Under the pieces are notes generated by a model. The model had not been told where the DNA came from, searched no databases, and saw only the letters and a program-made list of their open reading frames with translations. From positions 2,170,001 to 2,234,000 of the forward strand of contig NZ_BAFN01000001.1 in the NCBI RefSeq assembly GCF_000949635.1: DNA of 64,000 nt, written 5' to 3'. Below, piece after piece: positions 1 through 64,000 of the stretch (positions within the stretch are counted from its first letter, which is position 1; every line of letters begins with the position of its first letter). Made by a program: the position numbers and the translations under genes. This DNA is from Candidatus Brocadia sinica JPN1. Lineage in GTDB: Bacteria > Planctomycetota > Brocadiia > Brocadiales > Brocadiaceae.

Positions 1-398
1 TCATTCTCAAAATATTCAACGATCTTACCATGAAGGCTTTCTATAGTATCGGTAGGTGAGAGAATTTCAATTGCAATATCAGGAGATCCTTTAAAAAAGC
101 CCTTCGGTGGTCGTTTACATCCCTGTAATCTTTCTTTGCGAATAAATGACACATCAGGAGAGCGAAGATTTCCCGACTTCATCCAATAACCTGCACTTGA
201 ACCACATACGATTCCCAGTTTTCGCTCGGAAACAAATTTTCTCAATGCGGTAAGAAGATGTGCGCCGATCTCTTCATGCTCAATACCAGCCGGACCCATA
301 ACCAGTTCTCCTTGTATCATCTCGTACTTATATCCCTCTTTTGGTAGAGACATAAGTTCTTTTTCTGTCCAGGTTTTTTTTGTTGTTGTCGTGTCCAT
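1..398 (-). CDS. Uma2 family endonuclease (DUF820), partial
   Basis: Reading frame open from an ATG at 398 to the window edge (132 codons), so the C-terminus is missing. The translation starts MDTTTTKKTWTEKELMSLP and carries the Uma2-type stretch SPDIAIEILSPTD followed by a predicted helix (TIESLHGKIVEYFEN), matching the PD-(D/E)XK-like core of Uma2/DUF820 proteins. These are abundant paralogues of unclear role, often scattered in cyanobacteria and planctomycetes. The gene is divergent from the TetR gene at 560. The family assignment is fairly firm; a nuclease activity is inferred from the fold only. Confidence 0.8.
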   Translation of the reverse strand, partial: MDTTTTKKTWTEKELMSLPKEGYKYEMIQGELVMGPAGIEHEEIGAHLLTALRKFVSERKLGIVCGSSAGYWMKSGNLRSPDVSFIRKERLQGCKRPPKGFFKGSPDIAIEILSPTDTIESLHGKIVEYFEN

Positions 399-494
399 TT
401 GTTTTGCCCTCTTAAACAAGAGAGACTATAGCTAAATACTCTGTCGCAGTCAACACAATTCATTGAATTGGAAAAATAGGAGATAACTTTCTCC

Positions 495-544
495 TTGACA
501 TGGTGCATCTGTTTTGTAATCATATTAAGTGAATATTAATTCAC
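495..544 (+). promoter_or_regulatory. Promoter and palindromic operator of the TetR gene
   Basis: TTGACA at 495-500 could be a -35 box; the -10 is weak (AT-rich around 518-527). A perfect palindrome GTGAAT-ATTA-ATTCAC lies at 529-544, ending 15 nt before the TTG start at 560. Its size and position fit an autoregulatory TetR-family operator. The assignment is inference from symmetry and position. Confidence 0.5.
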
Positions 545-559
545 ACTGGGAAAAGTCTA

Positions 560-1159
560 TTGAGCACCGAAAAATTAGATACAGAAGTCAGGCAGGATCA
601 AATAGCCCAGGCGGCTTTAAGCCTGGTCGCCAGTCATGGCCTTAAGGGGTTGAGCATGACAAGGGTGGCACGCCGGGTTGGTATAGTTCCATCGGCAATC
701 TACCGCCACTTCAAAGACAAGGACGCGGTACTGAATGCCGCCATCGGTTACATCCAGAAAGGATTACTTGACAATGTCACTGTTGTCTGCAAAGAGACTT
801 CTGACCCGCTGGATCGTCTCAGGCGTTTGTTGATGCTTCACGTCAAGCTGATCCGGGAGAATCAGGGTATTCCACGCCTCATCTTTTCCGAAGATGTTTA
901 TAACGGACACCCCGAGAGAAAGACCAGAGTATACGAGATTGTCAAAGGGTATCTTGATAGGGTGGGTGAAATTGTTCGTCAGGGCCAGCAAGAAGGCCAG
1001 ATTCGCCCTGGCGTAGAACCTGCAACCGTCTCCATGATATTTTTAGGCATGATCCAACCGGCGGCAATCCTCTGGCACATGAGTGACGGCGAATTCGACG
1101 TGACAAAACATACAGAAAAGGCATGGAAGATTTTCTATGAATATCTCATAGTAAAGTAA
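560..1159 (+). CDS. TetR/AcrR family transcriptional regulator
   Basis: 199 aa, usual TetR length, read from a TTG at 560 with a GGGAAAAG purine stretch just upstream. Residues about 15-60 (AALSLVASHGLKGLSMTRVA, then RRVGIVPSAIYRHFKDKDAV) are the classic TetR helix-turn-helix with the YRHF recognition helix; the rest is an all-helical ligand/dimer domain. It sits upstream of, and in the same direction as, an HlyD-ABC exporter, the usual arrangement for a repressor of an efflux system. A palindrome at 529-544 is the likely binding site. The effector is unknown; the family call is firm. Confidence 0.9.
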   Translation: MSTEKLDTEVRQDQIAQAALSLVASHGLKGLSMTRVARRVGIVPSAIYRHFKDKDAVLNAAIGYIQKGLLDNVTVVCKETSDPLDRLRRLLMLHVKLIRENQGIPRLIFSEDVYNGHPERKTRVYEIVKGYLDRVGEIVRQGQQEGQIRPGVEPATVSMIFLGMIQPAAILWHMSDGEFDVTKHTEKAWKIFYEYLIVK

Positions 1160-1270
1160 ATTTTTTTAACCATTATGTGAATAAACATTCTCTAGTGAGC
1201 AAACCATGCACGTATTAACCCTTTTCAACGAAATATTCTTTGCATCGCTTAAACTGTTACTTTAATCTCT

Positions 1271-2074
1271 ATGGAAAATAATCCTAATCCCCGATCATTT
1301 AAAGACCCAACGTATCGGATTGGTAAACTTGCAACTGCAAACAAGCCGCCGGTCTCAGTCTATCCCCAAACTGTTTTACAAGAGGCAATAACGATTATGC
1401 TTGCAAACGATGTCTCGCAAATAGCAGTAATGGCATCGGAAAGGGATGTAAGAGGAATGGTCAGTTGGAAATCAATTGGGAGCCGGCTCGCTTTGGGATA
1501 CAATTGCAAAATTGTCAACGATTGCATCGACAGGCATTATGAAGTAAGTGCTGATGACTCATTGTTTCAGGCAATCCGGTTAATTGCCAGGCACGGTTAT
1601 GTACTTGTGCGCGATTCGACAAAACGAATCTGCGGTATCGTCACTGTTTATGACCTAAGTCAACAATTTGGCCAATTTGTAGAACCATTTCTTCTCATCG
1701 GTGAAATCGAAAACTACATTCGTCACCTGATCGATGGTAAATTTACCGCTGACGAACTCGCATCGATAAAAGATCCATCGGATACACGGCGGGAAATTAA
1801 TGGCGTACTCGATCTAACATTTGGTGAGTATGTACGGCTATTGGAGAATCCTCGCGGTTGGATAAAGTTGGAACTACAAATTGATCGCAAAATCTTTGTG
1901 AAACACCTTGATGAAGTTCGCCGAATTCGGAACGATGTGATGCATTTCGATCCCAAGGGAATTGCAGAAGATGATTTGAATGTGCTCCGGAGATTTGTTC
2001 AGTTTTTCCAGCAACTTAACGAGATCGATCGGGGTAGTTCAAGTAACTCACTTCCTTTGAAGGAGTCAAGTTAG
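1271..2074 (+). CDS. Tandem CBS domains fused to a HEPN-like domain
   Basis: 267 aa. Residues about 15-135 hold two CBS motifs (VSQIAVMASERDVRGMVSWK and VLVRDSTKRICGIVTVYDLS), which usually bind adenine nucleotides. Residues about 140-250 are helical and end in EVRRIRNDVMHFDPKG, where R220-x4-H225 fits the Rx4-6H signature of HEPN domains and resembles the Swt1-type HEPN. HEPN proteins with this motif are often RNases, so a nucleotide-gated RNase is a reasonable but unproven idea. It lies between the TetR gene and the HlyD gene (19 nt after its stop to the nearest upstream in-frame start of the latter), so it may be co-transcribed with the exporter. No membrane segment or signal peptide is seen. 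Confidence 0.7.
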   Translation: MENNPNPRSFKDPTYRIGKLATANKPPVSVYPQTVLQEAITIMLANDVSQIAVMASERDVRGMVSWKSIGSRLALGYNCKIVNDCIDRHYEVSADDSLFQAIRLIARHGYVLVRDSTKRICGIVTVYDLSQQFGQFVEPFLLIGEIENYIRHLIDGKFTADELASIKDPSDTRREINGVLDLTFGEYVRLLENPRGWIKLELQIDRKIFVKHLDEVRRIRNDVMHFDPKGIAEDDLNVLRRFVQFFQQLNEIDRGSSSNSLPLKESS

Positions 2075-2123
2075 AAAGATTATTATACAACCCTTGCATG
2101 GTTCTTCGCACAGGAGTAAGGCA

Positions 2124-3137
2124 ATGAGAAAAAAAATGAAATTGCTGGTTGTTGTGATACCGGTAGTCTTGATTATACCGGGGTTGGCCTACCTATACCT
2201 CCAAGGTAGGTCACACAATGGTTCAAACATCATTCGTGTCTCCGGCAACATCGAGGTTACGGATGCCGAGGTGAGTTTCAAGATTTCGGGGCGTGTGGAT
2301 AAGCGGCTGGTGGATGAAGGCGAGGTTGTACGGGAAGGGGATGTCGTAGCCCTGCTGGACAGTTCAGACCTTGCCAGTGAGGTGGAGATACGGCGCGCGG
2401 AACTGCAGATGGCGCAGGCCGATCTGTCCGAGCTTGAGGCCGGCTCGCGTCCGGAAGAAATTGCTGAGGCTGAGGCAAAACTAGCTGCAGCAAAAGCAGA
2501 TAAGGAACATCTGGAGAGCGACTTCCATAGAGCAATGGAACTGTATCAAAAACATGCGATTTCCGCTGAGGAATATATACATGCCAAGGGAACTTACGAG
2601 GTTGCGGTTGCCCGAATGCAGGAGGCCGAAGAGCGGTTCAATCTCATCAAGGAAGGTCCACGTAAGGAGAGGATCGAACAGGCCCGTGCAAGGGTCAAGC
2701 AAGCCAGGGCTGCCCTCAAGCTGGCACAGATTCGTCTGGGCTATGCAAAGCTTGTTTCACCTCTTTCAGGTATCGTCCTTTCGAAGAACATCGAGCCGGG
2801 CGAATACGTTGCTCCGGGAACACCCATCGTGACGGTCGGCGACCTGGAGAGGCCGTGGCTTAGGGCTTACATCGATGAGACAGATCTGGGCCGTGTGAAG
2901 GTCGGTCAGCGGGTCAAAGTGACGACCGATACTTACCCGGACAAAGTGTATGAAGGATATATCTCCTTCATCGCCCCGGAAGCAGAGTTTACCCCGAAGA
3001 ATGTGCAAACACAGAAGGAAAGGGTTAAACTTGTCTACCGGGTAAAAGTGGAAATGGCAAACCCTGATATGGAACTCAAGCCCGGTATGCCCGCCGATGC
3101 GGACATTTTGGTAGACCAAACTCAGGAAGGCAAGTGA
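2124..3137 (+). CDS. HlyD/YbhG-type periplasmic adaptor (membrane fusion protein)
   Basis: 337 aa from ATG 2124, chosen because AGGAG at 2112-2116 is well spaced; an in-frame TTG at 2094 has no such site. One N-terminal membrane anchor (KLLVVVIPVVLIIPGLAYLY), a biotinyl-lipoyl half (VSFKISGRVDKRLVDEGEVV), a long coiled-coil hairpin rich in A/E/K/R (about 75-190), then the second lipoyl half and a beta-barrel (IVLSKNIEPGEYVAPGTPIV). This links an inner-membrane ABC transporter to the outer envelope. Its stop overlaps the start of the next ATPase gene, so translation is coupled. The best comparison is E. coli YbhG of the YbhGFSR exporter; the substrate is unknown. Confidence 0.9.
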   Translation: MRKKMKLLVVVIPVVLIIPGLAYLYLQGRSHNGSNIIRVSGNIEVTDAEVSFKISGRVDKRLVDEGEVVREGDVVALLDSSDLASEVEIRRAELQMAQADLSELEAGSRPEEIAEAEAKLAAAKADKEHLESDFHRAMELYQKHAISAEEYIHAKGTYEVAVARMQEAEERFNLIKEGPRKERIEQARARVKQARAALKLAQIRLGYAKLVSPLSGIVLSKNIEPGEYVAPGTPIVTVGDLERPWLRAYIDETDLGRVKVGQRVKVTTDTYPDKVYEGYISFIAPEAEFTPKNVQTQKERVKLVYRVKVEMANPDMELKPGMPADADILVDQTQEGK

Positions 3138-4069
3138 TGGATGCTATAAGAACAGAAGCCCTAGCGAAATCTTTTGACGGCCTTGGCGCTGTTGATAACC
3201 TTACGCTAACGGTAGCCGAGGGGGAAATATTTGGCCTCGTTGGCCCTGATGGTGCCGGAAAAACCACTACCATGCGACTTCTGAGTGCGATCATGGATCC
3301 AACATCAGGTGATGCCTGGGTTGCTGGTCATCATATCGTGAAAGAGGCAGAGGAGATCAAGGAGGAAATCGGTTACATGAGTCAGAGATTTGGTTTATAT
3401 GCGGATCTCACGGTACTGGAAAATATTAACTTTTATGCGGACATCTACGGCGTACCGCGCAAGGACCGGGGAGAGAAGATTGACCGGCTCCTTGCCTTCA
3501 GCAACCTGACACCTTTCAGGAAACGTTTGGCAGGAAATCTGTCAGGTGGAATGAAACAGAAGCTTGGCCTAGCCTGTGCGCTGATCCATACCCCCAGAGT
3601 GCTCTTTCTGGACGAACCGACCAACGGTGTGGACCCGGTCTCCCGGCGAGACTTCTGGCGTATCCTGTATCAATTGCTCCGTGAGAAGGTCACGATTTTT
3701 GTGTCGACTGCTTACCTCGACGAGGCCGAGCGTTGCAACAGGGTGGGACTCATCCATAAGGGTAAACTGCTCGCCTGCGGGACGCCGGACGAAGTGAAAA
3801 AGCTCATGCACGGAACGATCCTCGAGATTCGTTCCCCGGAACCGCGCAAGGCTGCGTCATTGCTGCGAGATCGGTTAGAAGCCGATTCGGTAGGCCTTTT
3901 CGGAGACCGGATTCATGCCGTAACCCGGAATCCGGAAAAGGCCGCGTTGCAGGTGGAAGGGATCCTCGCCAACGCCAGACTTGAACTTGTGGGAATTCGG
4001 ATTGTAGAACCGACACTCGAGGATGTCTTTATCTCAGTCCTTGCTAAAGAAAAAGAACATAACGCCTAA
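3137..4069 (+). CDS. ABC exporter ATP-binding subunit 1 (YbhF N-half-like)
   Basis: 310 aa. Walker A GPDGAGKTT near residue 38, signature LSGGMKQK, Walker B RVLFLDEP, and a switch-region TAYLDEAER where His is usual in many ABC ATPases: here the expected switch histidine is replaced by Ala (STAYLDEAERC), as also occurs in the first half of YbhF. The variant GPDGAGKTT, with Asp, is also YbhF-like. ATG 3137 overlaps the adaptor stop (TGATG) and is preceded by AGGAAGG; a GTG three bases earlier is an alternative. In E. coli the two ATPase halves are fused; here they are separate genes. Degenerate switch residues suggest an asymmetric ATPase pair. Confidence 0.9.
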   Translation: MDAIRTEALAKSFDGLGAVDNLTLTVAEGEIFGLVGPDGAGKTTTMRLLSAIMDPTSGDAWVAGHHIVKEAEEIKEEIGYMSQRFGLYADLTVLENINFYADIYGVPRKDRGEKIDRLLAFSNLTPFRKRLAGNLSGGMKQKLGLACALIHTPRVLFLDEPTNGVDPVSRRDFWRILYQLLREKVTIFVSTAYLDEAERCNRVGLIHKGKLLACGTPDEVKKLMHGTILEIRSPEPRKAASLLRDRLEADSVGLFGDRIHAVTRNPEKAALQVEGILANARLELVGIRIVEPTLEDVFISVLAKEKEHNA

Positions 4070-4091
4070 CCCGAATGAATCGGAAAAGACC

Positions 4092-4157
4092 GTAGTGGCA
4101 AGGCACGCCTTGCCACTACAAAAAATATTTTTGCTGAAAATGTCAAAATATTTTTTG
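4092..4157. repeat. Palindromic repeat between the two ATPase genes
   Basis: GTAGTGGCAAGGC at 4092-4104 pairs perfectly with GCCTTGCCACTAC at 4107-4119 (2-nt centre). It is followed by a second inverted repeat, AAAAAATATTTT (4120-4131) with AAAATATTTTTT (4146-4157). A near copy of the first palindrome lies at 9782-9810, so this is a dispersed repeat. Within the operon it could act as an RNA processing or attenuation hairpin. Confidence 0.75.
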
Positions 4158-4172
4158 TAAGGATCGATAACT

Positions 4173-5141
4173 ATGAAAACCGTTAAAAACACCAAAGCGG
4201 TCATTGTGAAGAGCCTGGAGAAGCGGTTCGGTAGTTTCATCGCCGTAAATCGTGTCAGCTTCGAAGTAGACAGGGGTGAAATATTTGGCTTCCTTGGACC
4301 TAACGGGGCAGGTAAATCCACAACAATCCGTATGCTCTGCGGCATTCTTGCACCAACCGGCGGCACAGGGACGGTAGCAGGATTCGATGTCCGCACCGAA
4401 CCAGAAAAGATCAAGAGCCATATCGGTTACATGAGCCAGAAGTTTTCACTCTATGAGGACCTGACCGTTGAGGAAAACATTGACTTTTACAGCGGTATCT
4501 ATCGCATCGCCCCGGAAAAGAAGAGGGAACGGAAAGAGTGGGTGATCGAGATGGCTGACCTCAGGGAGCATCGTCACTCCCGGACGGCTATTCTATCGGG
4601 CGGATGGAAGCAGCGGTTGTCGCTTGGTTGTGCGATTCTCCACGAACCGCCTGTTATCTTTCTCGACGAGCCGACATCAGGAGTAGACCCCATCAGCCGA
4701 CGCCAGTTCTGGGACCTAATCTACGAACTTTCCGGCAGGGGTGTTACGGTGTTTGTCACTACTCATTATATGGAAGAGGCCGAGTACTGTAACAGGGTGG
4801 GTCTTATCTATCGCGGCGAATTGATTGCCTGTGGAACCCCGGAGATGCTCAAGACAGAACTTATGCAGGAGGATGTCCTGGAAGTCCTATGTGAGCGACC
4901 TCAGGATGCAATGGATGAAATAAAAAAGGTTGACGGTATCAAAGACGTTGCCCTGTTCGGTAAGGGACTTCACATCGTAGCAGAGGATGGCGAAGCAGTT
5001 GCTTCGGAGGTCCGCCGTTTCCTCGACGAAAGAGGCTATCGGATTGTGCGTATCGGGAAGATCGTTCCCTCTCTTGAAGATGTATTTGTTTCCCTTATCG
5101 AGGCGCGTGACCGGGCGGAACAACCTCAAAAGGAGGGATAA
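4173..5141 (+). CDS. ABC exporter ATP-binding subunit 2 (YbhF C-half-like)
   Basis: 322 aa. Walker A GPNGAGKST near residue 45, signature LSGGWKQR, Walker B PVIFLDEP and a normal H-loop (VTTHYMEEAEYC). It resembles the second half of YbhF and the DrrA-like daunorubicin/multidrug ATPases. The partner gene at 3137 lacks the switch histidine, so this copy probably carries the competent catalytic site. It is 103 nt downstream of its partner, separated by the palindromic repeat. A 9-codon open stub follows at 5144 (MVRLSLIV) before the hemerythrin gene. Confidence 0.9.
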   Translation: MKTVKNTKAVIVKSLEKRFGSFIAVNRVSFEVDRGEIFGFLGPNGAGKSTTIRMLCGILAPTGGTGTVAGFDVRTEPEKIKSHIGYMSQKFSLYEDLTVEENIDFYSGIYRIAPEKKRERKEWVIEMADLREHRHSRTAILSGGWKQRLSLGCAILHEPPVIFLDEPTSGVDPISRRQFWDLIYELSGRGVTVFVTTHYMEEAEYCNRVGLIYRGELIACGTPEMLKTELMQEDVLEVLCERPQDAMDEIKKVDGIKDVALFGKGLHIVAEDGEAVASEVRRFLDERGYRIVRIGKIVPSLEDVFVSLIEARDRAEQPQKEG

Positions 5142-5202
5142 CGATGGTCCGTCTCAGTCTTATCGTTTAATTCATGAAAATTTTTTATGAGGAGATAATG
5201 CA

Positions 5203-5799
5203 ATGAGAAGTAAAAATGTAATGATTTCAATGACCGTTTCGGCTGTTTTATTTACAAGTGTTCCTTTTTTGTCTCTTTTTTCTCAGTGTGTGGCGCGAGA
5301 CCCTGTTCATAAACCAGGATCTCATGAGATCAAAGGAGAAAAGAGCATGGAACTCCAAATTCCCCAATCATTACAGGTAGAGCACGAAGAACTTCATGCT
5401 GAACTTGTCAAAGCTACGCAGGCAGGAGGGAATACAGGAGATGCTGCAAAGGCCGTTGCGAATATCTTGCATCCACACTTTGTGAAGGAGGAAGAATTTG
5501 CATTACCGCCACTTGGTGTATTGTCCCTTTTAGCAGAAGGAAAAATTACGCCAGAAATGAGGAGCGTTCTCGTAATGACCGATAAATTAAAGGCAGAACT
5601 CCATCAAATGCATCAGGAGCACAAGGCAATAGTTGCTGCCCTGAAGGCTTTGATTGATGCTGCAAAGGAAGAAAAGAAGATGGAGTATGTACATTTTGCT
5701 GAGAAATTGATGTTGCACGCACAAACTGAGGAAGAGGTTTTATATCCAACCTCACTCTTAATAGGTGAATATCTGAAACTAAAACTCAAAAAGTACTAG
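5203..5799 (+). CDS. Hemerythrin HHE domain protein, probably exported
   Basis: 198 aa. Residues 1-31 look like a signal peptide (MRSKNVMISMTVSAVLFTSV, then PFLSLFSQCVA). The mature part has the hemerythrin ligands in order: HEELHAE, HPHFVKEEE, MHQEH and AEKLMLHAQTEEEVLYP, so a di-iron O2/NO-binding four-helix bundle. A second ATG at 5347 (MELQIPQSLQVEHEE) has its own AAAGGAG site 8 nt upstream, so a cytoplasmic short form is possible. The gene is inserted between the ATPase and permease genes of the exporter; the permease begins 9 nt after its stop, implying co-transcription. A function linking di-iron chemistry and export is not known to me. Confidence 0.85.
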   Translation: MRSKNVMISMTVSAVLFTSVPFLSLFSQCVARDPVHKPGSHEIKGEKSMELQIPQSLQVEHEELHAELVKATQAGGNTGDAAKAVANILHPHFVKEEEFALPPLGVLSLLAEGKITPEMRSVLVMTDKLKAELHQMHQEHKAIVAALKALIDAAKEEKKMEYVHFAEKLMLHAQTEEEVLYPTSLLIGEYLKLKLKKY

Positions 5800-5808
5800 A
5801 GCAAGAAG

Positions 5809-6942
5809 ATGAAGCTGTTTCGAATCTCGGCAATTGCCCGCAAGGAATTCATCCATGTTGTTCGTGACCCGCGGAGCCTTGGTATGGCCATTGCCATTCC
5901 AATGCTCCTATTAGTGCTTTTTGGCTATGCCCTGACACTTGATGTGGATGAAGTGCCAATGGTAGTTTGGGATCAGAGCGAATCCCAGGTAAGCAGGGAG
6001 TTCATCAGTCGTTTCGAAGGGTCTCACTACTTCTCCCTTAAGGGGCATGCACGCAACTACCGGGAGTTGGAACAGGCCATCGATTCCGGCCGGGCATTTA
6101 TGGCCCTCATAATTCCGACAGATTTTGCCAGGCGCATCGAGTCCGGGCGATTGGCGCCCGTCCAGTTGATTGTGGACGGGAGCGATTCCAATACCGCCAC
6201 TATTGCTATTGGATATGTTGATGCGGTTGCCCAGACCTACTCACAGGACGTCGCTATTCGCGAGATTCAGCGGATCGGCAGACGCACGCTTCATCCACCG
6301 GTTGATATCCAGACTCGTGCCTGGTTCAATGCCGATATGGAATCGAAAAACTATATCATCCCCGGCCTTATCGCTGTGATTATGATGGTAATTGCCGCAC
6401 TTCTTACTTCACTGACCGTGGCCCGTGAGTGGGAACGAGGCACAATGGAACAGATTATCTCCACGCCAGTAACGAGCCAGGAATTGATCCTTGGAAAGCT
6501 TATACCTTACTTTGCCATAGGCATGTTTGATGTGCTATTGGCAGCGCTCATGGGAGAATATCTCTTTAAAGTTCCTCTTCGCGGTAATGTCGGTTTGCTT
6601 TTTGGCATGGCGGCGGTCTTCCTGGCCGGGGCATTGTCGTTGGGCATGGCGATCAGTATACTTACCAGGAGTCAGCTTCTGGCAAGCCAGTTGGCGATGG
6701 TTCTGACATTTTTGCCGTCGTTCCTGCTGTCAGACTTTATGTATGCGATTAGTAATATGCCGAAGGTAATCCAAATAATCACCTATGTAATCCCGGCAAG
6801 ATATTTTGTGACCATATTAAAAGGCATCTATCTGAAAGGCGTGGGATTGGAGATTCTCGCCCTTGAGGCAGGGCTCCTGACCATTTTTGGCGTCGCCATG
6901 ATGGTTTTGGCGAATGTGAAATTCAAGAAAAGGTTGATGTAA
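5809..6942 (+). CDS. ABC-2 type permease (YbhS-like)
   Basis: 377 aa. An N-terminal membrane helix (SLGMAIAIPMLLLVLFGYAL), a large extracytoplasmic loop (about 50-175), then five more hydrophobic segments, the ABC2_membrane_3 layout. The motif ARAWFN-like 'TRAWFNADMESKNYIIPG' and 'EWERGTMEQIISTPV' are typical of YbhS/YbhR and YhhJ permeases. It starts 9 nt after the hemerythrin stop with only a weak ribosome site, and its stop is 1 nt from the next permease, so translation is probably coupled. It should pair with the next gene to form the channel. Confidence 0.9.
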   Translation: MKLFRISAIARKEFIHVVRDPRSLGMAIAIPMLLLVLFGYALTLDVDEVPMVVWDQSESQVSREFISRFEGSHYFSLKGHARNYRELEQAIDSGRAFMALIIPTDFARRIESGRLAPVQLIVDGSDSNTATIAIGYVDAVAQTYSQDVAIREIQRIGRRTLHPPVDIQTRAWFNADMESKNYIIPGLIAVIMMVIAALLTSLTVAREWERGTMEQIISTPVTSQELILGKLIPYFAIGMFDVLLAALMGEYLFKVPLRGNVGLLFGMAAVFLAGALSLGMAISILTRSQLLASQLAMVLTFLPSFLLSDFMYAISNMPKVIQIITYVIPARYFVTILKGIYLKGVGLEILALEAGLLTIFGVAMMVLANVKFKKRLM

Positions 6943-6943
6943 C

Positions 6944-8074
6944 ATGTACGAACGCATCAAACGTATGCTCATCAAAGAATTCATCCAGATATTCCGCGAC
7001 CCGAAGATGAAGGGTATGATCTTCCTGACGCCCATCATTCAGGTGCTTGTGTTCGGCTACGCCGTGACGACCGACGTCAAACACGTCACCACAGCGGTCT
7101 ATGACCTGGACAACAGCGTGGCCAGTCGCGAGCTTGTGGGCCGGTTCGTGAAGTCAGGCTATTTCGACATCGTGAACTATATAACCAACGAAGACCGTGA
7201 CCGTAGGTTAATTGACCGGGGTAAAGCCCGGGTTGTCCTTCGCATGAACAAGGGTTTTGAAGACGACCTGCGGGCAGGGCGGACAGCACAGCTTCAGGTA
7301 ATTGTAGATGGAACCGACTCTAATACGGCAGGAGTCGTGCTTGATTACAGCGCCAGGATCGTCAGGCAGTTCTCGCAAAAAATTTTGATTACAAGATTCA
7401 CCCGGATAAAAGGCCCAGCCCAGAAACCCGCACGTGTGGAGATGCAAACGCGCGCCTGGTTTAACGAAAACCTTGAGAGCCGCAACTTCTATGTGCCAGG
7501 TGTAATCGCCATCATCGTAATGCTCATCACCCTGATGCTTACCAGCATGGCAGTTGTGCGTGAGAAGGAGATTGGCACGATGGAACAAATTATGGTCACT
7601 CCGATTACACAGACGGAGTTCATACTCGGCAAGACCATGCCTTTTGCTATAATAGGTATCGCTGATGTAATCGTAATTACCCTGATTGGGATATTCTGGT
7701 TTGGGGTGCCGATCAGGGGAAATCTTTTCATACTCTTCATTGCCACAGCCCTCTATCTGATGACAACACTGGGTATAGGACTCTTCATTTCAACGGTCAG
7801 TAAAACCCAGCAGGAGGCTATGATGAGTGTCTTCTTCTTCTATTTCCCCGCGGTGCTCCTTTCGGGATTCATGTTTCCCATTGCCAATATGCCTGTAGTC
7901 GTCCAGTGGCTCACCTGCTTGAATCCATTGCGGTACTTCCTGGTGATCATCCGTGGCATCTTCCTCAAGGGAGTGGGGCCAGGCATTCTCTGGCCGCAAA
8001 TGGCAGCGCTGGCCGTGATGGGCCTAGCCACATTATGGCTGGCATCGAGAAGATTTCGAAAGACCCTTGCATAA
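6944..8074 (+). CDS. ABC-2 type permease (YbhR-like)
   Basis: 376 aa, a paralogue of the preceding gene with the same topology: one N-terminal helix, a big external loop, 'TRAWFNENLESRNFYVPG', then five helices and 'EKEIGTMEQIMVTPI'. It is the last gene of the exporter operon; the next gene is convergent at 8134 with no clear terminator hairpin between. With the adaptor, two ATPases and the other permease it makes a complete tripartite exporter that needs an outer-membrane channel from elsewhere. The substrate is unknown; homologous systems handle drugs or cations. Confidence 0.9.
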   Translation: MYERIKRMLIKEFIQIFRDPKMKGMIFLTPIIQVLVFGYAVTTDVKHVTTAVYDLDNSVASRELVGRFVKSGYFDIVNYITNEDRDRRLIDRGKARVVLRMNKGFEDDLRAGRTAQLQVIVDGTDSNTAGVVLDYSARIVRQFSQKILITRFTRIKGPAQKPARVEMQTRAWFNENLESRNFYVPGVIAIIVMLITLMLTSMAVVREKEIGTMEQIMVTPITQTEFILGKTMPFAIIGIADVIVITLIGIFWFGVPIRGNLFILFIATALYLMTTLGIGLFISTVSKTQQEAMMSVFFFYFPAVLLSGFMFPIANMPVVVQWLTCLNPLRYFLVIIRGIFLKGVGPGILWPQMAALAVMGLATLWLASRRFRKTLA

Positions 8075-8133
8075 GAAGATATTGATTGGTTGAATAATGG
8101 ATTTACAAATTCACGCTAACATTCGATTTTTCA

Positions 8134-9123
8134 TTATGGATACAAGACTATATCGTCGCGGGGTTTAATCGAGGACAGATTTATTTCGATTATCTCAGCC
8201 GTTTGGGTATTTAAGGTTAATGTTAATTTATCTGGTTGTTTAACACCTAATGAGGTTGTCGTCGGGTCGCGCAACAACGTTTGTGCCAGTTGGGCAGCCT
8301 GCAGACCCGTGTATCGGTAATCCGGAGAAATAGAAATCAGGGCGCCTGCCTTAACAATTGCGCTTGAAGTACAAAAAGTCGGCAGACGATTTTTCAGGGT
8401 TTTTTTGAAGATCGCATCGAGTGAATCTTTTGTAACTACCGTGCCGTCAGGCACTATCCACAATGCATCAATTCCCTTGATACTATTTTTTAATGCAGCT
8501 GCAACCTCTTTTTCGGACAAGACCTCTGTTTTGATAAGATTGAATTCAAATCTCTCCGCCACGGCAGTCGCTTCTGAGATAATTTTCCCGGTTTTTGTTG
8601 GGTCATAAATAACCCCCACGTTCTTCTGTGTGCCAAGGATCTCTTTGAGAATGGCAAACTGGTCTTCTAACGATGCCTCTGAAGAAATACCGGTGACGTT
8701 AGCCCCCTCTAAATTAAAGCGCTCATGATTAATAACCATGCAAAATATCATGGGGATATCGGTAAATTGCTCTTTTGCGAGGGTTGCTGCCAGTACACCC
8801 ACAGCGAAGATAAGTCGGGGTTTGAGTTCTTCGCTTTTGATAGTTTGAATAACCCTTTTACATTCTTCAATATCCCCTTTTAAATCATAGATTGCCTTTA
8901 TGGAGATATTTTTCCCTTTACAGCCTTCCTCGAAACCCTTAATTGCCTCGTTATAAGCCGCAATTCGCTGGCTTCGAATTATGATGACGGTATTTTCACT
9001 GGCATGAGTCCTGGATGGCGGCGTGATTCTTTCTTTGGCAATTCCCACAGAAATCCGGAATGACACGGAAAAAATAAATATGAGTGCAGACCAAAACACT
9101 ATGGTCTTCCCATGATTTACCAT
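8134..9123 (-). CDS. ABC-type periplasmic substrate-binding protein (PF04392-like)
   Basis: 329 aa. An N-terminal signal-like helix (TIVFWSALIFIFSVSFRISV) is followed by two Rossmann-like lobes with motifs such as 'LIFAVGVLAATLAKEQFTDI', 'IPMIFCMVINHE', 'NVGVIYDPTKTGK' and 'SPDYRYTGLQAAQLAQTLL', typical of ABC_sub_bind (TrpX-like) proteins. No permease or ATPase gene lies beside it. The neighbour upstream on the same strand encodes a PAS domain, and members of this family occur as sensory inputs to PAS/GGDEF/kinase systems, so sensing rather than transport is plausible. Confidence 0.8.
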   Translation of the reverse strand: MVNHGKTIVFWSALIFIFSVSFRISVGIAKERITPPSRTHASENTVIIIRSQRIAAYNEAIKGFEEGCKGKNISIKAIYDLKGDIEECKRVIQTIKSEELKPRLIFAVGVLAATLAKEQFTDIPMIFCMVINHERFNLEGANVTGISSEASLEDQFAILKEILGTQKNVGVIYDPTKTGKIISEATAVAERFEFNLIKTEVLSEKEVAAALKNSIKGIDALWIVPDGTVVTKDSLDAIFKKTLKNRLPTFCTSSAIVKAGALISISPDYRYTGLQAAQLAQTLLRDPTTTSLGVKQPDKLTLTLNTQTAEIIEINLSSIKPRDDIVLYP

Positions 9124-9258
9124 TGGACAAATTAGACTCCTCGATTTTCACAGCATGAGAAAAAAGAAGAGGCAAAAATCGATTATTGGATGAAAAAGAT
9201 TGCCCCAGTAACAATCTTCATAAGCGGTTTGCTCCGGATAATCTTTTTATATTTTCAC

Positions 9259-9711
9259 TTATACTGTAGCGTTTGCAGTTTCAAGCGACGTGTAATACTC
9301 TGATTCAGATTCCTTAATGCGGTCATCATGTTGCATCTGTTTTGTGATATCCTGTGCCGTCCCATAGATGCGAATAACGCGGCCTTGTGCCTCTCCCCAT
9401 GCTGGATGAGCGTAATTGCGTAGCCATCGTATTTCATCACTTTTCGTAATGATACGAAATTCGCTTACATTAGACTGGCCAGATAACAAACAATCAAGCT
9501 GCTTCGCAAGGATGGGTGCATCATTCGGATATACAAGGCTAAGCCAATAACCATAGACGTTTACCTCCTCAAAAGTATATCCAGTAACATGAACAAAGGT
9601 ATCAGTGACACATTCACATATAAGGTTACCGTTGGATTCGACCCGGAAGTCATATGCAAAGCTGGAGATACGTTTAAAGATGGAATGATAATGTTCTTCA
9701 AAAAAATTCAT
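9259..9711 (-). CDS. Stand-alone PAS domain protein, probably a truncated sensor
   Basis: 150 aa. Residues about 10-130 form one PAS domain of the PAS_3 type, ending in the PAC motif 'WGEAQGRVIRIYGTAQDITK'. After it only a short helix (QMQHDDRIKESESEYYTSLE) remains, which in full-length sensors would lead to another PAS or a kinase. No kinase, GGDEF or HTH domain follows before the stop. No ribosome site is seen before ATG 9711. It is probably a remnant of a sensor kinase, or a small sensory partner of the binding protein at 8134. Domain call firm, completeness doubtful. Confidence 0.65.
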   Translation of the reverse strand: MNFFEEHYHSIFKRISSFAYDFRVESNGNLICECVTDTFVHVTGYTFEEVNVYGYWLSLVYPNDAPILAKQLDCLLSGQSNVSEFRIITKSDEIRWLRNYAHPAWGEAQGRVIRIYGTAQDITKQMQHDDRIKESESEYYTSLETANATV

Positions 9712-9781
9712 TGGGTTCTATCGAAAATACCATCGCGTTTTTCAGAATGATTAAATTATAGCCTCAGCAAGTTCCACAACA

Positions 9782-9810
9782 GTAGTGGCAAGGCGCGCCT
9801 TGCCGCTTAC
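9782..9810. repeat. Second copy of the GTAGTGGCAAGGC palindrome
   Basis: GTAGTGGCAAGGCGCGCCTT followed by GCCGCTTAC. It matches the repeat at 4092-4119 in its left arm completely and in its right arm apart from two changes. This shows a dispersed palindromic family rather than a chance hairpin. Confidence 0.75.
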
Positions 9811-10087
9811 ATAGTTGGTTGGAATCCAACACTTAATTAGGCCTTCGGCTACTCATAAATACAAATTTTCCAGACTGGAGTCCACCCCCTTCGCCCCCGC
9901 CAACGGGCGACAAATGGTTGTCCCCCTCACTGAGGGGGATTAAAGGGGAGGAAATTTTCATTTGAAATTCCTAAACGTCAAGTTAAACACGGACAAACAA
10001 GTTTGTCCATGCCACCCAAAAATCCGCGTAAATAAAATAAAAATACCGATACATGTTAACTACCTATTGTTTTATTTTTTCTTTGAT

Positions 10088-10160
10088 TATAACACAGTGT
10101 GATATTTCTGCAAGGAAAATATTTCACTGAGAAATTGCATCATATAACAGAGTGCTATAC
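10088..10160 (+). promoter_or_regulatory. Two operator-like repeats before the XRE gene
   Basis: TATAACACAGTGTGATAT at 10088-10105 and TATAACAGAGTGCTATAC at 10143-10160 share TATAACA and AGTG at the same spacing, 55 bp apart. The first is an imperfect dyad. The second covers a GTG at 10152, which supports ATG 10170 as the true start. They are candidate autoregulatory sites of the XRE protein; this is inference. Confidence 0.45.
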
Positions 10161-10169
10161 CATATCTTT

Positions 10170-10562
10170 ATGGAGAAAAAGAATGTCGTTGGACATAATA
10201 TAAGGAAATTTAGATTAAAGGCCGGAATTACCCAGGAAGAACTTGCCCTGACGAGCGGGCTATCACAGGGTTATATAAACCAACTGGAGAGTGGCAAGAG
10301 AAACTATACGCAAAAGTCATTGGAGCTTATTGCAAACGCCTTATCAATGCCAATAATCGAGTTCTTCAGAGATGAAAATGAAGAGATTCCGGTTGTTTCA
10401 GAAAAGGAAGTCAGTTACCGAAAGAAAGGGCCATACAAAAAAGACTTTATCCAAATTTTGAATGATTTGCCGGAATACATCGTTGAACACTATCTTACCC
10501 TTTTGAAATTAGAAAAGGAATTACAAACGAAGAACAAAGGAAATATCTACAAAAACAGATAA
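10170..10562 (+). CDS. XRE/Cro-family helix-turn-helix regulator
   Basis: 130 aa from ATG 10170. Residues about 8-62 are a HTH_3 domain (KFRLKAGITQEELALTSGLS, then QGYINQLESGKRNYTQKSLE). The C-terminal part (about 70-130) is charged with no recognised domain. No good ribosome site is visible for either this ATG or the GTG at 10152. The stop ends only 7 nt before the left end of the IS66-like element, so any gene formerly downstream, such as a toxin or co-regulated partner, has been displaced. Its target is probably its own promoter. Confidence 0.8.
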   Translation: MEKKNVVGHNIRKFRLKAGITQEELALTSGLSQGYINQLESGKRNYTQKSLELIANALSMPIIEFFRDENEEIPVVSEKEVSYRKKGPYKKDFIQILNDLPEYIVEHYLTLLKLEKELQTKNKGNIYKNR

Positions 10563-10569
10563 AATATTC

Positions 10570-10638
10570 GTAACACTTTAGTTCTTTGAAAAATTAACAA
10601 GCGATTTTATAGGCCAACCCAGAAGGCGTTTTTACCGT
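10570..10638. repeat. Terminal inverted repeat, left end of the IS66-like element
   Basis: 69 bp identical to the reverse complement of 12914-12982. It contains the last 15 codons and the stop of tnpC (stop at 10594), so the transposase C-terminus is coded inside the end repeat. Confidence 0.9.
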
Positions 10639-11964
10639 CAGGGCGTTTTTGGCAATTGCCAGAAGGTTTTCAACGGGATTAGCACCTTGTAATTCCGCAG
10701 AGCGAAGCAATGTCATAAGGATAGCCTGGGTATTCGCACCTTGAGCAGAACGATTTTGTTGTGAGACCTTTCGAGTCAATACCGGCTTTCGCATCTGTTG
10801 CTCAGCATGGTTATTATAGGGACTCACGCCCTCATGTTCCAGGAACGTAAAGAGTTCCTCTTTATGGCGATTCAGACGTTTGATCAGTCTTTGTGCGTCT
10901 TTATCCTGATAGGGTGTTATCAAAAACTGTTCAAGCCGATAATGTAATCTCTTTTTCAACCGAAGAAAGCATTCTGGACTCAAATGGTTCTTTTCCTCCG
11001 ATAACCGCAATGCGTCTTTGAGCACACGAGAGAGTTTTTTCCGGAAAGCTTTCCATGGAATTGACCGATTGTATGTGTCGACTTTTACCAGTTCCGTGAA
11101 CAGATGATAGAAACACCGCTGCTTTGCCAGTGCGTTTATCTTGTTATAAGCGCCCCAGAAGTCACAAATCAGGATGCCCTTGAATAGTCTGCCTAAGAAC
11201 TTTTCTATGACAGGCGATCCCCGATTGCGTGTTATGAGGTAGTAGCAGAGGGTTTTGGTTGTAAAACACCACAACCAATGGGTTTTCCCGTTCAACCGCC
11301 ACCCTGTTTCATCTGCGTGTAAAACGGCACTTGCGGAGACTTTTTGTCCAATATCGTTATACCGTGATTCCAGGAGTGTTGCAAGGGACTTCCAAGCCTG
11401 GGTTAAACCACCGGCGCTTATGTGAAAGTTGAAAAATACGGAAACCATCTTTACGATATTGTTTATACTTATGCCGACTAAGTAATGAAGCCAGGCGGTA
11501 AAGACAACGAGGCGCAATCCGAGTCGGGCATTTGGCAACGCGTCTGTGACCGTAGGCTGGACAATCTTTCTACAACAAGAACACCAGGAACCATGAACCG
11601 TATGTTCAGTCACGACCGGATCAATCTGTGGGATATCTTCGATGTATCGCTTATACGTTCTTACCGGATTTTGCAGTGGCTGGTGGCAATCAGGACAACT
11701 CTTGAGGGTATGTGTCTGATAGGCAGTTATTTTTTCCGGCCGTTTCCGGGAAATCCCCTTATGTCCGTGTTTCCTGCCACAAGGCCGTCTTTTCCTTTTG
11801 CCTGCGGGCTTGAGATAAGAGGGTGTCATGCCGGACGGGGTGGTTGGACTCGGTTTATCGCAGAGTCTGTCATAGTTCTCTGCTTTCTCGGCCAGTATCA
11901 GGATGGCCTGAATCGCATCCTCTCTGTCCATCTCTAAAATGGCTATGGCTTCATCCCTGGTCAT
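10594..11964 (-). CDS. IS66 family transposase (TnpC type)
   Basis: 456 aa from ATG 11964, chosen because TCCGGAGGT lies 9 nt upstream; the frame stays open further but that part is the antisense of the DUF4338 gene. A zinc-binding region (CPDCHQPL ... CSCCRK, residues 90-131) is followed by a DDE core: D218 in HADETGW, D268 in CDFWGAYN and E388 in NNHAEQQMRKP, the IS66 triad. It catalyses DNA strand transfer of the element. The start overlaps the end of the DUF4338 gene by 14 bp, so translation is coupled. All catalytic residues are present, so it may be active. Confidence 0.92.
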   Translation of the reverse strand: MTRDEAIAILEMDREDAIQAILILAEKAENYDRLCDKPSPTTPSGMTPSYLKPAGKRKRRPCGRKHGHKGISRKRPEKITAYQTHTLKSCPDCHQPLQNPVRTYKRYIEDIPQIDPVVTEHTVHGSWCSCCRKIVQPTVTDALPNARLGLRLVVFTAWLHYLVGISINNIVKMVSVFFNFHISAGGLTQAWKSLATLLESRYNDIGQKVSASAVLHADETGWRLNGKTHWLWCFTTKTLCYYLITRNRGSPVIEKFLGRLFKGILICDFWGAYNKINALAKQRCFYHLFTELVKVDTYNRSIPWKAFRKKLSRVLKDALRLSEEKNHLSPECFLRLKKRLHYRLEQFLITPYQDKDAQRLIKRLNRHKEELFTFLEHEGVSPYNNHAEQQMRKPVLTRKVSQQNRSAQGANTQAILMTLLRSAELQGANPVENLLAIAKNALTVKTPSGLAYKIAC

Positions 11965-12832
11965 GAGCAAGAAACCTCCGGAAGTTTCTCTCAAGAGGAT
12001 AGAGGTAGAGTTCCTTAGGCTGTCCATGATACTGATAGCGATTGCCCCGTTTTGCATTCCCTTGGGTTTTCCCAACACGAATCCAATTGGCTGCCTGGTA
12101 GCAGGTGCCTTGAAACCGTGCGGTATCAACAAAGGTTTCAGCCAAATACACGGGATGGCCATAGACGGATTTCCAGTCATGTGACAAACGCCTCAGGGCG
12201 AGGGATAATACCTTGGATGCAAGGTGTTTGATCATAACCCAGGGTGGAATGAGAAATCGCACGTTACTTGCAATCAAATGCAAGTGTGTCCGTTTGGTAG
12301 ACTCATCCCATCCGATGAAACGATCACGGTCTTTGACCTTCCATGCGGCACTTGCCCATCCAAGACAGGCAACGACCTGGTTGCCGATATGTACGATGTG
12401 CCTGATGTGTTCGCCAACAAGCCGGGGACATCCGAGGTAGTGGTAATGATAAAGGAGATAACCCCAGAGGTACCTCTCTTGATGATCTCTTACCACCTGG
12501 ATCGTCGGGGTTTCATACTCGGTGATGGCACCTTCCAGTGTTCTTTTGACGAAAAGGGGTATCTGATCAAAGACCTTAGGTTTGAGATTGTTTTTTGGCC
12601 GTATGCGTGGCGGAAGCGAAACCAATCCCTGCTCTTCCAATCTCAGAAGGAGGTCTCGTGCTGCGTATTCTTTCAACTTGCCATTGGGCTGCATCCAGTT
12701 CCAACTCTTGCAGAGTTCACGGGAAATATAACTTCGCCCTCTGAGAAAATGACGCTCAGTGAGAGCCTTGATAAAGGCTATATCGTCTGCATGCAGTTCT
12801 CGTGAACGGTAGTGGAATAGGATAGGCTTCAT
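11951..12832 (-). CDS. DUF4338 (DruA-like) protein carried by the IS element
   Basis: 293 aa. The N-terminal part 'SRELCKSWNWMQPNGKLKEY' and 'ARDLLLRLEEQGLVSLPP' and the core 'GWASAAWKVKDRDRFIGW', 'HLHLIASNVRFLIPPWV', 'HLASKVLSLALRRLSHDW' and 'ETFVDTARFQGTCYQAANWI' follow the DUF4338 pattern throughout. DUF4338 is the family of DruA in Druantia anti-phage systems, and also occurs in mobile elements. AAAGGA precedes ATG 12832 by about 8 nt. It shares an apparent operon with tnpC inside the same inverted repeats, so a role in transposition (target or end binding) is more likely here than defence. Family firm, role inferred. Confidence 0.88.
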   Translation of the reverse strand: MKPILFHYRSRELHADDIAFIKALTERHFLRGRSYISRELCKSWNWMQPNGKLKEYAARDLLLRLEEQGLVSLPPRIRPKNNLKPKVFDQIPLFVKRTLEGAITEYETPTIQVVRDHQERYLWGYLLYHYHYLGCPRLVGEHIRHIVHIGNQVVACLGWASAAWKVKDRDRFIGWDESTKRTHLHLIASNVRFLIPPWVMIKHLASKVLSLALRRLSHDWKSVYGHPVYLAETFVDTARFQGTCYQAANWIRVGKTQGNAKRGNRYQYHGQPKELYLYPLERNFRRFLAHDQG

Positions 12833-12913
12833 AATCAGATTCCTTTTCTCTGAAGCCCTTTATACCATAAATGGCAAACTGACGTCAGCGTTTTTTTGCG
12901 TTTTAACGCTCTT

Positions 12914-12982
12914 ACGGTAAAAACGCCTTCTGGGTTGGCCTATAAAATCGCTTGTTAATTTTTCAAAGAACTAAAGTGTTAC
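12914..12982. repeat. Terminal inverted repeat, right end of the IS66-like element
   Basis: 69 bp, exact reverse complement of 10570-10638. It therefore carries an inverted copy of the transposase C-terminal codons (TPSGLAYKIAC and stop). The similarity decays immediately inside the element. Confidence 0.9.
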
Positions 12983-13367
12983 GCATTTTCTTATCATTGC
13001 TGCATTTCCACAAAGAACAACAAAAATCATTCGATAGCATGCAAACACAAGCGTTGTCACTATTTTTGCCGTATATTACAAACTGTAAGCGATATATAAC
13101 AGCTTCAAAATCTTTTTTCAAGGACAAAATCCGATGGTCACATCTTGTCTCCGGCTTCGAAAAATTGTCAGATTTCATTCATCCGGGTAGTCCAAATTCA
13201 GCAATACGCTGAGATTTGCCTTGAGGACGCGGTATAAAGGATTTATAGTTACAAAAAGATATGAAATCTTTAGTATAATTTAATCTGCAAACAAGGCGAA
13301 GTCTTATTGCAGGATTTAGGTGTTGTAGGATTTTCATTATTTATTCGAATTCGATGTTGTGGGACGG
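12983..13367. other. 385-bp spacer, no gene recognised
   Basis: Between the IS right end and the MBL-fold gene. Open frames here have no family resemblance. AT-rich promoter-like sequence (AGTATAATTT near 13271-13280) precedes the lipoprotein gene. Confidence 0.4.
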
Positions 13368-14435
13368 ATGAAAGAATTTCGTTTTAAGATAAGATACCAC
13401 GCGTTTGTGATACTGATCAGTCTTAACATAGTGTTCAGCGGATGTGTTCCTTCGATCGGGCGCATGCCGGTTTATAACACAAAACAAGAAACACTTCAGA
13501 TGCAAGGGGAGGAAAAGAATACCATCAATGTTCAGTACCTTGGTGTAGGCGGATATTTGTTCCGGCACGGCCAAAACGCCCTGATGACGGCGCCCTCGAT
13601 TACCAACCCGAGTCTCTTGAAAATACTGTCCTTGACCAGATTAAAGACAAATGAGGGACTTGTGGATCGTCTGCTTCCTACGGTTGAAGATGTGGAAATG
13701 GTACTGGTCGGCCATTCTCATTATGATCATTTATTGGATGTGCCGTATGTGATGCGGAAATATGCAATGAACGCCGTAGTTTATGGCTCCAAAACCATGG
13801 GGCATATTATGGCTGCAGCAGTTGATAAATCCCGTATTATTGCCGTGGATACCTATGCCGCAAAGGGCAAAACTCCGGGACAATGGATATATAACCAGGA
13901 CCGAACCATCCGGTTTATGGCCATTGAGTCAGAACACGCTCCTCATTTTGCAGGTATGAAGCTATTACCAGAGGGCCCCTATGACAAGGATCTGAAACAT
14001 CTTCCCCGTACGGTGTTTGGTTGGGTAGAAGGTCAGACGTACGCCTATCTTATCGATTTTCTTAATGAACAAGGCAATATTGCATTCCGCGTCCATTACC
14101 AGGATGCAGCAAGCACGCCACCGCTCGGTTTTGTACCGGATTTACCGGCAAACGACCTGAAACGGGTGGATTTGGCCATCCTTTGCGTAGCGTCCTTTAC
14201 GCAAGTGAAAGAATACCCGGAAGGAATAATCAGAGCGATTCGACCGAAAAACATCCTTTTGGGGCACTGGGAAGACTTTTTCAGAAATCAAAAAAGACCA
14301 GTAAAAGTTTTGCGGACCACAAATGTACGCAACTTTATCAAGCGTCTGGAATCAGTTATGCCAGGTGATTCACAATGGCAAATGCCAATGCCTTTTACAC
14401 AGATGCGTTTCCCACTGGTTGAAAAAACCGAGTAG
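13368..14435 (+). CDS. MBL-fold metallo-hydrolase lipoprotein
   Basis: 355 aa from ATG 13368 (a GTG at 13359 is in frame). The N-terminus KIRYHAFVILISLNIVFSGC is a lipoprotein signal with lipobox FSGC, so it should be anchored in an envelope membrane. The metallo-beta-lactamase metal motif is present as GHSHYDHLLD (HxHxDH), with later ligand candidates 'ESEHAPHF', 'HYQDAAS' (Asp) and 'LLGHWEDFF' (His). It resembles UlaG/NAPE-PLD-like MBL hydrolases, which act on phosphodiesters or lactones; the substrate is unknown. It is monocistronic by position, with 335 bp before the next gene. Confidence 0.82.
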   Translation: MKEFRFKIRYHAFVILISLNIVFSGCVPSIGRMPVYNTKQETLQMQGEEKNTINVQYLGVGGYLFRHGQNALMTAPSITNPSLLKILSLTRLKTNEGLVDRLLPTVEDVEMVLVGHSHYDHLLDVPYVMRKYAMNAVVYGSKTMGHIMAAAVDKSRIIAVDTYAAKGKTPGQWIYNQDRTIRFMAIESEHAPHFAGMKLLPEGPYDKDLKHLPRTVFGWVEGQTYAYLIDFLNEQGNIAFRVHYQDAASTPPLGFVPDLPANDLKRVDLAILCVASFTQVKEYPEGIIRAIRPKNILLGHWEDFFRNQKRPVKVLRTTNVRNFIKRLESVMPGDSQWQMPMPFTQMRFPLVEKTE

Positions 14436-14791
14436 TTGGTGGCTCGTGAATGAAAAACGTCATACTACAACGGCAACAATACGCTGGCAAATTTCCCCTT
14501 TGTTGTTTCCCACAAGAGAAAAATCGCTATTCCTGTCAAAGACCAGCGACTGAAAATCTAAATAAATAGATTCCTGGTCTAAGATTCTTGATAAACATAT
14601 GTGATAACATAAACTCTTTTGTTTGTGATTGTTTTTGCAACAACTTGCTATTATTGCAATTATGATATATTTATGCGCCGCATTCAAAGATTGTGGCTTT
14701 GGTATAATAATTGAGTACTAGAGACATGCATAGGCTAAGTGGCTAAAATGGAAAATGTTTGTCTTTATAATTGCGAAAGGAAAGTGGGGTA
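14436..14791. other. 356-bp spacer with a promoter-like site
   Basis: No gene seen. GGTATAAT at 14701-14708 is a good extended -10 about 84 nt before the ATG at 14792; no clear -35 box is 17 bp upstream. It probably drives the ferritin-like cluster. Confidence 0.45.
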
Positions 14792-14974
14792 ATGAGCAAA
14801 GACATCGAAAATCTAAAATTAGCAATACAAAAGAAAGAACTTGGTATTGAACGATACAGTGATCAGATCAAGGTGTTAAGCGATCCCAAAATCAATGCCT
14901 TACTTGAAGGGATTTTGCATAATGAGGTTCGGCATAAGGCAGAATTGGAAGACCATTTCAACAGATTATCCTAA
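14792..14974 (+). CDS. Mini ferritin-like (rubrerythrin half) protein
   Basis: 60 aa from ATG 14792, preceded by AAAGGAAAGTGGGG. The sequence 'LAIQKKELGIERYSDQIKVL' and 'ILHNEVRHKAELEDHF' is a two-helix half of a rubrerythrin-type bundle: one Glu in the first helix and an ExxH (EVRH) in the second. Such half-bundles would need to dimerise to make a di-iron site. The next gene, another rubrerythrin-like protein, begins 16 nt after its stop, so they are likely co-translated. Function (iron or peroxide handling) is inferred from the fold. Confidence 0.7.
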   Translation: MSKDIENLKLAIQKKELGIERYSDQIKVLSDPKINALLEGILHNEVRHKAELEDHFNRLS

Positions 14975-14990
14975 AACCAGGGGGAAATAT

Positions 14991-15347
14991 ATGAGAGAGG
15001 GATATAGGTCGGTATTGGAATTCTTAGAAGCGGATTTTGAGATAGAAGAAGAACAAGAACATTTGTATAACCAATTAGCCACTGCTTCTCATGATGCGAA
15101 GGTAAAAGAAACATTTCAACATCTGGCGAGAGCGGCCAAGGGGCACAAGGATGCTATTGGAAGAATTATTCGGGATATTGAATCAGATAATCACGATGTG
15201 TGTTTTTATTGTCTCATGTGTGGGTGGGAGATCAGTTTTGGAAAAATGCCCTCTGTAGGAAACGAAGAACGTTGTTCTTTGTGCTGTCAGAAATTTGCGC
15301 TGGTAGACGTGGATAATGATTATGAGATAAAGCCTCTTCCGCAATAA
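14991..15347 (+). CDS. Rubrerythrin-like protein with C-terminal Cys4 knuckle
   Basis: 118 aa from ATG 14991 with AGGGGGAA upstream. Residues about 5-60 form a two-helix ferritin-like segment (EADFEIEEEQEHLYNQLATA ... HLARAAKGHKDAIG). Residues about 68-100 hold CLMC and CSLC pairs spaced like a rubredoxin or zinc ribbon. Classic rubrerythrin has a full four-helix bundle plus a rubredoxin domain; here only half the bundle is present, paired with the half-bundle gene just upstream. The two small proteins may complement one another. Cytoplasmic; peroxide reduction is a guess. Confidence 0.7.
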   Translation: MREGYRSVLEFLEADFEIEEEQEHLYNQLATASHDAKVKETFQHLARAAKGHKDAIGRIIRDIESDNHDVCFYCLMCGWEISFGKMPSVGNEERCSLCCQKFALVDVDNDYEIKPLPQ

Positions 15348-15439
15348 TGACCGTTTTCGAAATAAAGATATTTTAGATTTATACAACATTACGGCAGAAT
15401 TATGACAAGGTTTTAAAGAATAGATCTTAGGAATATAAA

Positions 15440-15982
15440 ATGGGCGAGACTTTAAAGGATATAAAATCAATTGCACTTCAGATGGAAATGGATGGAATAA
15501 AGTTTTATAGCGATCTGGCGAGCAAGACCCTTCATCCTATGGGGAAGGCCATGTTCAGATCCTTTGTGGAAGATGAAAAATCGCATCTAAAAAGGCTCCG
15601 GTCTCTGTTGTCTGTTCGGAAGGAAAACGATCAAATAAAAGAAAAGGATGCAGTGCACCCCAAAGAAAGATTGATTACTATCTTTCGGAAGATGGGTGAA
15701 GAGTTGAAGAGAAAAGTTACTATGAATACGAACGACATAGAAGCTGTTAAGCTTGCCATGGGACTTGAGGAAAAAGGGATTGAGTTCTACGAACAGGCCT
15801 CCAGGGAAGCAAGTGATGTAAAGGATAGTGAAATCTATCGTTTCCTTGCCGGGGAGGAAAAAACACATTTTAGCATACTCAAGAATACTCTCGAGTTTTT
15901 GGAAAAAACTGAACTGTGGGAAGCCGAGAACGAGGGTCGTATCTACGATATGTGGATGAATATGGTGAACAAGAAAGTATGA
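15440..15982 (+). CDS. Rubrerythrin/ferritin-like di-iron protein (two-repeat)
   Basis: 180 aa. Two homologous halves: 'LQMEMDGIKFYSDLASKT' with 'FVEDEKSHLKRL', and 'AMGLEEKGIEFYEQASREA' with 'LAGEEKTHFSIL'. Each half gives Glu plus ExxH, the four-helix di-iron pattern of rubrerythrins, but no rubredoxin domain is attached. It is 92 nt after the Cys4 rubrerythrin-like gene. An inverted repeat at 16002-16037 probably ends the transcript before aspA. Expected role: cytoplasmic peroxide scavenging with an external electron donor such as the rubredoxin at 19279. Confidence 0.82.
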   Translation: MGETLKDIKSIALQMEMDGIKFYSDLASKTLHPMGKAMFRSFVEDEKSHLKRLRSLLSVRKENDQIKEKDAVHPKERLITIFRKMGEELKRKVTMNTNDIEAVKLAMGLEEKGIEFYEQASREASDVKDSEIYRFLAGEEKTHFSILKNTLEFLEKTELWEAENEGRIYDMWMNMVNKKV

Positions 15983-16001
15983 GAGGTCTCAGGTTGTGGT
16001 G

Positions 16002-16037
16002 TGTTAAAAACATGGACTTTTTTTATGTTTTTTAACA
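16002..16037 (+). terminator. Hairpin after the ferritin-like cluster
   Basis: TGTTAAAAACAT pairs with ATGTTTTTTAACA (one bulge) around a T-rich loop. There is no long U-tract after it, so termination efficiency is uncertain. Confidence 0.45.
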
Positions 16038-16087
16038 TGCTATTTGTTAAGTCTCAATAGTTTGGTAGACATGGTATATATCAGATA

Positions 16088-17509
16088 ATGAGCGATAAAA
16101 AGACCGGTAGATTCCGCGTAGAAAAAGATTATCTGGGCGAGATGAAAGTTCCTGCAGAGGCTTACTATGGGGTTCAAACCGCCAGGGCCATTGAGAATTT
16201 TCCCATCAGTGGCCAAACATCCCAGCCTGTATTCACGATGGCTATGGTCTCCATAAAAAAAGCTGCGGCTATGGTTAACGTAGAACTCGGTTGTCTCGAT
16301 AGCAAGATTGGCAACATGATTATTCTGGCATGCGATCGTCTATTGAACGGTGAGTTTCAGGATCAATTTTTAGTGGATGTGTACCAGGCAGGAGCCGGGA
16401 CATCCCATCATATGAACGTAAATGAAATTATTGCCAACATCGGAATTGAGATGTTAGGTGGGATAAAAGGGGAATATTCCATTGTGCATCCGAACGATCA
16501 TGTTAATTATGGGCAGTCAACAAATGACGTCTATCCTACCGCCATGCGCATCGCAGCCCTACAGTTGTCTAAAAAACTCATAAAGAACTTACATGCCTTG
16601 GTGGAGACATTGAAACAGAAGGCAAAATCCTTAGATTCCGTTGTAAAGGCAGGCCGCACCCACCTTCATGATGCCGTACCTATCCGTGTAGGTCAGGAAT
16701 TTTCCGGCTATACGGATTCTTTACTGAAGGCAACCAGAGGGATAGAAAGGGCAAGTGAATCGTTGAAGGAATTAGGAATCGGCGGAAGTGCTGTAGGTAC
16801 AGGAATCAATACCCATCCGGAATATGCCGGCAGGGTCATTGAAAAACTGAGAAAGATCGTAAACCTGGATATTAAGGAGTCTAAGAATCGATTTGAGGCT
16901 ATGCAAAGTAACGCACCGTTTGTCGAACTCTCTGGCGCCATGCGTACATTGGCTGTGGAACTTATTCGCATTGCCAACGACATAAGACTGATGAACTCCG
17001 GACCAAATACGGGATTTGCGGAGATTGACCTTCCGGCAGTACAGCCAGGGTCTTCTATCATGCCAGGGAAAGTGAATCCTGTTATTCCTGAGATGATGAA
17101 TATGGTCTGTTTTTCGATTATGGGCAATGATTTATCGATAGCGTTGGCTGCCCAGGCTGGACAATTTGAGCTTAATGTCATGATGCCCTTGATCCAATAC
17201 AAATTGCTTGATTCTATCTTTATCCTTGCCAATGCTGCAAAGATATTTAATGAAAAATGTGTCAGCGGCCTTACGGTGAATGAGAAAAAATGTCAGGATT
17301 ACGCCATGCGGAGTCTCGGAATCGCCACTGTTTTGAATCCCATTATAGGCTATTCAAAGGCGTCCGAGGTTGTTAAGGAATCTATAAGTACCGATAAATC
17401 GGTGAGAGAAATTATTTTGGAAAATGGCTTCCTTTCCCAGGAACAACTAGATCAGGTATTGTCGCCGGTATCTATGACCGAACCTGGTATAAGGAAGGTG
17501 GGGGTATAA
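16088..17509 (+). CDS. aspA: Aspartate ammonia-lyase
   Basis: 473 aa, the normal length. The start 'YLGEMKVPAEAYYGVQTARA' and the superfamily signature GSSIMPGKVNP are those of the aspartase/fumarase II family; 'NVNEIIANIGIEML' in the middle supports aspartase rather than fumarase. It interconverts L-aspartate with fumarate and ammonium in the cytoplasm. It stands alone between the ferritin-like genes and the cytochrome genes, with hairpins or gaps on both sides. In an ammonium-consuming organism it could serve either assimilation or fumarate supply. Fumarase C remains a less likely alternative. Confidence 0.9.
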   Translation: MSDKKTGRFRVEKDYLGEMKVPAEAYYGVQTARAIENFPISGQTSQPVFTMAMVSIKKAAAMVNVELGCLDSKIGNMIILACDRLLNGEFQDQFLVDVYQAGAGTSHHMNVNEIIANIGIEMLGGIKGEYSIVHPNDHVNYGQSTNDVYPTAMRIAALQLSKKLIKNLHALVETLKQKAKSLDSVVKAGRTHLHDAVPIRVGQEFSGYTDSLLKATRGIERASESLKELGIGGSAVGTGINTHPEYAGRVIEKLRKIVNLDIKESKNRFEAMQSNAPFVELSGAMRTLAVELIRIANDIRLMNSGPNTGFAEIDLPAVQPGSSIMPGKVNPVIPEMMNMVCFSIMGNDLSIALAAQAGQFELNVMMPLIQYKLLDSIFILANAAKIFNEKCVSGLTVNEKKCQDYAMRSLGIATVLNPIIGYSKASEVVKESISTDKSVREIILENGFLSQEQLDQVLSPVSMTEPGIRKVGV

Positions 17510-17627
17510 AGGTTGTAATTTCCCGTTTAACTTATTACGTGAAAACGTGAGAAAGGAGGTACTTCCAAAAAATGGTTAATCAGGCATATTTGTTTTTTTA
17601 TTTCATGGAAGAAGAAAGGAGTAATAT

Positions 17628-18167
17628 ATGAGAAGGAAATTATCTTTAAACATTGTCTTATCAGGTTTAGTAGGACTGGCAGGAGCAGTGGGTGCTGTTT
17701 ATCCTACCAAAGTGTTTGCGGGAGAGGGACAACCCATAGCTCATGCACATGAAGGTGGCACTCATGAAGATATTAAACTACCTACCAAGAGGTTAATGAT
17801 AGAAATTGAAAAACGAATGTATAATATGCTTGAAGGGATTTTGGTGGGTAATTTTCCCTATGTAAAACAGGAGGCGGCCGCTGTTGCAGCAAAAGCAGGT
17901 GAGATAAACGAAAATTTCTTTCCCAAAAATCCTGCTATTGATCATTGGTATATGCGATCGAAAGATTTGGATCCAAAGAATATAGAGGCAATTACCAAAT
18001 TAAAAGAAGAATTTAATACCTATATGAAAAGAATAGATTCATCCGTAAAGGAAATTCAAAAAGCCGCTGATGCAAAAGATACTGAAGCGGCGTACGCGGC
18101 TTTTAGCGGTTTGGTTACAAAGGCGTGTTTCGAATGCCATAGAAAACAACGTGATGTAAAGAAATAA
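17628..18167 (+). CDS. Cytochrome c'-like monoheme protein, copy 1
   Basis: 179 aa with GAAGGAG before ATG 17628. A signal peptide (LSLNIVLSGLVGLAGAVGAV) ends near VFAGE, so the mature protein is periplasmic or in another extracytoplasmic compartment. It is nearly all helix with a single heme motif CFECH close to the C-terminus, the plan of cytochrome c'/c556 (CytC_2). Those proteins bind NO or transfer electrons. It is paralogous to the gene at 18412 (shared 'EIQKAAD/N', 'FECH', 'NFFP/TFFP' positions) and the two have identical terminator stems. Confidence 0.85.
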   Translation: MRRKLSLNIVLSGLVGLAGAVGAVYPTKVFAGEGQPIAHAHEGGTHEDIKLPTKRLMIEIEKRMYNMLEGILVGNFPYVKQEAAAVAAKAGEINENFFPKNPAIDHWYMRSKDLDPKNIEAITKLKEEFNTYMKRIDSSVKEIQKAADAKDTEAAYAAFSGLVTKACFECHRKQRDVKK

Positions 18168-18226
18168 AACCTCTTGAAAATCAATGGATGTGAATATGAT
18201 TCTAATCCGAAGAGATTAAATGAGTT

Positions 18227-18267
18227 AAAAGAAAGTGCAGATTATTTAATTGTCTGCACTTTCTTTT
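18227..18267 (+). terminator. Rho-independent terminator after cytochrome copy 1
   Basis: A perfect 15-bp stem: AAAAGAAAGTGCAGA (18227-18241) with TCTGCACTTTCTTTT (18253-18267), 11-nt loop, A-tract before and T-tract inside the 3' arm. The stem is identical to the one at 18961-19000. Confidence 0.85.
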
Positions 18268-18303
18268 GTTTCTGGAACAAGGTATTTTTAGATAAATTGT
18301 TTC

Positions 18304-18365
18304 TTGTCTCTTAAGCTTATAATTGTATAATACAAAAGATATGAATATCGATAAAAGCTTTTATC
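18304..18365 (+). promoter_or_regulatory. Promoter and palindrome before cytochrome copy 2
   Basis: TTGTCT (18304-18309) and TATAAT (18326-18331) with a 16-bp spacer form a good sigma-70 promoter. A perfect 16-bp palindrome GATAAAAGCTTTTATC lies at 18350-18365, just downstream of the expected start site, where a repressor could bind. Confidence 0.6.
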
Positions 18366-18411
18366 TTTTGTAATTTATTTTTTGAAAATGGTTTGAGAAA
18401 AGGAGTGGAAC

Positions 18412-18939
18412 GTGAAAAGGTCAGCATTTTTAATTGTCAGTTTATTTGGTGTGAGTATGGTAGGATTAACAAATGCCATCTATCCTTGTGCAGCCATTGC
18501 AACTGAAGAAAAGGTACTCTCCCATGAAAAAGTTACGGAACCTACAAAGGTGTTAATGAATGACATAGCGAATCGGATGGACAATATACTCGATGGAATA
18601 TTGGCAGGTAGTTTTAAATATGTTGCGCAAGAGGCGGGCGCTATCGTAGATCAAAGTTATATGATAAGCAAGACATTCTTTCCTGCTGAGCCCAGGGAAA
18701 ACTTATGGTTTAAGCGGGCCAAAATAGATCCAAATGATAAAGAGAGGATTACAAAGCTGAGAGAAGAATTTGATGTCTACCTAAAAGGAATAGCATCGTC
18801 AGCGCTGGAAATTCAAAAAGCCGCTAATACAAGCGATCAGAAAGCAACTTTCAAAGCCTTCACCAGCATGATTGAAAAGACCTGTTTTGAATGTCACGAA
18901 GGGCTCCGGGATAAAATGATACCCATTGAAAACCGATAG
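18412..18939 (+). CDS. Cytochrome c'-like monoheme protein, copy 2
   Basis: 175 aa from GTG 18412 with AAAGGAGTGG upstream. Signal peptide (SAFLIVSLFGVSMVGLTNAI), helical body and one C-terminal heme motif CFECH, as in the copy at 17628. The paralogues share length, layout and short motifs but differ through much of the sequence, so the duplication is not recent. Each has its own terminator, and this copy has a good promoter with a palindrome, so the two may be regulated differently. Likely periplasmic electron carrier or NO binder. Confidence 0.85.
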   Translation: MKRSAFLIVSLFGVSMVGLTNAIYPCAAIATEEKVLSHEKVTEPTKVLMNDIANRMDNILDGILAGSFKYVAQEAGAIVDQSYMISKTFFPAEPRENLWFKRAKIDPNDKERITKLREEFDVYLKGIASSALEIQKAANTSDQKATFKAFTSMIEKTCFECHEGLRDKMIPIENR

Positions 18940-18960
18940 TTCGGTGTCTCGGATGTGTAG

Positions 18961-19000
18961 AAAAGAAAGTGCAGATGGTTAAAATTCTGCACTTTCTTTT
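18961..19000 (+). terminator. Rho-independent terminator after cytochrome copy 2
   Basis: Stem AAAAGAAAGTGCAGA (18961-18975) with TCTGCACTTTCTTTT (18986-19000), 10-nt loop. The stem arms equal those at 18227-18267 while the loops differ. Confidence 0.85.
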
Positions 19001-19055
19001 ATTTTAAAGGTTGATTACGATACATGAGGTAGTGTAGAATATCTGGGTTATTTTT

Positions 19056-19256
19056 ATGGAAGAGCGTAAAAAAGCAAGGCAAGTCATCGGTTTGGAAATC
19101 GCTTTTACATGCCCTTTTTGTCATAAAAAAGTCAAAGATTTTGACCTTAATGCGAATACAATTGATGTTAAGGGTTGTGGCACTTGTGGCGGGGATGTTC
19201 AATGTTCTATTACCTGCCCCCTGTGTGATTACGAGATAGAGTTGATGGTCTATTAA
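19056..19256 (+). CDS. Small Cys-rich (zinc-ribbon-like) protein
   Basis: 66 aa, ATG 19056. Cys pairs CPFC, CGTC and CPLC (plus a lone Cys in QCSITC) point to a metal-binding fold, probably one zinc or iron site. No ribosome site is obvious. The rubredoxin gene begins 22 nt after its stop in the same direction, so it may be part of the same redox operon. I do not recognise a family; a metal-site redox or chaperone role is only a guess. Confidence 0.6.
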
Positions 19257-19278
19257 TGGAGAAGCTGAGGAGGCGATC

Positions 19279-19440
19279 ATGTCAAAGTGGGAATGTCGGG
19301 TATGCGGTTATGTATACGATCCGGAAAGGGGAGATCCAGATAATGGTGTAAAACCTGGGACACCTTTTGAGAATTTACCAGAAGATTGGGTTTGCCCATC
19401 CTGTGGTGCAAGTAAAGATTCATTTGATAAGCTTGATTAA
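19279..19440 (+). CDS. Rubredoxin
   Basis: 53 aa, ATG 19279 with GAGGAGG 5 nt upstream. Starts [20 protein letters not shown] and ends with [15 protein letters not shown]. The two CxxC(G) pairs, the Tyr-Val-Tyr-Asp segment and the [12 protein letters not shown] stretch are diagnostic of rubredoxin, a one-iron Fe(Cys)4 electron carrier. It is normal in length. It is a natural electron donor to the rubrerythrin-like proteins encoded on either side, and lies between the Cys-rich mini-protein and the tetraheme cytochrome. Confidence 0.96.
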
Positions 19441-19482
19441 AAAACCTGTTTGATTTCGATATACCTTTAGGGAAATAATTTT

Positions 19483-20079
19483 GTGTTAAAATTGCGAAAG
19501 CAGCAGTACTTGAAATTTAGTGTATTTATTCTCTGGGGTATGATGTCTCTTTGTTCTGAAGACCTTGCCATGGCGAATGCAGAGCAGGCGGAGAAAGGCC
19601 CTCCCAGCGTGACCTATTCGAATCCTTACTTTAAAGGTACGAAGGATGAGAGAGAGGCGCAAATTAAAAGGATGGCATCTCTTTTCGGAGTGGAATGTAA
19701 TTTTTGCCATAATGAGGATTTAACAATTTTTACAGAAGAGGGGAAAAAATCGAAAGAGATGATGAAGGCCTCTGTTGCCTTGGGCGTCGAATGCGACCAC
19801 TGCCATATTGACCGGAAGCGCTATAAAGAAAATGAACAGCAGGCAAGAAAAATGTTCGAGCTTTGCGAAATTATGGGGACAGAATGTAATTTCTGTCATG
19901 CAGGAAAGGATAAGCTTACTCCAAAAGGGGAAACGTCTAAAACTGCCTTTGTAACCCGTGCATGGGCTACTGAAGGAACAAAACAATGTTTAGAGTGCCA
20001 TATTGAGAAAAAGCAATTTGCCTTAAATTTTTACGGATGGCAAGTCTTGAATGCTATAAAAGGATTAAAGGGAATGTGA
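19483..20079 (+). CDS. Exported tetraheme c-type cytochrome (reaction-centre-subunit-like spacing)
   Basis: 198 aa from GTG 19483 with AGGGAA upstream. A signal peptide (YLKFSVFILWGMMSLCSEDL) is followed by four heme motifs: CNFCH, CDHCH, CNFCH and CLECH. The first three are each preceded by a helix with Met ('KRMASLFGVECNFCH', 'EMMKASVALGVECDHCH', 'MFELCEIMGTECNFCH'), like the photosynthetic reaction-centre cytochrome subunit, suggesting His/Met ligation. It is extracytoplasmic. Its stop overlaps the start of the next gene, a flavoprotein, so expression is coupled. Partner proteins are unknown. Confidence 0.85.
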   Translation: MLKLRKQQYLKFSVFILWGMMSLCSEDLAMANAEQAEKGPPSVTYSNPYFKGTKDEREAQIKRMASLFGVECNFCHNEDLTIFTEEGKKSKEMMKASVALGVECDHCHIDRKRYKENEQQARKMFELCEIMGTECNFCHAGKDKLTPKGETSKTAFVTRAWATEGTKQCLECHIEKKQFALNFYGWQVLNAIKGLKGM

Positions 20080-21020
20080 ATAAAGACTACGATGTGATTA
20101 TCGTTGGAGGAGGGCCGGCAGCCCTTGCGGCGGCTGTTTATACCTGCCGTGCTTTACTGAAGACTGTAATCTTTGAAAAAAAATATTTGGGCGGACAGTT
20201 AGTCGGTACCGAATTGATTGAGAATTATCCGGGGTTTCCTGAAGTTATTAGCGGCGTTGATTTAACACAACGCATGGAGGCGCAGGCGAAACGGTTCGGA
20301 GCAGAAATTCGGTATGAAGAGGTCTTGAAATTAGGGATAGAAAACGGCTTAAAGATTGTAACGACCGATGCCAATACGTATGCAAGCCATGCGGTGATTT
20401 TGGCTGCCGGTGCGGACCCGAAAAAATTGGATGTGCCTGGTGAAAAGGAGTTTTATGGTAAAGGAGTTAGTTATTGCGCAACCTGTGATGGGGCTTTTTT
20501 TAGAGATAAAGATGTGGTGGTGATCGGCGGTGGCGATTCCGCTATTACTGAGGGTATCTTTTTGACCAAATATGCCAAAACCGTACAGATAATACACAGG
20601 AGGAATGAATTCAGGGCCACAAAAATTTATCTGGATGAAGCCTTCTCAAATCCAAAGATAAAAGTTACACTCGATACAGTAATTGAAAGTATTCACGGGA
20701 CGGAAAAGGTCGAAGGAGTTGTTACTCAAAATGTTTTGACAAAGGAAAAAAAGGATATCCCATGTCAAGGTGTTTTTATATTTGTCGGAAGTGTGCCGAA
20801 TACCGGCTTTTTAGGCAATTTGTTATGTGTGGATACGGGGTGCCATATTGAAACAAATATCCATATGGAGACTGCTATTGAGGGATTGTATGCAGTTGGT
20901 GATATTCGGAAAAATTCTTACCGGCAAATTGCAACTGCAGTGGGAGAAGGAGTTACGGCAGCTATTGCATCAGAACATAAGCTTGCTGAGTTAAAAGCAT
21001 TGAGTAAAGTAAAAAAATAA
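20076..21020 (+). CDS. trxB: Thioredoxin reductase (NADPH/flavoprotein disulfide reductase)
   Basis: 314 aa from GTG 20076, which overlaps the cytochrome stop (ATGTGA) and has AAAGGGA upstream; the open frame further upstream is antisense-free read-through of the cytochrome gene. FAD site DVIIVGGGPAALAAAVYTCR, redox-active CATC (SYCATCDGAFF), NADPH site VVVIGGGDSAITEG with IIHRRNEFRA, and C-terminal FAD motif GLYAVGDIR are all present. It should reduce thioredoxin or a related protein in the cytoplasm. No thioredoxin gene is adjacent; the neighbours are a rubredoxin, a cytochrome and a ferritin-like gene, so a role in peroxide or O2 defence is likely. Confidence 0.93.
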   Translation: MNKDYDVIIVGGGPAALAAAVYTCRALLKTVIFEKKYLGGQLVGTELIENYPGFPEVISGVDLTQRMEAQAKRFGAEIRYEEVLKLGIENGLKIVTTDANTYASHAVILAAGADPKKLDVPGEKEFYGKGVSYCATCDGAFFRDKDVVVIGGGDSAITEGIFLTKYAKTVQIIHRRNEFRATKIYLDEAFSNPKIKVTLDTVIESIHGTEKVEGVVTQNVLTKEKKDIPCQGVFIFVGSVPNTGFLGNLLCVDTGCHIETNIHMETAIEGLYAVGDIRKNSYRQIATAVGEGVTAAIASEHKLAELKALSKVKK

Positions 21021-21121
21021 ACCATATTATTTGAAAAAATATACAGAAGAGTTTCTTTGTAGGACCACTGTAGTCAGTTATTGATAATACCTTGAAATGA
21101 TGGAAGGAGGAGTTGGCAACT

Positions 21122-21565
21122 ATGGATTTAAATGAAATTGTTAAACAGGCTGCGCAACAAGAAGATAAGGCGTATAAATTTTATATGGATGCATTAAAAT
21201 ATGTAAAGGACGAGCCATCAAGGATATGGCTAAAGGAACTTGCTAATGAAGAACTGAAACATAAGGAGTTGTTGGAGCATTTTGATCCTTCCAAGATCAA
21301 AAAATTTAAACCAAGTAAGATTCAAGATCTTCATATAGCGGAGTACCTGGTTGATAAAGATATTTCTGAGATAAAAAGTTTTCAGGATGTGCTGATTGTT
21401 GCGATGAAAAAAGAACAAAAGTCCTATAACTTTTACGTTAGTATGGCCAAGTCTGCTGATAATCCTGATATGAAAAAACTGTGCAAAATGTTAGCACAGG
21501 AAGAATTGAAACACAAACACAAGCTCGAACTGTATTACGATGATAACGTATATCAATGGGATTAG
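21122..21565 (+). CDS. Rubrerythrin-like ferritin-family protein
   Basis: 147 aa from ATG 21122; GGAAGGAGG at 21102-21110 is 11 nt upstream, while the in-frame TTG 21113 would be too close. Two halves each give Glu and ExxH ('QAAQQEDKAYKFYMDALKY' with 'ANEELKHKELLEHF'; 'AMKKEQKSYNFYVSMAKS' with 'AQEELKHKHKLEL'), so a full di-iron four-helix bundle without a rubredoxin domain. It follows trxB by about 100 nt and probably takes electrons from the rubredoxin or trxB system. It is the fourth such gene within 7 kb. Confidence 0.85.
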   Translation: MDLNEIVKQAAQQEDKAYKFYMDALKYVKDEPSRIWLKELANEELKHKELLEHFDPSKIKKFKPSKIQDLHIAEYLVDKDISEIKSFQDVLIVAMKKEQKSYNFYVSMAKSADNPDMKKLCKMLAQEELKHKHKLELYYDDNVYQWD

Positions 21566-22034
21566 CGATTCATTGTTCTGCTGTCTCATCTTTTTCCAAG
21601 AATTAGCCGCTGAAATTGTAAGAAACGTGTAAGTGCTTATAATCAATCAATGCGAAACACTTCTTACACGAAAGTTTAGCTGGTACGATTAAGACACTGT
21701 TAGTATGCATACCAGCTAAACTTTCTATTTCCTTCTGATGGTTTAAACAGCTCGGCAATTATTCGGAGTATATTTCGTATGGGTTCCGTTTGTCCTGAAT
21801 TCGAATGAGGCTCTCTCTGAAAGCTTTTAATTTTCATTTCTTTCTTCCCAATATCATGTCCTTCATACCACTGTACTTCAGCTTTATAAATTATACTGTC
21901 TTCCAGTTCTGCAAGACAATTTCCCTCAATTTTTTCAATTTGTCCTTCAAGACATACTGTTTAACCAGTTCAATTTCTCAAAAGTTATTTTGAAAAAACC
22001 TGCAATTATTCTTCAAAACTAAAGGAGGTGTAGC
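21566..22034. other. 469-bp spacer with two back-to-back hairpins
   Basis: No gene recognised. CGTGTAAG (21626-21633) pairs with CTTACACG (21663-21670), and immediately GAAAGTTTAGCTGGTA (21670-21685) pairs perfectly with TACCAGCTAAACTTTC (21710-21725) before TATTT. The second is a plausible terminator; the first may be a processing or regulatory hairpin. Confidence 0.55.
21670..21730 (+). terminator. 16-bp stem terminator-like hairpin
   Basis: Perfect 16-bp inverted repeat with a 24-nt loop, followed by TATTTCC. It is placed to end the rubredoxin-cytochrome-trxB-ferritin transcript. Confidence 0.55.
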
Positions 22035-22343
22035 ATGATTGCCGAGATTAGTGTGGTCCCCATTGGGAAGGGAACTGATCTGGCTCGATACGTTGCCAAG
22101 ATCGTCAAAATCATCGACGAGAGTGGATTGGACTACAAACTCAATGCCATGGGTACTGTGATAGAAGGTGACAGTGAACGTGTATTTGACTTGATTCAGA
22201 AATGCCACAATAAGATGTTAGAGCTATCAGAAAGGGTATATACCACGGTAAAGATAGACGAAAGGAAGGACAAGAAGGTAAATATGCTTGAGCATAAAGT
22301 GCTTGCTGTAGAGAAGGAACTGGGGAAGATTTTGAAAAAATAA
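22035..22343 (+). CDS. MTH1187-family thiamine-binding protein
   Basis: 102 aa, AAAGGAGG 8 nt before ATG 22035. 'MIAEISVVPIGKGTDLARYV' and 'YKLNAMGTVIEGDSERVFDL' match the MTH1187/YkoF-like (DUF77) fold, a small ferredoxin-like tetramer that binds thiamine or related pyrimidines. It is cytoplasmic. It leads a group of three genes read rightward (DJ-1-like, NTPase). No TPP riboswitch motif is visible upstream. Confidence 0.85.
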   Translation: MIAEISVVPIGKGTDLARYVAKIVKIIDESGLDYKLNAMGTVIEGDSERVFDLIQKCHNKMLELSERVYTTVKIDERKDKKVNMLEHKVLAVEKELGKILKK

Positions 22344-22385
22344 AAGCACTTTACATTTTTTAAACTTCGCTATGAGGAATACAAA

Positions 22386-23000
22386 ATGAGAAATAGATTT
22401 CTTACGCCAGGTTTGCCCTTCGCATCTTTTATTTTTTTAAGCATGTTGATTGTGAATGTAATGGGAGAAAGTGCTATGCAATCTGCAAAAGAAAAAAAAG
22501 CCGTAATGATTATTGCCAGTAATAATTTCAGGGATGAGGAGTTACTAAAACCCAGGGAAGTTTTGGAAAAAAATGGTGTAACAGTAACTGTGGCATCATC
22601 TTCATTAAAGGAAGCGACAGGCATGTTGGGAGCAAAGGTAAAGCCGGATATCCTATTTACTGACATTACTGTAACAGATTATGATACTGTTATATTTATC
22701 GGAGGTTCAGGAGCAGGCGAATATTGGGATAACCCGATCGCCCATAAGATCGCGAACGATGCAAATAATGCGAAAAAGATCGTAGGAGCTATCTGTATTG
22801 CACCGGTAACCCTTGCTAGGGCGGGATTGCTTAAGAATAAGAAGGTTACGACTTATTCCTCAACGATAAACGATATAAAATCAGCCGGTGCAAAATATAC
22901 AGGTAATGATGTTGAAAGGGATGGGAATATCATTACCGCCAGTGGTCCTGCAGCAGCACAAAAATTTGGGGAGGCTATTGTCAAGGCACTCAGTCAGTAA
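22386..23000 (+). CDS. DJ-1/PfpI family protein, possibly exported
   Basis: 204 aa. The first 30 residues (LTPGLPFASFIFLSMLIVNV) look like a signal peptide. The core has 'KAVMIIASNNFRDEELLKPR', the nucleophile elbow 'VGAICIAPVTLARAGLLKNK' with Cys, and an acidic residue in 'NFRDEEL', as in DJ-1/PfpI/YhbO proteins (glyoxalase/deglycase or protease-like). An internal ATG near 22475 (MQSAKEKKAVMII) follows GGGAGAAAG and would give a cytoplasmic form of the normal family length. Oxidative or carbonyl stress is the likely theme, consistent with the neighbours. Confidence 0.85.
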   Translation: MRNRFLTPGLPFASFIFLSMLIVNVMGESAMQSAKEKKAVMIIASNNFRDEELLKPREVLEKNGVTVTVASSSLKEATGMLGAKVKPDILFTDITVTDYDTVIFIGGSGAGEYWDNPIAHKIANDANNAKKIVGAICIAPVTLARAGLLKNKKVTTYSSTINDIKSAGAKYTGNDVERDGNIITASGPAAAQKFGEAIVKALSQ

Positions 23001-23087
23001 GTTCCTGACCAAGCAGACTGTGCCAAATGAACAATTTTGCTCTATTTTGAGATGTTTTTTTCTCCTCATAACGCAATGGGAGAGATT

Positions 23088-23615
23088 ATGAAGAAACATA
23101 TTCTATTAACGGGTAAACCAGGTATCGGTAAGACATCAGTCGTTAAAAAAATCATACCCTTTTTGGGAGCGAAAGCAGGGGGATTCTATACAGAAGAAAT
23201 CCGTGAGTTGGACAGGCGCATGGGTTTTAGGGTTGTAACACTGGATGGAGAGGATGGTGTTCTGGCGCACGTTGAATTTAATAGTAATAATAAAGTTGGT
23301 AAATATCGGGTTGACCTGGATTCCTTCGAAAAGGTTGCCATACCAGCTTTAGAGAGGGCTATGGAGCACAAATCAGTTATCGTTATCGATGAAATTGGGA
23401 AAATGGAACTCTTTTCAATGAAATTCAGGGAGATGGTAAGGAAAATTCTCGATAGTGAAAAAACCCTTCTCTGCGTTATAAAAGAAAATGCCGATACTTT
23501 TACTGAAGGTATTAAAAAACGTAAAGATGTTACTCTAGTAACGGTAAATTATGAAAATAGAGATACTTTGCCAGAAGTGGTATTTGAGATGTTGAAAACA
23601 GTGAAAAAGAGTTAA
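23088..23615 (+). CDS. THEP1-type nucleoside triphosphatase
   Basis: 175 aa from ATG 23088, with GGGAGAG 5 nt upstream; the frame is open 17 codons earlier but lacks a site. Walker A TGKPGIGKTSVVKK, Walker B SVIVIDEIGKMELFS and 'GAKAGGFYTEEIRE' are those of the THEP1/YjeE-like NTPase family (PF03266) described in archaea and Aquifex. It hydrolyses various NTPs; the cellular role is unclear. It follows the DJ-1 gene by 87 nt. Confidence 0.87.
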   Translation: MKKHILLTGKPGIGKTSVVKKIIPFLGAKAGGFYTEEIRELDRRMGFRVVTLDGEDGVLAHVEFNSNNKVGKYRVDLDSFEKVAIPALERAMEHKSVIVIDEIGKMELFSMKFREMVRKILDSEKTLLCVIKENADTFTEGIKKRKDVTLVTVNYENRDTLPEVVFEMLKTVKKS

Positions 23616-24069
23616 AACATATCTCCTTTGTTCAAAAAGTCGCATAATAAAATCAAACTGACCAGAAAATATTCCTTCCTTACACTGATTTTTTTTGTTA
23701 AAAAGCATTTCCTTGTAGTTACCGAGGCGATTTACCTGTATTAAGAGCAAATAATTCAGATCATATCTTTTCCAAGGTATAAACGAGAAACCTTTTCCAG
23801 TTATCCATCCTCCCTCCAGGCCGTAAGATTGTGATTTTGTATACAATCGGCACATATCTATCGTGTTACAAAAAGTAACAGCCCTGTTTGTCCCTAGTTT
23901 ACAATTATTTAGTGGAATTTAGAAACATGGTTTTCTAAAAAGTGTCACGATTGTTTATATTATTTTCACTTCTCATTTTAGATGCAGAAATATTTTTTAT
24001 ATTTCATAACACCAGTCAAAATCAGGTGTTGCAACTTTTAAAAGACATATGACTCTTTCCGAAATTTAC

Positions 24070-24085
24070 TGGCACACCATCTGCG
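24070..24085 (+). promoter_or_regulatory. Possible sigma-54 promoter (-24/-12)
   Basis: TGGCACACCATCTGCG: GG at 24071-24072 and GC at 24083-24084 are separated by exactly 10 bp, as required at -24/-12. TGGCAC is the consensus; the -12 element CTGC differs from TTGC by one base. It is about 167 nt upstream of the sigma factor start. Confidence 0.5.
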
Positions 24086-24092
24086 AATTACT

Positions 24093-24165
24093 GGTCACAT
24101 ATGTTGAATCAATGTTTTTTGTTCGTTAAACTTTGCAGGTCACATCTTCCCCGCATCCTGTGACC
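24093..24165. promoter_or_regulatory. Three GGTCACA/TGTGACC sites
   Basis: GGTCACAT at 24093-24100, GGTCACA at 24138-24144 and the inverse TGTGACC at 24159-24165; the last two form a dyad with a 14-nt gap. Regular copies between the promoter-like site and the gene suggest a regulator's operators. Confidence 0.45.
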
Positions 24166-24251
24166 CGCATATTCATGTTTTGAATGACCAGGAGAATATA
24201 TTCTCACTGATTTTGTGAATCAGAATGTATAAAAATGAAGGAGGATAATGA

Positions 24252-25061
24252 ATGGAATTTGCGCTTCAGGTTTACATAAAAGATTTAAGGAAAATTTCCC
24301 CCCTCACCATAGAAGAAGAAAGAAGATTATTTGAAAAGGTTGCCGGGGGTGATTCGAGGGCAAAAGAATCTATTGTGGTAGCTTATCTTCCATTGGTTAT
24401 AAAGATTGCCAGGCGATTTGTTTACTATGGGACATCTCTTCTGGACCTGGTTAGTGAAGGAAATATTGGGCTTATACGTGCCGTGGAGAGATTTGACTAC
24501 ACGTTGGGTCAACGGTTTGGCAAATACGCTTCATGGTGGATAAAATGGACTATTCAACGTGCTTTGATTAATAACTCAAAAACCGTACACATTCCTATTT
24601 ATATGGCGGAAAGGGTTTCCAAATGGAAGAGAACATCATCGAAATTGACGAATACCCTTCACAGACTGCCCAATCGGGATGAAATTGCACAAGAATTGAA
24701 CGTCGATGAAAAACAGGCTCGGTGGATAGAAAGGGCTGTACGACAAACTTTTACTATAAACGAGGTAGATTTACAAAAAGATGATTCAATGGAACTTAGC
24801 GACCATATTCGTGATGAGAGTGTGAAGATGCCTGAAGAGGCATTGATTGAATCGCATGACAAGAATGAATTAAGAAGATTGCTTGAGATAATTGATCATC
24901 AAGAGGCGAGGGTTTTGAAAATGAGATATGGGTTTGATGGTTTAGAACCCATGACACTTCGGGAAGTAAGCAAAAAGCTCAACATCAGCCGGGAGTGGGT
25001 CAGGAAGATAGAAAAAAAAGCCTTATCGAAACTCAACCAACTTATGTGTTGTAATGAGTGA
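24252..25061 (+). CDS. Sigma-70 family (group 2) RNA polymerase sigma factor
   Basis: 269 aa, AAGGAGG 7 nt before ATG 24252. Region 1.2-like start (LQVYIKDLRKISPLTIEEER), region 2 with 'LLDLVSEGNIGLIRAVERFD' and 'KYASWWIKWTIQRALINNSK', region 3 'RLPNRDEIAQELNVDEKQAR', and region 4 with HTH 'MTLREVSKKLNISREWVRKI'. It lacks the long region 1.1 of the housekeeping factor, so it is an RpoS/RpoH-like alternative factor of group 2. Its upstream region is unusually complex. Its regulon is unknown; proximity to the redox block hints at stress control. Confidence 0.9.
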   Translation: MEFALQVYIKDLRKISPLTIEEERRLFEKVAGGDSRAKESIVVAYLPLVIKIARRFVYYGTSLLDLVSEGNIGLIRAVERFDYTLGQRFGKYASWWIKWTIQRALINNSKTVHIPIYMAERVSKWKRTSSKLTNTLHRLPNRDEIAQELNVDEKQARWIERAVRQTFTINEVDLQKDDSMELSDHIRDESVKMPEEALIESHDKNELRRLLEIIDHQEARVLKMRYGFDGLEPMTLREVSKKLNISREWVRKIEKKALSKLNQLMCCNE

Positions 25062-25093
25062 GGCTTGATATGATAACATTGTTGAATAGTTTG

Positions 25094-26314
25094 TTAGAAA
25101 TTTAACTCGTATCCTATCGTTGGAATCCAATCAGCTCTGAGGCCATCGTCGTTAAGTGGTGTTTGTATATTAAAAAACACAAGCATTCCCATACGTGGAC
25201 TCCACTTAAACCCTGTTGAAAAATCTACAATATCATTGCCGATATCTGATCTCTCTGTTTTGTGACGGCCAATAATATCTACCGCAACAGAGAAATGATT
25301 ATTTTCCATACTAAAGGCATAATCAGTACCGCCGGTATACACGATTCTGTCGTGTCCTTCAGTTCCGCTATTGAACTCATATCCTAAGTTAAAATGTGGT
25401 GTAAAATGGTTAATATTTTTTGAAAGTATGATAAACGGCTTTACACTGGTTCTTCCTGTTCCTAAAAGTTCATCATCGTCTCCCGTCGGCAGCTTCAGAT
25501 CGAGTGCAGTTGAAAAATCTATCCACTTAGATGTTACGAGATTGTACTTGCTCCGTAAGAAGATATCACCAAGTCCTGTGGATGCGCCGGAAACTTCATC
25601 ACTCATTGTTTCTCCGGAGTCCAGGCTGTAACCCAGAGTTTTACCCGTTATCCCTTTTTTCCGTGTCCGATTTAATATCTTTGCAGTACTGTCGACGTCA
25701 AGTTGGATCTGCATGACAGGTACAAGCATGGAGACGTCCCACCGGTCTGTTATTCCATAGGTACCATAAAAAGAAAATAAATTAGTTTTGACATCCACAT
25801 CAAAATCAAGCTGAAGTAAATTTTTATCTTTTTGTTTTTCATCTAATAATACAATGGACTCTAAATTGTCCAAGTCTCTTCCTTCCAGTGTCGAAAAGTG
25901 AATGTAGGTGTAAGAAAAACCAAAATTTAACTTTCCTTTTCCGAGGGTAGGCGCCCTTTCTGCAAAAATAGGCCCAAGGCTGTCTGTCGTCCTTGTGAAT
26001 ACCTCTAATTCGCTATCGTACTGAAAAGTAAAACCACCACTTGTTGAACTTACCGGGAACTCCCCCTTTTCGGTATTTAACACTGAATTCAGACCCTGAA
26101 TTTCAGAAATTGAATCTAGTGGTACCTGAACGGTTGTAACTACATCTATCCCACCCGTATCTCTTTCCTTTTCAAATACCTTTGTTACAGGGATGCCGTT
26201 TCCACTATATAATGTAGTAATTACGTCTGATAGACTTTTGGCTAAACTAATGGTTACAAAACGAGTAACTATTAATAAAGTGACAAATATGATTAAGAGA
26301 AATCTTGTTACCAT
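25094..26314 (-). CDS. Outer-membrane beta-barrel (phenol MetA-deg-like transporter family)
   Basis: 406 aa. Signal peptide (FLLIIFVTLLIVTRFVTISL AKS), then alternating strands with patterns such as 'LNFGFSYTYIHFSTLEGRDL', 'LFSFYGTYGITDRWDVSMLV', 'DIFLRSKYNLVTSKWIDFST' and a final strand ending in aromatic Phe (YELNF), typical of barrels recognised by the assembly machinery. It resembles the 'putative MetA pathway of phenol degradation' family (PF13557), whose name is misleading. It is the last gene of a minus-strand run after the kinase and discoidin genes. Confidence 0.7.
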   Translation of the reverse strand: MVTRFLLIIFVTLLIVTRFVTISLAKSLSDVITTLYSGNGIPVTKVFEKERDTGGIDVVTTVQVPLDSISEIQGLNSVLNTEKGEFPVSSTSGGFTFQYDSELEVFTRTTDSLGPIFAERAPTLGKGKLNFGFSYTYIHFSTLEGRDLDNLESIVLLDEKQKDKNLLQLDFDVDVKTNLFSFYGTYGITDRWDVSMLVPVMQIQLDVDSTAKILNRTRKKGITGKTLGYSLDSGETMSDEVSGASTGLGDIFLRSKYNLVTSKWIDFSTALDLKLPTGDDDELLGTGRTSVKPFIILSKNINHFTPHFNLGYEFNSGTEGHDRIVYTGGTDYAFSMENNHFSVAVDIIGRHKTERSDIGNDIVDFSTGFKWSPRMGMLVFFNIQTPLNDDGLRADWIPTIGYELNF

Positions 26315-26445
26315 GAAAATATGGTGTATCCAAAGTACTATAAATACAGGATGAATACCTATAATACTTAGTTATTGTCCTTAAAAAGTCAATAAAGTTT
26401 TTGGAATAGGAAGATGTAGTAATAAGATGGGCCACTTGGAAGTGC

Positions 26446-27291
26446 TTATTTGCAGGAGGGCGTTCCGTAGACTTTCCATTCAAAAACAATGGGGTTGGAT
26501 TGTTGTCCTTTGCATCCTGCTGAAGGCGAAATTCTTCTGATACGGATGGCTCTGGTGGTTATGGGTTTTGTAAAGGAATATTCGATGTCCCCTATTTCTT
26601 TTACAAATTCATCGTCTGTAACCCACGTCATTGCATCCGCACTTAAATATTGAACTAATCCGTTGCCGAGGTTTCTGCCTGGATCTATATAGAAAGGATC
26701 ATCTGAATCTTCACCACAACTTTCATTACAATCCGTTGTCTGAATAGTCATTCTTGTAAGAGTAACTGCTCTATTCCAATCGAGTCGAATCCAAGCGTTT
26801 TTCTTTTGCCCGACCTCATTTCGTGTCTTTACCCAATGGTAACTGCAATCATCCTTTTCTTTACCGTCGTTCATCATTTTCGGACCAAAGCTATTTCTGC
26901 CGCCGCCACTGCTGGAAGCCATTGCGCAGGGTGCGATATTTGAGACAACGGTAAGAGGCAAGGTATCCGACAGGGTATTTGCGGTAAAAGTTATTATTGC
27001 AATTCCGTTTGATATACCATTAATCGTGAAAGAAATTTGTCCATTTGAGTTTGTCAGTCCTTTGTTTGGTGTAACTGTGGCAATATTCTCTTTGTCATTT
27101 TTTGCAACAACCATAATGTCACTTAAAGGATTCCCCTGATTACCAAAAATTTTCACAGTTGCAGTGCCTTTATTCTGGACATCCAGAATAAATGAGCCAA
27201 AACTAACGCTCATACTATCCGAAAAGGCAGTTTGACAAAATACGAGAGTAAAAATGAGTGGTAGAAGGAAAATATTATATTTATATAACAT
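26446..27291 (-). CDS. Exported Ig-like (Big1) plus discoidin-like protein
   Basis: 281 aa. Signal peptide (FLLPLIFTLVFCQTAFSDSM), then an invasin/Big_1-type Ig domain about 30-115 (GTATVKIFGNQGNPLSDIMV, 'NKGLTNSNGQISFTINGIS'), then a discoidin/F5-8 type C-like beta-sandwich about 120-280 ('AWIRLDWNRAVTLTRMTIQT' ... 'ITTRAIRIRRISPSAGCKGQ'). Such modules bind sugars or surfaces. Eight or so cysteines in the second half could form disulfides. Its start is 17 nt after the kinase stop, so it is co-transcribed with the kinase. Confidence 0.75.
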   Translation of the reverse strand: MLYKYNIFLLPLIFTLVFCQTAFSDSMSVSFGSFILDVQNKGTATVKIFGNQGNPLSDIMVVAKNDKENIATVTPNKGLTNSNGQISFTINGISNGIAIITFTANTLSDTLPLTVVSNIAPCAMASSSGGGRNSFGPKMMNDGKEKDDCSYHWVKTRNEVGQKKNAWIRLDWNRAVTLTRMTIQTTDCNESCGEDSDDPFYIDPGRNLGNGLVQYLSADAMTWVTDDEFVKEIGDIEYSFTKPITTRAIRIRRISPSAGCKGQQSNPIVFEWKVYGTPSCK

Positions 27292-27308
27292 GGAGTCCGC
27301 AGTTCAGT

Positions 27309-29465
27309 TTATTTTGTAAAACGATCATTGATTTGTTCCCGCAAATGATCATATGTTATGGTAATGTTATTTCTCAAATAATCATATTTTGTGGCAATAT
27401 TATCCAAAATACTCCGATATATTGGGTTTTGCTTTGCCAATTCGTCGGTCTTTTTGGTAATCTTCCACGTATTATTTTCGTTACGAAGGATTTTGGTTAT
27501 TCTGGGTAAAACCCTTTGGTGTCGATTACCACGCTCGTCAGTCCACGCATCTGTTCTGTCAAAACTGACGGTGGCGTGGTTGTTATCATCGTGTACCTCA
27601 ATTATTTCATTTTGAATGGAAACTTTAACATCGTGTACATATTGGTAATGATGTCGGAGTTTTCCTTCTTCTTTTTCGGAAGATATATGCCCAAGCTCTT
27701 TTAGCGTCTCAATATCCCCTTTTTCCCATGCCTTCTTATACTCCCGTAGCCAGCTTAATAGTTCCTTTTTTACTGTTTCCTTTGTGCCCGGTTTTATTAG
27801 CGTCCCTTTTGCGCTTTTATTAATGTCATATTTTTGAATATTGTCAACAGCAGTATCTAAATAATTATCATGAGTAGTTTTTTTCCCATCAGCAATATGA
27901 CCTGCATTTACGCTGTTAATGGGATGCGGAACCTTGACTGACATTTTATTGTTGCTAGGGTCTTGTGCCCTCTTGTATTTATTCGTTTCTTTATCTAAAA
28001 AACTCCCCAAGTTATCACCTTGTGGTTTTTGTCGTATCGCGTTATCATTTTTTTGGGACCTGCCCGTTTCTCCGGGGGTGTTACGAATATGAACACTCTT
28101 GTGTGGAACAGCACTGGATTTTTTATATTCTTTTGGCAAAAGGAATACGTAGAGTGCCAGGGGAACTGACAGGAAGGTTGGAATTATAAGAAGTAAATTA
28201 TTTCTGGAATAATGCGCAAGTTGTAACTTAGCACTGCATTTTCCTCTTTGTAATAATGATTTGAGTTCATCTATTGATTGTGGTCTCTTCTCCTTGTTTT
28301 TTTCCAAACAACAAAATATAATATTTTCAAGATATTTTGGAATCTTTAAATTTTTGTGTAACTTTCGAAAAGGTTGCGGCTTTTCATTTAAATGTTTGTT
28401 CATTAACATGATCTGATCCCCCCGAAACGGGGTCTCTCCCGCCAGCATTTCATACATAATTGTCCCCAGTGAATATATATCTGTCCTTTCGTCACACTCA
28501 CCTCGCCATTGTTCAGGTGCCATGTAAAGAGGGGTTCCTACAATGCTTCCGGTCAGGGATATATTGTCCTGTGTCCGCAGTTTTGCTATCCCAAAATCTA
28601 AAACTTTTACAAAATCATCTACCTCCCCTACTTTGGACAACATAATATTCTGAGGAGTAATATCCCGATGAATGATTTTTCTGGGGTGTTTGTGTGCAGT
28701 CGATATTACATCACAGACTTGGAAAATAATATTTAACATCCTTGTAATGTCGAATGTGCCGTTGTTCCTTATAGTTTCTTTTAAATTGTTGCCATGGATA
28801 AATTCCATAGCCATGTAAATTATACCGCTTGCATCCCGGTCAAAGTCGTATAGGTGAATCGCATTGGGGTGTCGTAATTCTCTGATAGTAGCCGCTTCAT
28901 TATAAAATCTCTTAATGTCCTGAGGGTTGTCACTTAGGTTTATATGTAATATTTTCACTGCAACAATATCATCGATATTCAGCAACCTCCTTTTGGCTTT
29001 GTATATAGTACTCCATCCACCTACGGCGATTTTTTCTATTATTTCATATTTTTTCCCTAATAGCTTGCCAATATAGAGATCGCACGTTTGCTGCGAAAAG
29101 GCTGCCAACGTCTTGTTGGACGTGAGAGATATTTGCTGTGGGTTGGTTTGACAAGATTTTTCATGTTCAAATTTTTTCCCACAGCGTTTGCAATCAATAG
29201 TTTTCTGGGGATCGTTATTGGCTTTCTTGATTCTTTCATTGCAGTGGGGGCATAATACGACAGTGACCCCCATCTTTTTTAAAAGATAGGTTTCTTGTTC
29301 GGATGTTATATAGCCACGATCTTTCATGATAACTTCGAGACTTTTTCTTGGGTCTTCTTCCTCAAAGATATTGGCAACCTGTTGGCAAATATAAACCTGT
29401 TCAGGTGTAGCAAATCCTTCGGAGATAGCAAGATTTCCAAACTCTGTATTTACTCTGTTTTCCAT
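27309..29465 (-). CDS. Membrane Ser/Thr protein kinase with N-terminal zinc ribbon
   Basis: 718 aa. Residues 1-65: a helical region common in planctomycete kinases ('TPEQVYICQQVANIFEEEDP'). 72-95: zinc ribbon CPHC...CKRC. About 138-400: kinase with glycine loop IAVGGWSTIYKA, Lys in VAVKIL, catalytic HRDITPQN, DFG and MAPEQW, so it should be active. About 425-445: membrane helix (LLLIIPTFLSVPLALYVFLL). Then a polar linker and a C-terminal NTF2/SnoaL-like domain (about 580-700, 'WLREYKKAWEKGDIETLKEL'), probably extracytoplasmic and possibly the sensor. It heads a likely operon with the discoidin and barrel proteins, suggesting control of the cell surface. Confidence 0.92.
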   Translation of the reverse strand: MENRVNTEFGNLAISEGFATPEQVYICQQVANIFEEEDPRKSLEVIMKDRGYITSEQETYLLKKMGVTVVLCPHCNERIKKANNDPQKTIDCKRCGKKFEHEKSCQTNPQQISLTSNKTLAAFSQQTCDLYIGKLLGKKYEIIEKIAVGGWSTIYKAKRRLLNIDDIVAVKILHINLSDNPQDIKRFYNEAATIRELRHPNAIHLYDFDRDASGIIYMAMEFIHGNNLKETIRNNGTFDITRMLNIIFQVCDVISTAHKHPRKIIHRDITPQNIMLSKVGEVDDFVKVLDFGIAKLRTQDNISLTGSIVGTPLYMAPEQWRGECDERTDIYSLGTIMYEMLAGETPFRGDQIMLMNKHLNEKPQPFRKLHKNLKIPKYLENIIFCCLEKNKEKRPQSIDELKSLLQRGKCSAKLQLAHYSRNNLLLIIPTFLSVPLALYVFLLPKEYKKSSAVPHKSVHIRNTPGETGRSQKNDNAIRQKPQGDNLGSFLDKETNKYKRAQDPSNNKMSVKVPHPINSVNAGHIADGKKTTHDNYLDTAVDNIQKYDINKSAKGTLIKPGTKETVKKELLSWLREYKKAWEKGDIETLKELGHISSEKEEGKLRHHYQYVHDVKVSIQNEIIEVHDDNNHATVSFDRTDAWTDERGNRHQRVLPRITKILRNENNTWKITKKTDELAKQNPIYRSILDNIATKYDYLRNNITITYDHLREQINDRFTK

Positions 29466-29534
29466 AATGATTTTTGATGAAAACGGTTATACAGATAAAA
29501 AATCCGGATAAGTTCTTGCCTGAGAAGTGGCAAG

Positions 29535-30002
29535 TTATCGTGTAATCAAAGTATAATTGTCTTGAGTATCAATTGATATGATTTTTCGGCGTGCGTGTTT
29601 TTTGTTTTTTATCTTTTTGTCATAGATACTCACAGCTACGATAGATAATATAAAGGAAATAAACCCGCAGGATACCATTCTCACGTTTTGTGAGCCTGGA
29701 TAGATAAAGTAAAATTTCTGACCCAGTAAACAGCCTGCTAGTAAGTTTACGATAGGTAATATGAGAATAAGTATCATGCTTTTGTATGGAGAATGTTCGG
29801 TTATTTTTAGTGTTATTTGCTGACCGACGCCTAAACCAGGAAATACATTCACTTCTAAAAGATTAGGATTGTTTTCTATACCCATACAAACACCACAACT
29901 TTTGCATTCCTGTGAATTAGGCTTTATTATTTCCACAGTCGCGTGATTACCACTGATATATTTTATAATCCCTTTTTCGATAACCTGTTTTTGTTTGAAC
30001 AT
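29535..30002 (-). CDS. RseC/MucC-like SoxR-reducing system protein
   Basis: 155 aa from ATG 30002, which avoids overlap with the HU gene; longer in-frame starts exist inside it and no ribosome site is evident. N-terminal soluble part with the Cys cluster ECKSCGVCMG, two membrane helices (SMILILILPIVNLLAGCLLG; MVSCGFISFILSIVAVSIYD), then a short basic tail: the RseC layout. RseC proteins modulate sigma-E signalling or reduce SoxR with the Rnf complex. It lies between HU and the kinase genes, 16 nt after HU, probably in the same transcript. Confidence 0.8.
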   Translation of the reverse strand: MFKQKQVIEKGIIKYISGNHATVEIIKPNSQECKSCGVCMGIENNPNLLEVNVFPGLGVGQQITLKITEHSPYKSMILILILPIVNLLAGCLLGQKFYFIYPGSQNVRMVSCGFISFILSIVAVSIYDKKIKNKKHARRKIISIDTQDNYTLITR

Positions 30003-30018
30003 TGAGGTATTAATAACT

Positions 30019-30336
30019 TTATGTTTCCTGAGTAGACTCCTGGGTTGGTGTTGCATTGCCAACCTTTTCTCTCATTAATTTACCTACTTTAAATACTACC
30101 ACATTTTTAGCAGGAACAAAAGCTACATCTCCGGTCCTTGGATTTCTTGCTTTTCTAGCAGCACGCTGACGTATTTCGAAAACTCCGAAATCACGTAATT
30201 CAATACGATTACCTTGTGCTAGCTCACCAATAATCTCGTCTAAAAACATTTGAATCGTTTTTTTTACTACCATATGGGTATTGTCTGTCCTTCTGGCAAT
30301 CTTTTCACAGAGGTCCCTTTTTGTCGTTGTTTGCAT
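30019..30336 (-). CDS. HU/IHF family DNA-binding protein
   Basis: 105 aa with AAAGGAG before ATG 30336. 'TKRDLCEKIARRTDNTHMVV' and 'LRDFGVFEIRQRAARKARNP' with 'PRTGDVAFVPAKNVVVFKVG' are the HU/IHF body and DNA-binding arm (RNPRTG). A Thr/Gln/Glu-rich tail of about 12 residues (NATPTQESTQET) extends it beyond the usual 90 aa. It is a nucleoid protein. It is divergent from rpmH across a 373-bp AT-rich spacer. Confidence 0.93.
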   Translation of the reverse strand: MQTTTKRDLCEKIARRTDNTHMVVKKTIQMFLDEIIGELAQGNRIELRDFGVFEIRQRAARKARNPRTGDVAFVPAKNVVVFKVGKLMREKVGNATPTQESTQET

Positions 30337-30709
30337 TACAATTCTCCTTTTTAAGACGATAGATATTATTTATTGCGGAAATGGTAATTTTATAGAAAGA
30401 TTCATGTGAATAGATTAAAAAAACATCTCCCCCCTGCTAAAGCATGAGATTAGGAAAAAAATATTTCCTAGTCTTAACTAATTTCTAGGTATGATATTTA
30501 TGATTAACTGCGGACATATTATCAATTCAAAAGATTAATGTCAATACGATTTTAACACTTTTAAAGTTCTAAATTTAAGATATAAGCGCGGAAAATCATG
30601 ATTCAGCAGTTCTTTTAAAATATCTTGACAACAAATTGATAGATGTGATATTTTAATGAAATTCTGCATTTCTGTGTCTTACGTTAAAATTTTGAGGAGG
30701 TATGCAATT
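30337..30709. promoter_or_regulatory. AT-rich divergent spacer with the rpmH promoter
   Basis: TTGACA at 30625-30630 and TATTTT at 30649-30654 (18-bp spacer) form the probable rpmH promoter, giving a short leader. The rest, 30337-30620, is AT-rich with no gene seen and should hold the HU promoter on the minus strand. Confidence 0.6.
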
Positions 30710-30847
30710 ATGAAGGTTAATATCAGGAAGAGTTCTATAAAACATAAAAGGATGTGCGGTTTTCGAAAGAGGATGCGGACGAAGGGTGGGCGTGCAATCC
30801 TTAAAAGGAGAAGAAGAATTGGCAGAAGGCCGCTCCTTGACGTTTAG
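30710..30847 (+). CDS. rpmH: 50S ribosomal protein L34
   Basis: 45 aa from ATG 30710 with GAGGAGG upstream; the longer open frame begins in the promoter and is rejected. The basic sequence 'KHKRMCGFRKRMRTKGGRAI' and 'LKRRRRIGRRPL' matches L34 (HGFRxRMxTKxGRxxLxxRRxKGR), here with Cys in place of the usual His before GFR. In most bacteria rpmH is followed by rnpA and yidC near dnaA; here a terminator and a convergent ferredoxin gene follow at once, so the canonical cluster is broken. Confidence 0.93.
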   Translation: MKVNIRKSSIKHKRMCGFRKRMRTKGGRAILKRRRRIGRRPLLDV

Positions 30848-30859
30848 CAGCATGAATAA

Positions 30860-30899
30860 AAAAGACCTTAAATATCAGGACTGATATTTAAGGTCTTTT
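30860..30899. terminator. Bidirectional terminator between rpmH and ferredoxin
   Basis: Perfect 18-bp stem AAAAGACCTTAAATATCA (30860-30877) with TGATATTTAAGGTCTTTT (30882-30899) and loop GGAC, with A and T tracts on both sides, so it works for both convergent genes. Confidence 0.9.
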
Positions 30900-30915
30900 A
30901 TTTTTGACTGTTTCG

Positions 30916-31104
30916 TTACTCTTCAATTATAATTGCTTCTACCGGACATTCTTCAGCCGCTTGTCTGCAAGCATCTTCTTGTTCTGAAGGAACTTCAATA
31001 TTTTTGGCTACAGCCACGTCGCCTTGCATGAAAAATATTTCAGGACACGTCTGGGTACATAGTTCACAGCCAGTACAAACATCAGCGTCTACTTTTGCTC
31101 GCAT
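30916..31104 (-). CDS. Ferredoxin, single [4Fe-4S] type
   Basis: 62 aa from ATG 31104 with AAAAGGAG 7 nt upstream. Binding motif CTGCELCTQTCP and a later CPVEAI give the four cluster cysteines; the region of the second cluster is replaced by a helix with 'EDACRQAAEECPVEAI', as in monocluster ferredoxins of Thermotoga/Desulfovibrio type. Very acidic, cytoplasmic electron carrier. It lies downstream of pmbA by 134 nt on the same strand. Its partners are unknown. Confidence 0.92.
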   Translation of the reverse strand: MRAKVDADVCTGCELCTQTCPEIFFMQGDVAVAKNIEVPSEQEDACRQAAEECPVEAIIIEE

Positions 31105-31238
31105 GATCAATCTCCTTTTTATTGAATATCTTAATTAAAGGTATTAGAATTATTGCCAATGAAAGCTACTGATTCATTATCGTTACGTCTCCTTTCTTTG
31201 AAATTGAAAAAAATAATGATCAAAACTCAACAATCACC

Positions 31239-32705
31239 TTAAGATATAAAGTCAGAGATGTTCTCTAACTTAATATCTTGAACTGCAATTTCCGGCGCTA
31301 GAACAACCTCTTCGCCTCCCCAGACAACTGTTTGCCTTTTATCGTTTGATACAGCAATAATTTTATCCAAAATATCCGTTATATTATTATTAATCCTTAC
31401 GGTATTGGGTTTTAGAGGTTTAACAATTTTACCTCCCTTTACTAAGTAGGAATCGGCAATGATGGTGCTGGTAAAGTCACCTGCGGCAAGCCCATTGATG
31501 GGGTAAGTATACCAAATTCTTCCGATATAAATACCATCATTTATTTTCGATAATAGAGATTGACTGGGTACTTCTTCCTTGCCTCCTATCACAATATTCG
31601 TTGGGCATATTTGGGGTTGCATCGTATAGTTTCTTCCGCCTTTTTCAAAACGGAAACCATTTCTCGGTGTAAATGAAACGATTTTATTCGCCAATTTTTT
31701 TGAAAGATAATTGTTTGCAAGAAAACCCACAAGAAAACCATTGTGGATGAGGTCCGTTCTTCCTGTAGGAATACCCTCGCAGGAAATTTTTTTACTCCCG
31801 ATAGCGCCCTTTATGGTGCCGTCGTCATAAACGGTTAATAATTCAGATGCAATCTTTTGTCCTAATTTCCCCAGAAAAGGGGTATCTGATGTATTTATGG
31901 AAGAAAGGCTTAAGGCCGGTATCACAAGGTTTGTAAATAAATCCGTCACTGGCTGTCTTCCAAAGACAACATTGTATGTCCCAGCGGCTATCCTCTCTCC
32001 CCCGATTGTCCTTATTGCGCTTTCAGCCGATTCTCGTCCGGCCTCTTCGGGATAAAAACCGGATAAATGGGTACTGGTATTCCATCCTGTACCTTTGACT
32101 CTTTCCATCTCGATCATAGAGGTTATGTTGGTTGTAAGAATGGTGGATTCATCGAAATCATCAATACCTTTTGTATTGACAATGGCCATACGTTCTTTCT
32201 TGATGGTAACATCGCCGCCGACAATAATTGATTTGATAAAATGTTTTTGATTGTATTCCGTAAGGGCGCCTTTTAGCCCTCGCCAACCCAAATCAATAAT
32301 TGCCTCATCACTTATTTCCATTACTGCCGGATCGTGATAGTTTTCTAATACTGGTTTACCGATAGATACCGGCAGAGATTTAAAGTCGGAATCGTGGATT
32401 TTGTTTTTCTTTGCCTTATTGAATGCCTCCACAATGCCTTTTGGGGTAATCGTATGAGAGGCGCTGCCAAACCCGATCTTGATTTCTTTTCCTGTCTTAA
32501 AAACAACCAATAAACCAATACCGCTTAATTGCGTTGATTTGGGTTCTTGGACACCGCTGCAAGGAATGTCTGATGTATAATTGAGACGTACAGTTATTTG
32601 TTCATTCCAGGATGCAAAGATTTCTGCATCAATAACATCCTTCTGTTTTTTGACGAAATCTATTCCGTTACGAACACAACTTTGGAGTTCTTCTATACTT
32701 ATCAT
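31239..32705 (-). CDS. pmbA: TldE/PmbA metalloprotease subunit
   Basis: 488 aa from ATG 32705, which overlaps the tldD stop by 4 nt (ATGA); the open frame further upstream is a shadow of tldD. It shows the TldE-like lobes 'VVFGRQPVTDLFTNLVIPAL', 'ERIAAGTYNV' and 'TNIVIGGKEEVPSQSLLSKI' without the HExxxH zinc motif, as expected for the non-catalytic partner. With TldD it forms the heterodimeric protease that trims unfolded or modified peptides and matures some RiPPs such as microcins. No peptide precursor is seen beside it. Confidence 0.9.
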   Translation of the reverse strand: MISIEELQSCVRNGIDFVKKQKDVIDAEIFASWNEQITVRLNYTSDIPCSGVQEPKSTQLSGIGLLVVFKTGKEIKIGFGSASHTITPKGIVEAFNKAKKNKIHDSDFKSLPVSIGKPVLENYHDPAVMEISDEAIIDLGWRGLKGALTEYNQKHFIKSIIVGGDVTIKKERMAIVNTKGIDDFDESTILTTNITSMIEMERVKGTGWNTSTHLSGFYPEEAGRESAESAIRTIGGERIAAGTYNVVFGRQPVTDLFTNLVIPALSLSSINTSDTPFLGKLGQKIASELLTVYDDGTIKGAIGSKKISCEGIPTGRTDLIHNGFLVGFLANNYLSKKLANKIVSFTPRNGFRFEKGGRNYTMQPQICPTNIVIGGKEEVPSQSLLSKINDGIYIGRIWYTYPINGLAAGDFTSTIIADSYLVKGGKIVKPLKPNTVRINNNITDILDKIIAVSNDKRQTVVWGGEEVVLAPEIAVQDIKLENISDFIS

Positions 32706-34255
32706 GATTCTTGACGTCCTGTTAATCGTGCCCTGGAACGCAATGTGGGCCCACCATTCCCAACGCGCATTACCTGCATGGGTTGTCCTTTTCCGCAATT
32801 GGGGATAGGAAAGACTGCAAAATCATTTCCCACGGCATCGACGTTCATGAGAAAATCCTTTGAATCGGCCGTAATGCCGCCTTGTCGATAGAGTTTTGTA
32901 AGCTTCCCATTTTCTATCCTGTATACCTTTTGTGCAGAAATTCGAAAATTTTCTCTGGATTCACTAATGGACGGGATGCGGTGGTTGACAATGAAATACC
33001 CCTCTTTCACTTCGGCAATTATTTCTGCGGGGGATTTATTCCCGTTTGCAAAGACTGTATTGGTCATTCGTACAAGGGGGACATAATTGGATTCAGTTGC
33101 CCTCATAGAACCGTTTGGGGGGTAGTTCAGTATTGCAGCGTATTCACGTCCATTCATAAATTCCTTAAGTACACCGTTTTCGATAAGATTTACCCGCTTT
33201 GCAGGAGTTCCTTCCGCATCGTACTTGTAATGTCCATATCCATTGATGGATGGATCCGAATATGCGCTTAAAAGAGGAGACGCAATCTGTTTTCCCAACT
33301 CGTTATCATGAAAATCTCTAAATAACCAGGATCGCCCTGCGTAGGCCGTTTCGAGTTTCAATGCCCTGTCTGCCTCTGTCGGATGTCCTACAATTTCATG
33401 GACTAAAAGTGCATTAAAATGCGGATTTGTTACAACCACAACAGCGTCGTTCGTGGCGGGTAGAAAATCTGCCTCTGTAAGTTCCAGGGTTTCATGTGTT
33501 CGCATGAAAGCAAAATCGGCAAGCGATTGTTTATAAACGTTTTTATCTTTTATAACTTCCCATCCACGAAGATTTCCAAGATAATCGTAACAAACCTCAG
33601 GGACACCACCTGCTTTTTGTGCCACAACAGCTACCGTTCCCTGGGTAAGTGCATATGATTGGTCAATGCTGGCACCTTCGGTGCTGCAAAACAATTCTCG
33701 CCTTATACCTGTTTGCGCGTCCAGGGCGGCGTATTGCACGTCTTCGGAAATACCATGCATTTCACCAGAAATTTTTGTACAAAGGGTAATGACCTCTTTC
33801 AAAGATACATTCCTCGGATCTTCGTCAAATACGGCGCCAATAACATCCCGACTGCTATCGGTCTTTGCAAGATTTACCCCTGTCAGTGCCGGGGCGATTG
33901 GTTTGAACTCTGCCTTTTTGTTCGCGTTGGCTATTGCCCTTGCATGCGCCCTGTTTATTCCCAGAGTGACTATTTTGCTGAAAGTTTTTGGGTTGGATTC
34001 CGTCTCTCCAATAGGCTGGCCATAAAACCCCCATGCACTCATCTCGCCCGCAAGCATCCTTATGCCAAAAGAAATAGAAGAATCTTCACCCATTCCCTTG
34101 GCCTTGCCATTCTCGGCATGAGCGTACTTTATTTCATGTATACCAAGTCGGATGTCAGCGTACTTGCAATTCTTTAGAGAACTGGTCTGTTGAATAACCT
34201 TTGCGACAGTTTCTTTTAACTTATCAATAAGTTCTATTTTTATGCGACTTGCGAT
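32702..34255 (-). CDS. tldD: TldD metalloprotease subunit with a non-standard start codon
   Basis: 517 aa if read from ATC 34255. Zinc motif HEIVGH (HExxxH) in 'LLVHEIVGHPTEADRALKLE', plus 'GTPAKRVNLIENGVLKEFMN' and C-terminal 'GNDFAVFPIPNCGKGQPMQV' are TldD hallmarks. The first ATG in frame is 34093, but the 54 codons upstream (ASRIKIELIDKLKETVAKVI ... NCKYADIRLG) are open and match the conserved N-terminal strands of TldD. No ATG, GTG or TTG is in frame back to the stop; AAAAGGAG lies 7 nt before ATC 34255. Either a rare start codon or a sequence error. ATGA overlap with pmbA. Confidence 0.85.
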   Translation of the reverse strand: MASRIKIELIDKLKETVAKVIQQTSSLKNCKYADIRLGIHEIKYAHAENGKAKGMGEDSSISFGIRMLAGEMSAWGFYGQPIGETESNPKTFSKIVTLGINRAHARAIANANKKAEFKPIAPALTGVNLAKTDSSRDVIGAVFDEDPRNVSLKEVITLCTKISGEMHGISEDVQYAALDAQTGIRRELFCSTEGASIDQSYALTQGTVAVVAQKAGGVPEVCYDYLGNLRGWEVIKDKNVYKQSLADFAFMRTHETLELTEADFLPATNDAVVVVTNPHFNALLVHEIVGHPTEADRALKLETAYAGRSWLFRDFHDNELGKQIASPLLSAYSDPSINGYGHYKYDAEGTPAKRVNLIENGVLKEFMNGREYAAILNYPPNGSMRATESNYVPLVRMTNTVFANGNKSPAEIIAEVKEGYFIVNHRIPSISESRENFRISAQKVYRIENGKLTKLYRQGGITADSKDFLMNVDAVGNDFAVFPIPNCGKGQPMQVMRVGNGGPTLRSRARLTGRQES

Positions 34256-34312
34256 GGGAATGCTCCTTTTTACTAAATTCTAAAGTGACTAAGTTTATTT
34301 AACAAAATATTC

Positions 34313-35371
34313 TTAGTTTTTCCATAAAAATTTATGCCTTTGCAAACGGAGTTGGCCACATGCTGCGTTAATAGGACTGCCCTTTTTCTTTCGGAGGGTA
34401 ACTACAAGACCATGCTTTTCCAGCGTTCTGCGAAATATTTCAATCGTTTCCTGGGAAGGGGGTCTCCAATCAAATTCTTCGACGGGATTAACAGGGAGAA
34501 TGTTAATATTGCATTGAATTCCTTTGAGCAGCATTGACAGTGATTCTGCGTTTTGTTTCGATGCGTTGAGGCCGTCGATCAAGATATATTCAAAACTGAT
34601 GTCCCTTCCGGTAACTTCAAAATATTCCCTGGCCGCTGCAAGGATGTTTTTAATACCTATTTTTTTATTCGATGGGATTATCTGTGATCGTATAATATCG
34701 TTGGGTGCGTGAAGGGATATTGCTGGATTTACTTGGAGCCCTTCATGTGCCAATCGGCGGATACCATCTATAATGCCCACTGTTGAGATGGTGATGTGCC
34801 GAGCCCCAATTCCTAGCCCCCATTCGGCATTCATAATCCTAATTGCCTTAACGACATTATCGTAGTTTGCCAGTGGCTCACCGATGCCCATAAAGACAAT
34901 ATTGGTAAGGTGTTCATCGGGAAGAAGATGATTTTTAACATGGAGGGCCTCCTCAACAATTTCGCCTGCCGTAAGGTTTCTTTCAAGACCCAAGAGTCCG
35001 CTTGCACAAAATTGGCATGCCATTGCACAGCCTACCTGTGTAGAGACGCACGCAGTAATCCTTTTCCCCTCCCTTAAAAGTACGCATTCGATCACGTTTT
35101 CGTCGTGTAAATGAACTAAAAATTTTTCCGTGTCATTTTCAGTTTGTGTAATGGTATCAACTTTGGTTTGAAAGACCTGACACTGATCAGCAAGTTGCTT
35201 TTGAAAATTTTTGGGCAGGTTGGTCATCTGGCCAAAGGTTGTTGCGCCTTTGTCATAAACCCAGGAAAGTATTTGTTTTGCCCTGTATGTGGGTTCACCC
35301 ATTGAGGTACAGAGTGCCTCAAGTTCAGGTAAAGACATATCGGTAATTGATAGAATTTCTGTCTTATTCAT
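34313..35371 (-). CDS. rlmN: 23S rRNA/tRNA adenine-C2 methyltransferase RlmN
   Basis: 352 aa. The radical-SAM motif CAMACQFC (C115, C119, C122) and the flanking 'ACVSTQVGC' and 'GLERNLTAGEIVEEAL' are diagnostic for RlmN/Cfr; the C-terminal methyl-carrying Cys is in NAACGQL. It methylates A2503 of 23S rRNA and A37 of some tRNAs. It is the first gene of an apparent run rlmN-tldD-pmbA, 57 nt before tldD. Confidence 0.95.
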   Translation of the reverse strand: MNKTEILSITDMSLPELEALCTSMGEPTYRAKQILSWVYDKGATTFGQMTNLPKNFQKQLADQCQVFQTKVDTITQTENDTEKFLVHLHDENVIECVLLREGKRITACVSTQVGCAMACQFCASGLLGLERNLTAGEIVEEALHVKNHLLPDEHLTNIVFMGIGEPLANYDNVVKAIRIMNAEWGLGIGARHITISTVGIIDGIRRLAHEGLQVNPAISLHAPNDIIRSQIIPSNKKIGIKNILAAAREYFEVTGRDISFEYILIDGLNASKQNAESLSMLLKGIQCNINILPVNPVEEFDWRPPSQETIEIFRRTLEKHGLVVTLRKKKGSPINAACGQLRLQRHKFLWKN

Positions 35372-35612
35372 AATACGTTGCTTTTCTTTCGCGTATTAAT
35401 CGTACTTCTCAATTTTATACCTTTCTCTGTTTCGCAATTATACGCTATAAAAACATATATTATCAACTATTGTCAACGAATAATATGCTTCGCCGATATC
35501 GTGTAGATTTGAGTGGGAAAACAAAGATTTATTCGTATAATTTGCCATTGAGGAGTAATAAATTCTTTCTTAATCACAATAATAAAATAGAGAATTCTAT
35601 AGGAGGATACAA

Positions 35613-36752
35613 ATGAATTCAATTAACAAAATTCTTTTGTTAATTTTTTGTGCCAGTAACTGTTCTGTGCTCCTGTTAAGTAATGCATCAGGCATGGAGG
35701 ATCAAGTTGAACACTCTCCTATTGTTAAAGAATTACAAAAAATTGTGGAGTCAAACGATGATCTTCGTCTAAACCTGGAAAAAGCTTTAAAAGAACAGGA
35801 GAAAGGTTCCTACTGGCACAATAGGAAAATGGAAGATATTTTTGATTTTTTCGATGACTGGCTTGTTTTTCTCCCAACAACCGATAATCCTGAAAAATAT
35901 TCTTACCTCTTCAACGAAATTTATAGAAGAAATCAAAATATTAGAATGCTATTGAGACAACCGCTTTTCATAGATTGGCTAGAAAAATTTGTCATTGGTA
36001 GAGGCAACTTTATGGATAGTGAAAAATCAGCTGGGAATATTAAAGAATGGGTGGAAGATTCAACCGTTAATATAGGGGAATATGAAGTTCCATCTGGCGG
36101 ATTCAAAAGTTTTAACGATTTTTTTACGAGAAAAATAAAATCAGGTGCCAGGCCAATTTACATGCCAAATGATGACTCAATTATTACCTCTCCGGCTGAT
36201 TGTACCATTAGTAAAATACGTGAAAAGTTAAATACAGAGACAATTTTCGAAGTAAAAGATGAAATATTCGATGTAAAAAAATTGTTAGATAATTCAACGT
36301 TGGCTAATAGGTTCTTAAACGGAGACGGAGCAATTTGCTTTTTGATGCCATCAGATTATCACCGTTTTCATTCTCCAGTTAATGGCAAAATAATTGAAGT
36401 AAAACAGTCCGGTGGTCTCTATTTTGCCGCACAAGATTGGACTAATTACTTTTTTGAACGTCGCCGTGGTTACTTTTTGATGGAAACTTCTCGCTATGGC
36501 ATTGTTGGCATTGTCCCTGTTGGCCTTGCTGACATCAGCTCAATAAATTTCGTTCGCAAGGAAAACGATATTGTTCAAAAAGGTGACGAATTAGGTTTTT
36601 TTGCATATGGTGGTTCTGCAATTGTGCTCCTGTTTGAACCGAATCGGTTGATAGATCCTATCTATGTTAATAACACTGTTTATGAGGTGAGCAATGTAAA
36701 AGTTAAAATGGGGCAAAAAATTGGTTCTCTAAAAGATGAGTCAATGAAATAG
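35613..36752 (+). CDS. Phosphatidylserine decarboxylase-like enzyme with signal peptide
   Basis: 379 aa, AGGAGG before ATG 35613. An N-terminal signal-like segment (ILLLIFCASNCSVLLLSNAS) and about 110 residues with no known domain precede the decarboxylase core: 'SFNDFFTRKIKSGARPIYMP', 'SPADCTISKI', the His motif MPSDYHRFHSPVNG and the self-cleavage site GGS at S335 (FFAYGGSAIVLLFEP). Proenzyme cleavage before this Ser would make the pyruvoyl group. It makes phosphatidylethanolamine, or acts on a similar substrate; an exported form is unusual. It is isolated, with divergent rlmN upstream and a REP/RAYT unit downstream. Confidence 0.85.
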   Translation: MNSINKILLLIFCASNCSVLLLSNASGMEDQVEHSPIVKELQKIVESNDDLRLNLEKALKEQEKGSYWHNRKMEDIFDFFDDWLVFLPTTDNPEKYSYLFNEIYRRNQNIRMLLRQPLFIDWLEKFVIGRGNFMDSEKSAGNIKEWVEDSTVNIGEYEVPSGGFKSFNDFFTRKIKSGARPIYMPNDDSIITSPADCTISKIREKLNTETIFEVKDEIFDVKKLLDNSTLANRFLNGDGAICFLMPSDYHRFHSPVNGKIIEVKQSGGLYFAAQDWTNYFFERRRGYFLMETSRYGIVGIVPVGLADISSINFVRKENDIVQKGDELGFFAYGGSAIVLLFEPNRLIDPIYVNNTVYEVSNVKVKMGQKIGSLKDESMK

Positions 36753-36864
36753 CTAAGGAATCGACTGTGATAGGAATCACATTACCCAAACAAGTTGGAA
36801 AAGACAAAATCCGAAGCACGAAATTTGTGAGTCAACCCTGTCAGGCTTGATTTTTATTTTATTT

Positions 36865-36982
36865 GCTTGTTCCCAAACTCCGTTTTGGGAACACAGTGTC
36901 AAGTGAAACTCTGTTTCGTGTATGTCCATTGAAACGGAGTTTCTCGACCCATTGCGTTCCCAAATGAAATTTGGGAACGAGC
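36865..36982 (+). repeat. Left REP element (three-hairpin, ~118 bp)
   Basis: Three successive hairpins: GTTCCCAAA/TTTGGGAAC; GAAACTC..GAGTTTC; and again GTTCCCAAA/TTTGGGAAC. The outer ends GCTTGTTCCCAAA and TTTGGGAACGAGC are also complementary apart from one wobble. A direct copy lies at 37568-37682, the pair flanking the RAYT gene. Confidence 0.88.
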
Positions 36983-37013
36983 AGGTAACAAGCTGACAGT
37001 ACAAGGGATAAAA

Positions 37014-37550
37014 ATGAGAACCAGATATAAAATAACAGAAAAGGAATGTATCTATTTTGTTACCTCTACTGTTGTAGAGTGGATGCCAGTTTTTAGATCC
37101 CGTACATACTGCGATATAATTATACGGTCATTAAACTATTGTAAGTCACACAAAGACTTGAAACTCTTTGCATTTGTTATTATGGACAATCATATACATC
37201 TCATTGTAAAGGCGCCTGAGTTATCAGACACATTGGCTTCGTTTAAGAAGTTCACTGCAAAAGAAATCATTGATCAGTTAAAACAGGATAACAGACAATG
37301 GCTCTTAAGTCAGTTTGCATTTTATAAGAAGAAATACAAGACAGAAAGTGATTATCAGGTATGGCAGGAAGGCATCCATCCGCAATTGATGTTGAATGAG
37401 GAAATGCTGAGACAAAAGGTTGAATATGTTCATAGCAATCCTGTAAGACGTGGGCTTGTTGATTCGCCCGAGCATTGGCGCTACAGTTCTTACAGGAATT
37501 ACCATCTTAATGACCATTCGATTATTCATATTGATGAATTATTATTGTAA
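37014..37550 (+). CDS. REP-associated tyrosine transposase (RAYT)
   Basis: 178 aa, AAGGGA before ATG 37014. The Y1/HuH transposase signature is 'FVIMDNHIHLIV' (HxH) and, downstream, 'KVEYVHSNPVRRGLVDSPEH' and 'WRYSSYRNYHL'. The catalytic Tyr is expected in the C-terminal helix region. RAYTs cut and join single-stranded REP sequences and are thought to spread REPs. Here the gene is flanked by two direct ~118-bp REP elements, so it is a complete REP-RAYT-REP unit. It is intact, so it may be active. Confidence 0.9.
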   Translation: MRTRYKITEKECIYFVTSTVVEWMPVFRSRTYCDIIIRSLNYCKSHKDLKLFAFVIMDNHIHLIVKAPELSDTLASFKKFTAKEIIDQLKQDNRQWLLSQFAFYKKKYKTESDYQVWQEGIHPQLMLNEEMLRQKVEYVHSNPVRRGLVDSPEHWRYSSYRNYHLNDHSIIHIDELLL

Positions 37551-37567
37551 AAATATTTTATTTCCTT

Positions 37568-37682
37568 GCTTGTTCCCAAACTCCGTTTGGGAACACGGTG
37601 TAATCCAAAACTCTGTTTTGCGTGCGTTTATCGAAACAGAGTTTCTCGGCCATTGCGTTCCCAAATGAAATTTGGGAACGAG
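37568..37682 (+). repeat. Right REP element (three-hairpin, ~115 bp)
   Basis: Same order of hairpins and same orientation as the copy at 36865-36982, with scattered differences mainly in the middle hairpin loop. The conserved ends are GCTTGTTCCCAAACTCCGTT and GTTCCCAAATGAAATTTGGG. Confidence 0.88.
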
Positions 37683-37982
37683 TTGAAAGGTTTGATTCAA
37701 GTAATCTCTCGTTGGAGTGATTCCCTTTCCGAAGGTTTCTCGCATGAGGAAGTTCCCAGCATATTGGCAGAAACCAGATCCAAAAAGGCCACAAAAAGAA
37801 ACATGGAAATCTCCAAAAATAAGTATAGTGTCCTCAAAATCTCAAATAGCAATTCTAAGGACCCGACACCAAGTATGTGCTTTTTGGCATTCTTTCGTTT
37901 CTGCTGTCTTGATTGCATCTCTACTTGCTGTTTAGATCATTTATCTTTTATCTTTTCTCGGAACGGGATGCCTCATTTTGCA

Positions 37983-38167
37983 TTAGTTGGCGAACCTTGA
38001 CCACCCCATCTTATACCCATAGGAGGTTTTTTTGGGGAACCATACTAAAGAACCATTTGAAACAGCGAGTGTTCCCAATACTACCCCATCTTGTTTAACT
38101 TGAAATTCGACATCTGCTTTCCCAAGTACACGTTGTGGAATGTTGACAAAACATCGTATTTCGCCAT
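37983..38167 (-). pseudogene. Small conserved-type protein with a one-base frameshift
   Basis: From ATG 38167 (AAAGGAAATAAA upstream) the first three codons are in one frame, then the frame that looks real is 'IRCFVNIPQRVLGKADVEFQ', 'VKQDGVVLGTLAVSNGSLVW', 'FPKKTSYGYKMGWSRFAN' and stop at 37983. An extra A in GAAATA would restore a 61-residue protein. The 'LGKADVEF.V..DG..LGTL.VS.G..VW.P....YGYK..W' pattern resembles a family of small hypothetical proteins I have seen across many genomes, often near mobile DNA; I have no function for it. Decay or sequencing error are both possible. Confidence 0.55.
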
Positions 38168-38258
38168 TTTATTTCCTTTCTTTGGCCAATGAAAAAGCCA
38201 AGGGGACGGTAGCTTTTTGCCGCGTCTCACTTGAGAGCCAAGTTAGGCTTTCATTTTA

Positions 38259-38793
38259 TTAAAGATATATGAGACCTTGAGTAATAATATTTATAGGAAT
38301 AATGCTCCTCGGTTTTGCCTTAAATTTTGATCCTTGTTCAGAAATTAATGCTCCTAATTTTCGGGCAAAATTAGTATTGGCGACCAAGGCAGCAGTTGGT
38401 TCCTTGGGCAGCTTGAAAGTTCCCTTTGCTCTCCATTCCCTCTCGTGGGTCCAATTCACTACTTTAGTTTCTATGCCTTCGAATCTTACAACTTTCCAAA
38501 GCTCTCTATCAGGTACGCCAATTTCATCGAGTTCATTATTTGATAAATAAAGAACAGGCCGCGCGCCTTTTCAATAGGCAGTACCAAAAGAAAATTTACA
38601 AATTTATTTTTGTCTATTTGCCATCTGCCACCAGGTTTAATGGCTAAGTTATACTGTCTTAACCAGTTAATCACGGTTGTTTTAGTGACAGTATAGCCCT
38701 GCTTTTTTAACAAGGCTATAGCATCCGTTGTTGTTATCTTTGATGGTAGTTTACAATTGCCTGGGACCGCGTCGTTCTTCTACATTTTCCCAT
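38259..38793 (-). pseudogene. Broken HTH protein plus unrecognised C-terminal part
   Basis: AAAGGAGG precedes ATG 38793, but this frame stops after 19 codons. A second frame then encodes an excisionase/HTH_17-like domain (ITTTDAIALLKKQGYTVTKT, 'GGRWQIDKNKFVNFLL'). A third frame after a further shift encodes 'RPVLYLSNNELDEIGVPDRE', 'WTHEREWRAKGTFKLPKEPT' and ends at 38259. The pieces overlap smoothly, so this is one or two genes with at least two frameshifts. The WTHEREWR segment looks like those in DUF2971-type proteins, but I am not sure. Confidence 0.5.
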
Positions 38794-39153
38794 TATAGCC
38801 TCCTTTGTTATTAATTTTTAATGGTTGTTTATTGTAGTAATATTTCTGCTACCATTATTATAATAAATAAATTGTAAAGAAATTTTAAAAATTTTTTAAA
38901 TAATTTTTATCTTCCCCACTTCCCGCTAATTTCCACGACATTTAATCTCATTATGGTCACCTATAGAGAAAAAAGGCAAGAGTAAATGTAATGTTAAACG
39001 TAATATCTCTAGAAGATGATTTCTGATCGAATTAAATTCCAGATTTAAAAAATTCATCCAATTGATTTACACTATTGTAAGAAGAGGATTGAGGTCAGGC
39101 CTTGCTTTTAACATCAATATTGTGGCATTTCCTTTGAATCTTAAATGCAATTA
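38794..39153. other. 360-bp AT-rich spacer
   Basis: No gene or strong hairpin is seen. It lies between the broken HTH gene (its promoter side) and the convergent end of murJ on the same strand. Confidence 0.35.
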
Positions 39154-40773
39154 TTACATTCTTCTTAAGGATAGTTTAACTAGGTGCCCAAACTCTTCGG
39201 ATTTGAGAAGGACGGATGTTCCAGCAAATGCAGCAAATGCTGAGAGCAGAGGGACAAATAATCGAAGCCCTTTAAAATAAAGACTCCCACTTCCGTTTAA
39301 ATCAGGAAACATCCTGAGGACGAACCAGCACACAAAGACCATTGATACTGAGGCAATTACGGTTTTTTGTAACGAGACAAAAACCTCATTTCCTATTTTA
39401 ATACAAAGCCTTTTTTGCAATATGATGGTCAAAATAACGATTTGAACAATGGCGCTGATAGCAGTAGAGAGCGCCAGGCCGCCTTCCTGCAATACCCAGA
39501 TAAGCGAAAGATTTAAAACGAGATTCAAACCAACGCACGCTGCCCCAACCTTTACTGGGGTAACAGTATCTTTGACGGAGTAAAATGCACGGATCAACAC
39601 ATGGAGACCGCAGTATGCCCATATCCCAAAAGCATAGAAGAGAATGACACGTGATGTCCTGTAAGCGGATTCCGCATCAAACTGATTTCTCCTGTAAAGG
39701 AGATCGATGATCGGTTCCCGAAGCATGATGATAGCCATTGATGCAGGAATGCCGATTAAGAGAATAAATTTTAATGCCTTGTTGAAGGCAGTCGAAAAAT
39801 TGTTCCAATCTTCTCGCACTGCATGGGTGGAAAAGAGCGGAAATACTGCTGTGGCCATGGCGATGCCGAATACGCCTAAAGGGAATTGGATCAGCCGATC
39901 ACTGTAATAGAGTACCGAGGCGGCACCGGCCTTCATGGGGAAATGGACGGCCATTCCTGCAAAATTGAAGCTGCCTGGTCCACCTTGGGGGGCGGAAAAT
40001 CCAACGGCGATAAGGCTGTCAAGCAAAACATTGACCTGCACAATGCCGAGCCCGAAGACAATGGGCGCCATGCGTGTCAATACCAATTTCAAGCCTGGAT
40101 GTGAAAATCTGGGAATGAACCGGTAGTATAATTCTTTTTTCCGTAAGGTAGGAATATGAATAATTACCTGGACGAGGCCTGAGAGAAAGGTCGAGATGGC
40201 GACTGCATAAATCATCTTATCCAGCGCTTTTCCCGTATAGGGGGCTAAAACGGCCCCCAATATCCAGCATACGTTCATGACAACCGGTGCAAAGGCCGGC
40301 ATAAAAAAATGACGAAGGGTGTTCAGTACCGCACCCATAAAAGCGACAAGGCAAATGAAGAAGACATAGGGAAACATAATAATAAGCAGTTTAAGGATGA
40401 GTTGCCATTTTTCCTGTATCTGAAACACCCTTGGAATAACAAAGAAAGATCCTTCGCCAAGGAAGACAATACCACCCAAAATAATAATGAGGGCTGTGGC
40501 TACAATGTTGAAAAAAACGAGGGCTTCTTCTTTGCCACGTTTTTCGAGCTGTTCTGTGAAAATAGGAATGAAGGCCGCACTGAGGGCGCCTTCACCAAAG
40601 AGACGTCGGAACAAATTGGGGATCTTGAATGCAACGGTAAACGCATCCCATACCATACTTGTCCCGAAAATGCTGGCGCATATCATGTCCCTTGCAAGAC
40701 CGAGTATGCGGCTTAAAAAGGTGCAGACGCTAATAATCCTTACGGAACGAAATAAATTGTGCGATTCAGACAT
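39154..40773 (-). CDS. murJ: Lipid II flippase MurJ (MviN)
   Basis: 539 aa from ATG 40773; a TTG five codons earlier is in frame. 'TFLSRILGLARDMICASIFG' and 'VAFKIPNLFRRLFGEGALSA' plus 'FIPIFTEQLEKRGKEEAL' are highly conserved MurJ motifs, followed by about 14 hydrophobic segments. It moves lipid II across the inner membrane for peptidoglycan synthesis. Its presence supports a peptidoglycan wall in this organism. It is monocistronic by position, divergent from gap. Confidence 0.94.
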   Translation of the reverse strand: MSESHNLFRSVRIISVCTFLSRILGLARDMICASIFGTSMVWDAFTVAFKIPNLFRRLFGEGALSAAFIPIFTEQLEKRGKEEALVFFNIVATALIIILGGIVFLGEGSFFVIPRVFQIQEKWQLILKLLIIMFPYVFFICLVAFMGAVLNTLRHFFMPAFAPVVMNVCWILGAVLAPYTGKALDKMIYAVAISTFLSGLVQVIIHIPTLRKKELYYRFIPRFSHPGLKLVLTRMAPIVFGLGIVQVNVLLDSLIAVGFSAPQGGPGSFNFAGMAVHFPMKAGAASVLYYSDRLIQFPLGVFGIAMATAVFPLFSTHAVREDWNNFSTAFNKALKFILLIGIPASMAIIMLREPIIDLLYRRNQFDAESAYRTSRVILFYAFGIWAYCGLHVLIRAFYSVKDTVTPVKVGAACVGLNLVLNLSLIWVLQEGGLALSTAISAIVQIVILTIILQKRLCIKIGNEVFVSLQKTVIASVSMVFVCWFVLRMFPDLNGSGSLYFKGLRLFVPLLSAFAAFAGTSVLLKSEEFGHLVKLSLRRM

Positions 40774-41020
40774 AAACAATTTTGGCAATCTTTAAAGTTT
40801 TATGAAATTCTACACTACTTCACTTTAATTATATGTATGTGCATTTTTACGGTTTTTGCTTTTCCTCAATTTTAATGGTATTTTCAATATTTTCAATGTA
40901 ATTTAGTGTTTTTACGATGGCGCACAGATTCTTACAATAAACCATAATCCATATTTAAATCCGAAAGAAAAGCCCTCTGGTTTTAAAAGGAAAGTCTGTT
41001 TATTAGGATTATTAAAATAC

Positions 41021-41048
41021 TTGACAAATTATACCTGACTGTTAAAAT
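41021..41048 (+). promoter_or_regulatory. Sigma-70 promoter of the gap operon
   Basis: TTGACA at 41021-41026 and TAAAAT at 41043-41048, 16-bp spacer. About 100 nt of leader precede gap. The rest of the 379-bp murJ-gap spacer (40774-41152) is AT-rich without other features. Confidence 0.7.
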
Positions 41049-41101
41049 ACCTTGTCTCTTGTTTGGCATTTTATTATAGTTCTATTTTTCTGTGGTATTA
41101 G

Positions 41102-42154
<1,053 letters not shown>

Positions 42155-42195
42155 ATGTATAAAATAATAAATTATTATCAAACCAACCTAATTCC

Positions 42196-43422
42196 ATGCA
42201 AAAATTATTTATAAAAGATATCGAAGTAAGAAGAAAGAGGGTAATGGTTCGAACCGATTATAATGTACCCTTAGACGATGAAGGAAACATTACTGATGAT
42301 ACCAGGATAAGGGCAACATTGCCGACTATTAACTATTTGTTAGATGAAGAAGCAAAGGTAATTATAGCTTCACATCTGGGGAGGCCGGAAGGCAAAATAA
42401 ATCCTAAATACAGTCTCAAGCCAGTTGTAAGGCGACTGCAGCGTTTCCTCGGTGAAAAGGTAAAGGTAATTATGGCGGAGGATTGTATTGGCCCAAAGGT
42501 GAAAAAACAGATCGAGGAGATGCACTATGGAGATGTGATTGTACTGGAAAATTTGAGATTTCATCCTGGTGAAGAAAAAAACGATCCTGTTTTTGCAAAG
42601 GAGTTGGCCAGTCTGTGTGATGTATTAATACAAGATGCCTTTGGGAACTGCCATAGAAAGCACGCCTCAATGATTGGTATCGATGGATATGTACCATCAG
42701 CAGCGGGATTCTTACTCAAGAAAGAGATAGATTATTTTGAGAAGGCAGTCAATAATCCCATGCGGCCCGTTGTAGCTCTGTTAGGTGGGGCAAAGGTTTC
42801 TGACAAGATAAAGATCCTTGAAAATCTGGCCAAAAAAATGGATAAAATCCTTATTGGGGGGGCTATGGCATTCACCTTCCTCAAGGCACAGGGTTTTGGT
42901 GTAGGCAAGTCCCTGGTTGAGGATAGCATGCTTGATGTGGTAAAAAATTTGATGGATATATCCAAAAAAAATGGCACAAAACTGTATCTGCCGGTGGATT
43001 TTGTTGTTGCGGAAAATTTTGATGGACAGGCAGAGACAAAGGTAGTTCCCTATCAGGAAATTCCGGAAAAGTGGATTGCCCTTGATATTGGTCCTGCCAC
43101 TACGAAGCTGTTCATTGAAGCACTTCAAGATGCAAAGACGATTGTCTGGAATGGCCCTATGGGGGCATTTGAATTTGATGCTTTTAGTCGAGGGACATAT
43201 GCTATGGTAGACGCCGTAACAACTTCTCATGCATCAACAATCGTAGGTGGCGGTGATACCGATATGGCATTTCATAAATCAGGAAAGACGCACGAGGTAA
43301 CATTTATTTCCACAGGGGGTGGAGCTTTCCTAAAGTTATTAGAAGGAGGCGAACTCCCGGGAGTTGCATCGCTATCTGATAGAAGAAGAAGCGTAAGAAG
43401 CTCTTCTCCTTCGTTATCTTAA
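42196..43422 (+). CDS. pgk: Phosphoglycerate kinase
   Basis: 408 aa. 'RVMVRTDYNVPLDDEGNITD', 'IIASHLGRPEG', 'HPGEEKNDPVFAKELASLCD' and the nucleotide-binding 'STIVGGGDTDMAFHKSG' are PGK signatures. The normal end ELPGVASLSD is followed by an extra basic/Ser tail (RRRSVRSSSPSLS). No clear ribosome site; it starts 41 nt after gap, so translation probably relies on the operon transcript. It transfers phosphate from 1,3-bisphosphoglycerate to ADP. Confidence 0.96.
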   Translation: MQKLFIKDIEVRRKRVMVRTDYNVPLDDEGNITDDTRIRATLPTINYLLDEEAKVIIASHLGRPEGKINPKYSLKPVVRRLQRFLGEKVKVIMAEDCIGPKVKKQIEEMHYGDVIVLENLRFHPGEEKNDPVFAKELASLCDVLIQDAFGNCHRKHASMIGIDGYVPSAAGFLLKKEIDYFEKAVNNPMRPVVALLGGAKVSDKIKILENLAKKMDKILIGGAMAFTFLKAQGFGVGKSLVEDSMLDVVKNLMDISKKNGTKLYLPVDFVVAENFDGQAETKVVPYQEIPEKWIALDIGPATTKLFIEALQDAKTIVWNGPMGAFEFDAFSRGTYAMVDAVTTSHASTIVGGGDTDMAFHKSGKTHEVTFISTGGGAFLKLLEGGELPGVASLSDRRRSVRSSSPSLS

Positions 43423-43511
43423 CATAGATATGGAACATCTGAAAATAAGGGGGGGGTATTTTTCCCTCACACTTGCCAATCAGGAAAATAAACCAAAAAG
43501 ACGTTAAGAAT

Positions 43512-44195
43512 ATGCAACCAAAAATTAAAATCGCAGCATCCATCCTCGCTGCTAATCCTGTACGACTAGAAGATGAAATTAGAAAAGTAGAAACAGCAGG
43601 CGCAGATTTGATCCATATTGATGTTATGGATGGTCATTTTGTTCCAAATATTACTATGGGTCCGTTCATAGTAGAAGGAATAAGGCGTATTGCTCAGGTG
43701 CCTTTAGACATTCACCTGATGATTGAACACCCTGAACGGTATGTGGATGCATTTGCCGGTGCGGCAGGGGATGGAGATCTGATAACATTTCATATAGAAA
43801 CCACGAAAAAACCGAAAGAAATTATTTCTCTGATTAAGAATGCGGGGTTAAAGGCCAGTGTATCGCTGAATCCAGATACACCGACCGAGTTGGTTGAAGA
43901 TCTTCTGGAGATGGTGGATATGGTGCTTGTCATGTCTGTAAATCCAGGTTTTGCCGGGCAAAAATTTATATCAAAGGTTTTGCCAAAGATTGCAAGATTG
44001 CGCAGTATCGCACCAGATGAAATGGATATCGAAGTTGACGGCGGTATTACAACAGAAACGATTACTCAGGCTGTACAACAGGGGGCTAATGTGATAGTTG
44101 CTGCCTCCTCGATTTTTAAAGCTGATGACCCATGCGCCGCAATCAAAACCCTCAAACAAATTGCAGAGCGGGTTGATAACAAAGTAAAGGCGTAA
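43512..44195 (+). CDS. rpe: Ribulose-phosphate 3-epimerase
   Basis: 227 aa from ATG 43512; the earlier in-frame start at 43473 adds a non-conserved leader. 'IKIAASILAANPVRLEDEIR', metal and catalytic motifs 'LIHIDVMDGHFVPNITMG', 'LDIHLMIEHPERYVDAFAGA', 'VMSVNPGFAGQKFI' and 'EVDGGI' define RPE. It interconverts ribulose-5-P and xylulose-5-P in the pentose phosphate pathway. A hairpin at 44247-44267 follows. Confidence 0.96.
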   Translation: MQPKIKIAASILAANPVRLEDEIRKVETAGADLIHIDVMDGHFVPNITMGPFIVEGIRRIAQVPLDIHLMIEHPERYVDAFAGAAGDGDLITFHIETTKKPKEIISLIKNAGLKASVSLNPDTPTELVEDLLEMVDMVLVMSVNPGFAGQKFISKVLPKIARLRSIAPDEMDIEVDGGITTETITQAVQQGANVIVAASSIFKADDPCAAIKTLKQIAERVDNKVKA

Positions 44196-44246
44196 ATTTT
44201 CCTATCAGAATTTTAAAAAGGCTTGTTTTTACGAGTTCACTTAGCT

Positions 44247-44267
44247 GAAAAAACAACTTGTTTTTTC
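44247..44267 (+). terminator. Hairpin after rpe
   Basis: GAAAAAACAA-C-TTGTTTTTTC, a perfect 10-bp A/T-rich stem followed by CTT. It may attenuate read-through into accD, which starts about 125 nt further on. Confidence 0.5.
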
Positions 44268-44416
44268 CTTAAAAATTTATAAACTATAGTCTCGTATCTT
44301 ATCGGATTGGATTTTGAAATAATCTGATATTGGAATTGCTCTTTTAAGATACCTATAAAAAATTTTATAACAGGTGGGGTGTTTTTCCCAATGGTTTTCT
44401 TCAGAAAAAAAAGGAT

Positions 44417-45202
44417 ATGCCCAATGGTTTGTGGGTACGTTGTGAAGGCTGTAAGGGCATGCTGTTTAAAAAGGTTGTTGAAGAAAAAATGTTTGTGTGC
44501 CCTGAATGCAACTATCACTTTCGGATATTCAGCAGAGATAGGTTGAAGCTTTTGGTTGATGAAAACAGCTTTGAGGAAATGTGGGCTAATATGGTGCCGT
44601 GCGACCCGTTAAGTTTTAAAGATCGGGTAACTTACCCTGAAAGGGTAGCTGCTGAGCAACAAAAGACCGGTCTCAAAGAGGCTGCAATTGTAGGAAAGGG
44701 AAAGATCAATGGGAGAGAGGTGATGATTGGAATTACCGACCCATCTTTTATCATGGGAAGCATGGGTTCCGTGGTTGGAGAGAAGATTGCCCGGATTGCA
44801 GAAAAAGCTATGGAACTGAAGCTACCTTTGATTATTATTTCAGGTTCTGGTGGTGGCGCACGCATGCAGGAGGGCGTTTTTTCTCTTATGCAAATGGCAA
44901 AGACGAGCGCTGCTATAGCACGATTTCAAGGGGCTGGTGGTTTGTATATATCGATACTAACAGATCCATCTTTGGGTGGAGTAATGGCCAGCTTTGCGTC
45001 TTTGGCTGATATTACGATAGCGGAACCAAAGGCACTGATAGGTTTTGCAGGTCCCAGGGTTATTCAAGAGACGATAAAGCGTACCCTTCCGAAGGGTTTT
45101 CAAACGGCTGAGTTCTTACTGGAGCATGGCTTTTTAGATAGGATTGTCAATCGTCAGGATATGAAAAAAGAATTATTCAGAATGATTAGTTATCTGCAAT
45201 AA
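44417..45202 (+). CDS. accD: Acetyl-CoA carboxylase carboxyltransferase beta subunit; N-terminus in another frame
   Basis: 261 aa as read from ATG 44417. Zinc ribbon CEGC...CPEC (residues 9-34), then the crotonase-like core with '[20 protein letters not shown]' and '[20 protein letters not shown]'. The usual AccD start lies just upstream: ATG 44391 gives MVFFRKK and then an 8-A run at 44405-44412; one more A would fuse it in frame as [23 protein letters not shown] precedes 44391. So either slippage on A8, a real deletion with restart at 44417, or a sequencing error. It transfers the carboxyl group to acetyl-CoA in fatty acid synthesis. Confidence 0.93.
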
Positions 45203-45228
45203 TTTATAGAAAGAGAAGATAAAAAGAT

Positions 45229-45303
45229 TCCCCTGTAGCTCAATGGTAGAGTAGCCGGCTGTTAACCGGTTGGTTGTAGGTTCGAATCCTACCGGGGGAG
45301 CCA
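45229..45303 (+). tRNA. tRNA-Asn (GTT)
   Basis: Full cloverleaf with encoded CCA: acceptor TCCCCTG with CGGGGGA, discriminator G, D-arm GCTC/GAGT, anticodon loop CTGTTAA (anticodon GTT) on stem GCCGG/CCGGT, and T-loop TTCGAAT. It is flanked downstream by a serine-recombinase remnant. Confidence 0.97.
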
Positions 45304-45315
45304 ATTTTGCCCATA

Positions 45316-45349
45316 GGCAGAACTTCTATTCCCGAGGTTCTGCCTTTTT
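45316..45349 (+). terminator. Terminator after tRNA-Asn
   Basis: GGCAGAAC (45316-45323) pairs with GTTCTGCC (45337-45344), followed by TTTTT. Good factor-independent terminator of accD-tRNA or the tRNA alone. Confidence 0.85.
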
Positions 45350-46007
45350 CATTTATAATTTATAATAGGAATGTTATAGTCAATCTTGATTTCCGGGTGG
45401 TTGACAACAATCCTTTTAATAAAGGATCTCAAGAAGGACTTTTGTTCGGCAATTGGGCTTTTATGGAGAAGGTCGGAAAGGTCTTGAACATAGTTTTTTA
45501 GGGTCTTTAAATCAAAAGGTAAAGTTTTTGGATTTTTTATTTCCTCGACAATTTCATCCCGATTCGTTTCCAGTGTATTTATTTGTCCTCTAATCTCCTT
45601 TATTCTGGGAGCAAGGTCATCAACATTGAGCTTGTCAGATTCAAGGGAGTAATAGAGCTTATTTAGTTTTTCTTGTAAAATTCCAATTGTTTATCAATTA
45701 TTTTAACTTGGTCCTCTGAATCTCTTTTATGCTGGTTAATTTCGTTAAGTACAATATTGAAAAGCTCTGTCAGATTTTCCTCTGTAAGAATATGAGTTTT
45801 TATGTGTTCAATAATAAGAAGCTCAATTTCTTTCTTTTTGATGAGCCTTGCACTGCAAATGTCTTTTCCTCGTTTAATGTAATTATGGCAAGCATAGTAA
45901 AAATGTTGACCAGATTTTGCCGAACTCCCTATCATTTTTGCCTTACATTTTCCACAGTAAATAAGCCCGCTTAAAAGATAGTCGTTTGTAATCTCTCTTG
46001 GGATCAA
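45349..46007 (-). pseudogene. Large serine recombinase remnant (zinc ribbon and coiled coil)
   Basis: Starting at 46007, 'LLSGLIYCGKCKAKMIGSSA', 'HFYYACHNYIKRGKDICSAR' are the recombinase zinc beta-ribbon (C..C...C...C). The frame stops after 'QLEFYKKN', but a shift by one base continues the coiled-coil and C-terminus (LQEKLNKLYYSLESDKLNVD ... IKRIVVNHPEIKIDYN) to a stop at 45349. The N-terminal catalytic domain with the active Ser is absent; a Y1 element sits where it should be. It abuts tRNA-Asn, a common integration site, so it is probably the scar of an integrated element. Confidence 0.85.
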
Positions 46008-46025
46008 TTCCGATCAATTAATTCA

Positions 46026-46581
46026 GGGGACACCATACTTAATTATTGGCTTTGTTTTTAAAATTATTAATATGTCCACATGGCCAGAATTGCTCGTGTG
46101 GTCGCACCAGAAGTACCACACCATATTACTCAGCGAGGAAATCGCCGTTTGAAGACATTCTTCTGCAACGAGGATTATGAGGGATACATAGACTTGATGT
46201 CCCAGTGAGGTACGCACTGGAACATTGAAGTATGGGCATATTGCCTGATGCCAAACCATGTACACCTAATTGCAGTTCCGCCTTCTAAAAAGGCGTTTAG
46301 TCAGGCGATTGGCGAAGCGCATCGGCGCTACACGCGTCGCGTAAACTTTCGGGAAGGTTGGAGAGGACACCTATGGCAAGGACGTTTTGCTCTCAAAGGG
46401 TCTATCGGATGAGGAAGTCGAAAAGCTTCGATGTTACGAGCGAACCGGGAGACCTCTTGGCACTGACAGTTTTTTGGCATGGCTTGAAAATGTACTTGGT
46501 AGAATACTCCGTAAGCAGAAACCTGGCCAAAGGTGACTCAAAAGAAAAATAAGAATCTCTAAAATTAAGTATGGTGTCCCC
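46026..46581 (+). mobile_element. Dead Y1-transposase element with 19-bp inverted ends
   Basis: GGGGACACCATACTTAATT (46026-46044) and its exact reverse complement (46563-46581) bound a broken Y1 transposase gene. The sequence outside both ends also resembles AATTC. The element interrupts the serine-recombinase remnant. Confidence 0.8.
46080..46536 (+). pseudogene. Y1 (IS200-like/REP-type) transposase, broken
   Basis: ATG 46080 gives 'MARIARVVAPEVPHHITQRG', then an internal TGA after DLMSQ, then 'YCLMPNHVHLIAVPPSKKAF' with the HxH motif, 'EGWRGHLWQGRF', and after a deletion and frameshift 'EEVEKLRCYERTGRPLGTDS' to TGA 46534-46536. The order matches PF01797-type transposases ending in TGRPLG, with the middle (Tyr-containing helix) lost. 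Clearly inactive. Confidence 0.85.
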
Positions 46582-46898
46582 GAATTCGCGCAAGAATACC
46601 GGAGAGAAGACGAAGGATACTATGGATGGAGACGTCCTGGAACTTACGGGGGATGAGTGGGAGGAGGAGACAGGACAGTTGGCTGGAATATTTGGAGTAA
46701 GTAACGAGGAGGAAATACCCCTGAGGTGTGTAAGCGCTTTACAGGAGGATAGTGAGCGGTTTTATGTGTTGGAGGTACTGGGAAAGAGTGAGGATAGTTT
46801 GCAGGTGGGTGTGATGGAGTGGAGGAAGGTAGGGTTTGTGAATGGTGGTCTAAGGAGTGTCAGCGGTTTGTCCCTGAGGTGGAAGCCGAGTCATACAG
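46582..46898 (+). other. Unrecognised coding-like stretch
   Basis: An acidic open frame from ATG 46622 (DVLELTGDEWEEETGQLAGI, 'FGVSNEEEIPLRCVSALQED') runs into the kelch-like segment in another frame. No family recognised. It is likely the broken 5' part of the same former gene or an unrelated fragment in the decayed island. Confidence 0.35.
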
Positions 46899-47237
46899 TT
46901 ATAACCTGCCGGAGATTGCATCAGGAGCCCCCCAATCATACGCCCCCAACACCTGGTCTCCAACGACTGTTACTCCAGCCCCGTCTGCCCGTATCGGGCA
47001 GACGGGGGTGTGGACGGGCTCGCAGATGATCGTGTGGGGGGATGGAATGGCACGAATTATTTCAACACCGGCGGACGCTATAACCCCACAACAAACACAT
47101 GGACGGCCACATCCACCACAGGCGCCCCCTCTGCCCGATTCAGGCACACGGCGGTGTGGACGGGTGCACAGATGATTGTGTGGGGCGGATGGAATGGTAC
47201 GAGTTATTTCAACACCGGAGGTCTCTATACCCCATAA
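46899..47237 (+). pseudogene. Kelch-repeat (beta-propeller) fragment, frameshifted
   Basis: Two kelch-like repeats: 'APSARIGQTGVWTGSQMIVW' in one frame and 'GGWNGTNYFNTGGRYNPTTN', 'APSARFRHTAVWTGAQMIVW', 'GGWNGTSYFNTGGLYTP' in the next, joined by a one-base loss in the G6 run near 47035 (seven G would keep the frame). A stop follows at once, so most of the propeller is missing. It appears to be the tail or a fragment of a surface/exported kelch protein. Confidence 0.7.
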
Positions 47238-47270
47238 GAGGCATGGGAAAAAAGCTTCTTGTGGAAAGGG

Positions 47271-47315
47271 AAGGTACGAGGAGGGACACGGTATTTCCGG
47301 GTCCCTCCGTACCTT
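47271..47315 (+). terminator. Hairpin after the kelch fragment
   Basis: AAGGTACGAGGAGGGAC pairs with GTCCCTCCGTACCTT apart from a small bulge, loop of about 12 nt. No strong U-tract follows, so it may be a repeat hairpin rather than a terminator. Confidence 0.45.
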
Positions 47316-47520
47316 GTGAAAAAGGGGATTTATAAATGTCTAATTCTAGTCCGAACAAGTCGGAACGTATAGTGCGGGTGGTTTACCCCGTTAGCTATGA
47401 GATATCGAACAGGAGACACAATGAAAATTCACAAGTTTCCAAAGTCCCGTTACTCACTACAATACAATATCTCACGGGGTTGATTCCCACTAAAGTGCCG
47501 ACCACAAGGGTTCGGCGCTA

Positions 47521-47760
47521 GTGCGCCTGAAAGTGCACAATGCCAGAGGGGGTGAAAGTCCCCTTCAGGGAAAACGCTTTCCGCCCTGCAACAGACCGTA
47601 ACTGCGAGACTCTATGGCCGGTTCAATCTTGCAGATAGAATCAGAAATTTCAAGTTTGGTAGCCGAACAGCTGACAAACTGAGCATTGTACGCGATGCCA
47701 GGGCGCAGACTGAAGTCTACGGCTACCAAATACCCAAAAACCGCATAAAAAAGGAACCAT
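47521..47760 (+). ncRNA. Possible 5' fragment of a group II intron
   Basis: GTGCGCC at 47521 fits the conserved 5' end (GUGYG), and AGGGGGTGAAAGTCCCC shortly after is a typical domain I hairpin of bacterial group II introns, followed by a structured 'CAACAGACCGTAACTGCGAG' region. No reverse transcriptase frame and no domain V/VI is seen before the next gene, so it is truncated if real. Assignment rests on pattern memory. Confidence 0.4.
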
Positions 47761-47856
47761 GGGTGACCCTTCTTTCTTCTTACAGTAGTAAGGAAGGTAT
47801 ACACAACGTCTTAAGTAATTGCGCATAAAGGCGTTGTTTAGAATTGATAGCCTATC

Positions 47857-48933
47857 CTACAAATACTGGATAATCTGTGTCCTTCCATATTCCCTTTCTC
47901 CTCTTTCAATCTTCAATGCCCCCAAACGTATTGTTGCAATTTTAGAAATATTGCTCACGGGGGTGAAGAGTGTTATTTTTCCGGCAAAAGGATCTAAATC
48001 GGTAACAGTGCCAAGACCCAGGGTAGTATTGTTTTCGTCGTTGAGGCCCACTAAAAGGTCTTTTAATTGTTGTCTTTCAATCAGTACAACCGAGGAAGCG
48101 CCAAAATAACCTTTCAGTTTATAGACCGGTATTGATACGTCCATGTGGTCTGGCATGATCAGGAGTTCAGTGCCACATTTTTCCATGTAGAGATGGTTCA
48201 TACCATGGATGCAGGCTTCTTTTGGTAATTCGGCTGGTTGTATCCTTTGACCGGTACCTATAATACAAGATGGGAATGCCACCTTGTGAATTGGGCAATC
48301 TACGATTTTTGCCGATTTGAAATATGCTTTATATTTTTCACTCCTGTATCTCTGCCTTTCGGCCTGTGAACGGGTTACTACGTGTTTCGAACATACCAGC
48401 CGCATAACCTGCCAACCCATTTTTTCGTAACCTCTCAAAAGATGTTCCATCTCGTCTTCTGCCTGTAACGCAAGAATCCGTTGCGGACGAAGCATTTCTA
48501 TTTTATGGAGTTTCAGGATGCGGGCGACGGGCCCATCAATAAAACCTGTCGTGTCTACCAGGGTGATATGTGAGCCTTGTTGCTGGGATTTGTCAACCAT
48601 CGTTTTTATTGCATGAAGTGTCTGCAATAAAAAACCTTCGGGTGCAGTATTTCCTACAAAATGGAGATATAAGGGGTTTGCAGAATTATTTTGATGCGGA
48701 GGTGTGTTGAAAATCTTTAAACTTACCGTTGTTGGCGGGCCTAATGTAGATTGGCCTAAATCGCTATCGACATATCCCACGCGTGTTCCGGAAGCCGCCC
48801 ATGTATGGATCAGATACTTACACAGGGTGCTTTTGCCGCTATCGGTCTTGCCAAGGACAATACATACTTTTGCGTCTTGCTTTATCCGCTTTGCTGCCTG
48901 CTCCCATTCCTTCCGGATATCGATCGTGTCCAT
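47857..48933 (-). CDS. Grc3/Clp1-type polynucleotide 5'-hydroxyl kinase
   Basis: 358 aa. Walker A 'VCIVLGKTDSGKSTLCKYLI' near residues 24-43, 'GYVDSDLGQSTLGPPTTVSL' (the DxDxGQ-like Clp1 signature) and 'HITLVDTTGFIDGPVARILK' belong to the Clp1_P/NOL9-Grc3 family, which phosphorylates 5'-OH ends of RNA or DNA. In eukaryotes and archaea it acts in RNA processing; bacterial members are uncommon and may serve RNA repair. Its ATG overlaps the recJ stop by one base (TAATG), so the two are co-translated, linking it to nucleic-acid repair. Confidence 0.87.
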   Translation of the reverse strand: MDTIDIRKEWEQAAKRIKQDAKVCIVLGKTDSGKSTLCKYLIHTWAASGTRVGYVDSDLGQSTLGPPTTVSLKIFNTPPHQNNSANPLYLHFVGNTAPEGFLLQTLHAIKTMVDKSQQQGSHITLVDTTGFIDGPVARILKLHKIEMLRPQRILALQAEDEMEHLLRGYEKMGWQVMRLVCSKHVVTRSQAERQRYRSEKYKAYFKSAKIVDCPIHKVAFPSCIIGTGQRIQPAELPKEACIHGMNHLYMEKCGTELLIMPDHMDVSIPVYKLKGYFGASSVVLIERQQLKDLLVGLNDENNTTLGLGTVTDLDPFAGKITLFTPVSNISKIATIRLGALKIERGEREYGRTQIIQYL

Positions 48934-50666
48934 TATTCATTATCAAATTTTACGTCTTTAACCTCCAGCTCCAGTTGCTCATTATCCATCCAATTATTTA
49001 TTTTTACCGCAAAGGCAATTGAACACGTCCTTCCATTTTGTCTAAGTCTGTCCATGTGCTCTCCCATACCAAAGGCAACTGCCCTGATGGCTGCGTCTCC
49101 CTGTTTAACATAGAAACTCAGATGTTGTCCTTTCGAGCCGATACGGCGCGGCTGTCCGACAATTTTTAAATTTGTAGCAGCAAATAAGGGTATGGGATTT
49201 CCCTCACCGTGGGGGGAGAGGCGTGCAAGCTCCGTTACCAATGCCTTGGACAACATGGAGAGTGTGACTTCCGCATCAATATTCAGGACGGGCACCAGAT
49301 CCGTCTTGCAAAGTCTTTGAGATGTCATACTATTGAGCATCTCACGAAAGGCATCAATATTATCCGGGTGTATCTTTAATCCTGCGGCTTGTGCATGACC
49401 ACCCACAGAAAGTAATTTATTCCTGCAATTTTCAAGGGCCTCCAGGATATGAAATGAGGGAATGGAACGTGCGGAACCGTGACCGATGTCATCCGCAACG
49501 GCAATCATTACGGTGGGACGATTAAATTCTTCTACAATTTTCGAGGCAATAATCCCAATAACCCCTGGATGCCATCCCTCGTCTGCCAATACAATAGCGG
49601 TGGTTTCATCCAGGTCTAATTCGTGTAATACCTTTTTCCTTGCTGACGCCATGATATCAATCTGGATTTCCTGCCTTCTTTTATTCTCCTGTTCCAGAAA
49701 ATTGGCAATTTCCACGGCCCTTTCCTTGCATCTCGTGATTAACAGTTCAACGACAATGCCTGCATTGCCTATACGGCCTGGAGCATTCAACCGGGGTCCC
49801 AAACGATATCCTACATGAAAGGCATCGAGATTTCTGTGAGAAATATCTGCCACATCAAGGAGCGCTCGCAACCCTGGGATTTCAGTATATTGCAACGCAC
49901 TCAGCCCATATTTTGTAACGATACGGTTTTCACCCAGGAGTGGCACCACATCAGCAATCGTTCCCAAAGCCACCAGACCTACAGCGCTTAGCAGGAAATC
50001 CTTGAATTCCGAAGAGACCTTCTTCTGAGGTGAAAAATGCTGCCCAATGGCCCATGCCAGCTTAAAGGCAATGCCAACGCCAGAGAGGTTATGAAACACA
50101 TGGTTGGATGCATGTAATTTTGGATTGACTACCGCAAAGGCATTGGGTATTTCCTGACCGGGCCGATGGTGATCGGTAATAATCAGGTCGATGCCATGTG
50201 TGCGTGCAATATCTGCCTCCCGGCAGGCATTGATACCGCAGTCTACCGTCAAAATGACGTTTGCCCCACCTTCCCGAAGCTTTTTAATTGCGTCTGCATT
50301 CAAACCATATCCCTCTTCCAGCCTTTCCGGGATATAGTAACTTACCTTTGCCCCCACCAATTCCAGGCACCGATACATGAGCGCCGTGGCCGATAGGCCA
50401 TCGACATCATAATCGCCGTAAATGACGATTTTTTCTCCCTTCCGTACGGCCTCGTTGATACGAATGGATGCCTTTTCAATATCCGGCAGAAGAGAGGGGT
50501 CTCCCAATGCCCCAATCTGTGGCTGGAGAAAGCTTCTGGCAGATGCGACATCAATGATCCCGCGATTGATAAGAACCTGAGCCAGCAATTGCGATATTTT
50601 GAGTCTGCTGGCAAGCTCTGTTTGCAGTGGCTTGTTAGGGGGACAAAATACCCACCGTTTAATCAT
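48933..50666 (-). CDS. recJ: Single-strand DNA-specific 5'-3' exonuclease RecJ
   Basis: 577 aa. Metal-binding motifs 'KIVIYGDYDVDGLSATALMY' and 'DLIITDHHRPGQEIPNAFAV' (DHH), then DHHA1 domain with 'GGHAQAAGLKI' and the C-terminal OB-like part. It degrades single-stranded DNA 5'-3' in recombination and mismatch repair. It is the first gene of a two-gene unit with the polynucleotide kinase, divergent from the exporter at 51110 across 443 bp. Confidence 0.95.
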   Translation of the reverse strand: MIKRWVFCPPNKPLQTELASRLKISQLLAQVLINRGIIDVASARSFLQPQIGALGDPSLLPDIEKASIRINEAVRKGEKIVIYGDYDVDGLSATALMYRCLELVGAKVSYYIPERLEEGYGLNADAIKKLREGGANVILTVDCGINACREADIARTHGIDLIITDHHRPGQEIPNAFAVVNPKLHASNHVFHNLSGVGIAFKLAWAIGQHFSPQKKVSSEFKDFLLSAVGLVALGTIADVVPLLGENRIVTKYGLSALQYTEIPGLRALLDVADISHRNLDAFHVGYRLGPRLNAPGRIGNAGIVVELLITRCKERAVEIANFLEQENKRRQEIQIDIMASARKKVLHELDLDETTAIVLADEGWHPGVIGIIASKIVEEFNRPTVMIAVADDIGHGSARSIPSFHILEALENCRNKLLSVGGHAQAAGLKIHPDNIDAFREMLNSMTSQRLCKTDLVPVLNIDAEVTLSMLSKALVTELARLSPHGEGNPIPLFAATNLKIVGQPRRIGSKGQHLSFYVKQGDAAIRAVAFGMGEHMDRLRQNGRTCSIAFAVKINNWMDNEQLELEVKDVKFDNE

Positions 50667-51109
50667 GGTGTTTTCGTTTATGAGAAAGGTATAATATTGT
50701 TAAAATGTAAAACTCAAATTCAAATGTATCAAAAAACAAACGACAGTATGTATTATTCAGCGCCAGGTAACTCTTTTTGGTTGCGGCTTGCTGTGTCAGG
50801 TGTTATCATTTTACTTTGATTTGTAAGTCTTTCAAGGAAATTTAATTATTTTTCATTTTTCTCTATTCTTCCCGGTATTTTATCACTTTAACCTTGTGTC
50901 CGCATTTTAACAAGGCAAGTGAACAGAAAATCTTTTATTGAAAAACATGCAATGATGTGATAGCATTTTGCTGTAGCTTTGCGATACTTCGCCATTGATG
51001 TCAAAAATAGTGGACTGGCCCAATGTTCCTTGTTTTGTTCCTCCACCTTGTATCACGGTATCACGGTAATTCTTCAGAACTTTTCGTTTTATAATCAATT
51101 AAGGAATCA
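50667..51109. other. 443-bp divergent spacer
   Basis: No gene seen. A direct repeat TATCACGG occurs twice in a row (about 51052-51067). It should hold promoters for recJ and for the msbA-like gene; none is strong enough to name. Confidence 0.4.
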
Positions 51110-52999
51110 ATGAGAAAAAGCACTCTTTTTAGCGAATGTGCCAAGTTATTGTCATTCGCAAGACCTTACTGGAAATACATGGCATTAGCCATTATCAGTA
51201 TGATCATGTATACCTCGGCAAATGGTGTCCAGATTTCATTAATCAAGCCTATCATAGACAAACTTCTGATAGGGAATGCAGAAAAGGTGGAAGAGTTGCC
51301 GAGGATCGATATAGAGCAGGATATACAAAAACAAGGTAACCAATCTCCTGTTAAACAGTTTAAAAATCAGATATTCCACAAATTTGCGTTTATAGAAAAA
51401 CTACAAAAACATGCTACAAGTTCATTTACGAACATCGGCATTGTGATGGCAATTGTCGCCCCCATTATTTTCTTTTCCTGTTATTTCCAGCAATACTTCA
51501 GAAATCTTGTCATGTGGGCCGTTGTTGTGGACATCCGGAATAAGGTATGCGACCATTTACTCCCACAACCCCTGAGTTTTTTTGAAAACAGGAAGAGCGG
51601 CGACCTCCTTTCCAGGTTAACGAATGACATTGCTGTAACGCAGTCAGGACTTACGGTCCTTTTTGATGAAATCCTGCTGCAACCCTTAAAATTGATTTGC
51701 GGATTGACTCTGGCATTTTATTTTAGCTGGAAGCTTTCCTTGTTGACCCTGATTGCCTTTCCTGTGATATTCATTCCTGTGCTGATCATGGGCAAAAAAA
51801 TCAAGAAGCATGGGAAGGGAAGTTTGCGGCATCTCTCTGACCTCACAGATGCCTTGCGGGAAATGTTTGCAGGCATTCGAATTGTGAAGGCGTTTAAGAT
51901 GGAGGCTGAAGAGAGCCGTGAAATCCACGACATCAGTGACCGATTCTTCAGGAAAAGGCTGAAGATGGTCAAGGCAAAGGCAATCAACACGAGTACCAGT
52001 GAATTCGTTTATGCCCTGGGTCTCGCTGTCTTGATTATTTTGGGAGGCTATGTGGTTGTGTCAAAGAAAATCACTCCGGGGGAACTCGGTGGGTTTATTA
52101 CCGCCATAGGTTTTATGGTGATTACGACCGTCAAGAAACTGGCCAAGAGTTATGCAAGTTTGCAAGAATCCCTGGCGGGTGTCAATCGGGTATTCGAACT
52201 ATTCACGATAGAACCCACGATAAAAGACCATGCCGGGGCCGTGACGCTGAAGCACGTAGAAGAAGGCATTTCTTTTAAGGACGTGAGTTTTTCCTACGAA
52301 AACAGTGAGGAGTTTGTCTTGAAAGATATCAACCTTACCATCCGCAAAGGAGAGATACTTGCTATTGTGGGTAAGAGCGGGGCCGGGAAATCGACTCTGG
52401 TAAACCTGATACCCCGTTTCTATGACCCTGTCAAAGGCGCCATAGAGATAGACGGAATAGATATACGAAAGATTAAACACGAATCGCTCCTCACACACAT
52501 TGCAATAGTCTCCCAGCAAACCTTCCTCTTTAACCGCAGTCTCCGTGAAAACATACTCTACGGGAGAAGGGATGCTACAATTGAAGAAATTTATGCAGCG
52601 GCAAGGTCTGCCAATATCCATGAATTTATTATGAGCCTCTCCAAAGGTTACGATACCGTTGTGGGTGAATTGGGGGTAAAACTATCCGGAGGGCAGCGTC
52701 AACGGATTGCCATTGCCCGCGCCATACTGAAAAATGCACCCATTTTACTCTTAGATGAAGCGACTTCGTCGCTGGATTATGAATCTGAGAAACTGGTACA
52801 AGATGCACTCAATAACCTCATCGCCGGAAAAACGACCATCATCGTTGCCCATCGCCTTTCCACAATCCAGCATTGTGACAGAATCATCGTAATGCAAAAT
52901 GGACATATTGTAGAAACAGGCAGTCACGACTCCCTCATGTCAGGTGAGGGAGAATACAAACGCGTGTACCAGTTGCATTTTGATACACTTCAGTCATGA
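51110..52999 (+). CDS. MsbA-like lipid/multidrug ABC exporter (fused)
   Basis: 629 aa, AAGGAATCA before ATG 51110. Six membrane helices with a larger external loop between helices 1 and 2 (about 45-100, acidic), then an ATPase with Walker A 'VGKSGAGKSTLVNL', signature 'LSGGQRQRIAIARAIL', Walker B 'ILLLDEATSSLDYESEK' and H-loop 'IIVAHRLSTI'. The order and length fit MsbA-type homodimeric exporters that flip lipid A core or related lipids. The next gene (rfbD) overlaps its stop by 4 nt, consistent with lipopolysaccharide-type surface biosynthesis. Confidence 0.9.
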   Translation: MRKSTLFSECAKLLSFARPYWKYMALAIISMIMYTSANGVQISLIKPIIDKLLIGNAEKVEELPRIDIEQDIQKQGNQSPVKQFKNQIFHKFAFIEKLQKHATSSFTNIGIVMAIVAPIIFFSCYFQQYFRNLVMWAVVVDIRNKVCDHLLPQPLSFFENRKSGDLLSRLTNDIAVTQSGLTVLFDEILLQPLKLICGLTLAFYFSWKLSLLTLIAFPVIFIPVLIMGKKIKKHGKGSLRHLSDLTDALREMFAGIRIVKAFKMEAEESREIHDISDRFFRKRLKMVKAKAINTSTSEFVYALGLAVLIILGGYVVVSKKITPGELGGFITAIGFMVITTVKKLAKSYASLQESLAGVNRVFELFTIEPTIKDHAGAVTLKHVEEGISFKDVSFSYENSEEFVLKDINLTIRKGEILAIVGKSGAGKSTLVNLIPRFYDPVKGAIEIDGIDIRKIKHESLLTHIAIVSQQTFLFNRSLRENILYGRRDATIEEIYAAARSANIHEFIMSLSKGYDTVVGELGVKLSGGQRQRIAIARAILKNAPILLLDEATSSLDYESEKLVQDALNNLIAGKTTIIVAHRLSTIQHCDRIIVMQNGHIVETGSHDSLMSGEGEYKRVYQLHFDTLQS

Positions 53000-53871
53000 G
53001 AATTCTTGTTATTGGCTCTCAGGGCATGCTCGGCAGAGACCTTGTAAATCGATTTCCCAACTTTTCTGACTCAAAATTCCCCTGTATTGAAGTTGTCGCA
53101 GCGAATCACAAGCACATAGATATTACGCATGGCCCAAATACCTCCACATTCATTGCTCAAATCAAGCCAGATGTAATTGTCAACTGCGTTGCGTTCGCGG
53201 ATGTCGATGCCTGCGAAACCCGGATTTCTGATGCCTTCGCTATCAATGCAGATGGAGCAAAGAATGTAGCATTGTCGGGAAAAGAAACAGGGGCAAAGAT
53301 TATTCATATCAGCACCGATTACGTATTTGATGGCGCCAAGAATGGATCTTACATTGAAACCGACAAACCCAATCCCCTCTCTATCTATGGCAAATCAAAA
53401 CTCGAAGGAGAACTTGCCATTCAAGAAATAAGCGATAATTACGCTATTATCAGAACGGCATGGCTTTATGGCCTGTATAAGAAAAATTTTGTAACCACCA
53501 TGCTAAATCTGGGAAGGAAAAACCGCTCCGTGTCTGTTGTTACCGATCAGTGTGGATGCCCAACGTATACGGCAGATCTATCATATGCCATATGGAACAT
53601 CATATCGCTGGATCTCCGGGGCCTGTACCACGTAACGAACGATGGAACATGTTCGCGCTATGAATGGGCAAAGAAGATCTTTGCATTAACCGGTGATCAG
53701 GTATCGGTACTGCCTGTGAAAACCGCAGATTACAAACGCGCTGCCGCAGTCCCTCGAAATGCTTCTCTAAACTGTGCGAAATATGCCAATGCCAGCGGAC
53801 ACAAGATGCGACTATGGCAAGAGGCACTGGAAGAGTATTTAAGGCAATGGAACGATTCAGCCTCGAATTGA
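52996..53871 (+). CDS. rfbD: dTDP-4-dehydrorhamnose reductase
   Basis: 291 aa, ATG 52996 overlapping the previous stop (ATGA). Short-chain dehydrogenase fold: 'MRILVIGSQGMLGRDLVNRF', 'KPDVIVNCVAFADVDACETR', 'IHISTDYVFDG', catalytic 'NPLSIYGKSKLEGELAI' (YxxxK) and 'TAWLYG' typify RfbD/RmlD. It makes dTDP-L-rhamnose, or a related sugar, for surface polysaccharide. The rfbA-C genes are not in the window. Confidence 0.9.
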   Translation: MRILVIGSQGMLGRDLVNRFPNFSDSKFPCIEVVAANHKHIDITHGPNTSTFIAQIKPDVIVNCVAFADVDACETRISDAFAINADGAKNVALSGKETGAKIIHISTDYVFDGAKNGSYIETDKPNPLSIYGKSKLEGELAIQEISDNYAIIRTAWLYGLYKKNFVTTMLNLGRKNRSVSVVTDQCGCPTYTADLSYAIWNIISLDLRGLYHVTNDGTCSRYEWAKKIFALTGDQVSVLPVKTADYKRAAAVPRNASLNCAKYANASGHKMRLWQEALEEYLRQWNDSASN

Positions 53872-54145
53872 CACAAATGGGCACGAGGGGAAAGTTTGAG
53901 CTGTATAAAAATTTGGATAAAACGCTTTACCTTAAAATAGTTAATCCCATAAATCGATGATCTTCATCAAATTTTGCTTTGGTTGTTAAAATGAGTACTA
54001 TATTGAAAAATAGAGTGACTGTTACTGCCTTAATATCTGCTGTCGCTGGCAAGATTAACAGAATTAACAGGGAAATTCGGTTATTGCAGGTAAAGTGGCA
54101 AATGAGTCCTGTATATATTTGTGAAATGGCCTGTTAAAAGTCACT

Positions 54146-55645
54146 ATGATCCGTAGCTCTGATCCCGATACGATACGTCCTTACCTTAAAGACGCTTCTA
54201 ACCTTACCGGTGGCTATGCAGGTGAGGTGGTTTTTCCTGAAGACGAAAAAGAGGTCATTCAGGTGCTGGATGAGGCATGCCGCGCCGGTACACCGGTAAC
54301 GATCGCAGGAAATGGTACAGGTCTCGTCGGAGCAAGGATACCGTTTGGCGGAATTGTTCTCTCAACTGAAAAGCTCGGCGGATTAAGGAAAATTTATCAA
54401 ATCGACGGAGGTTCCGGTTACGCCGTGACAGGACCGGCCATTACTTTAAGAGCGCTGCAGGAGGCAGTTTCTGCAAGAGGATTCCTTTACCCTCCGGATC
54501 CGACAGAACAGAACGCCTTTATCGGCGCCAGTGTCGCAACGAATGCATCGGGGGCGCGCACTTTCAAATACGGAGCTACCCGACGGTGGATAAGACGAAT
54601 AAGGGTGGTTCTTGCAACAGGAGACGCCCTGGAATTACGCCGTGGGGAATTCGTTGCTGATAAAGAAGGCCGCCTTTTCCTGAATGGGCACAGAAACTCT
54701 TTTGAATTAAAGCTACCCCAATACCGAATGCCTGAGGGAAAGCACTCCGCTGGCTACTATGTGGCTCAAGGAATGAGCGCCCTTGATCTTTTTATTGGTT
54801 CTGAAGGAACTTTAGGCGTGATCACCGAGGTTGAGGTTGAGTTAATTCCTAAGCCGCAGGAACTCTTCAGTGGCGTTGTTTTCTTTGACCGGGAGGAGAA
54901 TGCCTGGCAGTTCGCCGACCATGCCAGAGGAGAGTCGCTGGAAAACCGCGCTTCCCGGAGAAGAGATCTCATTGATGCCAGCGCCCTGGAGTACTTCGAT
55001 TCCCAGTCTCTGGAAATTCTGCTTTCATCCTATTCTCAAATTCCCGGAAATGCTCGGTCAGCCATCTTTTTTGAACAGGAGATGCAACCTGAGTCCGGAA
55101 AGATACTCATGGAACAATGGTTTCAGTTATGCAGAGGTCATCAATCGCTGTTTGATCAGAGCTGGTTTGGCAAAAGTCCAAAGGAACATGCTGAATTCAG
55201 GGTATTTCGTCATGCGATTCCGGTTCTTGTCAATAGGATCTTGCGGCAGCATCATCAAATGAAGATTGGCACTGATTTTACTGTTCCAAACGAACGCTTT
55301 TTTGATCTGTTTAAGCTGTATCGTCAGGGTTTGACTGGTTCAGGTCTTCGGTATTGTATCTTTGGCCATATTGCGGATAATCATCTTCACGTAAACCTCC
55401 TCCCGCAGAACGACTGGGAAGCTGACCGGGGGTGGCAACTTTATCGCAAAATAGTCAGACAAATTATTGAATGGGGAGGCACCATTTCCGCTGAGCATGG
55501 CGTGGGCAAGATCAAACGTGAATATCTTTTGGATATGTTTAGCCAATCTGGACTACAGGAGATGGCCTTCATCAAAAAGACGCTCGATCCGTACGTAATT
55601 CTGGGCAGGGGGAACATTATTCCGGAAGAGTTTTTACTCCGCTGA
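54146..55645 (+). CDS. FAD-linked oxidase (GlcD/D-lactate dehydrogenase type)
   Basis: 499 aa. FAD_binding_4 domain 'GTPVTIAGNGTGLVGARIPF' and 'YPPDPTEQNAFIGASVATNA', 'LDLFIGSEGTLGVITEVEVE', then FAD-oxidase C domain ending 'ISAEHGVGKIKREYLLDMFS'. Members oxidise D-lactate, glycolate or D-2-hydroxyglutarate and pass electrons to quinone or cytochrome c. No glcE/glcF partner and no Fe-S domain is attached. The spacer before it (53872-54145) shows no gene. Confidence 0.87.
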   Translation: MIRSSDPDTIRPYLKDASNLTGGYAGEVVFPEDEKEVIQVLDEACRAGTPVTIAGNGTGLVGARIPFGGIVLSTEKLGGLRKIYQIDGGSGYAVTGPAITLRALQEAVSARGFLYPPDPTEQNAFIGASVATNASGARTFKYGATRRWIRRIRVVLATGDALELRRGEFVADKEGRLFLNGHRNSFELKLPQYRMPEGKHSAGYYVAQGMSALDLFIGSEGTLGVITEVEVELIPKPQELFSGVVFFDREENAWQFADHARGESLENRASRRRDLIDASALEYFDSQSLEILLSSYSQIPGNARSAIFFEQEMQPESGKILMEQWFQLCRGHQSLFDQSWFGKSPKEHAEFRVFRHAIPVLVNRILRQHHQMKIGTDFTVPNERFFDLFKLYRQGLTGSGLRYCIFGHIADNHLHVNLLPQNDWEADRGWQLYRKIVRQIIEWGGTISAEHGVGKIKREYLLDMFSQSGLQEMAFIKKTLDPYVILGRGNIIPEEFLLR

Positions 55646-55785
55646 GGAGTTTAGCCCGGCCATGCACAGTATATCTCGAATAAATTACTTCAAATGATGC
55701 AATATTCATACATATTCAAGCCGTCATTGTGATATGATGATGCAATTAAGCCTTGTCAATACAATCTCCGGAATGGGAGGCAAAT

Positions 55786-56307
55786 ATGGTAAAAAACGTC
55801 AAACGTTTCATTTTTTCTCAATCAATGCCAATGGTTTTTTTGTTATTCATGGTTGGCTGTGCCCCGGTTATATCAAAACAAATCAGAGATCAGGTGAAAC
55901 CGGATGTCAGTTTTACAGAGGTACTGAATGACCCTGAACGGTACAAAGGCCAAATGATTCTTCTGAGCGGAACCATTGCCGAGACCGAAAATACCAGGGA
56001 AGGTACCTTATTACGGGTGTTACAGCGTCCTGCAGGTTTTCGTGGGAAACCCAAGGACGTGGATGAAACCGAAGGGAGATTTCTGGCTCTTGACCACCGC
56101 TACCTGGATGTAGCCGTATTTACAAAAGGAAGAGCCGTTACGATCGCGGGAGAAGTTCAGGGAAAGAGAATCCTTCCTTTAGACGAAGCAGAATACACCT
56201 ATCCACTGATTTACGTGAAAGAAATATACCTCTGGCCGGTTGAAAAAAGCTATTATTCCCCTTCTCCGTCGTGGCACATCGGCTTTGGCTTTGGATATTA
56301 TCACTGA
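55786..56307 (+). CDS. Slp family outer-membrane lipoprotein
   Basis: 173 aa from ATG 55786 with GGGAGG 7 nt upstream; an earlier in-frame start is unsupported. Lipoprotein signal (MPMVFLLFMVGCAPVISKQI) with lipobox MVGC, then an OB-like domain 'YKGQMILLSGTIAETENTRE', 'LLRVLQRPAGFRGKPKDVDE', 'AVTIAGEVQGKRILPLDEAE', and an aromatic tail. This is the Slp/YeaY pattern, starvation-inducible lipoproteins of unknown role. Confidence 0.87.
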   Translation: MVKNVKRFIFSQSMPMVFLLFMVGCAPVISKQIRDQVKPDVSFTEVLNDPERYKGQMILLSGTIAETENTREGTLLRVLQRPAGFRGKPKDVDETEGRFLALDHRYLDVAVFTKGRAVTIAGEVQGKRILPLDEAEYTYPLIYVKEIYLWPVEKSYYSPSPSWHIGFGFGYYH

Positions 56308-56332
56308 CAAACCTTTCGCCGAGGAATACTCG

Positions 56333-57181
56333 TTAACGACAGAGCAAGATTGGGCAGTGTGTAGACCGCATAACCCTTACCGTGGTGTTGCCCAGAATCA
56401 TTTCCTGGAGCCGTGAATGGCCATAGGCGCCCATAACCAGGATATCAAATTTTTCATCTTCATCATTACAGAGTTCAAGGATGCCTTTTGCATGATCGGT
56501 TCCTTCTTTTGCAACAGTATTGACGGTAAGGTTGTAACTTTCGAGAAATATTTTTGCCTTTGAAAGTATCTCGGAAGATTCTTCTTTTTTGCCTGCCACG
56601 AAGATCACCGTCACAGGCAGCTTCATAAGTTGCGCTATTTCAGCACCACTATGCAATGCCTTATCTGCAAACGAGCTTCCGTCATAAGCAATCAACATTT
56701 TGGTAAAAGGTTTGAATTCGGATGGTGTAATAAGTACCGGTTTATGGGTCTGTCGTACCACAAATTCAACATTGGTGCCTAAAAACACGTCTCGCCATTC
56801 AGCGTGAGACCCCATCTTTCCCATGGAAATCAGGTCGCAGTCATCGGCGGATTTGATGATCTCGCGGCTCACAACCCCCTCTCTTACTTCCCGGCGAAAA
56901 GGTATTCCTGCCTGGCTACATTTTCCCTCCAGCAGATTCAAGGTTGCATCAGCCTGCGATTCCACCATTTCTCTTACGGTTTGATTGAATGTGCCGTAGG
57001 GAACCATTCCGCCGATGCTCGTCCCAATGTCATGGATCAGGGGACCAGTCAATACCTTGACGTCTTTAACGAACAATCCTCTGATACCGGCGTTAAATAG
57101 GCGTGCCAGATTTATTGCATAATCGGCCGCCGTTATACTGTTTTCAGAACCATCCGTAGGGACAAGGATTAGCTTTATCAT
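56333..57181 (-). CDS. Universal stress protein, tandem UspA domains
   Basis: 282 aa, two Usp domains: 1-145 starting 'MIKLILVPTDGSENSITAAD' and 150-282 starting 'KMLIAYDGSSFADKAL' and ending 'DILVMGAYGHSRLQEMILGN TTVRV'. The second has the ATP-binding G-x2-G-x9-G(S/T) pattern (GAYGHSRLQEMILGNTTVRV); in the first it is degenerate (GKMGSHAEWRDVFLGTNVEF). Cytoplasmic stress or nucleotide sensor. It lies convergent with Slp and alone in its transcript. Confidence 0.9.
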   Translation of the reverse strand: MIKLILVPTDGSENSITAADYAINLARLFNAGIRGLFVKDVKVLTGPLIHDIGTSIGGMVPYGTFNQTVREMVESQADATLNLLEGKCSQAGIPFRREVREGVVSREIIKSADDCDLISMGKMGSHAEWRDVFLGTNVEFVVRQTHKPVLITPSEFKPFTKMLIAYDGSSFADKALHSGAEIAQLMKLPVTVIFVAGKKEESSEILSKAKIFLESYNLTVNTVAKEGTDHAKGILELCNDEDEKFDILVMGAYGHSRLQEMILGNTTVRVMRSTHCPILLCR

Positions 57182-57683
57182 AAATGCGGAACCTCCGATT
57201 GTCTGGTTTTTGAAAAGTGTGTGCTAAAACAGGATTCTTTGTTCTCTTTAAGGCAGTAATCATTGAGAGCCGATGCGATTATTACCCAAGAGTACTGTTT
57301 TGTCAAGTTAAATATGAGGTTTGATACATACGAGATTTCAAATATCGGTACCCAATCGTTATTTTCGGATGTTCAATCATTTTAAAAAGTTAGAGCGTCC
57401 ATAAAACTGCTCGTTAAAATTACTTGTATTGAAATTCGTAACTGAGGAATGCACTGCTTAATCAATAATGACGGATTTATTTTCACAATAAGCCGTGAAA
57501 TACCCATGAGAATATTCAGTATTGTTAAATTATTTATATTAAATTATTTTGCTGGCTTGCCGATAATAGTAACGAAAAGTAACATCAATAATACGTCTGA
57601 AATGTGTTGATAGTCTCCTGGGGTTTAGCTCCTCCCGTTTATACCTCAAAGACTATCAATACATTTTGGATTTACACACTACG
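57182..57683. other. 502-bp spacer with a long hairpin
   Basis: No gene seen. Inverted repeat AAATGTGTTGATAGTCT (57600-57616) with AGACTATCAATACATTT (57650-57666), one mismatch in 17 and a 33-nt loop, ends 18 nt from the batA stop; it may terminate the Bat transcript or be a small mobile repeat. Confidence 0.5.
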
Positions 57684-58694
57684 TCATAAAATAAAGTACA
57701 GCGCGAGCAGCGCTAGCGCGCCACCGAGAAAATATTGGGAAACATCTTTGATAATATTTTTCTTTTTGATTCCTACGATATTTTTGTGTCTTTCAATGAC
57801 CTGCGCGAAAATGTGTTTGAGTTCGTTGCCTGTGGCATCATGCTGATAGGTCCCGCCTACCATTTCTGCAATTTCCCGTAAAAAAACAGGGTTGGGCTTG
57901 GTATAAATAGTTTCTTCTTCTTCCGTAAGCTCGTAACCTGTCACGTTCCCTTCCTTATCTCTTTTGGGTATAGGTGATGCCTTTTTCGGGTCTCCGATGC
58001 CAACGACATAAATAGCGATGTCCTTTCTCTCCAACAGTAGTTTTACGGCCTCTGCGACCTGACTGCGGGTAATGATTTGCTCTTCGCCATCTGTGAGGAG
58101 GATCATTACCTTTTTCGTATTTTCTTTGCTGAATGTATCCATAGCCAGGATAAACGCATTGCCAATATTCGTCCCGTAAGGCACAAATCGTACATAATTT
58201 TCATTGATCATATTCAATATGCGCAGGAAGACCCTTTCGTAATCATTGGTGGGATACGGCAGAAGTGAAAAAGCGCGGGCTGCAAATACCACCAGACCTA
58301 CACGGTCACCCTCCAATCCCTGTACAAGGCGGGATATCTCCATCTTTGCGCGTTGGAGTCGGTTGGGTTTCACATCTTCTGCAAGCATGCTGATCGAGAC
58401 GTCTAAGACGAAGACAATCTCCAACCCCTCTTTTTCATAATGATCCTGTGTTGTTTGCCATTTAGGCTGTAATACCACCATCCCGAGGGCACAGCAGGCA
58501 GCGCTCATACAAGTACCTTTCAGGAGGTTTCTGTGGATTTTAGGAATCTTGCTAAACCTGTTGACTAAACTTCTTTGACCAAAGGCCTTTAACCAGGCAG
58601 ACTTTCTTTGGTAAAGGAATAAATACAAGAGAAAGATTAAACCGGCAAGGACATAAATGAGGATTTTATATTCTTCGTAATGAAAAAATAACAT
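57684..58694 (-). CDS. BatA-like von Willebrand A domain membrane protein
   Basis: 336 aa from ATG 58694; a GTG six codons upstream is in frame and neither has a clear ribosome site. Membrane helix (ILIYVLAGLIFLLYLFLYQR), a second helix near 60-75, a VWA domain with MIDAS 'IVFVLDVSISMLAEDVKPNR' (DxSxS), 'TNIGNAFILAMDTF' and 'MILLTDGEEQ', and a C-terminal helix. This is the BatA/BatB layout of aerotolerance operons. The order on this strand is lipoprotein, TPR protein, BatA. Confidence 0.87.
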   Translation of the reverse strand: MLFFHYEEYKILIYVLAGLIFLLYLFLYQRKSAWLKAFGQRSLVNRFSKIPKIHRNLLKGTCMSAACCALGMVVLQPKWQTTQDHYEKEGLEIVFVLDVSISMLAEDVKPNRLQRAKMEISRLVQGLEGDRVGLVVFAARAFSLLPYPTNDYERVFLRILNMINENYVRFVPYGTNIGNAFILAMDTFSKENTKKVMILLTDGEEQIITRSQVAEAVKLLLERKDIAIYVVGIGDPKKASPIPKRDKEGNVTGYELTEEEETIYTKPNPVFLREIAEMVGGTYQHDATGNELKHIFAQVIERHKNIVGIKKKNIIKDVSQYFLGGALALLALYFIL

Positions 58695-58832
58695 GGTAAA
58701 GGTGTTGGACACAGGGGTCAGGGAGGCATGTTTCTAACATCCGGCTTCTGATTACCCACTCCTGATTTCCTGGTATTTATGTGTTTGGTTACAGTTAAAA
58801 TGCTCCACGATTCTCGTGTTCCCGGCAAGAAA

Positions 58833-59417
58833 TTACCAGCGTATCTTCTGTTCCCCGCTATACTTGTATTTTGTGCCCCACGGAATGAGTTTTAAGGCTT
58901 CGATGCGGTCTTCCCGCTCCTGTTGCTCCGGGCTAAACATGGTATTAAACTGCTGTTCGCCCAATCTCATCCTTTCCAAGTTCTTCTTTGCCTGAAAATC
59001 ATTGGCATCGATCTTCAATACCTCAGCATATTGCATGGCAGCGGTAGAAAAATCCATGTCAGTTGCGATTATGTTCGCGTTGTTATAAATTGCCCTTGCC
59101 TTTAATGTCGGGTCGCTTGTTTCCATGGCCTTTCGGTACTCTTCGCCCGCCTTTTTCTTGTTTTCCATGAGGGTATACAATACACCTTTATTATAGGCAA
59201 CCACAGGATCTTCTTTTTCTAATTTCTCTATGATGCGGATTATTGCAAAATTTTGCAATTCCTGGATGGATGCCAGGGCATCTTTATATTTTCCCATTTT
59301 AATCTTCCCTTCAAGTACTGCAAGAACACGGTATTTTTTATAGTATCCGTAGCTATATAACACCAGCAAACAAGCAAGTGTCAGAAGAAATAGCTTTACA
59401 AGATTTTTTCCAGACAT
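58833..59417 (-). CDS. BatC-like TPR membrane protein
   Basis: 194 aa, AAAGGAG before ATG 59417. One N-terminal membrane helix (NLVKLFLLTLACLLVLYSYG) and TPR-like helices ('VVAYNKGVLYTLMENKKKAG', 'ARAIYNNANIIATDMDFSTA', 'YAEVLKIDANDFQAKKNLER'). It matches BatC-type partners that sit between BatA/B and D. The soluble part probably faces the periplasm and scaffolds the VWA protein. It is 138 nt upstream of batA. Confidence 0.8.
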   Translation of the reverse strand: MSGKNLVKLFLLTLACLLVLYSYGYYKKYRVLAVLEGKIKMGKYKDALASIQELQNFAIIRIIEKLEKEDPVVAYNKGVLYTLMENKKKAGEEYRKAMETSDPTLKARAIYNNANIIATDMDFSTAAMQYAEVLKIDANDFQAKKNLERMRLGEQQFNTMFSPEQQEREDRIEALKLIPWGTKYKYSGEQKIRW

Positions 59418-59474
59418 TGCATTCTCCTTTCAAGACTTCGCAGTGACAAACAAATCAGACTTTAGACTTTGGTT

Positions 59475-59819
59475 TCATTGTTGTGGTGGCTGCTGTTCAG
59501 TTTCCTGTAATAGCATCGTTTCTTCTTCGTTTGTCTGTTCCGGTTCACCCTGGTCTGGCCTGGCCTTTCGTTCTGCCTCTGCTTTGGCCTTGGCCGCTTC
59601 TTCTGCCGAGCGTTGTTTTTGTAAGCGTTTCTTTTCTGCTTCTCTTATGTCATATTCAAGTTCTTTGTTTAATTTATCCGGGTCTGTTTTTGTATCATCA
59701 ACGTAAATTTGCCTGGAAGTCCTGAATTCAATGTTGACACGCTCACTGCCACAGCTGAAAAGCAACAACGGGAACAGACTACTCAACAGGATATACAATA
59801 TGTGGCCATGAATATGCAT
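59475..59819 (-). CDS. Small lipoprotein with charged coiled coil
   Basis: 114 aa. Lipoprotein signal 'ILYILLSSLFPLLLFSCGSE' with lipobox LFSC; the mature part is almost entirely E/K/Q/A/R (AEKKRLQKQRSAEEAAKAKA) and ends QQPPQQ. No family recognised. It starts 13 nt after the mtnA stop and precedes the TPR and BatA genes, so it is probably a structural partner of the Bat-like complex. Confidence 0.7.
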   Translation of the reverse strand: MHIHGHILYILLSSLFPLLLFSCGSERVNIEFRTSRQIYVDDTKTDPDKLNKELEYDIREAEKKRLQKQRSAEEAAKAKAEAERKARPDQGEPEQTNEEETMLLQETEQQPPQQ

Positions 59820-59832
59820 AAAAACTCCCCTT

Positions 59833-60891
59833 TTAAGAAATCGTTGTTCCCAGGAGGCGTTGTATATTCTCAGCAGAAGGTTTCGTAATCACCCCTTTTT
59901 CGGTAATGATGGCCGTAATATTTTTTGCAGGGGTTACATCAAAGGCGGGATTAAAGACCTTGACCCCTTCGGGCGCAGTTTTTCTGCCGAATCCGTTGGT
60001 AATTTCTTCGGGTGAACGCTCTTCAATGGGAATATCATTTCCCGACTTTATACTTAAATCAAAGGTCGAAACAGGGGCTGCAACGTAAAAAGGAATTCCA
60101 TGTTCCTTTGCCAGAATAGAGACACCGTAAGTGCCGATTTTATTGGCCGTGTCACCATTGGCGGCGATCCTGTCTGCTCCAACAATTACGCACTGCACCT
60201 TTCCCTGCTTCATCACATGCGCTGCCATGCTATCACATATCAGGGTAACATCAATGCCGGCATGCACGAGTTCCCAGGCGGTCAATCTTGCGCCTTGCAG
60301 CAGGGGACGCGTTTCGTCTGCATAGACCTTGATATGTTTGCCTTGTTCCTTGGCCTTAAACAGAACGGCTAACGCAGTGCCATAATCAGCAGTGGCTAAA
60401 CCGCCTGCATTACAATGGGTTAAAATACCGTTACCGTCCTTAATAAGTTTTGCGCCATTCTCGCCAATCTGCCTGCAAATAACCTTATCTTCATTTTGTA
60501 TTCTTATTGCTTCATGGAGGAGTGCATCTTTTATTTCCCGGACGGATTTGTTCTTGTTTTCCCGCGCAACACGCTCCATACGGGCAATTCCCCAAAAAAG
60601 ATTGACTGCCGTTGGTCGTGCAGTGCTCAAATAGGACGTTACCTGTTTCAGTTCTTTTAAAAAGGTATCCGCATCCTTTGCACGTATGTCCTTAATTCCT
60701 AAGACCACACCCATTGCTGCTGCGATACCAATTGCCGGCGCACCTCTCACCATGAGTGTTTTAATTGCATGCCAGATACTTTTTATGTCCTCACAGTAAA
60801 CGAATTTTAACTCGGTGGGCAACAAAGTTTGGTCGACCAATCGGATACGACCTTCAACATCTCCTTCCCATTCTATAGTTGGTAACGGCAT
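59833..60891 (-). CDS. mtnA: Methylthioribose-1-phosphate isomerase
   Basis: 352 aa. 'VRGAPAIGIAAAMGVVLGIK', 'GILTHCNAGGLATADYGTAL' (catalytic Cys), 'QCVIVGADRIAANGDTANKI' (Asp) and 'PFYVAAPVSTFDL' are MtnA signatures of the eIF2B-like family. It isomerises MTR-1-P to MTRu-1-P in methionine salvage. It is the first gene of the mtnA-lipoprotein-TPR-batA run. A phosphorylase-type gene (61694) lies two genes upstream on the same strand, a possible source of ribose-1-P-type substrates. Confidence 0.95.
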   Translation of the reverse strand: MPLPTIEWEGDVEGRIRLVDQTLLPTELKFVYCEDIKSIWHAIKTLMVRGAPAIGIAAAMGVVLGIKDIRAKDADTFLKELKQVTSYLSTARPTAVNLFWGIARMERVARENKNKSVREIKDALLHEAIRIQNEDKVICRQIGENGAKLIKDGNGILTHCNAGGLATADYGTALAVLFKAKEQGKHIKVYADETRPLLQGARLTAWELVHAGIDVTLICDSMAAHVMKQGKVQCVIVGADRIAANGDTANKIGTYGVSILAKEHGIPFYVAAPVSTFDLSIKSGNDIPIEERSPEEITNGFGRKTAPEGVKVFNPAFDVTPAKNITAIITEKGVITKPSAENIQRLLGTTIS

Positions 60892-61025
60892 TTCTTCTCC
60901 CTCATAGTATTCACGGTAAAATCTTCTTTTTATAAGCTTTTCGTAATTGCTACGTATTGTACGTTGCGGGTCATTACTTTGGATATTGAACTCTCAACTC
61001 ATTACAACTCGTAACTTTCACCTTG

Positions 61026-61165
61026 GTTGCACTTGGGAGCATTCCCGATTTTTTGTAACTGTTCATGAGGTCAGGACGATACAACCCTGTCAGGGTTAAC
61101 ACTCTGCAACATTTCACCAAAACCAGCGGAAGTCACAAAAAATCGGGAATGCTCCCGTTGCACTT
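61026..61165. mobile_element. MITE with 22-bp inverted ends and 9-bp target duplication
   Basis: Element 61035-61156 (122 bp). Ends GGGAGCATTCCCGATTTTTT.. (22 bp, 61035-61056) and their exact reverse complement at 61135-61156. Both sides are flanked by GTTGCACTT (61026-61034 and 61157-61165), a perfect 9-bp direct repeat. An internal palindrome AACCCTG-T-CAGGGTT sits near 61083. No coding capacity. It inserted at the purE stop codon without disrupting it. Confidence 0.9.
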
Positions 61166-61670
61166 ACAGTAATCCAAGTTCAGTCCGCGCTTCTTTATCC
61201 TTTTTTGCAACATCATCCGACAGTTTCTTTTTATACAGTACCATTTTTTGCCTTATTTTTGGATCGGACAGGCTCACTATCTGGATTGCTAATATTGCGG
61301 CATTCATAGCGCCGGATTTTCCAATAGCCATGGTAGATACAGGAATACCCGATGGCATCTGCACCATAGAAAGAAGTGAATCCAGCCCACCCAGCCCGGA
61401 TGTCGGCATGGGTACACCAATGACAGGAATAGGGGTCAAACTCGCAACAACCCCGGCCAGATGTGCAGCTCCGCCCGCGCCTGCAATAATTACATCGTAC
61501 TTCTCTTCCGCTTCTGTCGCATACGAGTGAGCTCTTTCTGGCGAGCGATGGGCTGAAATGATATTCACATCGAAATCCACATCAAATTCCTTCAGTATAT
61601 TCATGGCCTCCTTCATTATCGTGAGGTCAGAATCGCTACCCATGACAATCCCAATCCTTTTTTTTGCCAT
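61164..61670 (-). CDS. purE: N5-carboxyaminoimidazole ribonucleotide mutase
   Basis: 168 aa from ATG 61670 (a second ATG at 61673 is adjacent); AGGGGGG lies just upstream. 'RIGIVMGSDSDLTIMKEAMN', 'IISAHRSPERAHSYA', 'IIAGAGGAAHLAGVVASLTP' and 'MPSGIPVSTMAIGKSGAMNA' are PurE class I motifs. It converts N5-CAIR to CAIR in purine synthesis. It starts 23 nt after the hpnG-like gene and its last codon touches the MITE target duplication, so the MITE now separates it from mtnA. Confidence 0.96.
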   Translation of the reverse strand: MAKKRIGIVMGSDSDLTIMKEAMNILKEFDVDFDVNIISAHRSPERAHSYATEAEEKYDVIIAGAGGAAHLAGVVASLTPIPVIGVPMPTSGLGGLDSLLSMVQMPSGIPVSTMAIGKSGAMNAAILAIQIVSLSDPKIRQKMVLYKKKLSDDVAKKDKEARTELGLL

Positions 61671-61693
61671 CATCCCCCCTCTGGAAATGGTTT

Positions 61694-62467
61694 TTATATT
61701 AACAAAGAATTATATATTTGTGTAATAAAATTTGGGAAGAACACCGATAAGGTTTTTGTGGCACACCCGGTCTGTTTGCGCAAACGATTCAGGTAGGGGA
61801 TACGGTGTGGTCTATTCAAGAGATAACGCACGGTGGCCGATATGCTGACATTTCCCCCCTCGGTTACCATATCTTCGCAAATCTCCATGTCTTCATCTAC
61901 GCCATCAGAAATTGCACGCACGACAATAAAAGGAATTCCCATGGCATTAGCCCGTTCTCCTATCACAAACGATTCCATATCCACGGCTATCGCAGAAGTT
62001 TTGGTCCCGATATGTCTTTTGACTGAAGACTGATGGATTATCTTATGAACGGACAAGATATCTCCGCAATGTGATCTGAGATTATCTGCGCTGCTTAAGG
62101 CAACTGCAAGATCTGCAATGGATGTATCACAGGAAAGGGTTGAATCGATTTTGATTGTTTCTTCCCAGGTTTCCTGGGAAGAATACAGAACATGTTTTCC
62201 TATAACTAAATCCCCGATGCCGACTTCTGGCCTTACGCTGCCTGCAAAACCAGAAGAAACCATTAATTGTATCCTGAAGCATTTTGACAGGCGGTGTACT
62301 ACATCCGATACATTTTTCCCTATGCCTGTCTGAACAAGGGTTATCGGAAAACCATGAAATTCTGCCTGATAGAATACGGCATGGGCATACCGAATCTTTT
62401 TTACGATATTTACTTGCGATTTTAGGGAGGCCATTTCCTGGCTTAATGCAAAAAATACTGCTATCAT
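61694..62467 (-). CDS. hpnG: Nucleoside phosphorylase family protein, HpnG-like
   Basis: 257 aa. 'IAVFFALSQEMASLKSQVNI', 'ITLVQTGIGKNVSDVVHRL', 'MVSSGFAGSVRPEVGIGDLV' and 'AIAVDMESFVIGERANAMGI' are those of the MTA/SAH nucleosidase-HpnG family. HpnG cleaves adenine from adenosylhopane to give ribosylhopane. Its position divergent from hpnH supports this, but the mtnA gene two genes away leaves MTA phosphorylase as an alternative. Followed at 23 nt by purE. Confidence 0.8.
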   Translation of the reverse strand: MIAVFFALSQEMASLKSQVNIVKKIRYAHAVFYQAEFHGFPITLVQTGIGKNVSDVVHRLSKCFRIQLMVSSGFAGSVRPEVGIGDLVIGKHVLYSSQETWEETIKIDSTLSCDTSIADLAVALSSADNLRSHCGDILSVHKIIHQSSVKRHIGTKTSAIAVDMESFVIGERANAMGIPFIVVRAISDGVDEDMEICEDMVTEGGNVSISATVRYLLNRPHRIPYLNRLRKQTGCATKTLSVFFPNFITQIYNSLLI

Positions 62468-62691
62468 AAATCTTCCTGTCTGATAAGAAACGCATAAATG
62501 GAATCAAATTTAATTGAAATTTTCAATATAATTATGAAAAAGTTCTCGCCTGATCAATCACCAGACTACGGAAAACTCAACAGTGACCACTTAAATAATC
62601 CTTGACAGTATTATCTATTTGATATAGCATTTTGTGTTTACGTCTTTGCTCATTATTTTTTGCTTTGTTACAAAATGGAGTTTTCCCTATT

Positions 62692-63687
62692 ATGAGGGTA
62701 TCATTATCATTAGGTTCTTCTTTGACAAAATATCTGATTAAGAACAAGTTTTTATCCAGAGAACGGTTTCCACTGGTATTAATGTTAGAGATTACTCATT
62801 TATGCAATCTCGCTTGTGAGGGTTGCGGCCGCATACGGGAGTACCGGGAAACCATGCGGGAGATGTTAAGTCCTGAAGAGTGTATTCAGGCAGTGGAAGA
62901 ATGTCCCGCACCTGTTGTCTCTGTTACAGGCGGCGAGCCACTGATGCACCCTGAGATTGATAAAATTATCCGTGGTATCCTGGATAAAAAAAGGCACATC
63001 TATTTGTGTACCAATGGCATCTTATTGGCAGATGCGATAAAAAAACTGAAGCCCAGTAAATATTTTAACATTAATGTTCACATCGATGGCCTTGCTGAAA
63101 CACATGATGCTATTGCAGGGAAAGGGGTCTTTGATCGTGCAACCAGGGCTATTCGGGAGGCAAAACGGGCGGGATTTAATGTCTGCACAAACACAACCAT
63201 ATATAAGAATACCAGTGAAGATGAGATAGAGGAATTGTTTTCATTTCTGGAGGGGTTAGGTGTCGATGGTATGCTGGTTTCCCCTGGCTTTAGTTTTGAA
63301 CACAACGAGAATGAGGTGTTCCTTTGCCGGAATGAGATACAGGAACGATTTGGATTCATTTATGGAATTTCAAAGAAATACAAGATACTGAACTCTCCCC
63401 TGTATTTAAAATTTTTAAAGGGGGAAAGGTACCTAAGGTGTACACCCTGGGGAAATCCAACCCGAAACTATTTAGGCTGGAAAAGCCCTTGTTACCTTAT
63501 TACAGACACTCACTATAAAACCTTTGCTGAGTACATGGAAAATACGGATTGGGAGAAGTATCAGGAAGGCAATGACCCGCGTTGCGAAAATTGTATGATG
63601 CACTGCGGTTTTGAGCCCACAGTAGTGTTAGAAGGTGGAAAACGATTATCTGATATCATTGAAATGGCCAAATGGAGTTTCAGCTAG
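62692..63687 (+). CDS. hpnH: Adenosyl-hopene transferase HpnH (radical SAM)
   Basis: 331 aa from ATG 62692; the frame is open 20 codons upstream without support. Radical-SAM cysteines C38, C42, C45 in 'CNLACEGCGRI', 'VVSVTGGEPLMHPEIDKIIR', and a C-terminal Cys cluster 'CENCMMHCGFEPT' with 'RCTPWGNPTRNYLGWKSPCY' are diagnostic of HpnH. It joins 5'-deoxyadenosyl to diploptene, the first step of extended hopanoid (bacteriohopanepolyol) side-chain synthesis. Divergent partner of hpnG across 224 bp. Confidence 0.95.
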   Translation: MRVSLSLGSSLTKYLIKNKFLSRERFPLVLMLEITHLCNLACEGCGRIREYRETMREMLSPEECIQAVEECPAPVVSVTGGEPLMHPEIDKIIRGILDKKRHIYLCTNGILLADAIKKLKPSKYFNINVHIDGLAETHDAIAGKGVFDRATRAIREAKRAGFNVCTNTTIYKNTSEDEIEELFSFLEGLGVDGMLVSPGFSFEHNENEVFLCRNEIQERFGFIYGISKKYKILNSPLYLKFLKGERYLRCTPWGNPTRNYLGWKSPCYLITDTHYKTFAEYMENTDWEKYQEGNDPRCENCMMHCGFEPTVVLEGGKRLSDIIEMAKWSFS

Positions 63688-64000
63688 AGAAAATAATCAC
63701 CTTAGCAACTCACGTGGTTGCGGAAGGAAGTGTTGCATCTATACACAGCGTCATTAATCAGATACGAATATGTCATTCCCGCGGAAGCGGGAATCCAGAA
63801 AAATACTGGATTCCGGGTCAAGCCCGGAATGACAGACAGTTGTAAACTTATGTCGCTATGTATAGTTGTCTCGTTTAATTATGTTACAGAGTCCTTGAAC
63901 AGTCCTCTCTTCTGTAAACTCACCCTTACAGTATCTATTCAGCGTATATTCGCTCATAATTGCTATGAGCGAACAAAATCAGGCAATTCGCCATGAAATA
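63688..64000. other. End spacer of at least 313 bp
   Basis: Contains the dispersed repeat at 63771-63834 and no recognised gene to the window edge. Open frames across it are explained by the repeat. Confidence 0.45.
63771..63834. repeat. Dispersed palindromic repeat (GTCATTCCCGC type)
   Basis: TGTCATTCCCGCGGAAGCGG at the left and CAAGCCCGGAATGACA at the right are complementary at the ends (TGTCATTCC/GGAATGACA), with inner hairpins CCCGC-ggaa-GCGGG and ATCCAG..CTGGAT. Such GTCATTCC/GGAATGAC repeats are very common in bacterial intergenic regions. Confidence 0.85.

Follow-up and report, generated by a model that had tools for sequence, protein, structure and literature searches.

A Mom-like GNAT protein of the DruA family as a candidate partner of DDE transposases in an IS66-type element and other bacterial transposons

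Background

Canonical insertion sequences of the IS66 family carry the genes tnpA and tnpB in addition to tnpC, which encodes the DDE transposase. A subgroup of the family, which we take to be the ISBst12-like one, possesses TnpC only, and combines it with ends of the GTAA...TTAC type and target duplications of 8 bp. The DruA family of proteins (PF14236, DUF4338) belongs to another chapter of prokaryotic biology, as it is currently filed as a phage-defense protein of unknown function. A third system of relevance here is Mom of phage Mu, an enzyme encoded in a late phage operon that puts a methylcarbamoyl group on adenine. DUF4338 has already been called a GNAT domain in a form fused to DndF; the passage in question concerns counter-invader systems and draws no link to transposases (PMC10853773). 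A search of the open-licence literature for papers linking DUF4338 or DruA with a transposase or with IS66 returned none of substance.

The element described here lies within a stretch of 64,000 nucleotides from the genome of Candidatus Brocadia sinica JPN1 (the window, positions 2,170,001 to 2,234,000 of contig NZ_BAFN01000001.1). It shares with the TnpC-only subgroup the IS66-type DDE transposase, the GTAA...TTAC ends, the 8-bp target duplications and the absence of tnpA and tnpB, but differs from it in possessing a druA gene that overlaps tnpC and in the 78-bp length of its ends. The absence of tnpA and tnpB, which sets it apart from canonical IS66, bears on its subgroup and not on its membership of the family. 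Its sister elements include some with the order tnpA-tnpB-druA-tnpC and others with tnpC-druA, and the element itself is a new IS66 variant.

Results and Discussion

Structure of the element and its copies in the genome

The preliminary description of the window had proposed an IS66-like element in which a TnpC with intact DDE residues and a DUF4338 gene overlap by 14 bp inside one pair of ends, and all of these points are borne out (Table 1). TnpC is matched above the curated cut-offs by both PF03050 (E 4e-36) and NF033517 (246.7 bits; cut-off 180), and its three acidic residues are found in the expected motifs, HADETGW, CDFWGAY and NNHAEQQMR respectively. The overlap is exactly of the proposed length, and both genes are enclosed by GTAA-type inverted repeats that are 97% identical to each other; extended with flank, these give an 85-nt inverted repeat at 95%. 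The final codons of tnpC fall within the left repeat. Neither tnpA nor tnpB was found within the element, and TnpB is missing from the whole genome. A small gene for an XRE-type helix-turn-helix protein (window 10152-10562, stop codon at 10560-10562) abuts the left target flank.

Table 1. Features of the IS66-type element, in window coordinates, and of MITE-like elements with similar ends elsewhere in the genome (G000)
Feature	Coordinates	Strand	Evidence
Whole IS66-type element, 2,413 bp	10570..12982	genes on minus strand	nine full copies, ends, 8-bp target duplications
Left terminal inverted repeat, 78 bp, starts GTAACACTTTAGTTC	10570..10647	.	inverted-repeat and copy comparison
Right terminal inverted repeat, 78 bp	12905..12982	.	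inverted-repeat and copy comparison, flank matching
Left 8-bp target flank, AAATATTC	10562..10569	.	partner at copy 2109502-2111914 (reverse complement GAATATTT)
Right 8-bp target flank, GCATTTTC	12983..12990	.	partner is left flank of copy 2115747-2118159
tnpC, IS66-family DDE transposase, 456 aa	10594..11964	-	PF03050, NF033517; D218, D268, E388
druA (PF14236, DUF4338), transposon-type, 293 aa	11951..12832	-	PF14236 E 1.7e-41; PHROG Mom-like E 2.5e-4
Overlap between the end of druA and the beginning of tnpC, 14 bp, ATGACCAGGGATGA	11951..11964	-	sequence
Conserved N-terminal domain of DruA (residues 1-75), predicted to form a hairpin and three helices, possibly helix-turn-helix	12608..12832	-	model
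DruA residues 106-285, predicted Mom-like GNAT domain	11978..12517	-	model; best PDB match 8bv8
Codon for S206 of DruA, the residue that aligns with Mom S124	12215..12217	-	135/135 transposon DruAs
MITE-like element, 141 bp (L223)	G000:C1:326978-327118		8-bp duplication ATTAAATC
MITE-like element (L050 1521-1596)	C1:832321-832396		
MITE-like element(s) (L103/L104)	C1:172067-172269		

The genome contains nine full-length copies, 98-100% identical and each with both genes, which rules out a chance arrangement; in the copies L007 and L008 druA and tnpC are both open. A tenth copy, L010, is a truncated remnant that retains the tnpC side and lacks DruA. The preliminary description had named, as evidence that would count against it, copies without DUF4338 and DUF4338 genes outside the ends: the former is represented solely by this remnant, and the latter was not encountered in this genome, where all nine DruA matches lie inside full copies.

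Perfect 8-bp direct repeats are in place at four copies (CTTTTTTT, GATTATAG, AAAAAACC and CTTATTTT), one further copy has flanks that agree at 7 of 8 positions, and the flanks of the copy at 3936258 are unmatched. At the window copy (2180570-2182982) and the copies at 2109502-2111914 and 2115747-2118159 the flanks have been exchanged in a cycle: the right flank of the window copy recurs on the left of the copy at 2115747; the right flank of that copy reappears, as its reverse complement, on the right of the copy at 2109502; and the left flank of the latter, again in reverse complement, is found on the left of the window copy. Matching flanks across copies in this manner recovers three more perfect 8-bp duplications, and the cyclic exchange, within a 73-kb stretch, points to recombination between the copies, with inversions or rearrangement. 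The window element is an active-looking insertion sequence of the IS66 family built of TnpC and a transposon-type DruA.

A second full IS66 element of the same genome, about 1.72 kb in length and present in six copies, carries tnpC alone. The genome also contains gene-less MITE-like elements of 76-203 bp, whose ends are much like those of the present element (GTAACAATTTAG.. or GTAACACTTTAG..) and which may be moved in trans.

A relative of the element, with ends of 78 bp and the duplication AAAGAGTC, occurs in G228, a genome from the same family; its DNA is about 87% identical to that of the three copies in G088, another genome from this family. Comparison of the window element with that of G228 yielded dN/dS values of 0.115 for DruA and 0.121 for TnpC, and comparison with G088 yielded 0.159 and 0.152; against the more distant element L319, dN is 0.319 for DruA and TnpC alike. 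The two genes being equal in this respect, DruA is constrained as strongly as the transposase, that is, it is under purifying selection as strong as that on tnpC.

DruA is associated with diverse DDE transposases

A scan of bacterial genomes recovered at least 581 relatives of DruA, the best 80 of which were taken for a study of gene neighborhoods. Among these best 80, 76 have a DDE transposase no more than 700 bp away, belonging to IS66 in 67 cases, to an IS1182-like group in six, and to IS1634, ISKra4 and ISL3 in one case each; two of the four that have no transposase nearby are situated at contig ends. DruA was found in 27 of 294 sampled genomes of the same phylum, often in reading frames of 640-800 aa, in which it is fused to IS4/Tn5-like and IS701 transposases. 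A fusion to the ISAs1 transposase occurs on one plasmid and in several genomes, and one-frame fusions as a whole span these three transposase families. Partners matched above curated cut-offs comprise IS66, IS4 (Tn5-like and another subgroup), IS701, ISAs1, ISKra4, ISL3 (one locus) and IS1634 (two loci), while the IS1182-like match lies below its cut-off. Samples from two further phyla display the same pattern; the samples of Pseudomonadota, of the phylum of genome G294 and of the element's own phylum have fragments and Druantia-type DruAs mixed in, and no pooled percentage is given for them.

DruA was found within target duplications of 8 bp in IS66 elements, 9 bp in an IS4/Tn5 fusion (GTTTACGGG), 10 bp in ISAs1-type elements (CGGTATTTCT, ACATTGAACT and CTATTCCCTG) and 6-7 bp in IS1182-like elements. 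Relatives of the transposon type were not found in phage records, and only two clear plasmid records contain them. Desulfobulbus alkaliphilus and Sporotomaculum syntrophicum are examples of carriers that have been cultured. Judged by this genomic context, transposon-type DruA is a recurrent partner of DDE transposases from at least seven families, and such repeated pairing and fusion suggests that it is a helper of DNA transposition not described so far.

Two peculiarities of the fused forms deserve mention. The DruA-Tn5-like fusion element of genome G206 (L110-L114) is repeatedly found inside inverted repeats of C-runs and G-runs (CCCCC..GGGGG), and may pick hairpin-like or repeated intergenic targets. 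The reading frames of certain ISAs1-type fusions (L208 3863-5624, L326 1372-3202 and, on the minus strand, L327 221-2037) stop in the middle of the transposase domain and resume in another, overlapping frame. This is perhaps frameshifting; when the loci were checked for it, the direction of the frame change was seen to vary between them.

Gain, loss and the relation to tnpA and tnpB

The tree built from 135 DruAs of the transposon type requires 12 changes of partner family, as against 36 in shuffled data, with none of 200 shuffles giving a value as low. Clades of DruA therefore hold their partner, yet several partner swaps have occurred. In a tree of 95 TnpCs, the presence of DruA changes 8 times, and at least 7 of these changes are forced by well supported branches. 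Moreover, tnpA and/or tnpB are also present at 33 of the 67 loci that pair DruA with IS66 in the set of the best 80 (out of at least 581 relatives), and elements with the arrangement tnpA-tnpB-druA-tnpC include L066, L069, L071, L073, L177 and others. A reversed tnpC-druA order is seen in the IS66 elements L156, L176, L178, L181, L183, L186 and L196, which form a cluster both in the tree of DruAs and in that of TnpCs.

The preliminary description had placed DruA in the position of tnpA/tnpB. This is true of the window element, which has neither, in a genome devoid of TnpB, but it fails as a general rule given the share of loci that carry them. We accordingly dropped the notion of DruA as a simple tnpA/tnpB substitute in view of the tnpA-tnpB-druA-tnpC elements, and that of DruA as an obligatory component of its IS66 clade in view of the gains and losses on the TnpC tree. 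Because of these gains and losses, and because an IS66 element with tnpC only has reached six copies in the same genome, IS66 transposition does not strictly require DruA. Rather than a fixed replacement for tnpA/tnpB, DruA is an accessory that complete systems can acquire or lose. The further proposal that DUF4338 is a transposition accessory holds insofar as the gene is coupled to its element, as seen in the copies, the partner families, the clades and the constraint; over evolution it is dispensable.

A gene that comes and goes in this fashion along the TnpC tree could be cargo, namely a passenger of the element that serves anti-restriction or host protection and has no role in transposition. 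Such an idea gains from the presence of DruA relatives in defense systems and from the action of Mom, which, according to PMC6483171, shields Mu DNA from restriction. Yet cargo would hardly be expected to be fused in one frame with transposases of three families, to form partner-specific clades, to have its stop codon overlapping the start codon of tnpC and to be as constrained as tnpC itself, and we consider this explanation improbable.

The fold of DruA and its similarity to Mom of phage Mu

The window DruA is matched by PF14236 (Table 1), and its predicted structure (mean pLDDT 90) consists of an N-terminal three-helix domain followed by a GNAT domain. Foldseek retrieved Mom of phage Mu (8bv8, 'methylcarbamoylase mom') as its top PDB match (E 2.3e-7), and VIA-align likewise (Z 14.9 with an rmsd of 3.6 over 165 residues, the next GNAT scoring 13.0), 8bv8 ranking first in a fold comparison that covered 350,542 chains. 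A sequence search of PDB chains with DruA gave no match, and Mom was reached only by fold and profile comparison. Profile comparison with nine Mom relatives gave E 1.5e-4 over the whole domain (hhalign probability 51%), and the Mom-like PHROG family (PHROG 1384) is matched by 46 of 48 DruAs, the best at 2.4e-7.

The resemblance extends to the active site. DruA S206 aligns with the serine mutated in the inactive Mom variant S124A (S114 in the phage Mu record), and DruA H131, R192, S206, D/E236, Y245 and N249 align with Mom H48, R101, S114, D139, Y149 and N153. Both proteins have the GNAT fold, their serine and their R, D/E, Y, N and H residues occupy corresponding positions, and the spacing G-x2-Y-x3-N-[FW]-x3-G is common to the two. 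H131, R169, S206, E232, Y245, G254 and K273 are present in all 135 transposon DruAs, R192 in 134, N249 in 132 and D/E at position 236 in 130. Unlike Mom, DruA has an extra N-terminal domain and the extra conserved residues R169, E232 and K273, sequence identity between the two is only 15-18%, and DruA is borne by transposons, beside a transposase. On the strength of the modeled fold, the window DruA appears to be a relative of this DNA-modifying enzyme.

The N-terminal three-helix domain is conserved among relatives, and may perhaps bind DNA. Foldseek found nothing below E 0.001 for this domain and the best VIA-align match had a Z of only 5.3 (2x4h), which weakens an assignment as a winged helix.

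These features bear on what DruA does. One alternative is a non-catalytic DNA-binding accessory comparable to TnpA/TnpB, whose Mom-like fold would serve to bind DNA ends or targets, with structural or DNA-contacting roles for the conserved residues. It agrees with the conserved N-terminal domain, with the fusions to transposases and with the place of tnpA/tnpB that DruA occupies in this clade, in a genome without TnpB. However, a binding scaffold would not need the Mom serine together with the R, Y and N, which are invariant or nearly so in diverse DruAs, and half of the DruA-IS66 loci among those best 80 relatives retain tnpA/tnpB as well; we regard this alternative as rather unlikely. Another possibility is that DruA regulates transposition by acetylating its partner transposase or another protein, as would befit a GNAT fold that many other GNATs, protein acetyltransferases among them, match at Z 12-13. 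We deem it very unlikely, as Mom, a DNA enzyme, is the top match by both aligners and the Mom-like family is the only viral one matched by 46 of 48 DruAs.

The reading that we favor, with moderate confidence, is that DruA is a helper coupled to the transposase, has an acyltransferase core like that of Mom and probably modifies DNA at the transposition complex. DruA would be a dedicated partner of the transposase rather than cargo, and would join a small conserved N-terminal domain, perhaps DNA-binding, to a Mom-like GNAT acyltransferase domain. Acting at the transposition complex, it would put an acyl-derived group on DNA at the element ends or the target, and this modification might help the DDE transposase to assemble, to choose a site or to survive host nucleases; end marking, target choice and protection of intermediates are the candidate steps. 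The fusions and the gene overlap argue for action at the transposition complex, the invariance of the Mom-site residues argues for an enzyme, and the relationship to Mom argues for DNA rather than protein as the substrate.

Relation to the DruA of Druantia

Seven Druantia-type DruAs, of the full-length type of about 375-430 aa, share with transposon DruA the Pfam family and the overall fold region. They differ in matching the Pfam model over its full length and in having G at the serine position (LLGGK), a TTTSAxGRSSxYNR segment where the transposon type has ETFVD..RF.GTCY.AANW, and neighbors such as an MZB-domain protein, a HerA-like ATPase and a TniQ protein. In one such locus (L287 1330-3617, minus strand) the Druantia-type DruA adjoins a TniQ gene (PF06527 E 6e-30), TniQ being a target-selection protein of Tn7-like transposons. 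The window DruA lacks the Druantia-type signature, differing at the serine position and in the Y.AANW motif. It has no PADLOC or NCBIfam match; neither it nor TnpC matches the PADLOC models, including those for Druantia, and a search for a DruE-type helicase (MZB/DUF1998) found no MZB match genome-wide and none in the reading frames near druA. The suggestion that the element may hint at how DruA acts in defense is hence a weak one, because neither the serine nor the ETFVD..Y.AANW motif is present in these seven DruAs of the Druantia type, and properties of transposon DruA need not apply to Druantia.

Conclusions

In the sampled genomes, DruA most often resides next to DDE transposases or as a part of them, these belonging to many families that are unrelated to each other, and it keeps the key Mom serine. 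DruA matches alone are hence poor evidence for a Druantia system. A wider proposition, which we put forward only tentatively, is that a Mom-type DNA-modifying enzyme, separate or transposase-fused, is a component of widespread bacterial transposons, that DDE transposition in at least seven IS families includes a step in which bases of the ends or the target are chemically modified, and that the DruA of Druantia is a diverged relative. A Mom-like module common to unrelated DDE transposases would surprise specialists, and the fused and two-gene forms offer small systems for direct testing of the role of DruA. If DNA modification does belong to transposition, it would represent a new step in a very well studied DNA reaction, and a candidate tool.

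What the first reader, a model, noticed from the sequence alone, without database searches (positions are those of the whole stretch)
47857..50666. Bacterial Grc3/Clp1-like kinase co-translated with RecJ
A eukaryote/archaea-type polynucleotide 5'-kinase overlaps recJ by one base (TAATG). RecJ needs 5'-phosphate ends, so the kinase could prepare them.
Basis: partly seen in the sequence, partly recalled or inferred. Interest (0 to 1): 0.6.

Follow-up and report, generated by a model that had tools for sequence, protein, structure and literature searches.

The report
Clp1-type kinase gene overlapping recJ
An anammox bacterium carries an RNA/DNA 5'-end kinase of a kind best known from eukaryotes and archaea, in a gene that overlaps the DNA-repair nuclease gene recJ; the pairing is old within this family, but the kinase has been lost many times while RecJ stayed intact, so it looks like an optional RNA-repair enzyme rather than a required partner of RecJ.

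Summary
The 358-aa ORF is a Clp1-family 5'-hydroxyl polynucleotide kinase (Pfam CLP1_P, 138 bits; predicted fold matches human and worm Clp1 at Z about 28) with intact Walker A, clasp-core and lid residues. Its ATG shares one base with the stop of a canonical recJ. Adjacency is conserved only in one family of anammox bacteria (Brocadia, Jettenia, Kuenenia, Loosdrechtia): all 24 genomes with any trace of this kinase have it directly behind recJ, and 19 of 20 junctions examined overlap. None of 66 other loci from bacteria and archaea has recJ beside it. Within the family the kinase is intact in 16 of 30 genomes, broken in 5, a short remnant in 3 and gone in 6 (at least 7-10 changes on the RecJ tree), while RecJ and its 5'-phosphate pocket are unchanged. 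A bacterial Clp1 was already shown to be an RNA-preferring kinase. RecJ end preparation is therefore possible but not the best reading; an accessory RNA 5'-end kinase riding on recJ's expression is. Nearly every genome of the family also has an archaeal-type RNA ligase that needs 5'-phosphate RNA. New member of a known kind.

The parts
47857..48933 (-). Clp1-family 5'-hydroxyl polynucleotide kinase gene (358 aa)
   Evidence: CLP1_P 138.1 bits; model pLDDT 90.8, Clp1 fold Z 28.5
48933..50666 (-). recJ, single-stranded-DNA 5'-3' exonuclease (577 aa; DHH, DHHA1, OB domains)
   Evidence: TIGR00644 546 bits; DHH, DHHA1 and RecJ_OB; aligns to DrRecJ 5f54
48931..48935 (-). TAATG: recJ stop TAA and kinase ATG share one base
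   Evidence: 19 of 20 family junctions have an in-frame start overlapping the recJ stop (-1, -4 or -7), one (L038) lies +6
48826..48852 (-). Walker A (residues 28-36, GKTDSGKST)
   Evidence: G28, G33, K34 invariant in 24 and in 35 aligned proteins
48751..48762 (-). D58-x-G60-Q61 motif
   Evidence: invariant in 24 and in 35 aligned proteins
48541..48552 (-). clasp core T128-T-G130-F131 (Phe where the animal Clp1 and NOL9 in the alignment have Trp)
   Evidence: T128 and G130 invariant in A1; in A3 G130 invariant and T128 at least 90%
48343..48372 (-). lid region with R193 and R197
   Evidence: R193 and R197 invariant in 24 and in 35 aligned proteins
47881..48309 (-). C-terminal beta-rich domain (about residues 209-351)
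   Evidence: model secondary structure; Clp1 alignments run to model residue 343-345
51110..52999 (+). divergent ABC transporter gene, upstream neighbour of recJ in most of the family
   Evidence: Pfam ABC_membrane and ABC_tran; neighbour table

Best explanation
A genuine Clp1-family ATP-dependent 5'-hydroxyl polynucleotide kinase entered an ancestor of the Brocadia-Jettenia-Kuenenia family of anammox bacteria directly behind recJ and has since been inherited vertically as the second gene of a recJ-clp1 overlapping pair. Shown here: homology, motif conservation, predicted fold, conserved overlap, purifying selection, and repeated loss. Inferred: translation of the kinase is coupled to that of RecJ, and its main job is to put 5'-phosphates on 5'-OH RNA ends (such as those left by RNase toxins or other nucleases that leave 2',3'-cyclic phosphates), turning them into ends that the archaeal-type RNA ligase found in nearly all these genomes can join, or that 5'-monophosphate-sensing decay can take up. 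Phosphorylating 5'-OH ssDNA for RecJ would be a minor or occasional activity. The function is accessory, not essential.
For: CLP1_P match, PDB profile hits Clp1, clpf-1, NOL9 and GRC3, fold match, motifs. A bacterial Clp1 (Thermus) is an active RNA-preferring kinase (PMC6777427, section 12 part 1 and sections 14 and 15 read). dN/dS median 0.186 for the 16 intact copies (recJ 0.065; 71 of 120 pairs, those with dS under 2 in both genes). An RNA ligase of the PF09414 family is in 29 of 30 genomes; in the window's genome it is TIGR01209 with a Pab1020 C-terminal region, about 30 kb from the kinase. The relative MthRnl joins 5'-phosphate to 3'-OH RNA (PMC5599603, start of abstract in search listing). 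One clade of family kinases (SH-aLRT 100); loss while RecJ stays intact.
Against: No activity or expression data. The RNA ligase and RtcB are present whatever the state of the kinase, so neither co-varies with it. The kinase keeps its place behind recJ although neighbours on both sides change (upstream ABC transporter not next to recJ in 4 of 17 loci, downstream glycine-cleavage block absent in 11 of 17), which fits some functional or expression tie to recJ. The Trp after the clasp core in human Clp1 is Phe here.
Confidence: 0.5

Rival explanations
1. One reading: the kinase phosphorylates 5'-OH ssDNA ends so that RecJ can anchor them in its 5'-phosphate pocket and resect them.
For: Overlapping gene pair conserved in the family; pocket residues conserved in all 29 RecJs examined; DrRecJ binds the terminal 5'-phosphate (PMC4846377, passages); 5'-phosphate stimulates MjRecJ1 on ssDNA (PMC5615345, passages).
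Against: Kinase lost or broken in 14 of 30 genomes that keep recJ; no recJ beside clp1 in 66 other loci; Ts-Clp1 prefers RNA; DrRecJ excludes ribose and makes the next 5'-phosphate itself at each step.
Confidence: 0.2
2. No shared function: the kinase gene landed behind recJ by chance and survives only where it keeps recJ's promoter and ribosome traffic; it is on its way out of the family.
For: Repeated loss; dN/dS about three times that of recJ; unrelated neighbours in other lineages.
Against: dN/dS still well under 1 (largest of 71 pairs 0.34); motifs intact in the aligned family copies; the pair is still found in 7 genus groups of the family (g1, g2, g4, g5, g6, g10, g11).
Confidence: 0.2
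3. The P-loop protein is not a polynucleotide kinase but a nucleotide-binding regulator or small-substrate kinase, as yeast Clp1 has no kinase activity (stated in PMC6777427, section 15).
For: Clasp Trp replaced by Phe; elsewhere the family neighbours an NTPase_1 (THEP1-like) gene in several loci.
Against: Walker A Lys34, Asp58, lid Arg193 and Arg197 all conserved; Ts-Clp1, also bacterial, is active.
Confidence: 0.1

Closest known systems
Bacterial Clp1, Thermus scotoductus Ts-Clp1 (PMC6777427)
   Same: CLP1_P domain, bacterial, short N-terminus; [quoted passage not shown]
   Different: Ts-Clp1 is described as lacking N- and C-terminal domains (about 27 kDa); this protein has a C-terminal domain aligned with that of eukaryotic Clp1, and its gene overlaps recJ
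Eukaryotic Clp1 (C. elegans 4ohy, human in TSEN complex 8hmy)
   Same: Predicted fold over model residues 1-344, Z 27-28.5, 278-282 residues aligned
   Different: 16-19% identity; no eukaryotic N-terminal domain; Phe in place of clasp Trp
Grc3/NOL9
   Same: Same kinase core, Z 18-22
   Different: No large N-terminal part; presence of the Las1 nuclease partner not tested
Bacterial RecJ (D. radiodurans 5f54, TIGR00644)
   Same: DHH-DHHA1-OB layout, pocket and catalytic residues
   Different: Only the gene partner is unusual

Membership tests
Clp1/Grc3 polynucleotide kinase family | CLP1_P profile over the curated cut-off | tested here: met
   138.1 bits vs 26.6
Clp1/Grc3 polynucleotide kinase family | Walker A GxxDxGK(S/T)T and D-x-GQ motif | tested here: met
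   G28, G33, K34, D58, G60, Q61 invariant
Clp1/Grc3 polynucleotide kinase family | Clasp core T-x-G (followed by Trp in human Clp1 and NOL9) | tested here: met
   T128 and G130 kept; the residue after them is F131 here and Phe or Leu in most relatives aligned
Clp1/Grc3 polynucleotide kinase family | Lid arginines | tested here: met
   R193, R197 invariant in 24 and 35 sequences
Clp1/Grc3 polynucleotide kinase family | Clp1 fold including C-terminal domain | tested here: met
   pLDDT 90.8; Z 28.5 to 8hmy_E, 278 aligned, rmsd 2.8; unrelated rows start at Z 12.8
Clp1/Grc3 polynucleotide kinase family | 5'-OH polynucleotide kinase activity | not testable with these tools
   needs purified protein
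Grc3/Nol9 subfamily | Large N-terminal part before the kinase core | tested here: not met
   Walker A starts at residue 28 of 358; Grc3 chains align only from about residue 127-236
Bacterial RecJ | TIGR00644 over cut-off with DHH, DHHA1 and OB domains | tested here: met
   546 bits vs 396.9; three Pfam domains
Bacterial RecJ | 5'-phosphate pocket of DrRecJ (R109, R280, S371, R373) | tested here: met
   R115, R298, S398, R400 read off the alignment, checked (29 of 29)
Conserved recJ-clp1 functional unit | Adjacency across lineages | tested here: not met
   only in one family; 0 of 66 other loci
Conserved recJ-clp1 functional unit | Co-loss or co-variation of the two genes | tested here: not met
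   recJ kept in 14 of 14 genomes whose kinase is broken, a remnant or gone (G003's recJ is cut by its contig end)

The most novel reading that the evidence does not exclude
In anammox bacteria RecJ and a Clp1-type kinase form a translationally coupled 5'-end healing and resection module: the kinase licenses 5'-OH DNA (or RNA-DNA) ends, made by stress, toxins or phage nucleases, for RecJ; its patchy loss reflects a facultative stress or defence role.
Probability: 0.15. Interest if true: 0.55.

Novelty: new member of a known kind. Interest (0 to 1): 0.32.

Why it matters
Bacterial Clp1 proteins are scattered and, in the papers seen here, have no known cellular role. A lineage with a stable gene context, an archaeal-type RNA ligase in the same genomes, and natural presence/absence pairs of close relatives gives a place to test what a bacterial 5'-OH kinase is for. 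It also shows how a tidy overlap of two genes can suggest a mechanism that the pattern of gene loss does not bear out.

Tried and rejected
Rejected: an obligate RecJ partnership (loss pattern). Rejected: a conserved bacterial recJ-clp1 unit (0 of 66 loci outside the family; the one weak recJ hit there, L182 at 27% over about 109 residues, is not next to clp1). Rejected: descent of all Brocadiales kinases from one ancestor within the order; the family's kinases group with Latescibacterota and Nitrospiria (SH-aLRT 82), other Brocadiales with a different set (97) (quick tree, many open forks).

Led nowhere: co-variation with RtcB (29 of 30 genomes), with RNA ligase PF09414 (29 of 30) and with RNase J (TIGR00649 over cut-off in 0 of 30). 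In the phylum TIGR01209 is over its cut-off in 29 of 392 genomes: 23 in this family, 5 in family f4, 1 elsewhere; lineage explains this, so it is no independent test of a link. Promoter and terminator scans gave about as many sites as shuffles, or fewer. Rfam found only a tRNA in 44000-52000. Neighbours of clp1 elsewhere differ by lineage. Literature: no paper of the held library has RecJ, Clp1 and kinase together as whole words; 'bacterial Clp1' is in two papers (the second seen only in the listing); 'RecJ' with 'polynucleotide kinase' and 'adjacent gene' gives one unrelated paper; the one paper with anammox, polynucleotide kinase and genome is unrelated by title and abstract. Subscription papers and preprints were not searchable.

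Rows dropped before counts: one search used one clp1 ORF per locus from 56 of the 66 non-family loci (my simple ORF caller missed 10) and 8 of the 14 family loci, and left out L175 (fragment) and L052, L053, L054 (repeats of L214, L162, L188). Of 33 genomes in the family, G024, G027 and G032 (84, 83 and 58% complete) were not counted because no recJ was found; two searches found neither gene there. G003's recJ is a 194-residue piece at a contig end; it was in the tree but not. The dN/dS medians use 71 of 120 pairs. One search found 144 relatives and kept the best 80; the other 64 were not seen.

Full report
The window holds a 358-aa ORF (47857-48933, minus strand) that is a Clp1-family polynucleotide kinase (CLP1_P 138.1 bits, cut-off 26.6) and a 577-aa recJ (48933-50666, minus strand; TIGR00644 546 bits, cut-off 396.9). 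Stop and start share one base, TAATG. The window genome has no other CLP1_P match at E <= 0.001.

The kinase looks active. Gly28, Gly33, Lys34 (Walker A), Asp58, Gly60, Gln61, Gly130, Arg193 and Arg197 are invariant in a 24-sequence and in a 35-sequence alignment; Thr128 is invariant in the first and at least 90% in the second. The residue after the clasp core is Phe131, where human Clp1 and NOL9 have Trp in the alignment. A profile search of solved structures gives human Clp1, C. elegans clpf-1, NOL9 and GRC3 first. The predicted structure (pLDDT 90.8, pTM 0.89) matches human Clp1 at Z 28.5 (278 residues, rmsd 2.8) and worm Clp1 at Z 27.3-28.1; Grc3 follows at 20-22 and unrelated SRP-type GTPases at 12.8 and below. 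The alignment includes the C-terminal domain, which the authors say is absent from the one characterised bacterial enzyme.

That enzyme is Ts-Clp1 of Thermus scotoductus (PMC6777427; abstract, section 12 part 1 and sections 14 and 15 read). It phosphorylates ssRNA with a Km for ATP of 2.5 uM, and ssDNA only at larger enzyme amounts. The same paper lists the family in 144 bacterial species, and its main text does not mention RecJ. So a bacterial Clp1 kinase is not new in itself.

Adjacency. Of 33 genomes in the window's taxonomic family (f1), 30 have recJ. Named records for contigs of the same lengths show that the family includes Brocadia, Jettenia, Kuenenia and Loosdrechtia. In 20 genomes, the window's included, a kinase gene or a large part of it lies directly behind recJ. 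Four more carry a remnant of its N-terminus starting right after recJ: G002, G004, G010, and G031 at a contig end. In the named collection 14 of 14 family loci have the pair, and 0 of the other 66 have recJ next to clp1 within the DNA held, which is short for some of them. Of 20 junctions examined, 19 have an in-frame start overlapping the recJ stop, by 1, 4 or 7 bases; in L038 the start is 6 bases downstream. Other neighbours are less stable: the divergent ABC transporter is missing next to recJ in 4 of 17 loci where it could be seen, and the downstream glycine-cleavage block (gcvT-gcvH with a Cys-rich ORF; named from the sequences, not from a profile search) is missing in 11 of 17 (counts made by eye on 19 loci, L032-L050, two without visible neighbours on each side). 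So the pair has been kept, or the kinase has died when parted from recJ.

Loss. Among the 30 genomes the kinase is intact in 16, broken in 5 (G001 and G003 frameshifts, G009 late stop, G014 truncated, G031 in-frame stop at a contig end), a short remnant in 3 (G002, G004, G010) and without trace behind recJ in 6 (G012, G016, G017, G018, G020, G023); G016 has a distant Clp1 elsewhere. In G012, G018 and G020 recJ is followed directly by the glycine-cleavage block. On a RecJ tree this needs 10 changes (8-10 over bootstraps, at least 7 forced by well-supported branches), and intactness is hardly clustered (as low in 124 of 500 shuffles). Some of the frameshifts could be assembly errors; the remnants and absences are harder to explain so. 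RecJ's catalytic and 5'-phosphate-pocket residues are the same in all 29 sequences examined, and RecJ is hardly more divergent where the kinase is lost (mean pairwise distance 0.198 against 0.190). The intact kinases are under purifying selection, median dN/dS 0.186 against 0.065 for recJ over 71 of 120 pairs.

Origin. The family's kinases form one clade (SH-aLRT 100) nearest to Latescibacterota and Nitrospiria proteins (82); kinases of other Brocadiales form another group (97). One acquisition behind recJ by the family's ancestor, then vertical descent and repeated loss, fits best. This is inference from a quick tree with many open forks.

Mechanism. But RecJ makes the next 5'-phosphate itself, bacterial RecJ is DNA-specific, the characterised bacterial kinase prefers RNA, and RecJ does without an intact kinase in nearly half of the genomes. 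An RNA role is more likely. Of 30 family genomes 29 have an RNA ligase of PF09414, which is TIGR01209 with a Pab1020-type C-terminus in the window's genome, and TIGR01209 is nearly confined to this family and family f4 within the phylum (28 of 29 genomes over the cut-off, 392 searched). Its archaeal relative joins 5'-phosphate and 3'-OH RNA ends (PMC5599603, start of abstract in search listing). This link is circumstantial: ligase and RtcB are present whether or not the kinase is.

Verdict: a real Clp1-type kinase in a real, family-specific overlapping pair with recJ; most likely an accessory RNA 5'-end kinase; RecJ end preparation remains open at about 0.2.

Noticed in passing
L095:6468-8012 (genome G261, Planctomycetota): A CLP1_P domain (52.3 bits) is followed in the same ORF by a metallo-beta-lactamase-type stretch (Lactamase_B_2, 26.8 bits, just under its cut-off of 27), possibly a kinase-nuclease fusion.
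   Followed up: partly
L155:2573-3088, L092:5772-6410, L057:8123-8659, L188:8095-8616, L214:6421-6954: In a Latescibacterota locus and several Planctomycetota loci clp1 neighbours a THEP1-like gene (NTPase_1 by Pfam in L155 and L092; the others by sequence likeness), four of them downstream on the same strand, L092 upstream.
   Followed up: partly
L168:3892-4539, L177:8050-8712, L194:8008-8661, L219:8142-8798: In Armatimonadetes and two unnamed bins clp1 is followed on the same strand by a histidine phosphatase gene (Pfam His_Phos_1 for L168; the others cluster with it).
   Followed up: partly
L056:7806-8522, L059:5685-6416, L092:7368-8102: DUF72 genes beside clp1 (Pfam run on L056; others by sequence likeness); a DUF72-like ORF also lies beside the RNA ligase in L229:3702-4442.
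   Followed up: partly
G000:C1:2246500-2251500 (L227), outside the window: The TIGR01209 RNA ligase lies divergent from a TrkA_N-DHH-DHHA1 protein; the same two genes are divergent neighbours in G025 (L229).
   Followed up: partly
window 45229-47800: Downstream of the kinase: a tRNA gene (45229-45300), a recombinase zinc-ribbon fragment (45666-46007, minus strand), what looks like a decayed REP-type transposase (46085-46540, judged by eye) and repetitive remnants, a scar of mobile elements.
   Followed up: partly
L051:1571-2428 (G016): This family member lost the recJ-linked kinase but has a different, Nitrospirota-like Clp1 elsewhere in the genome, a possible replacement.
   Followed up: partly
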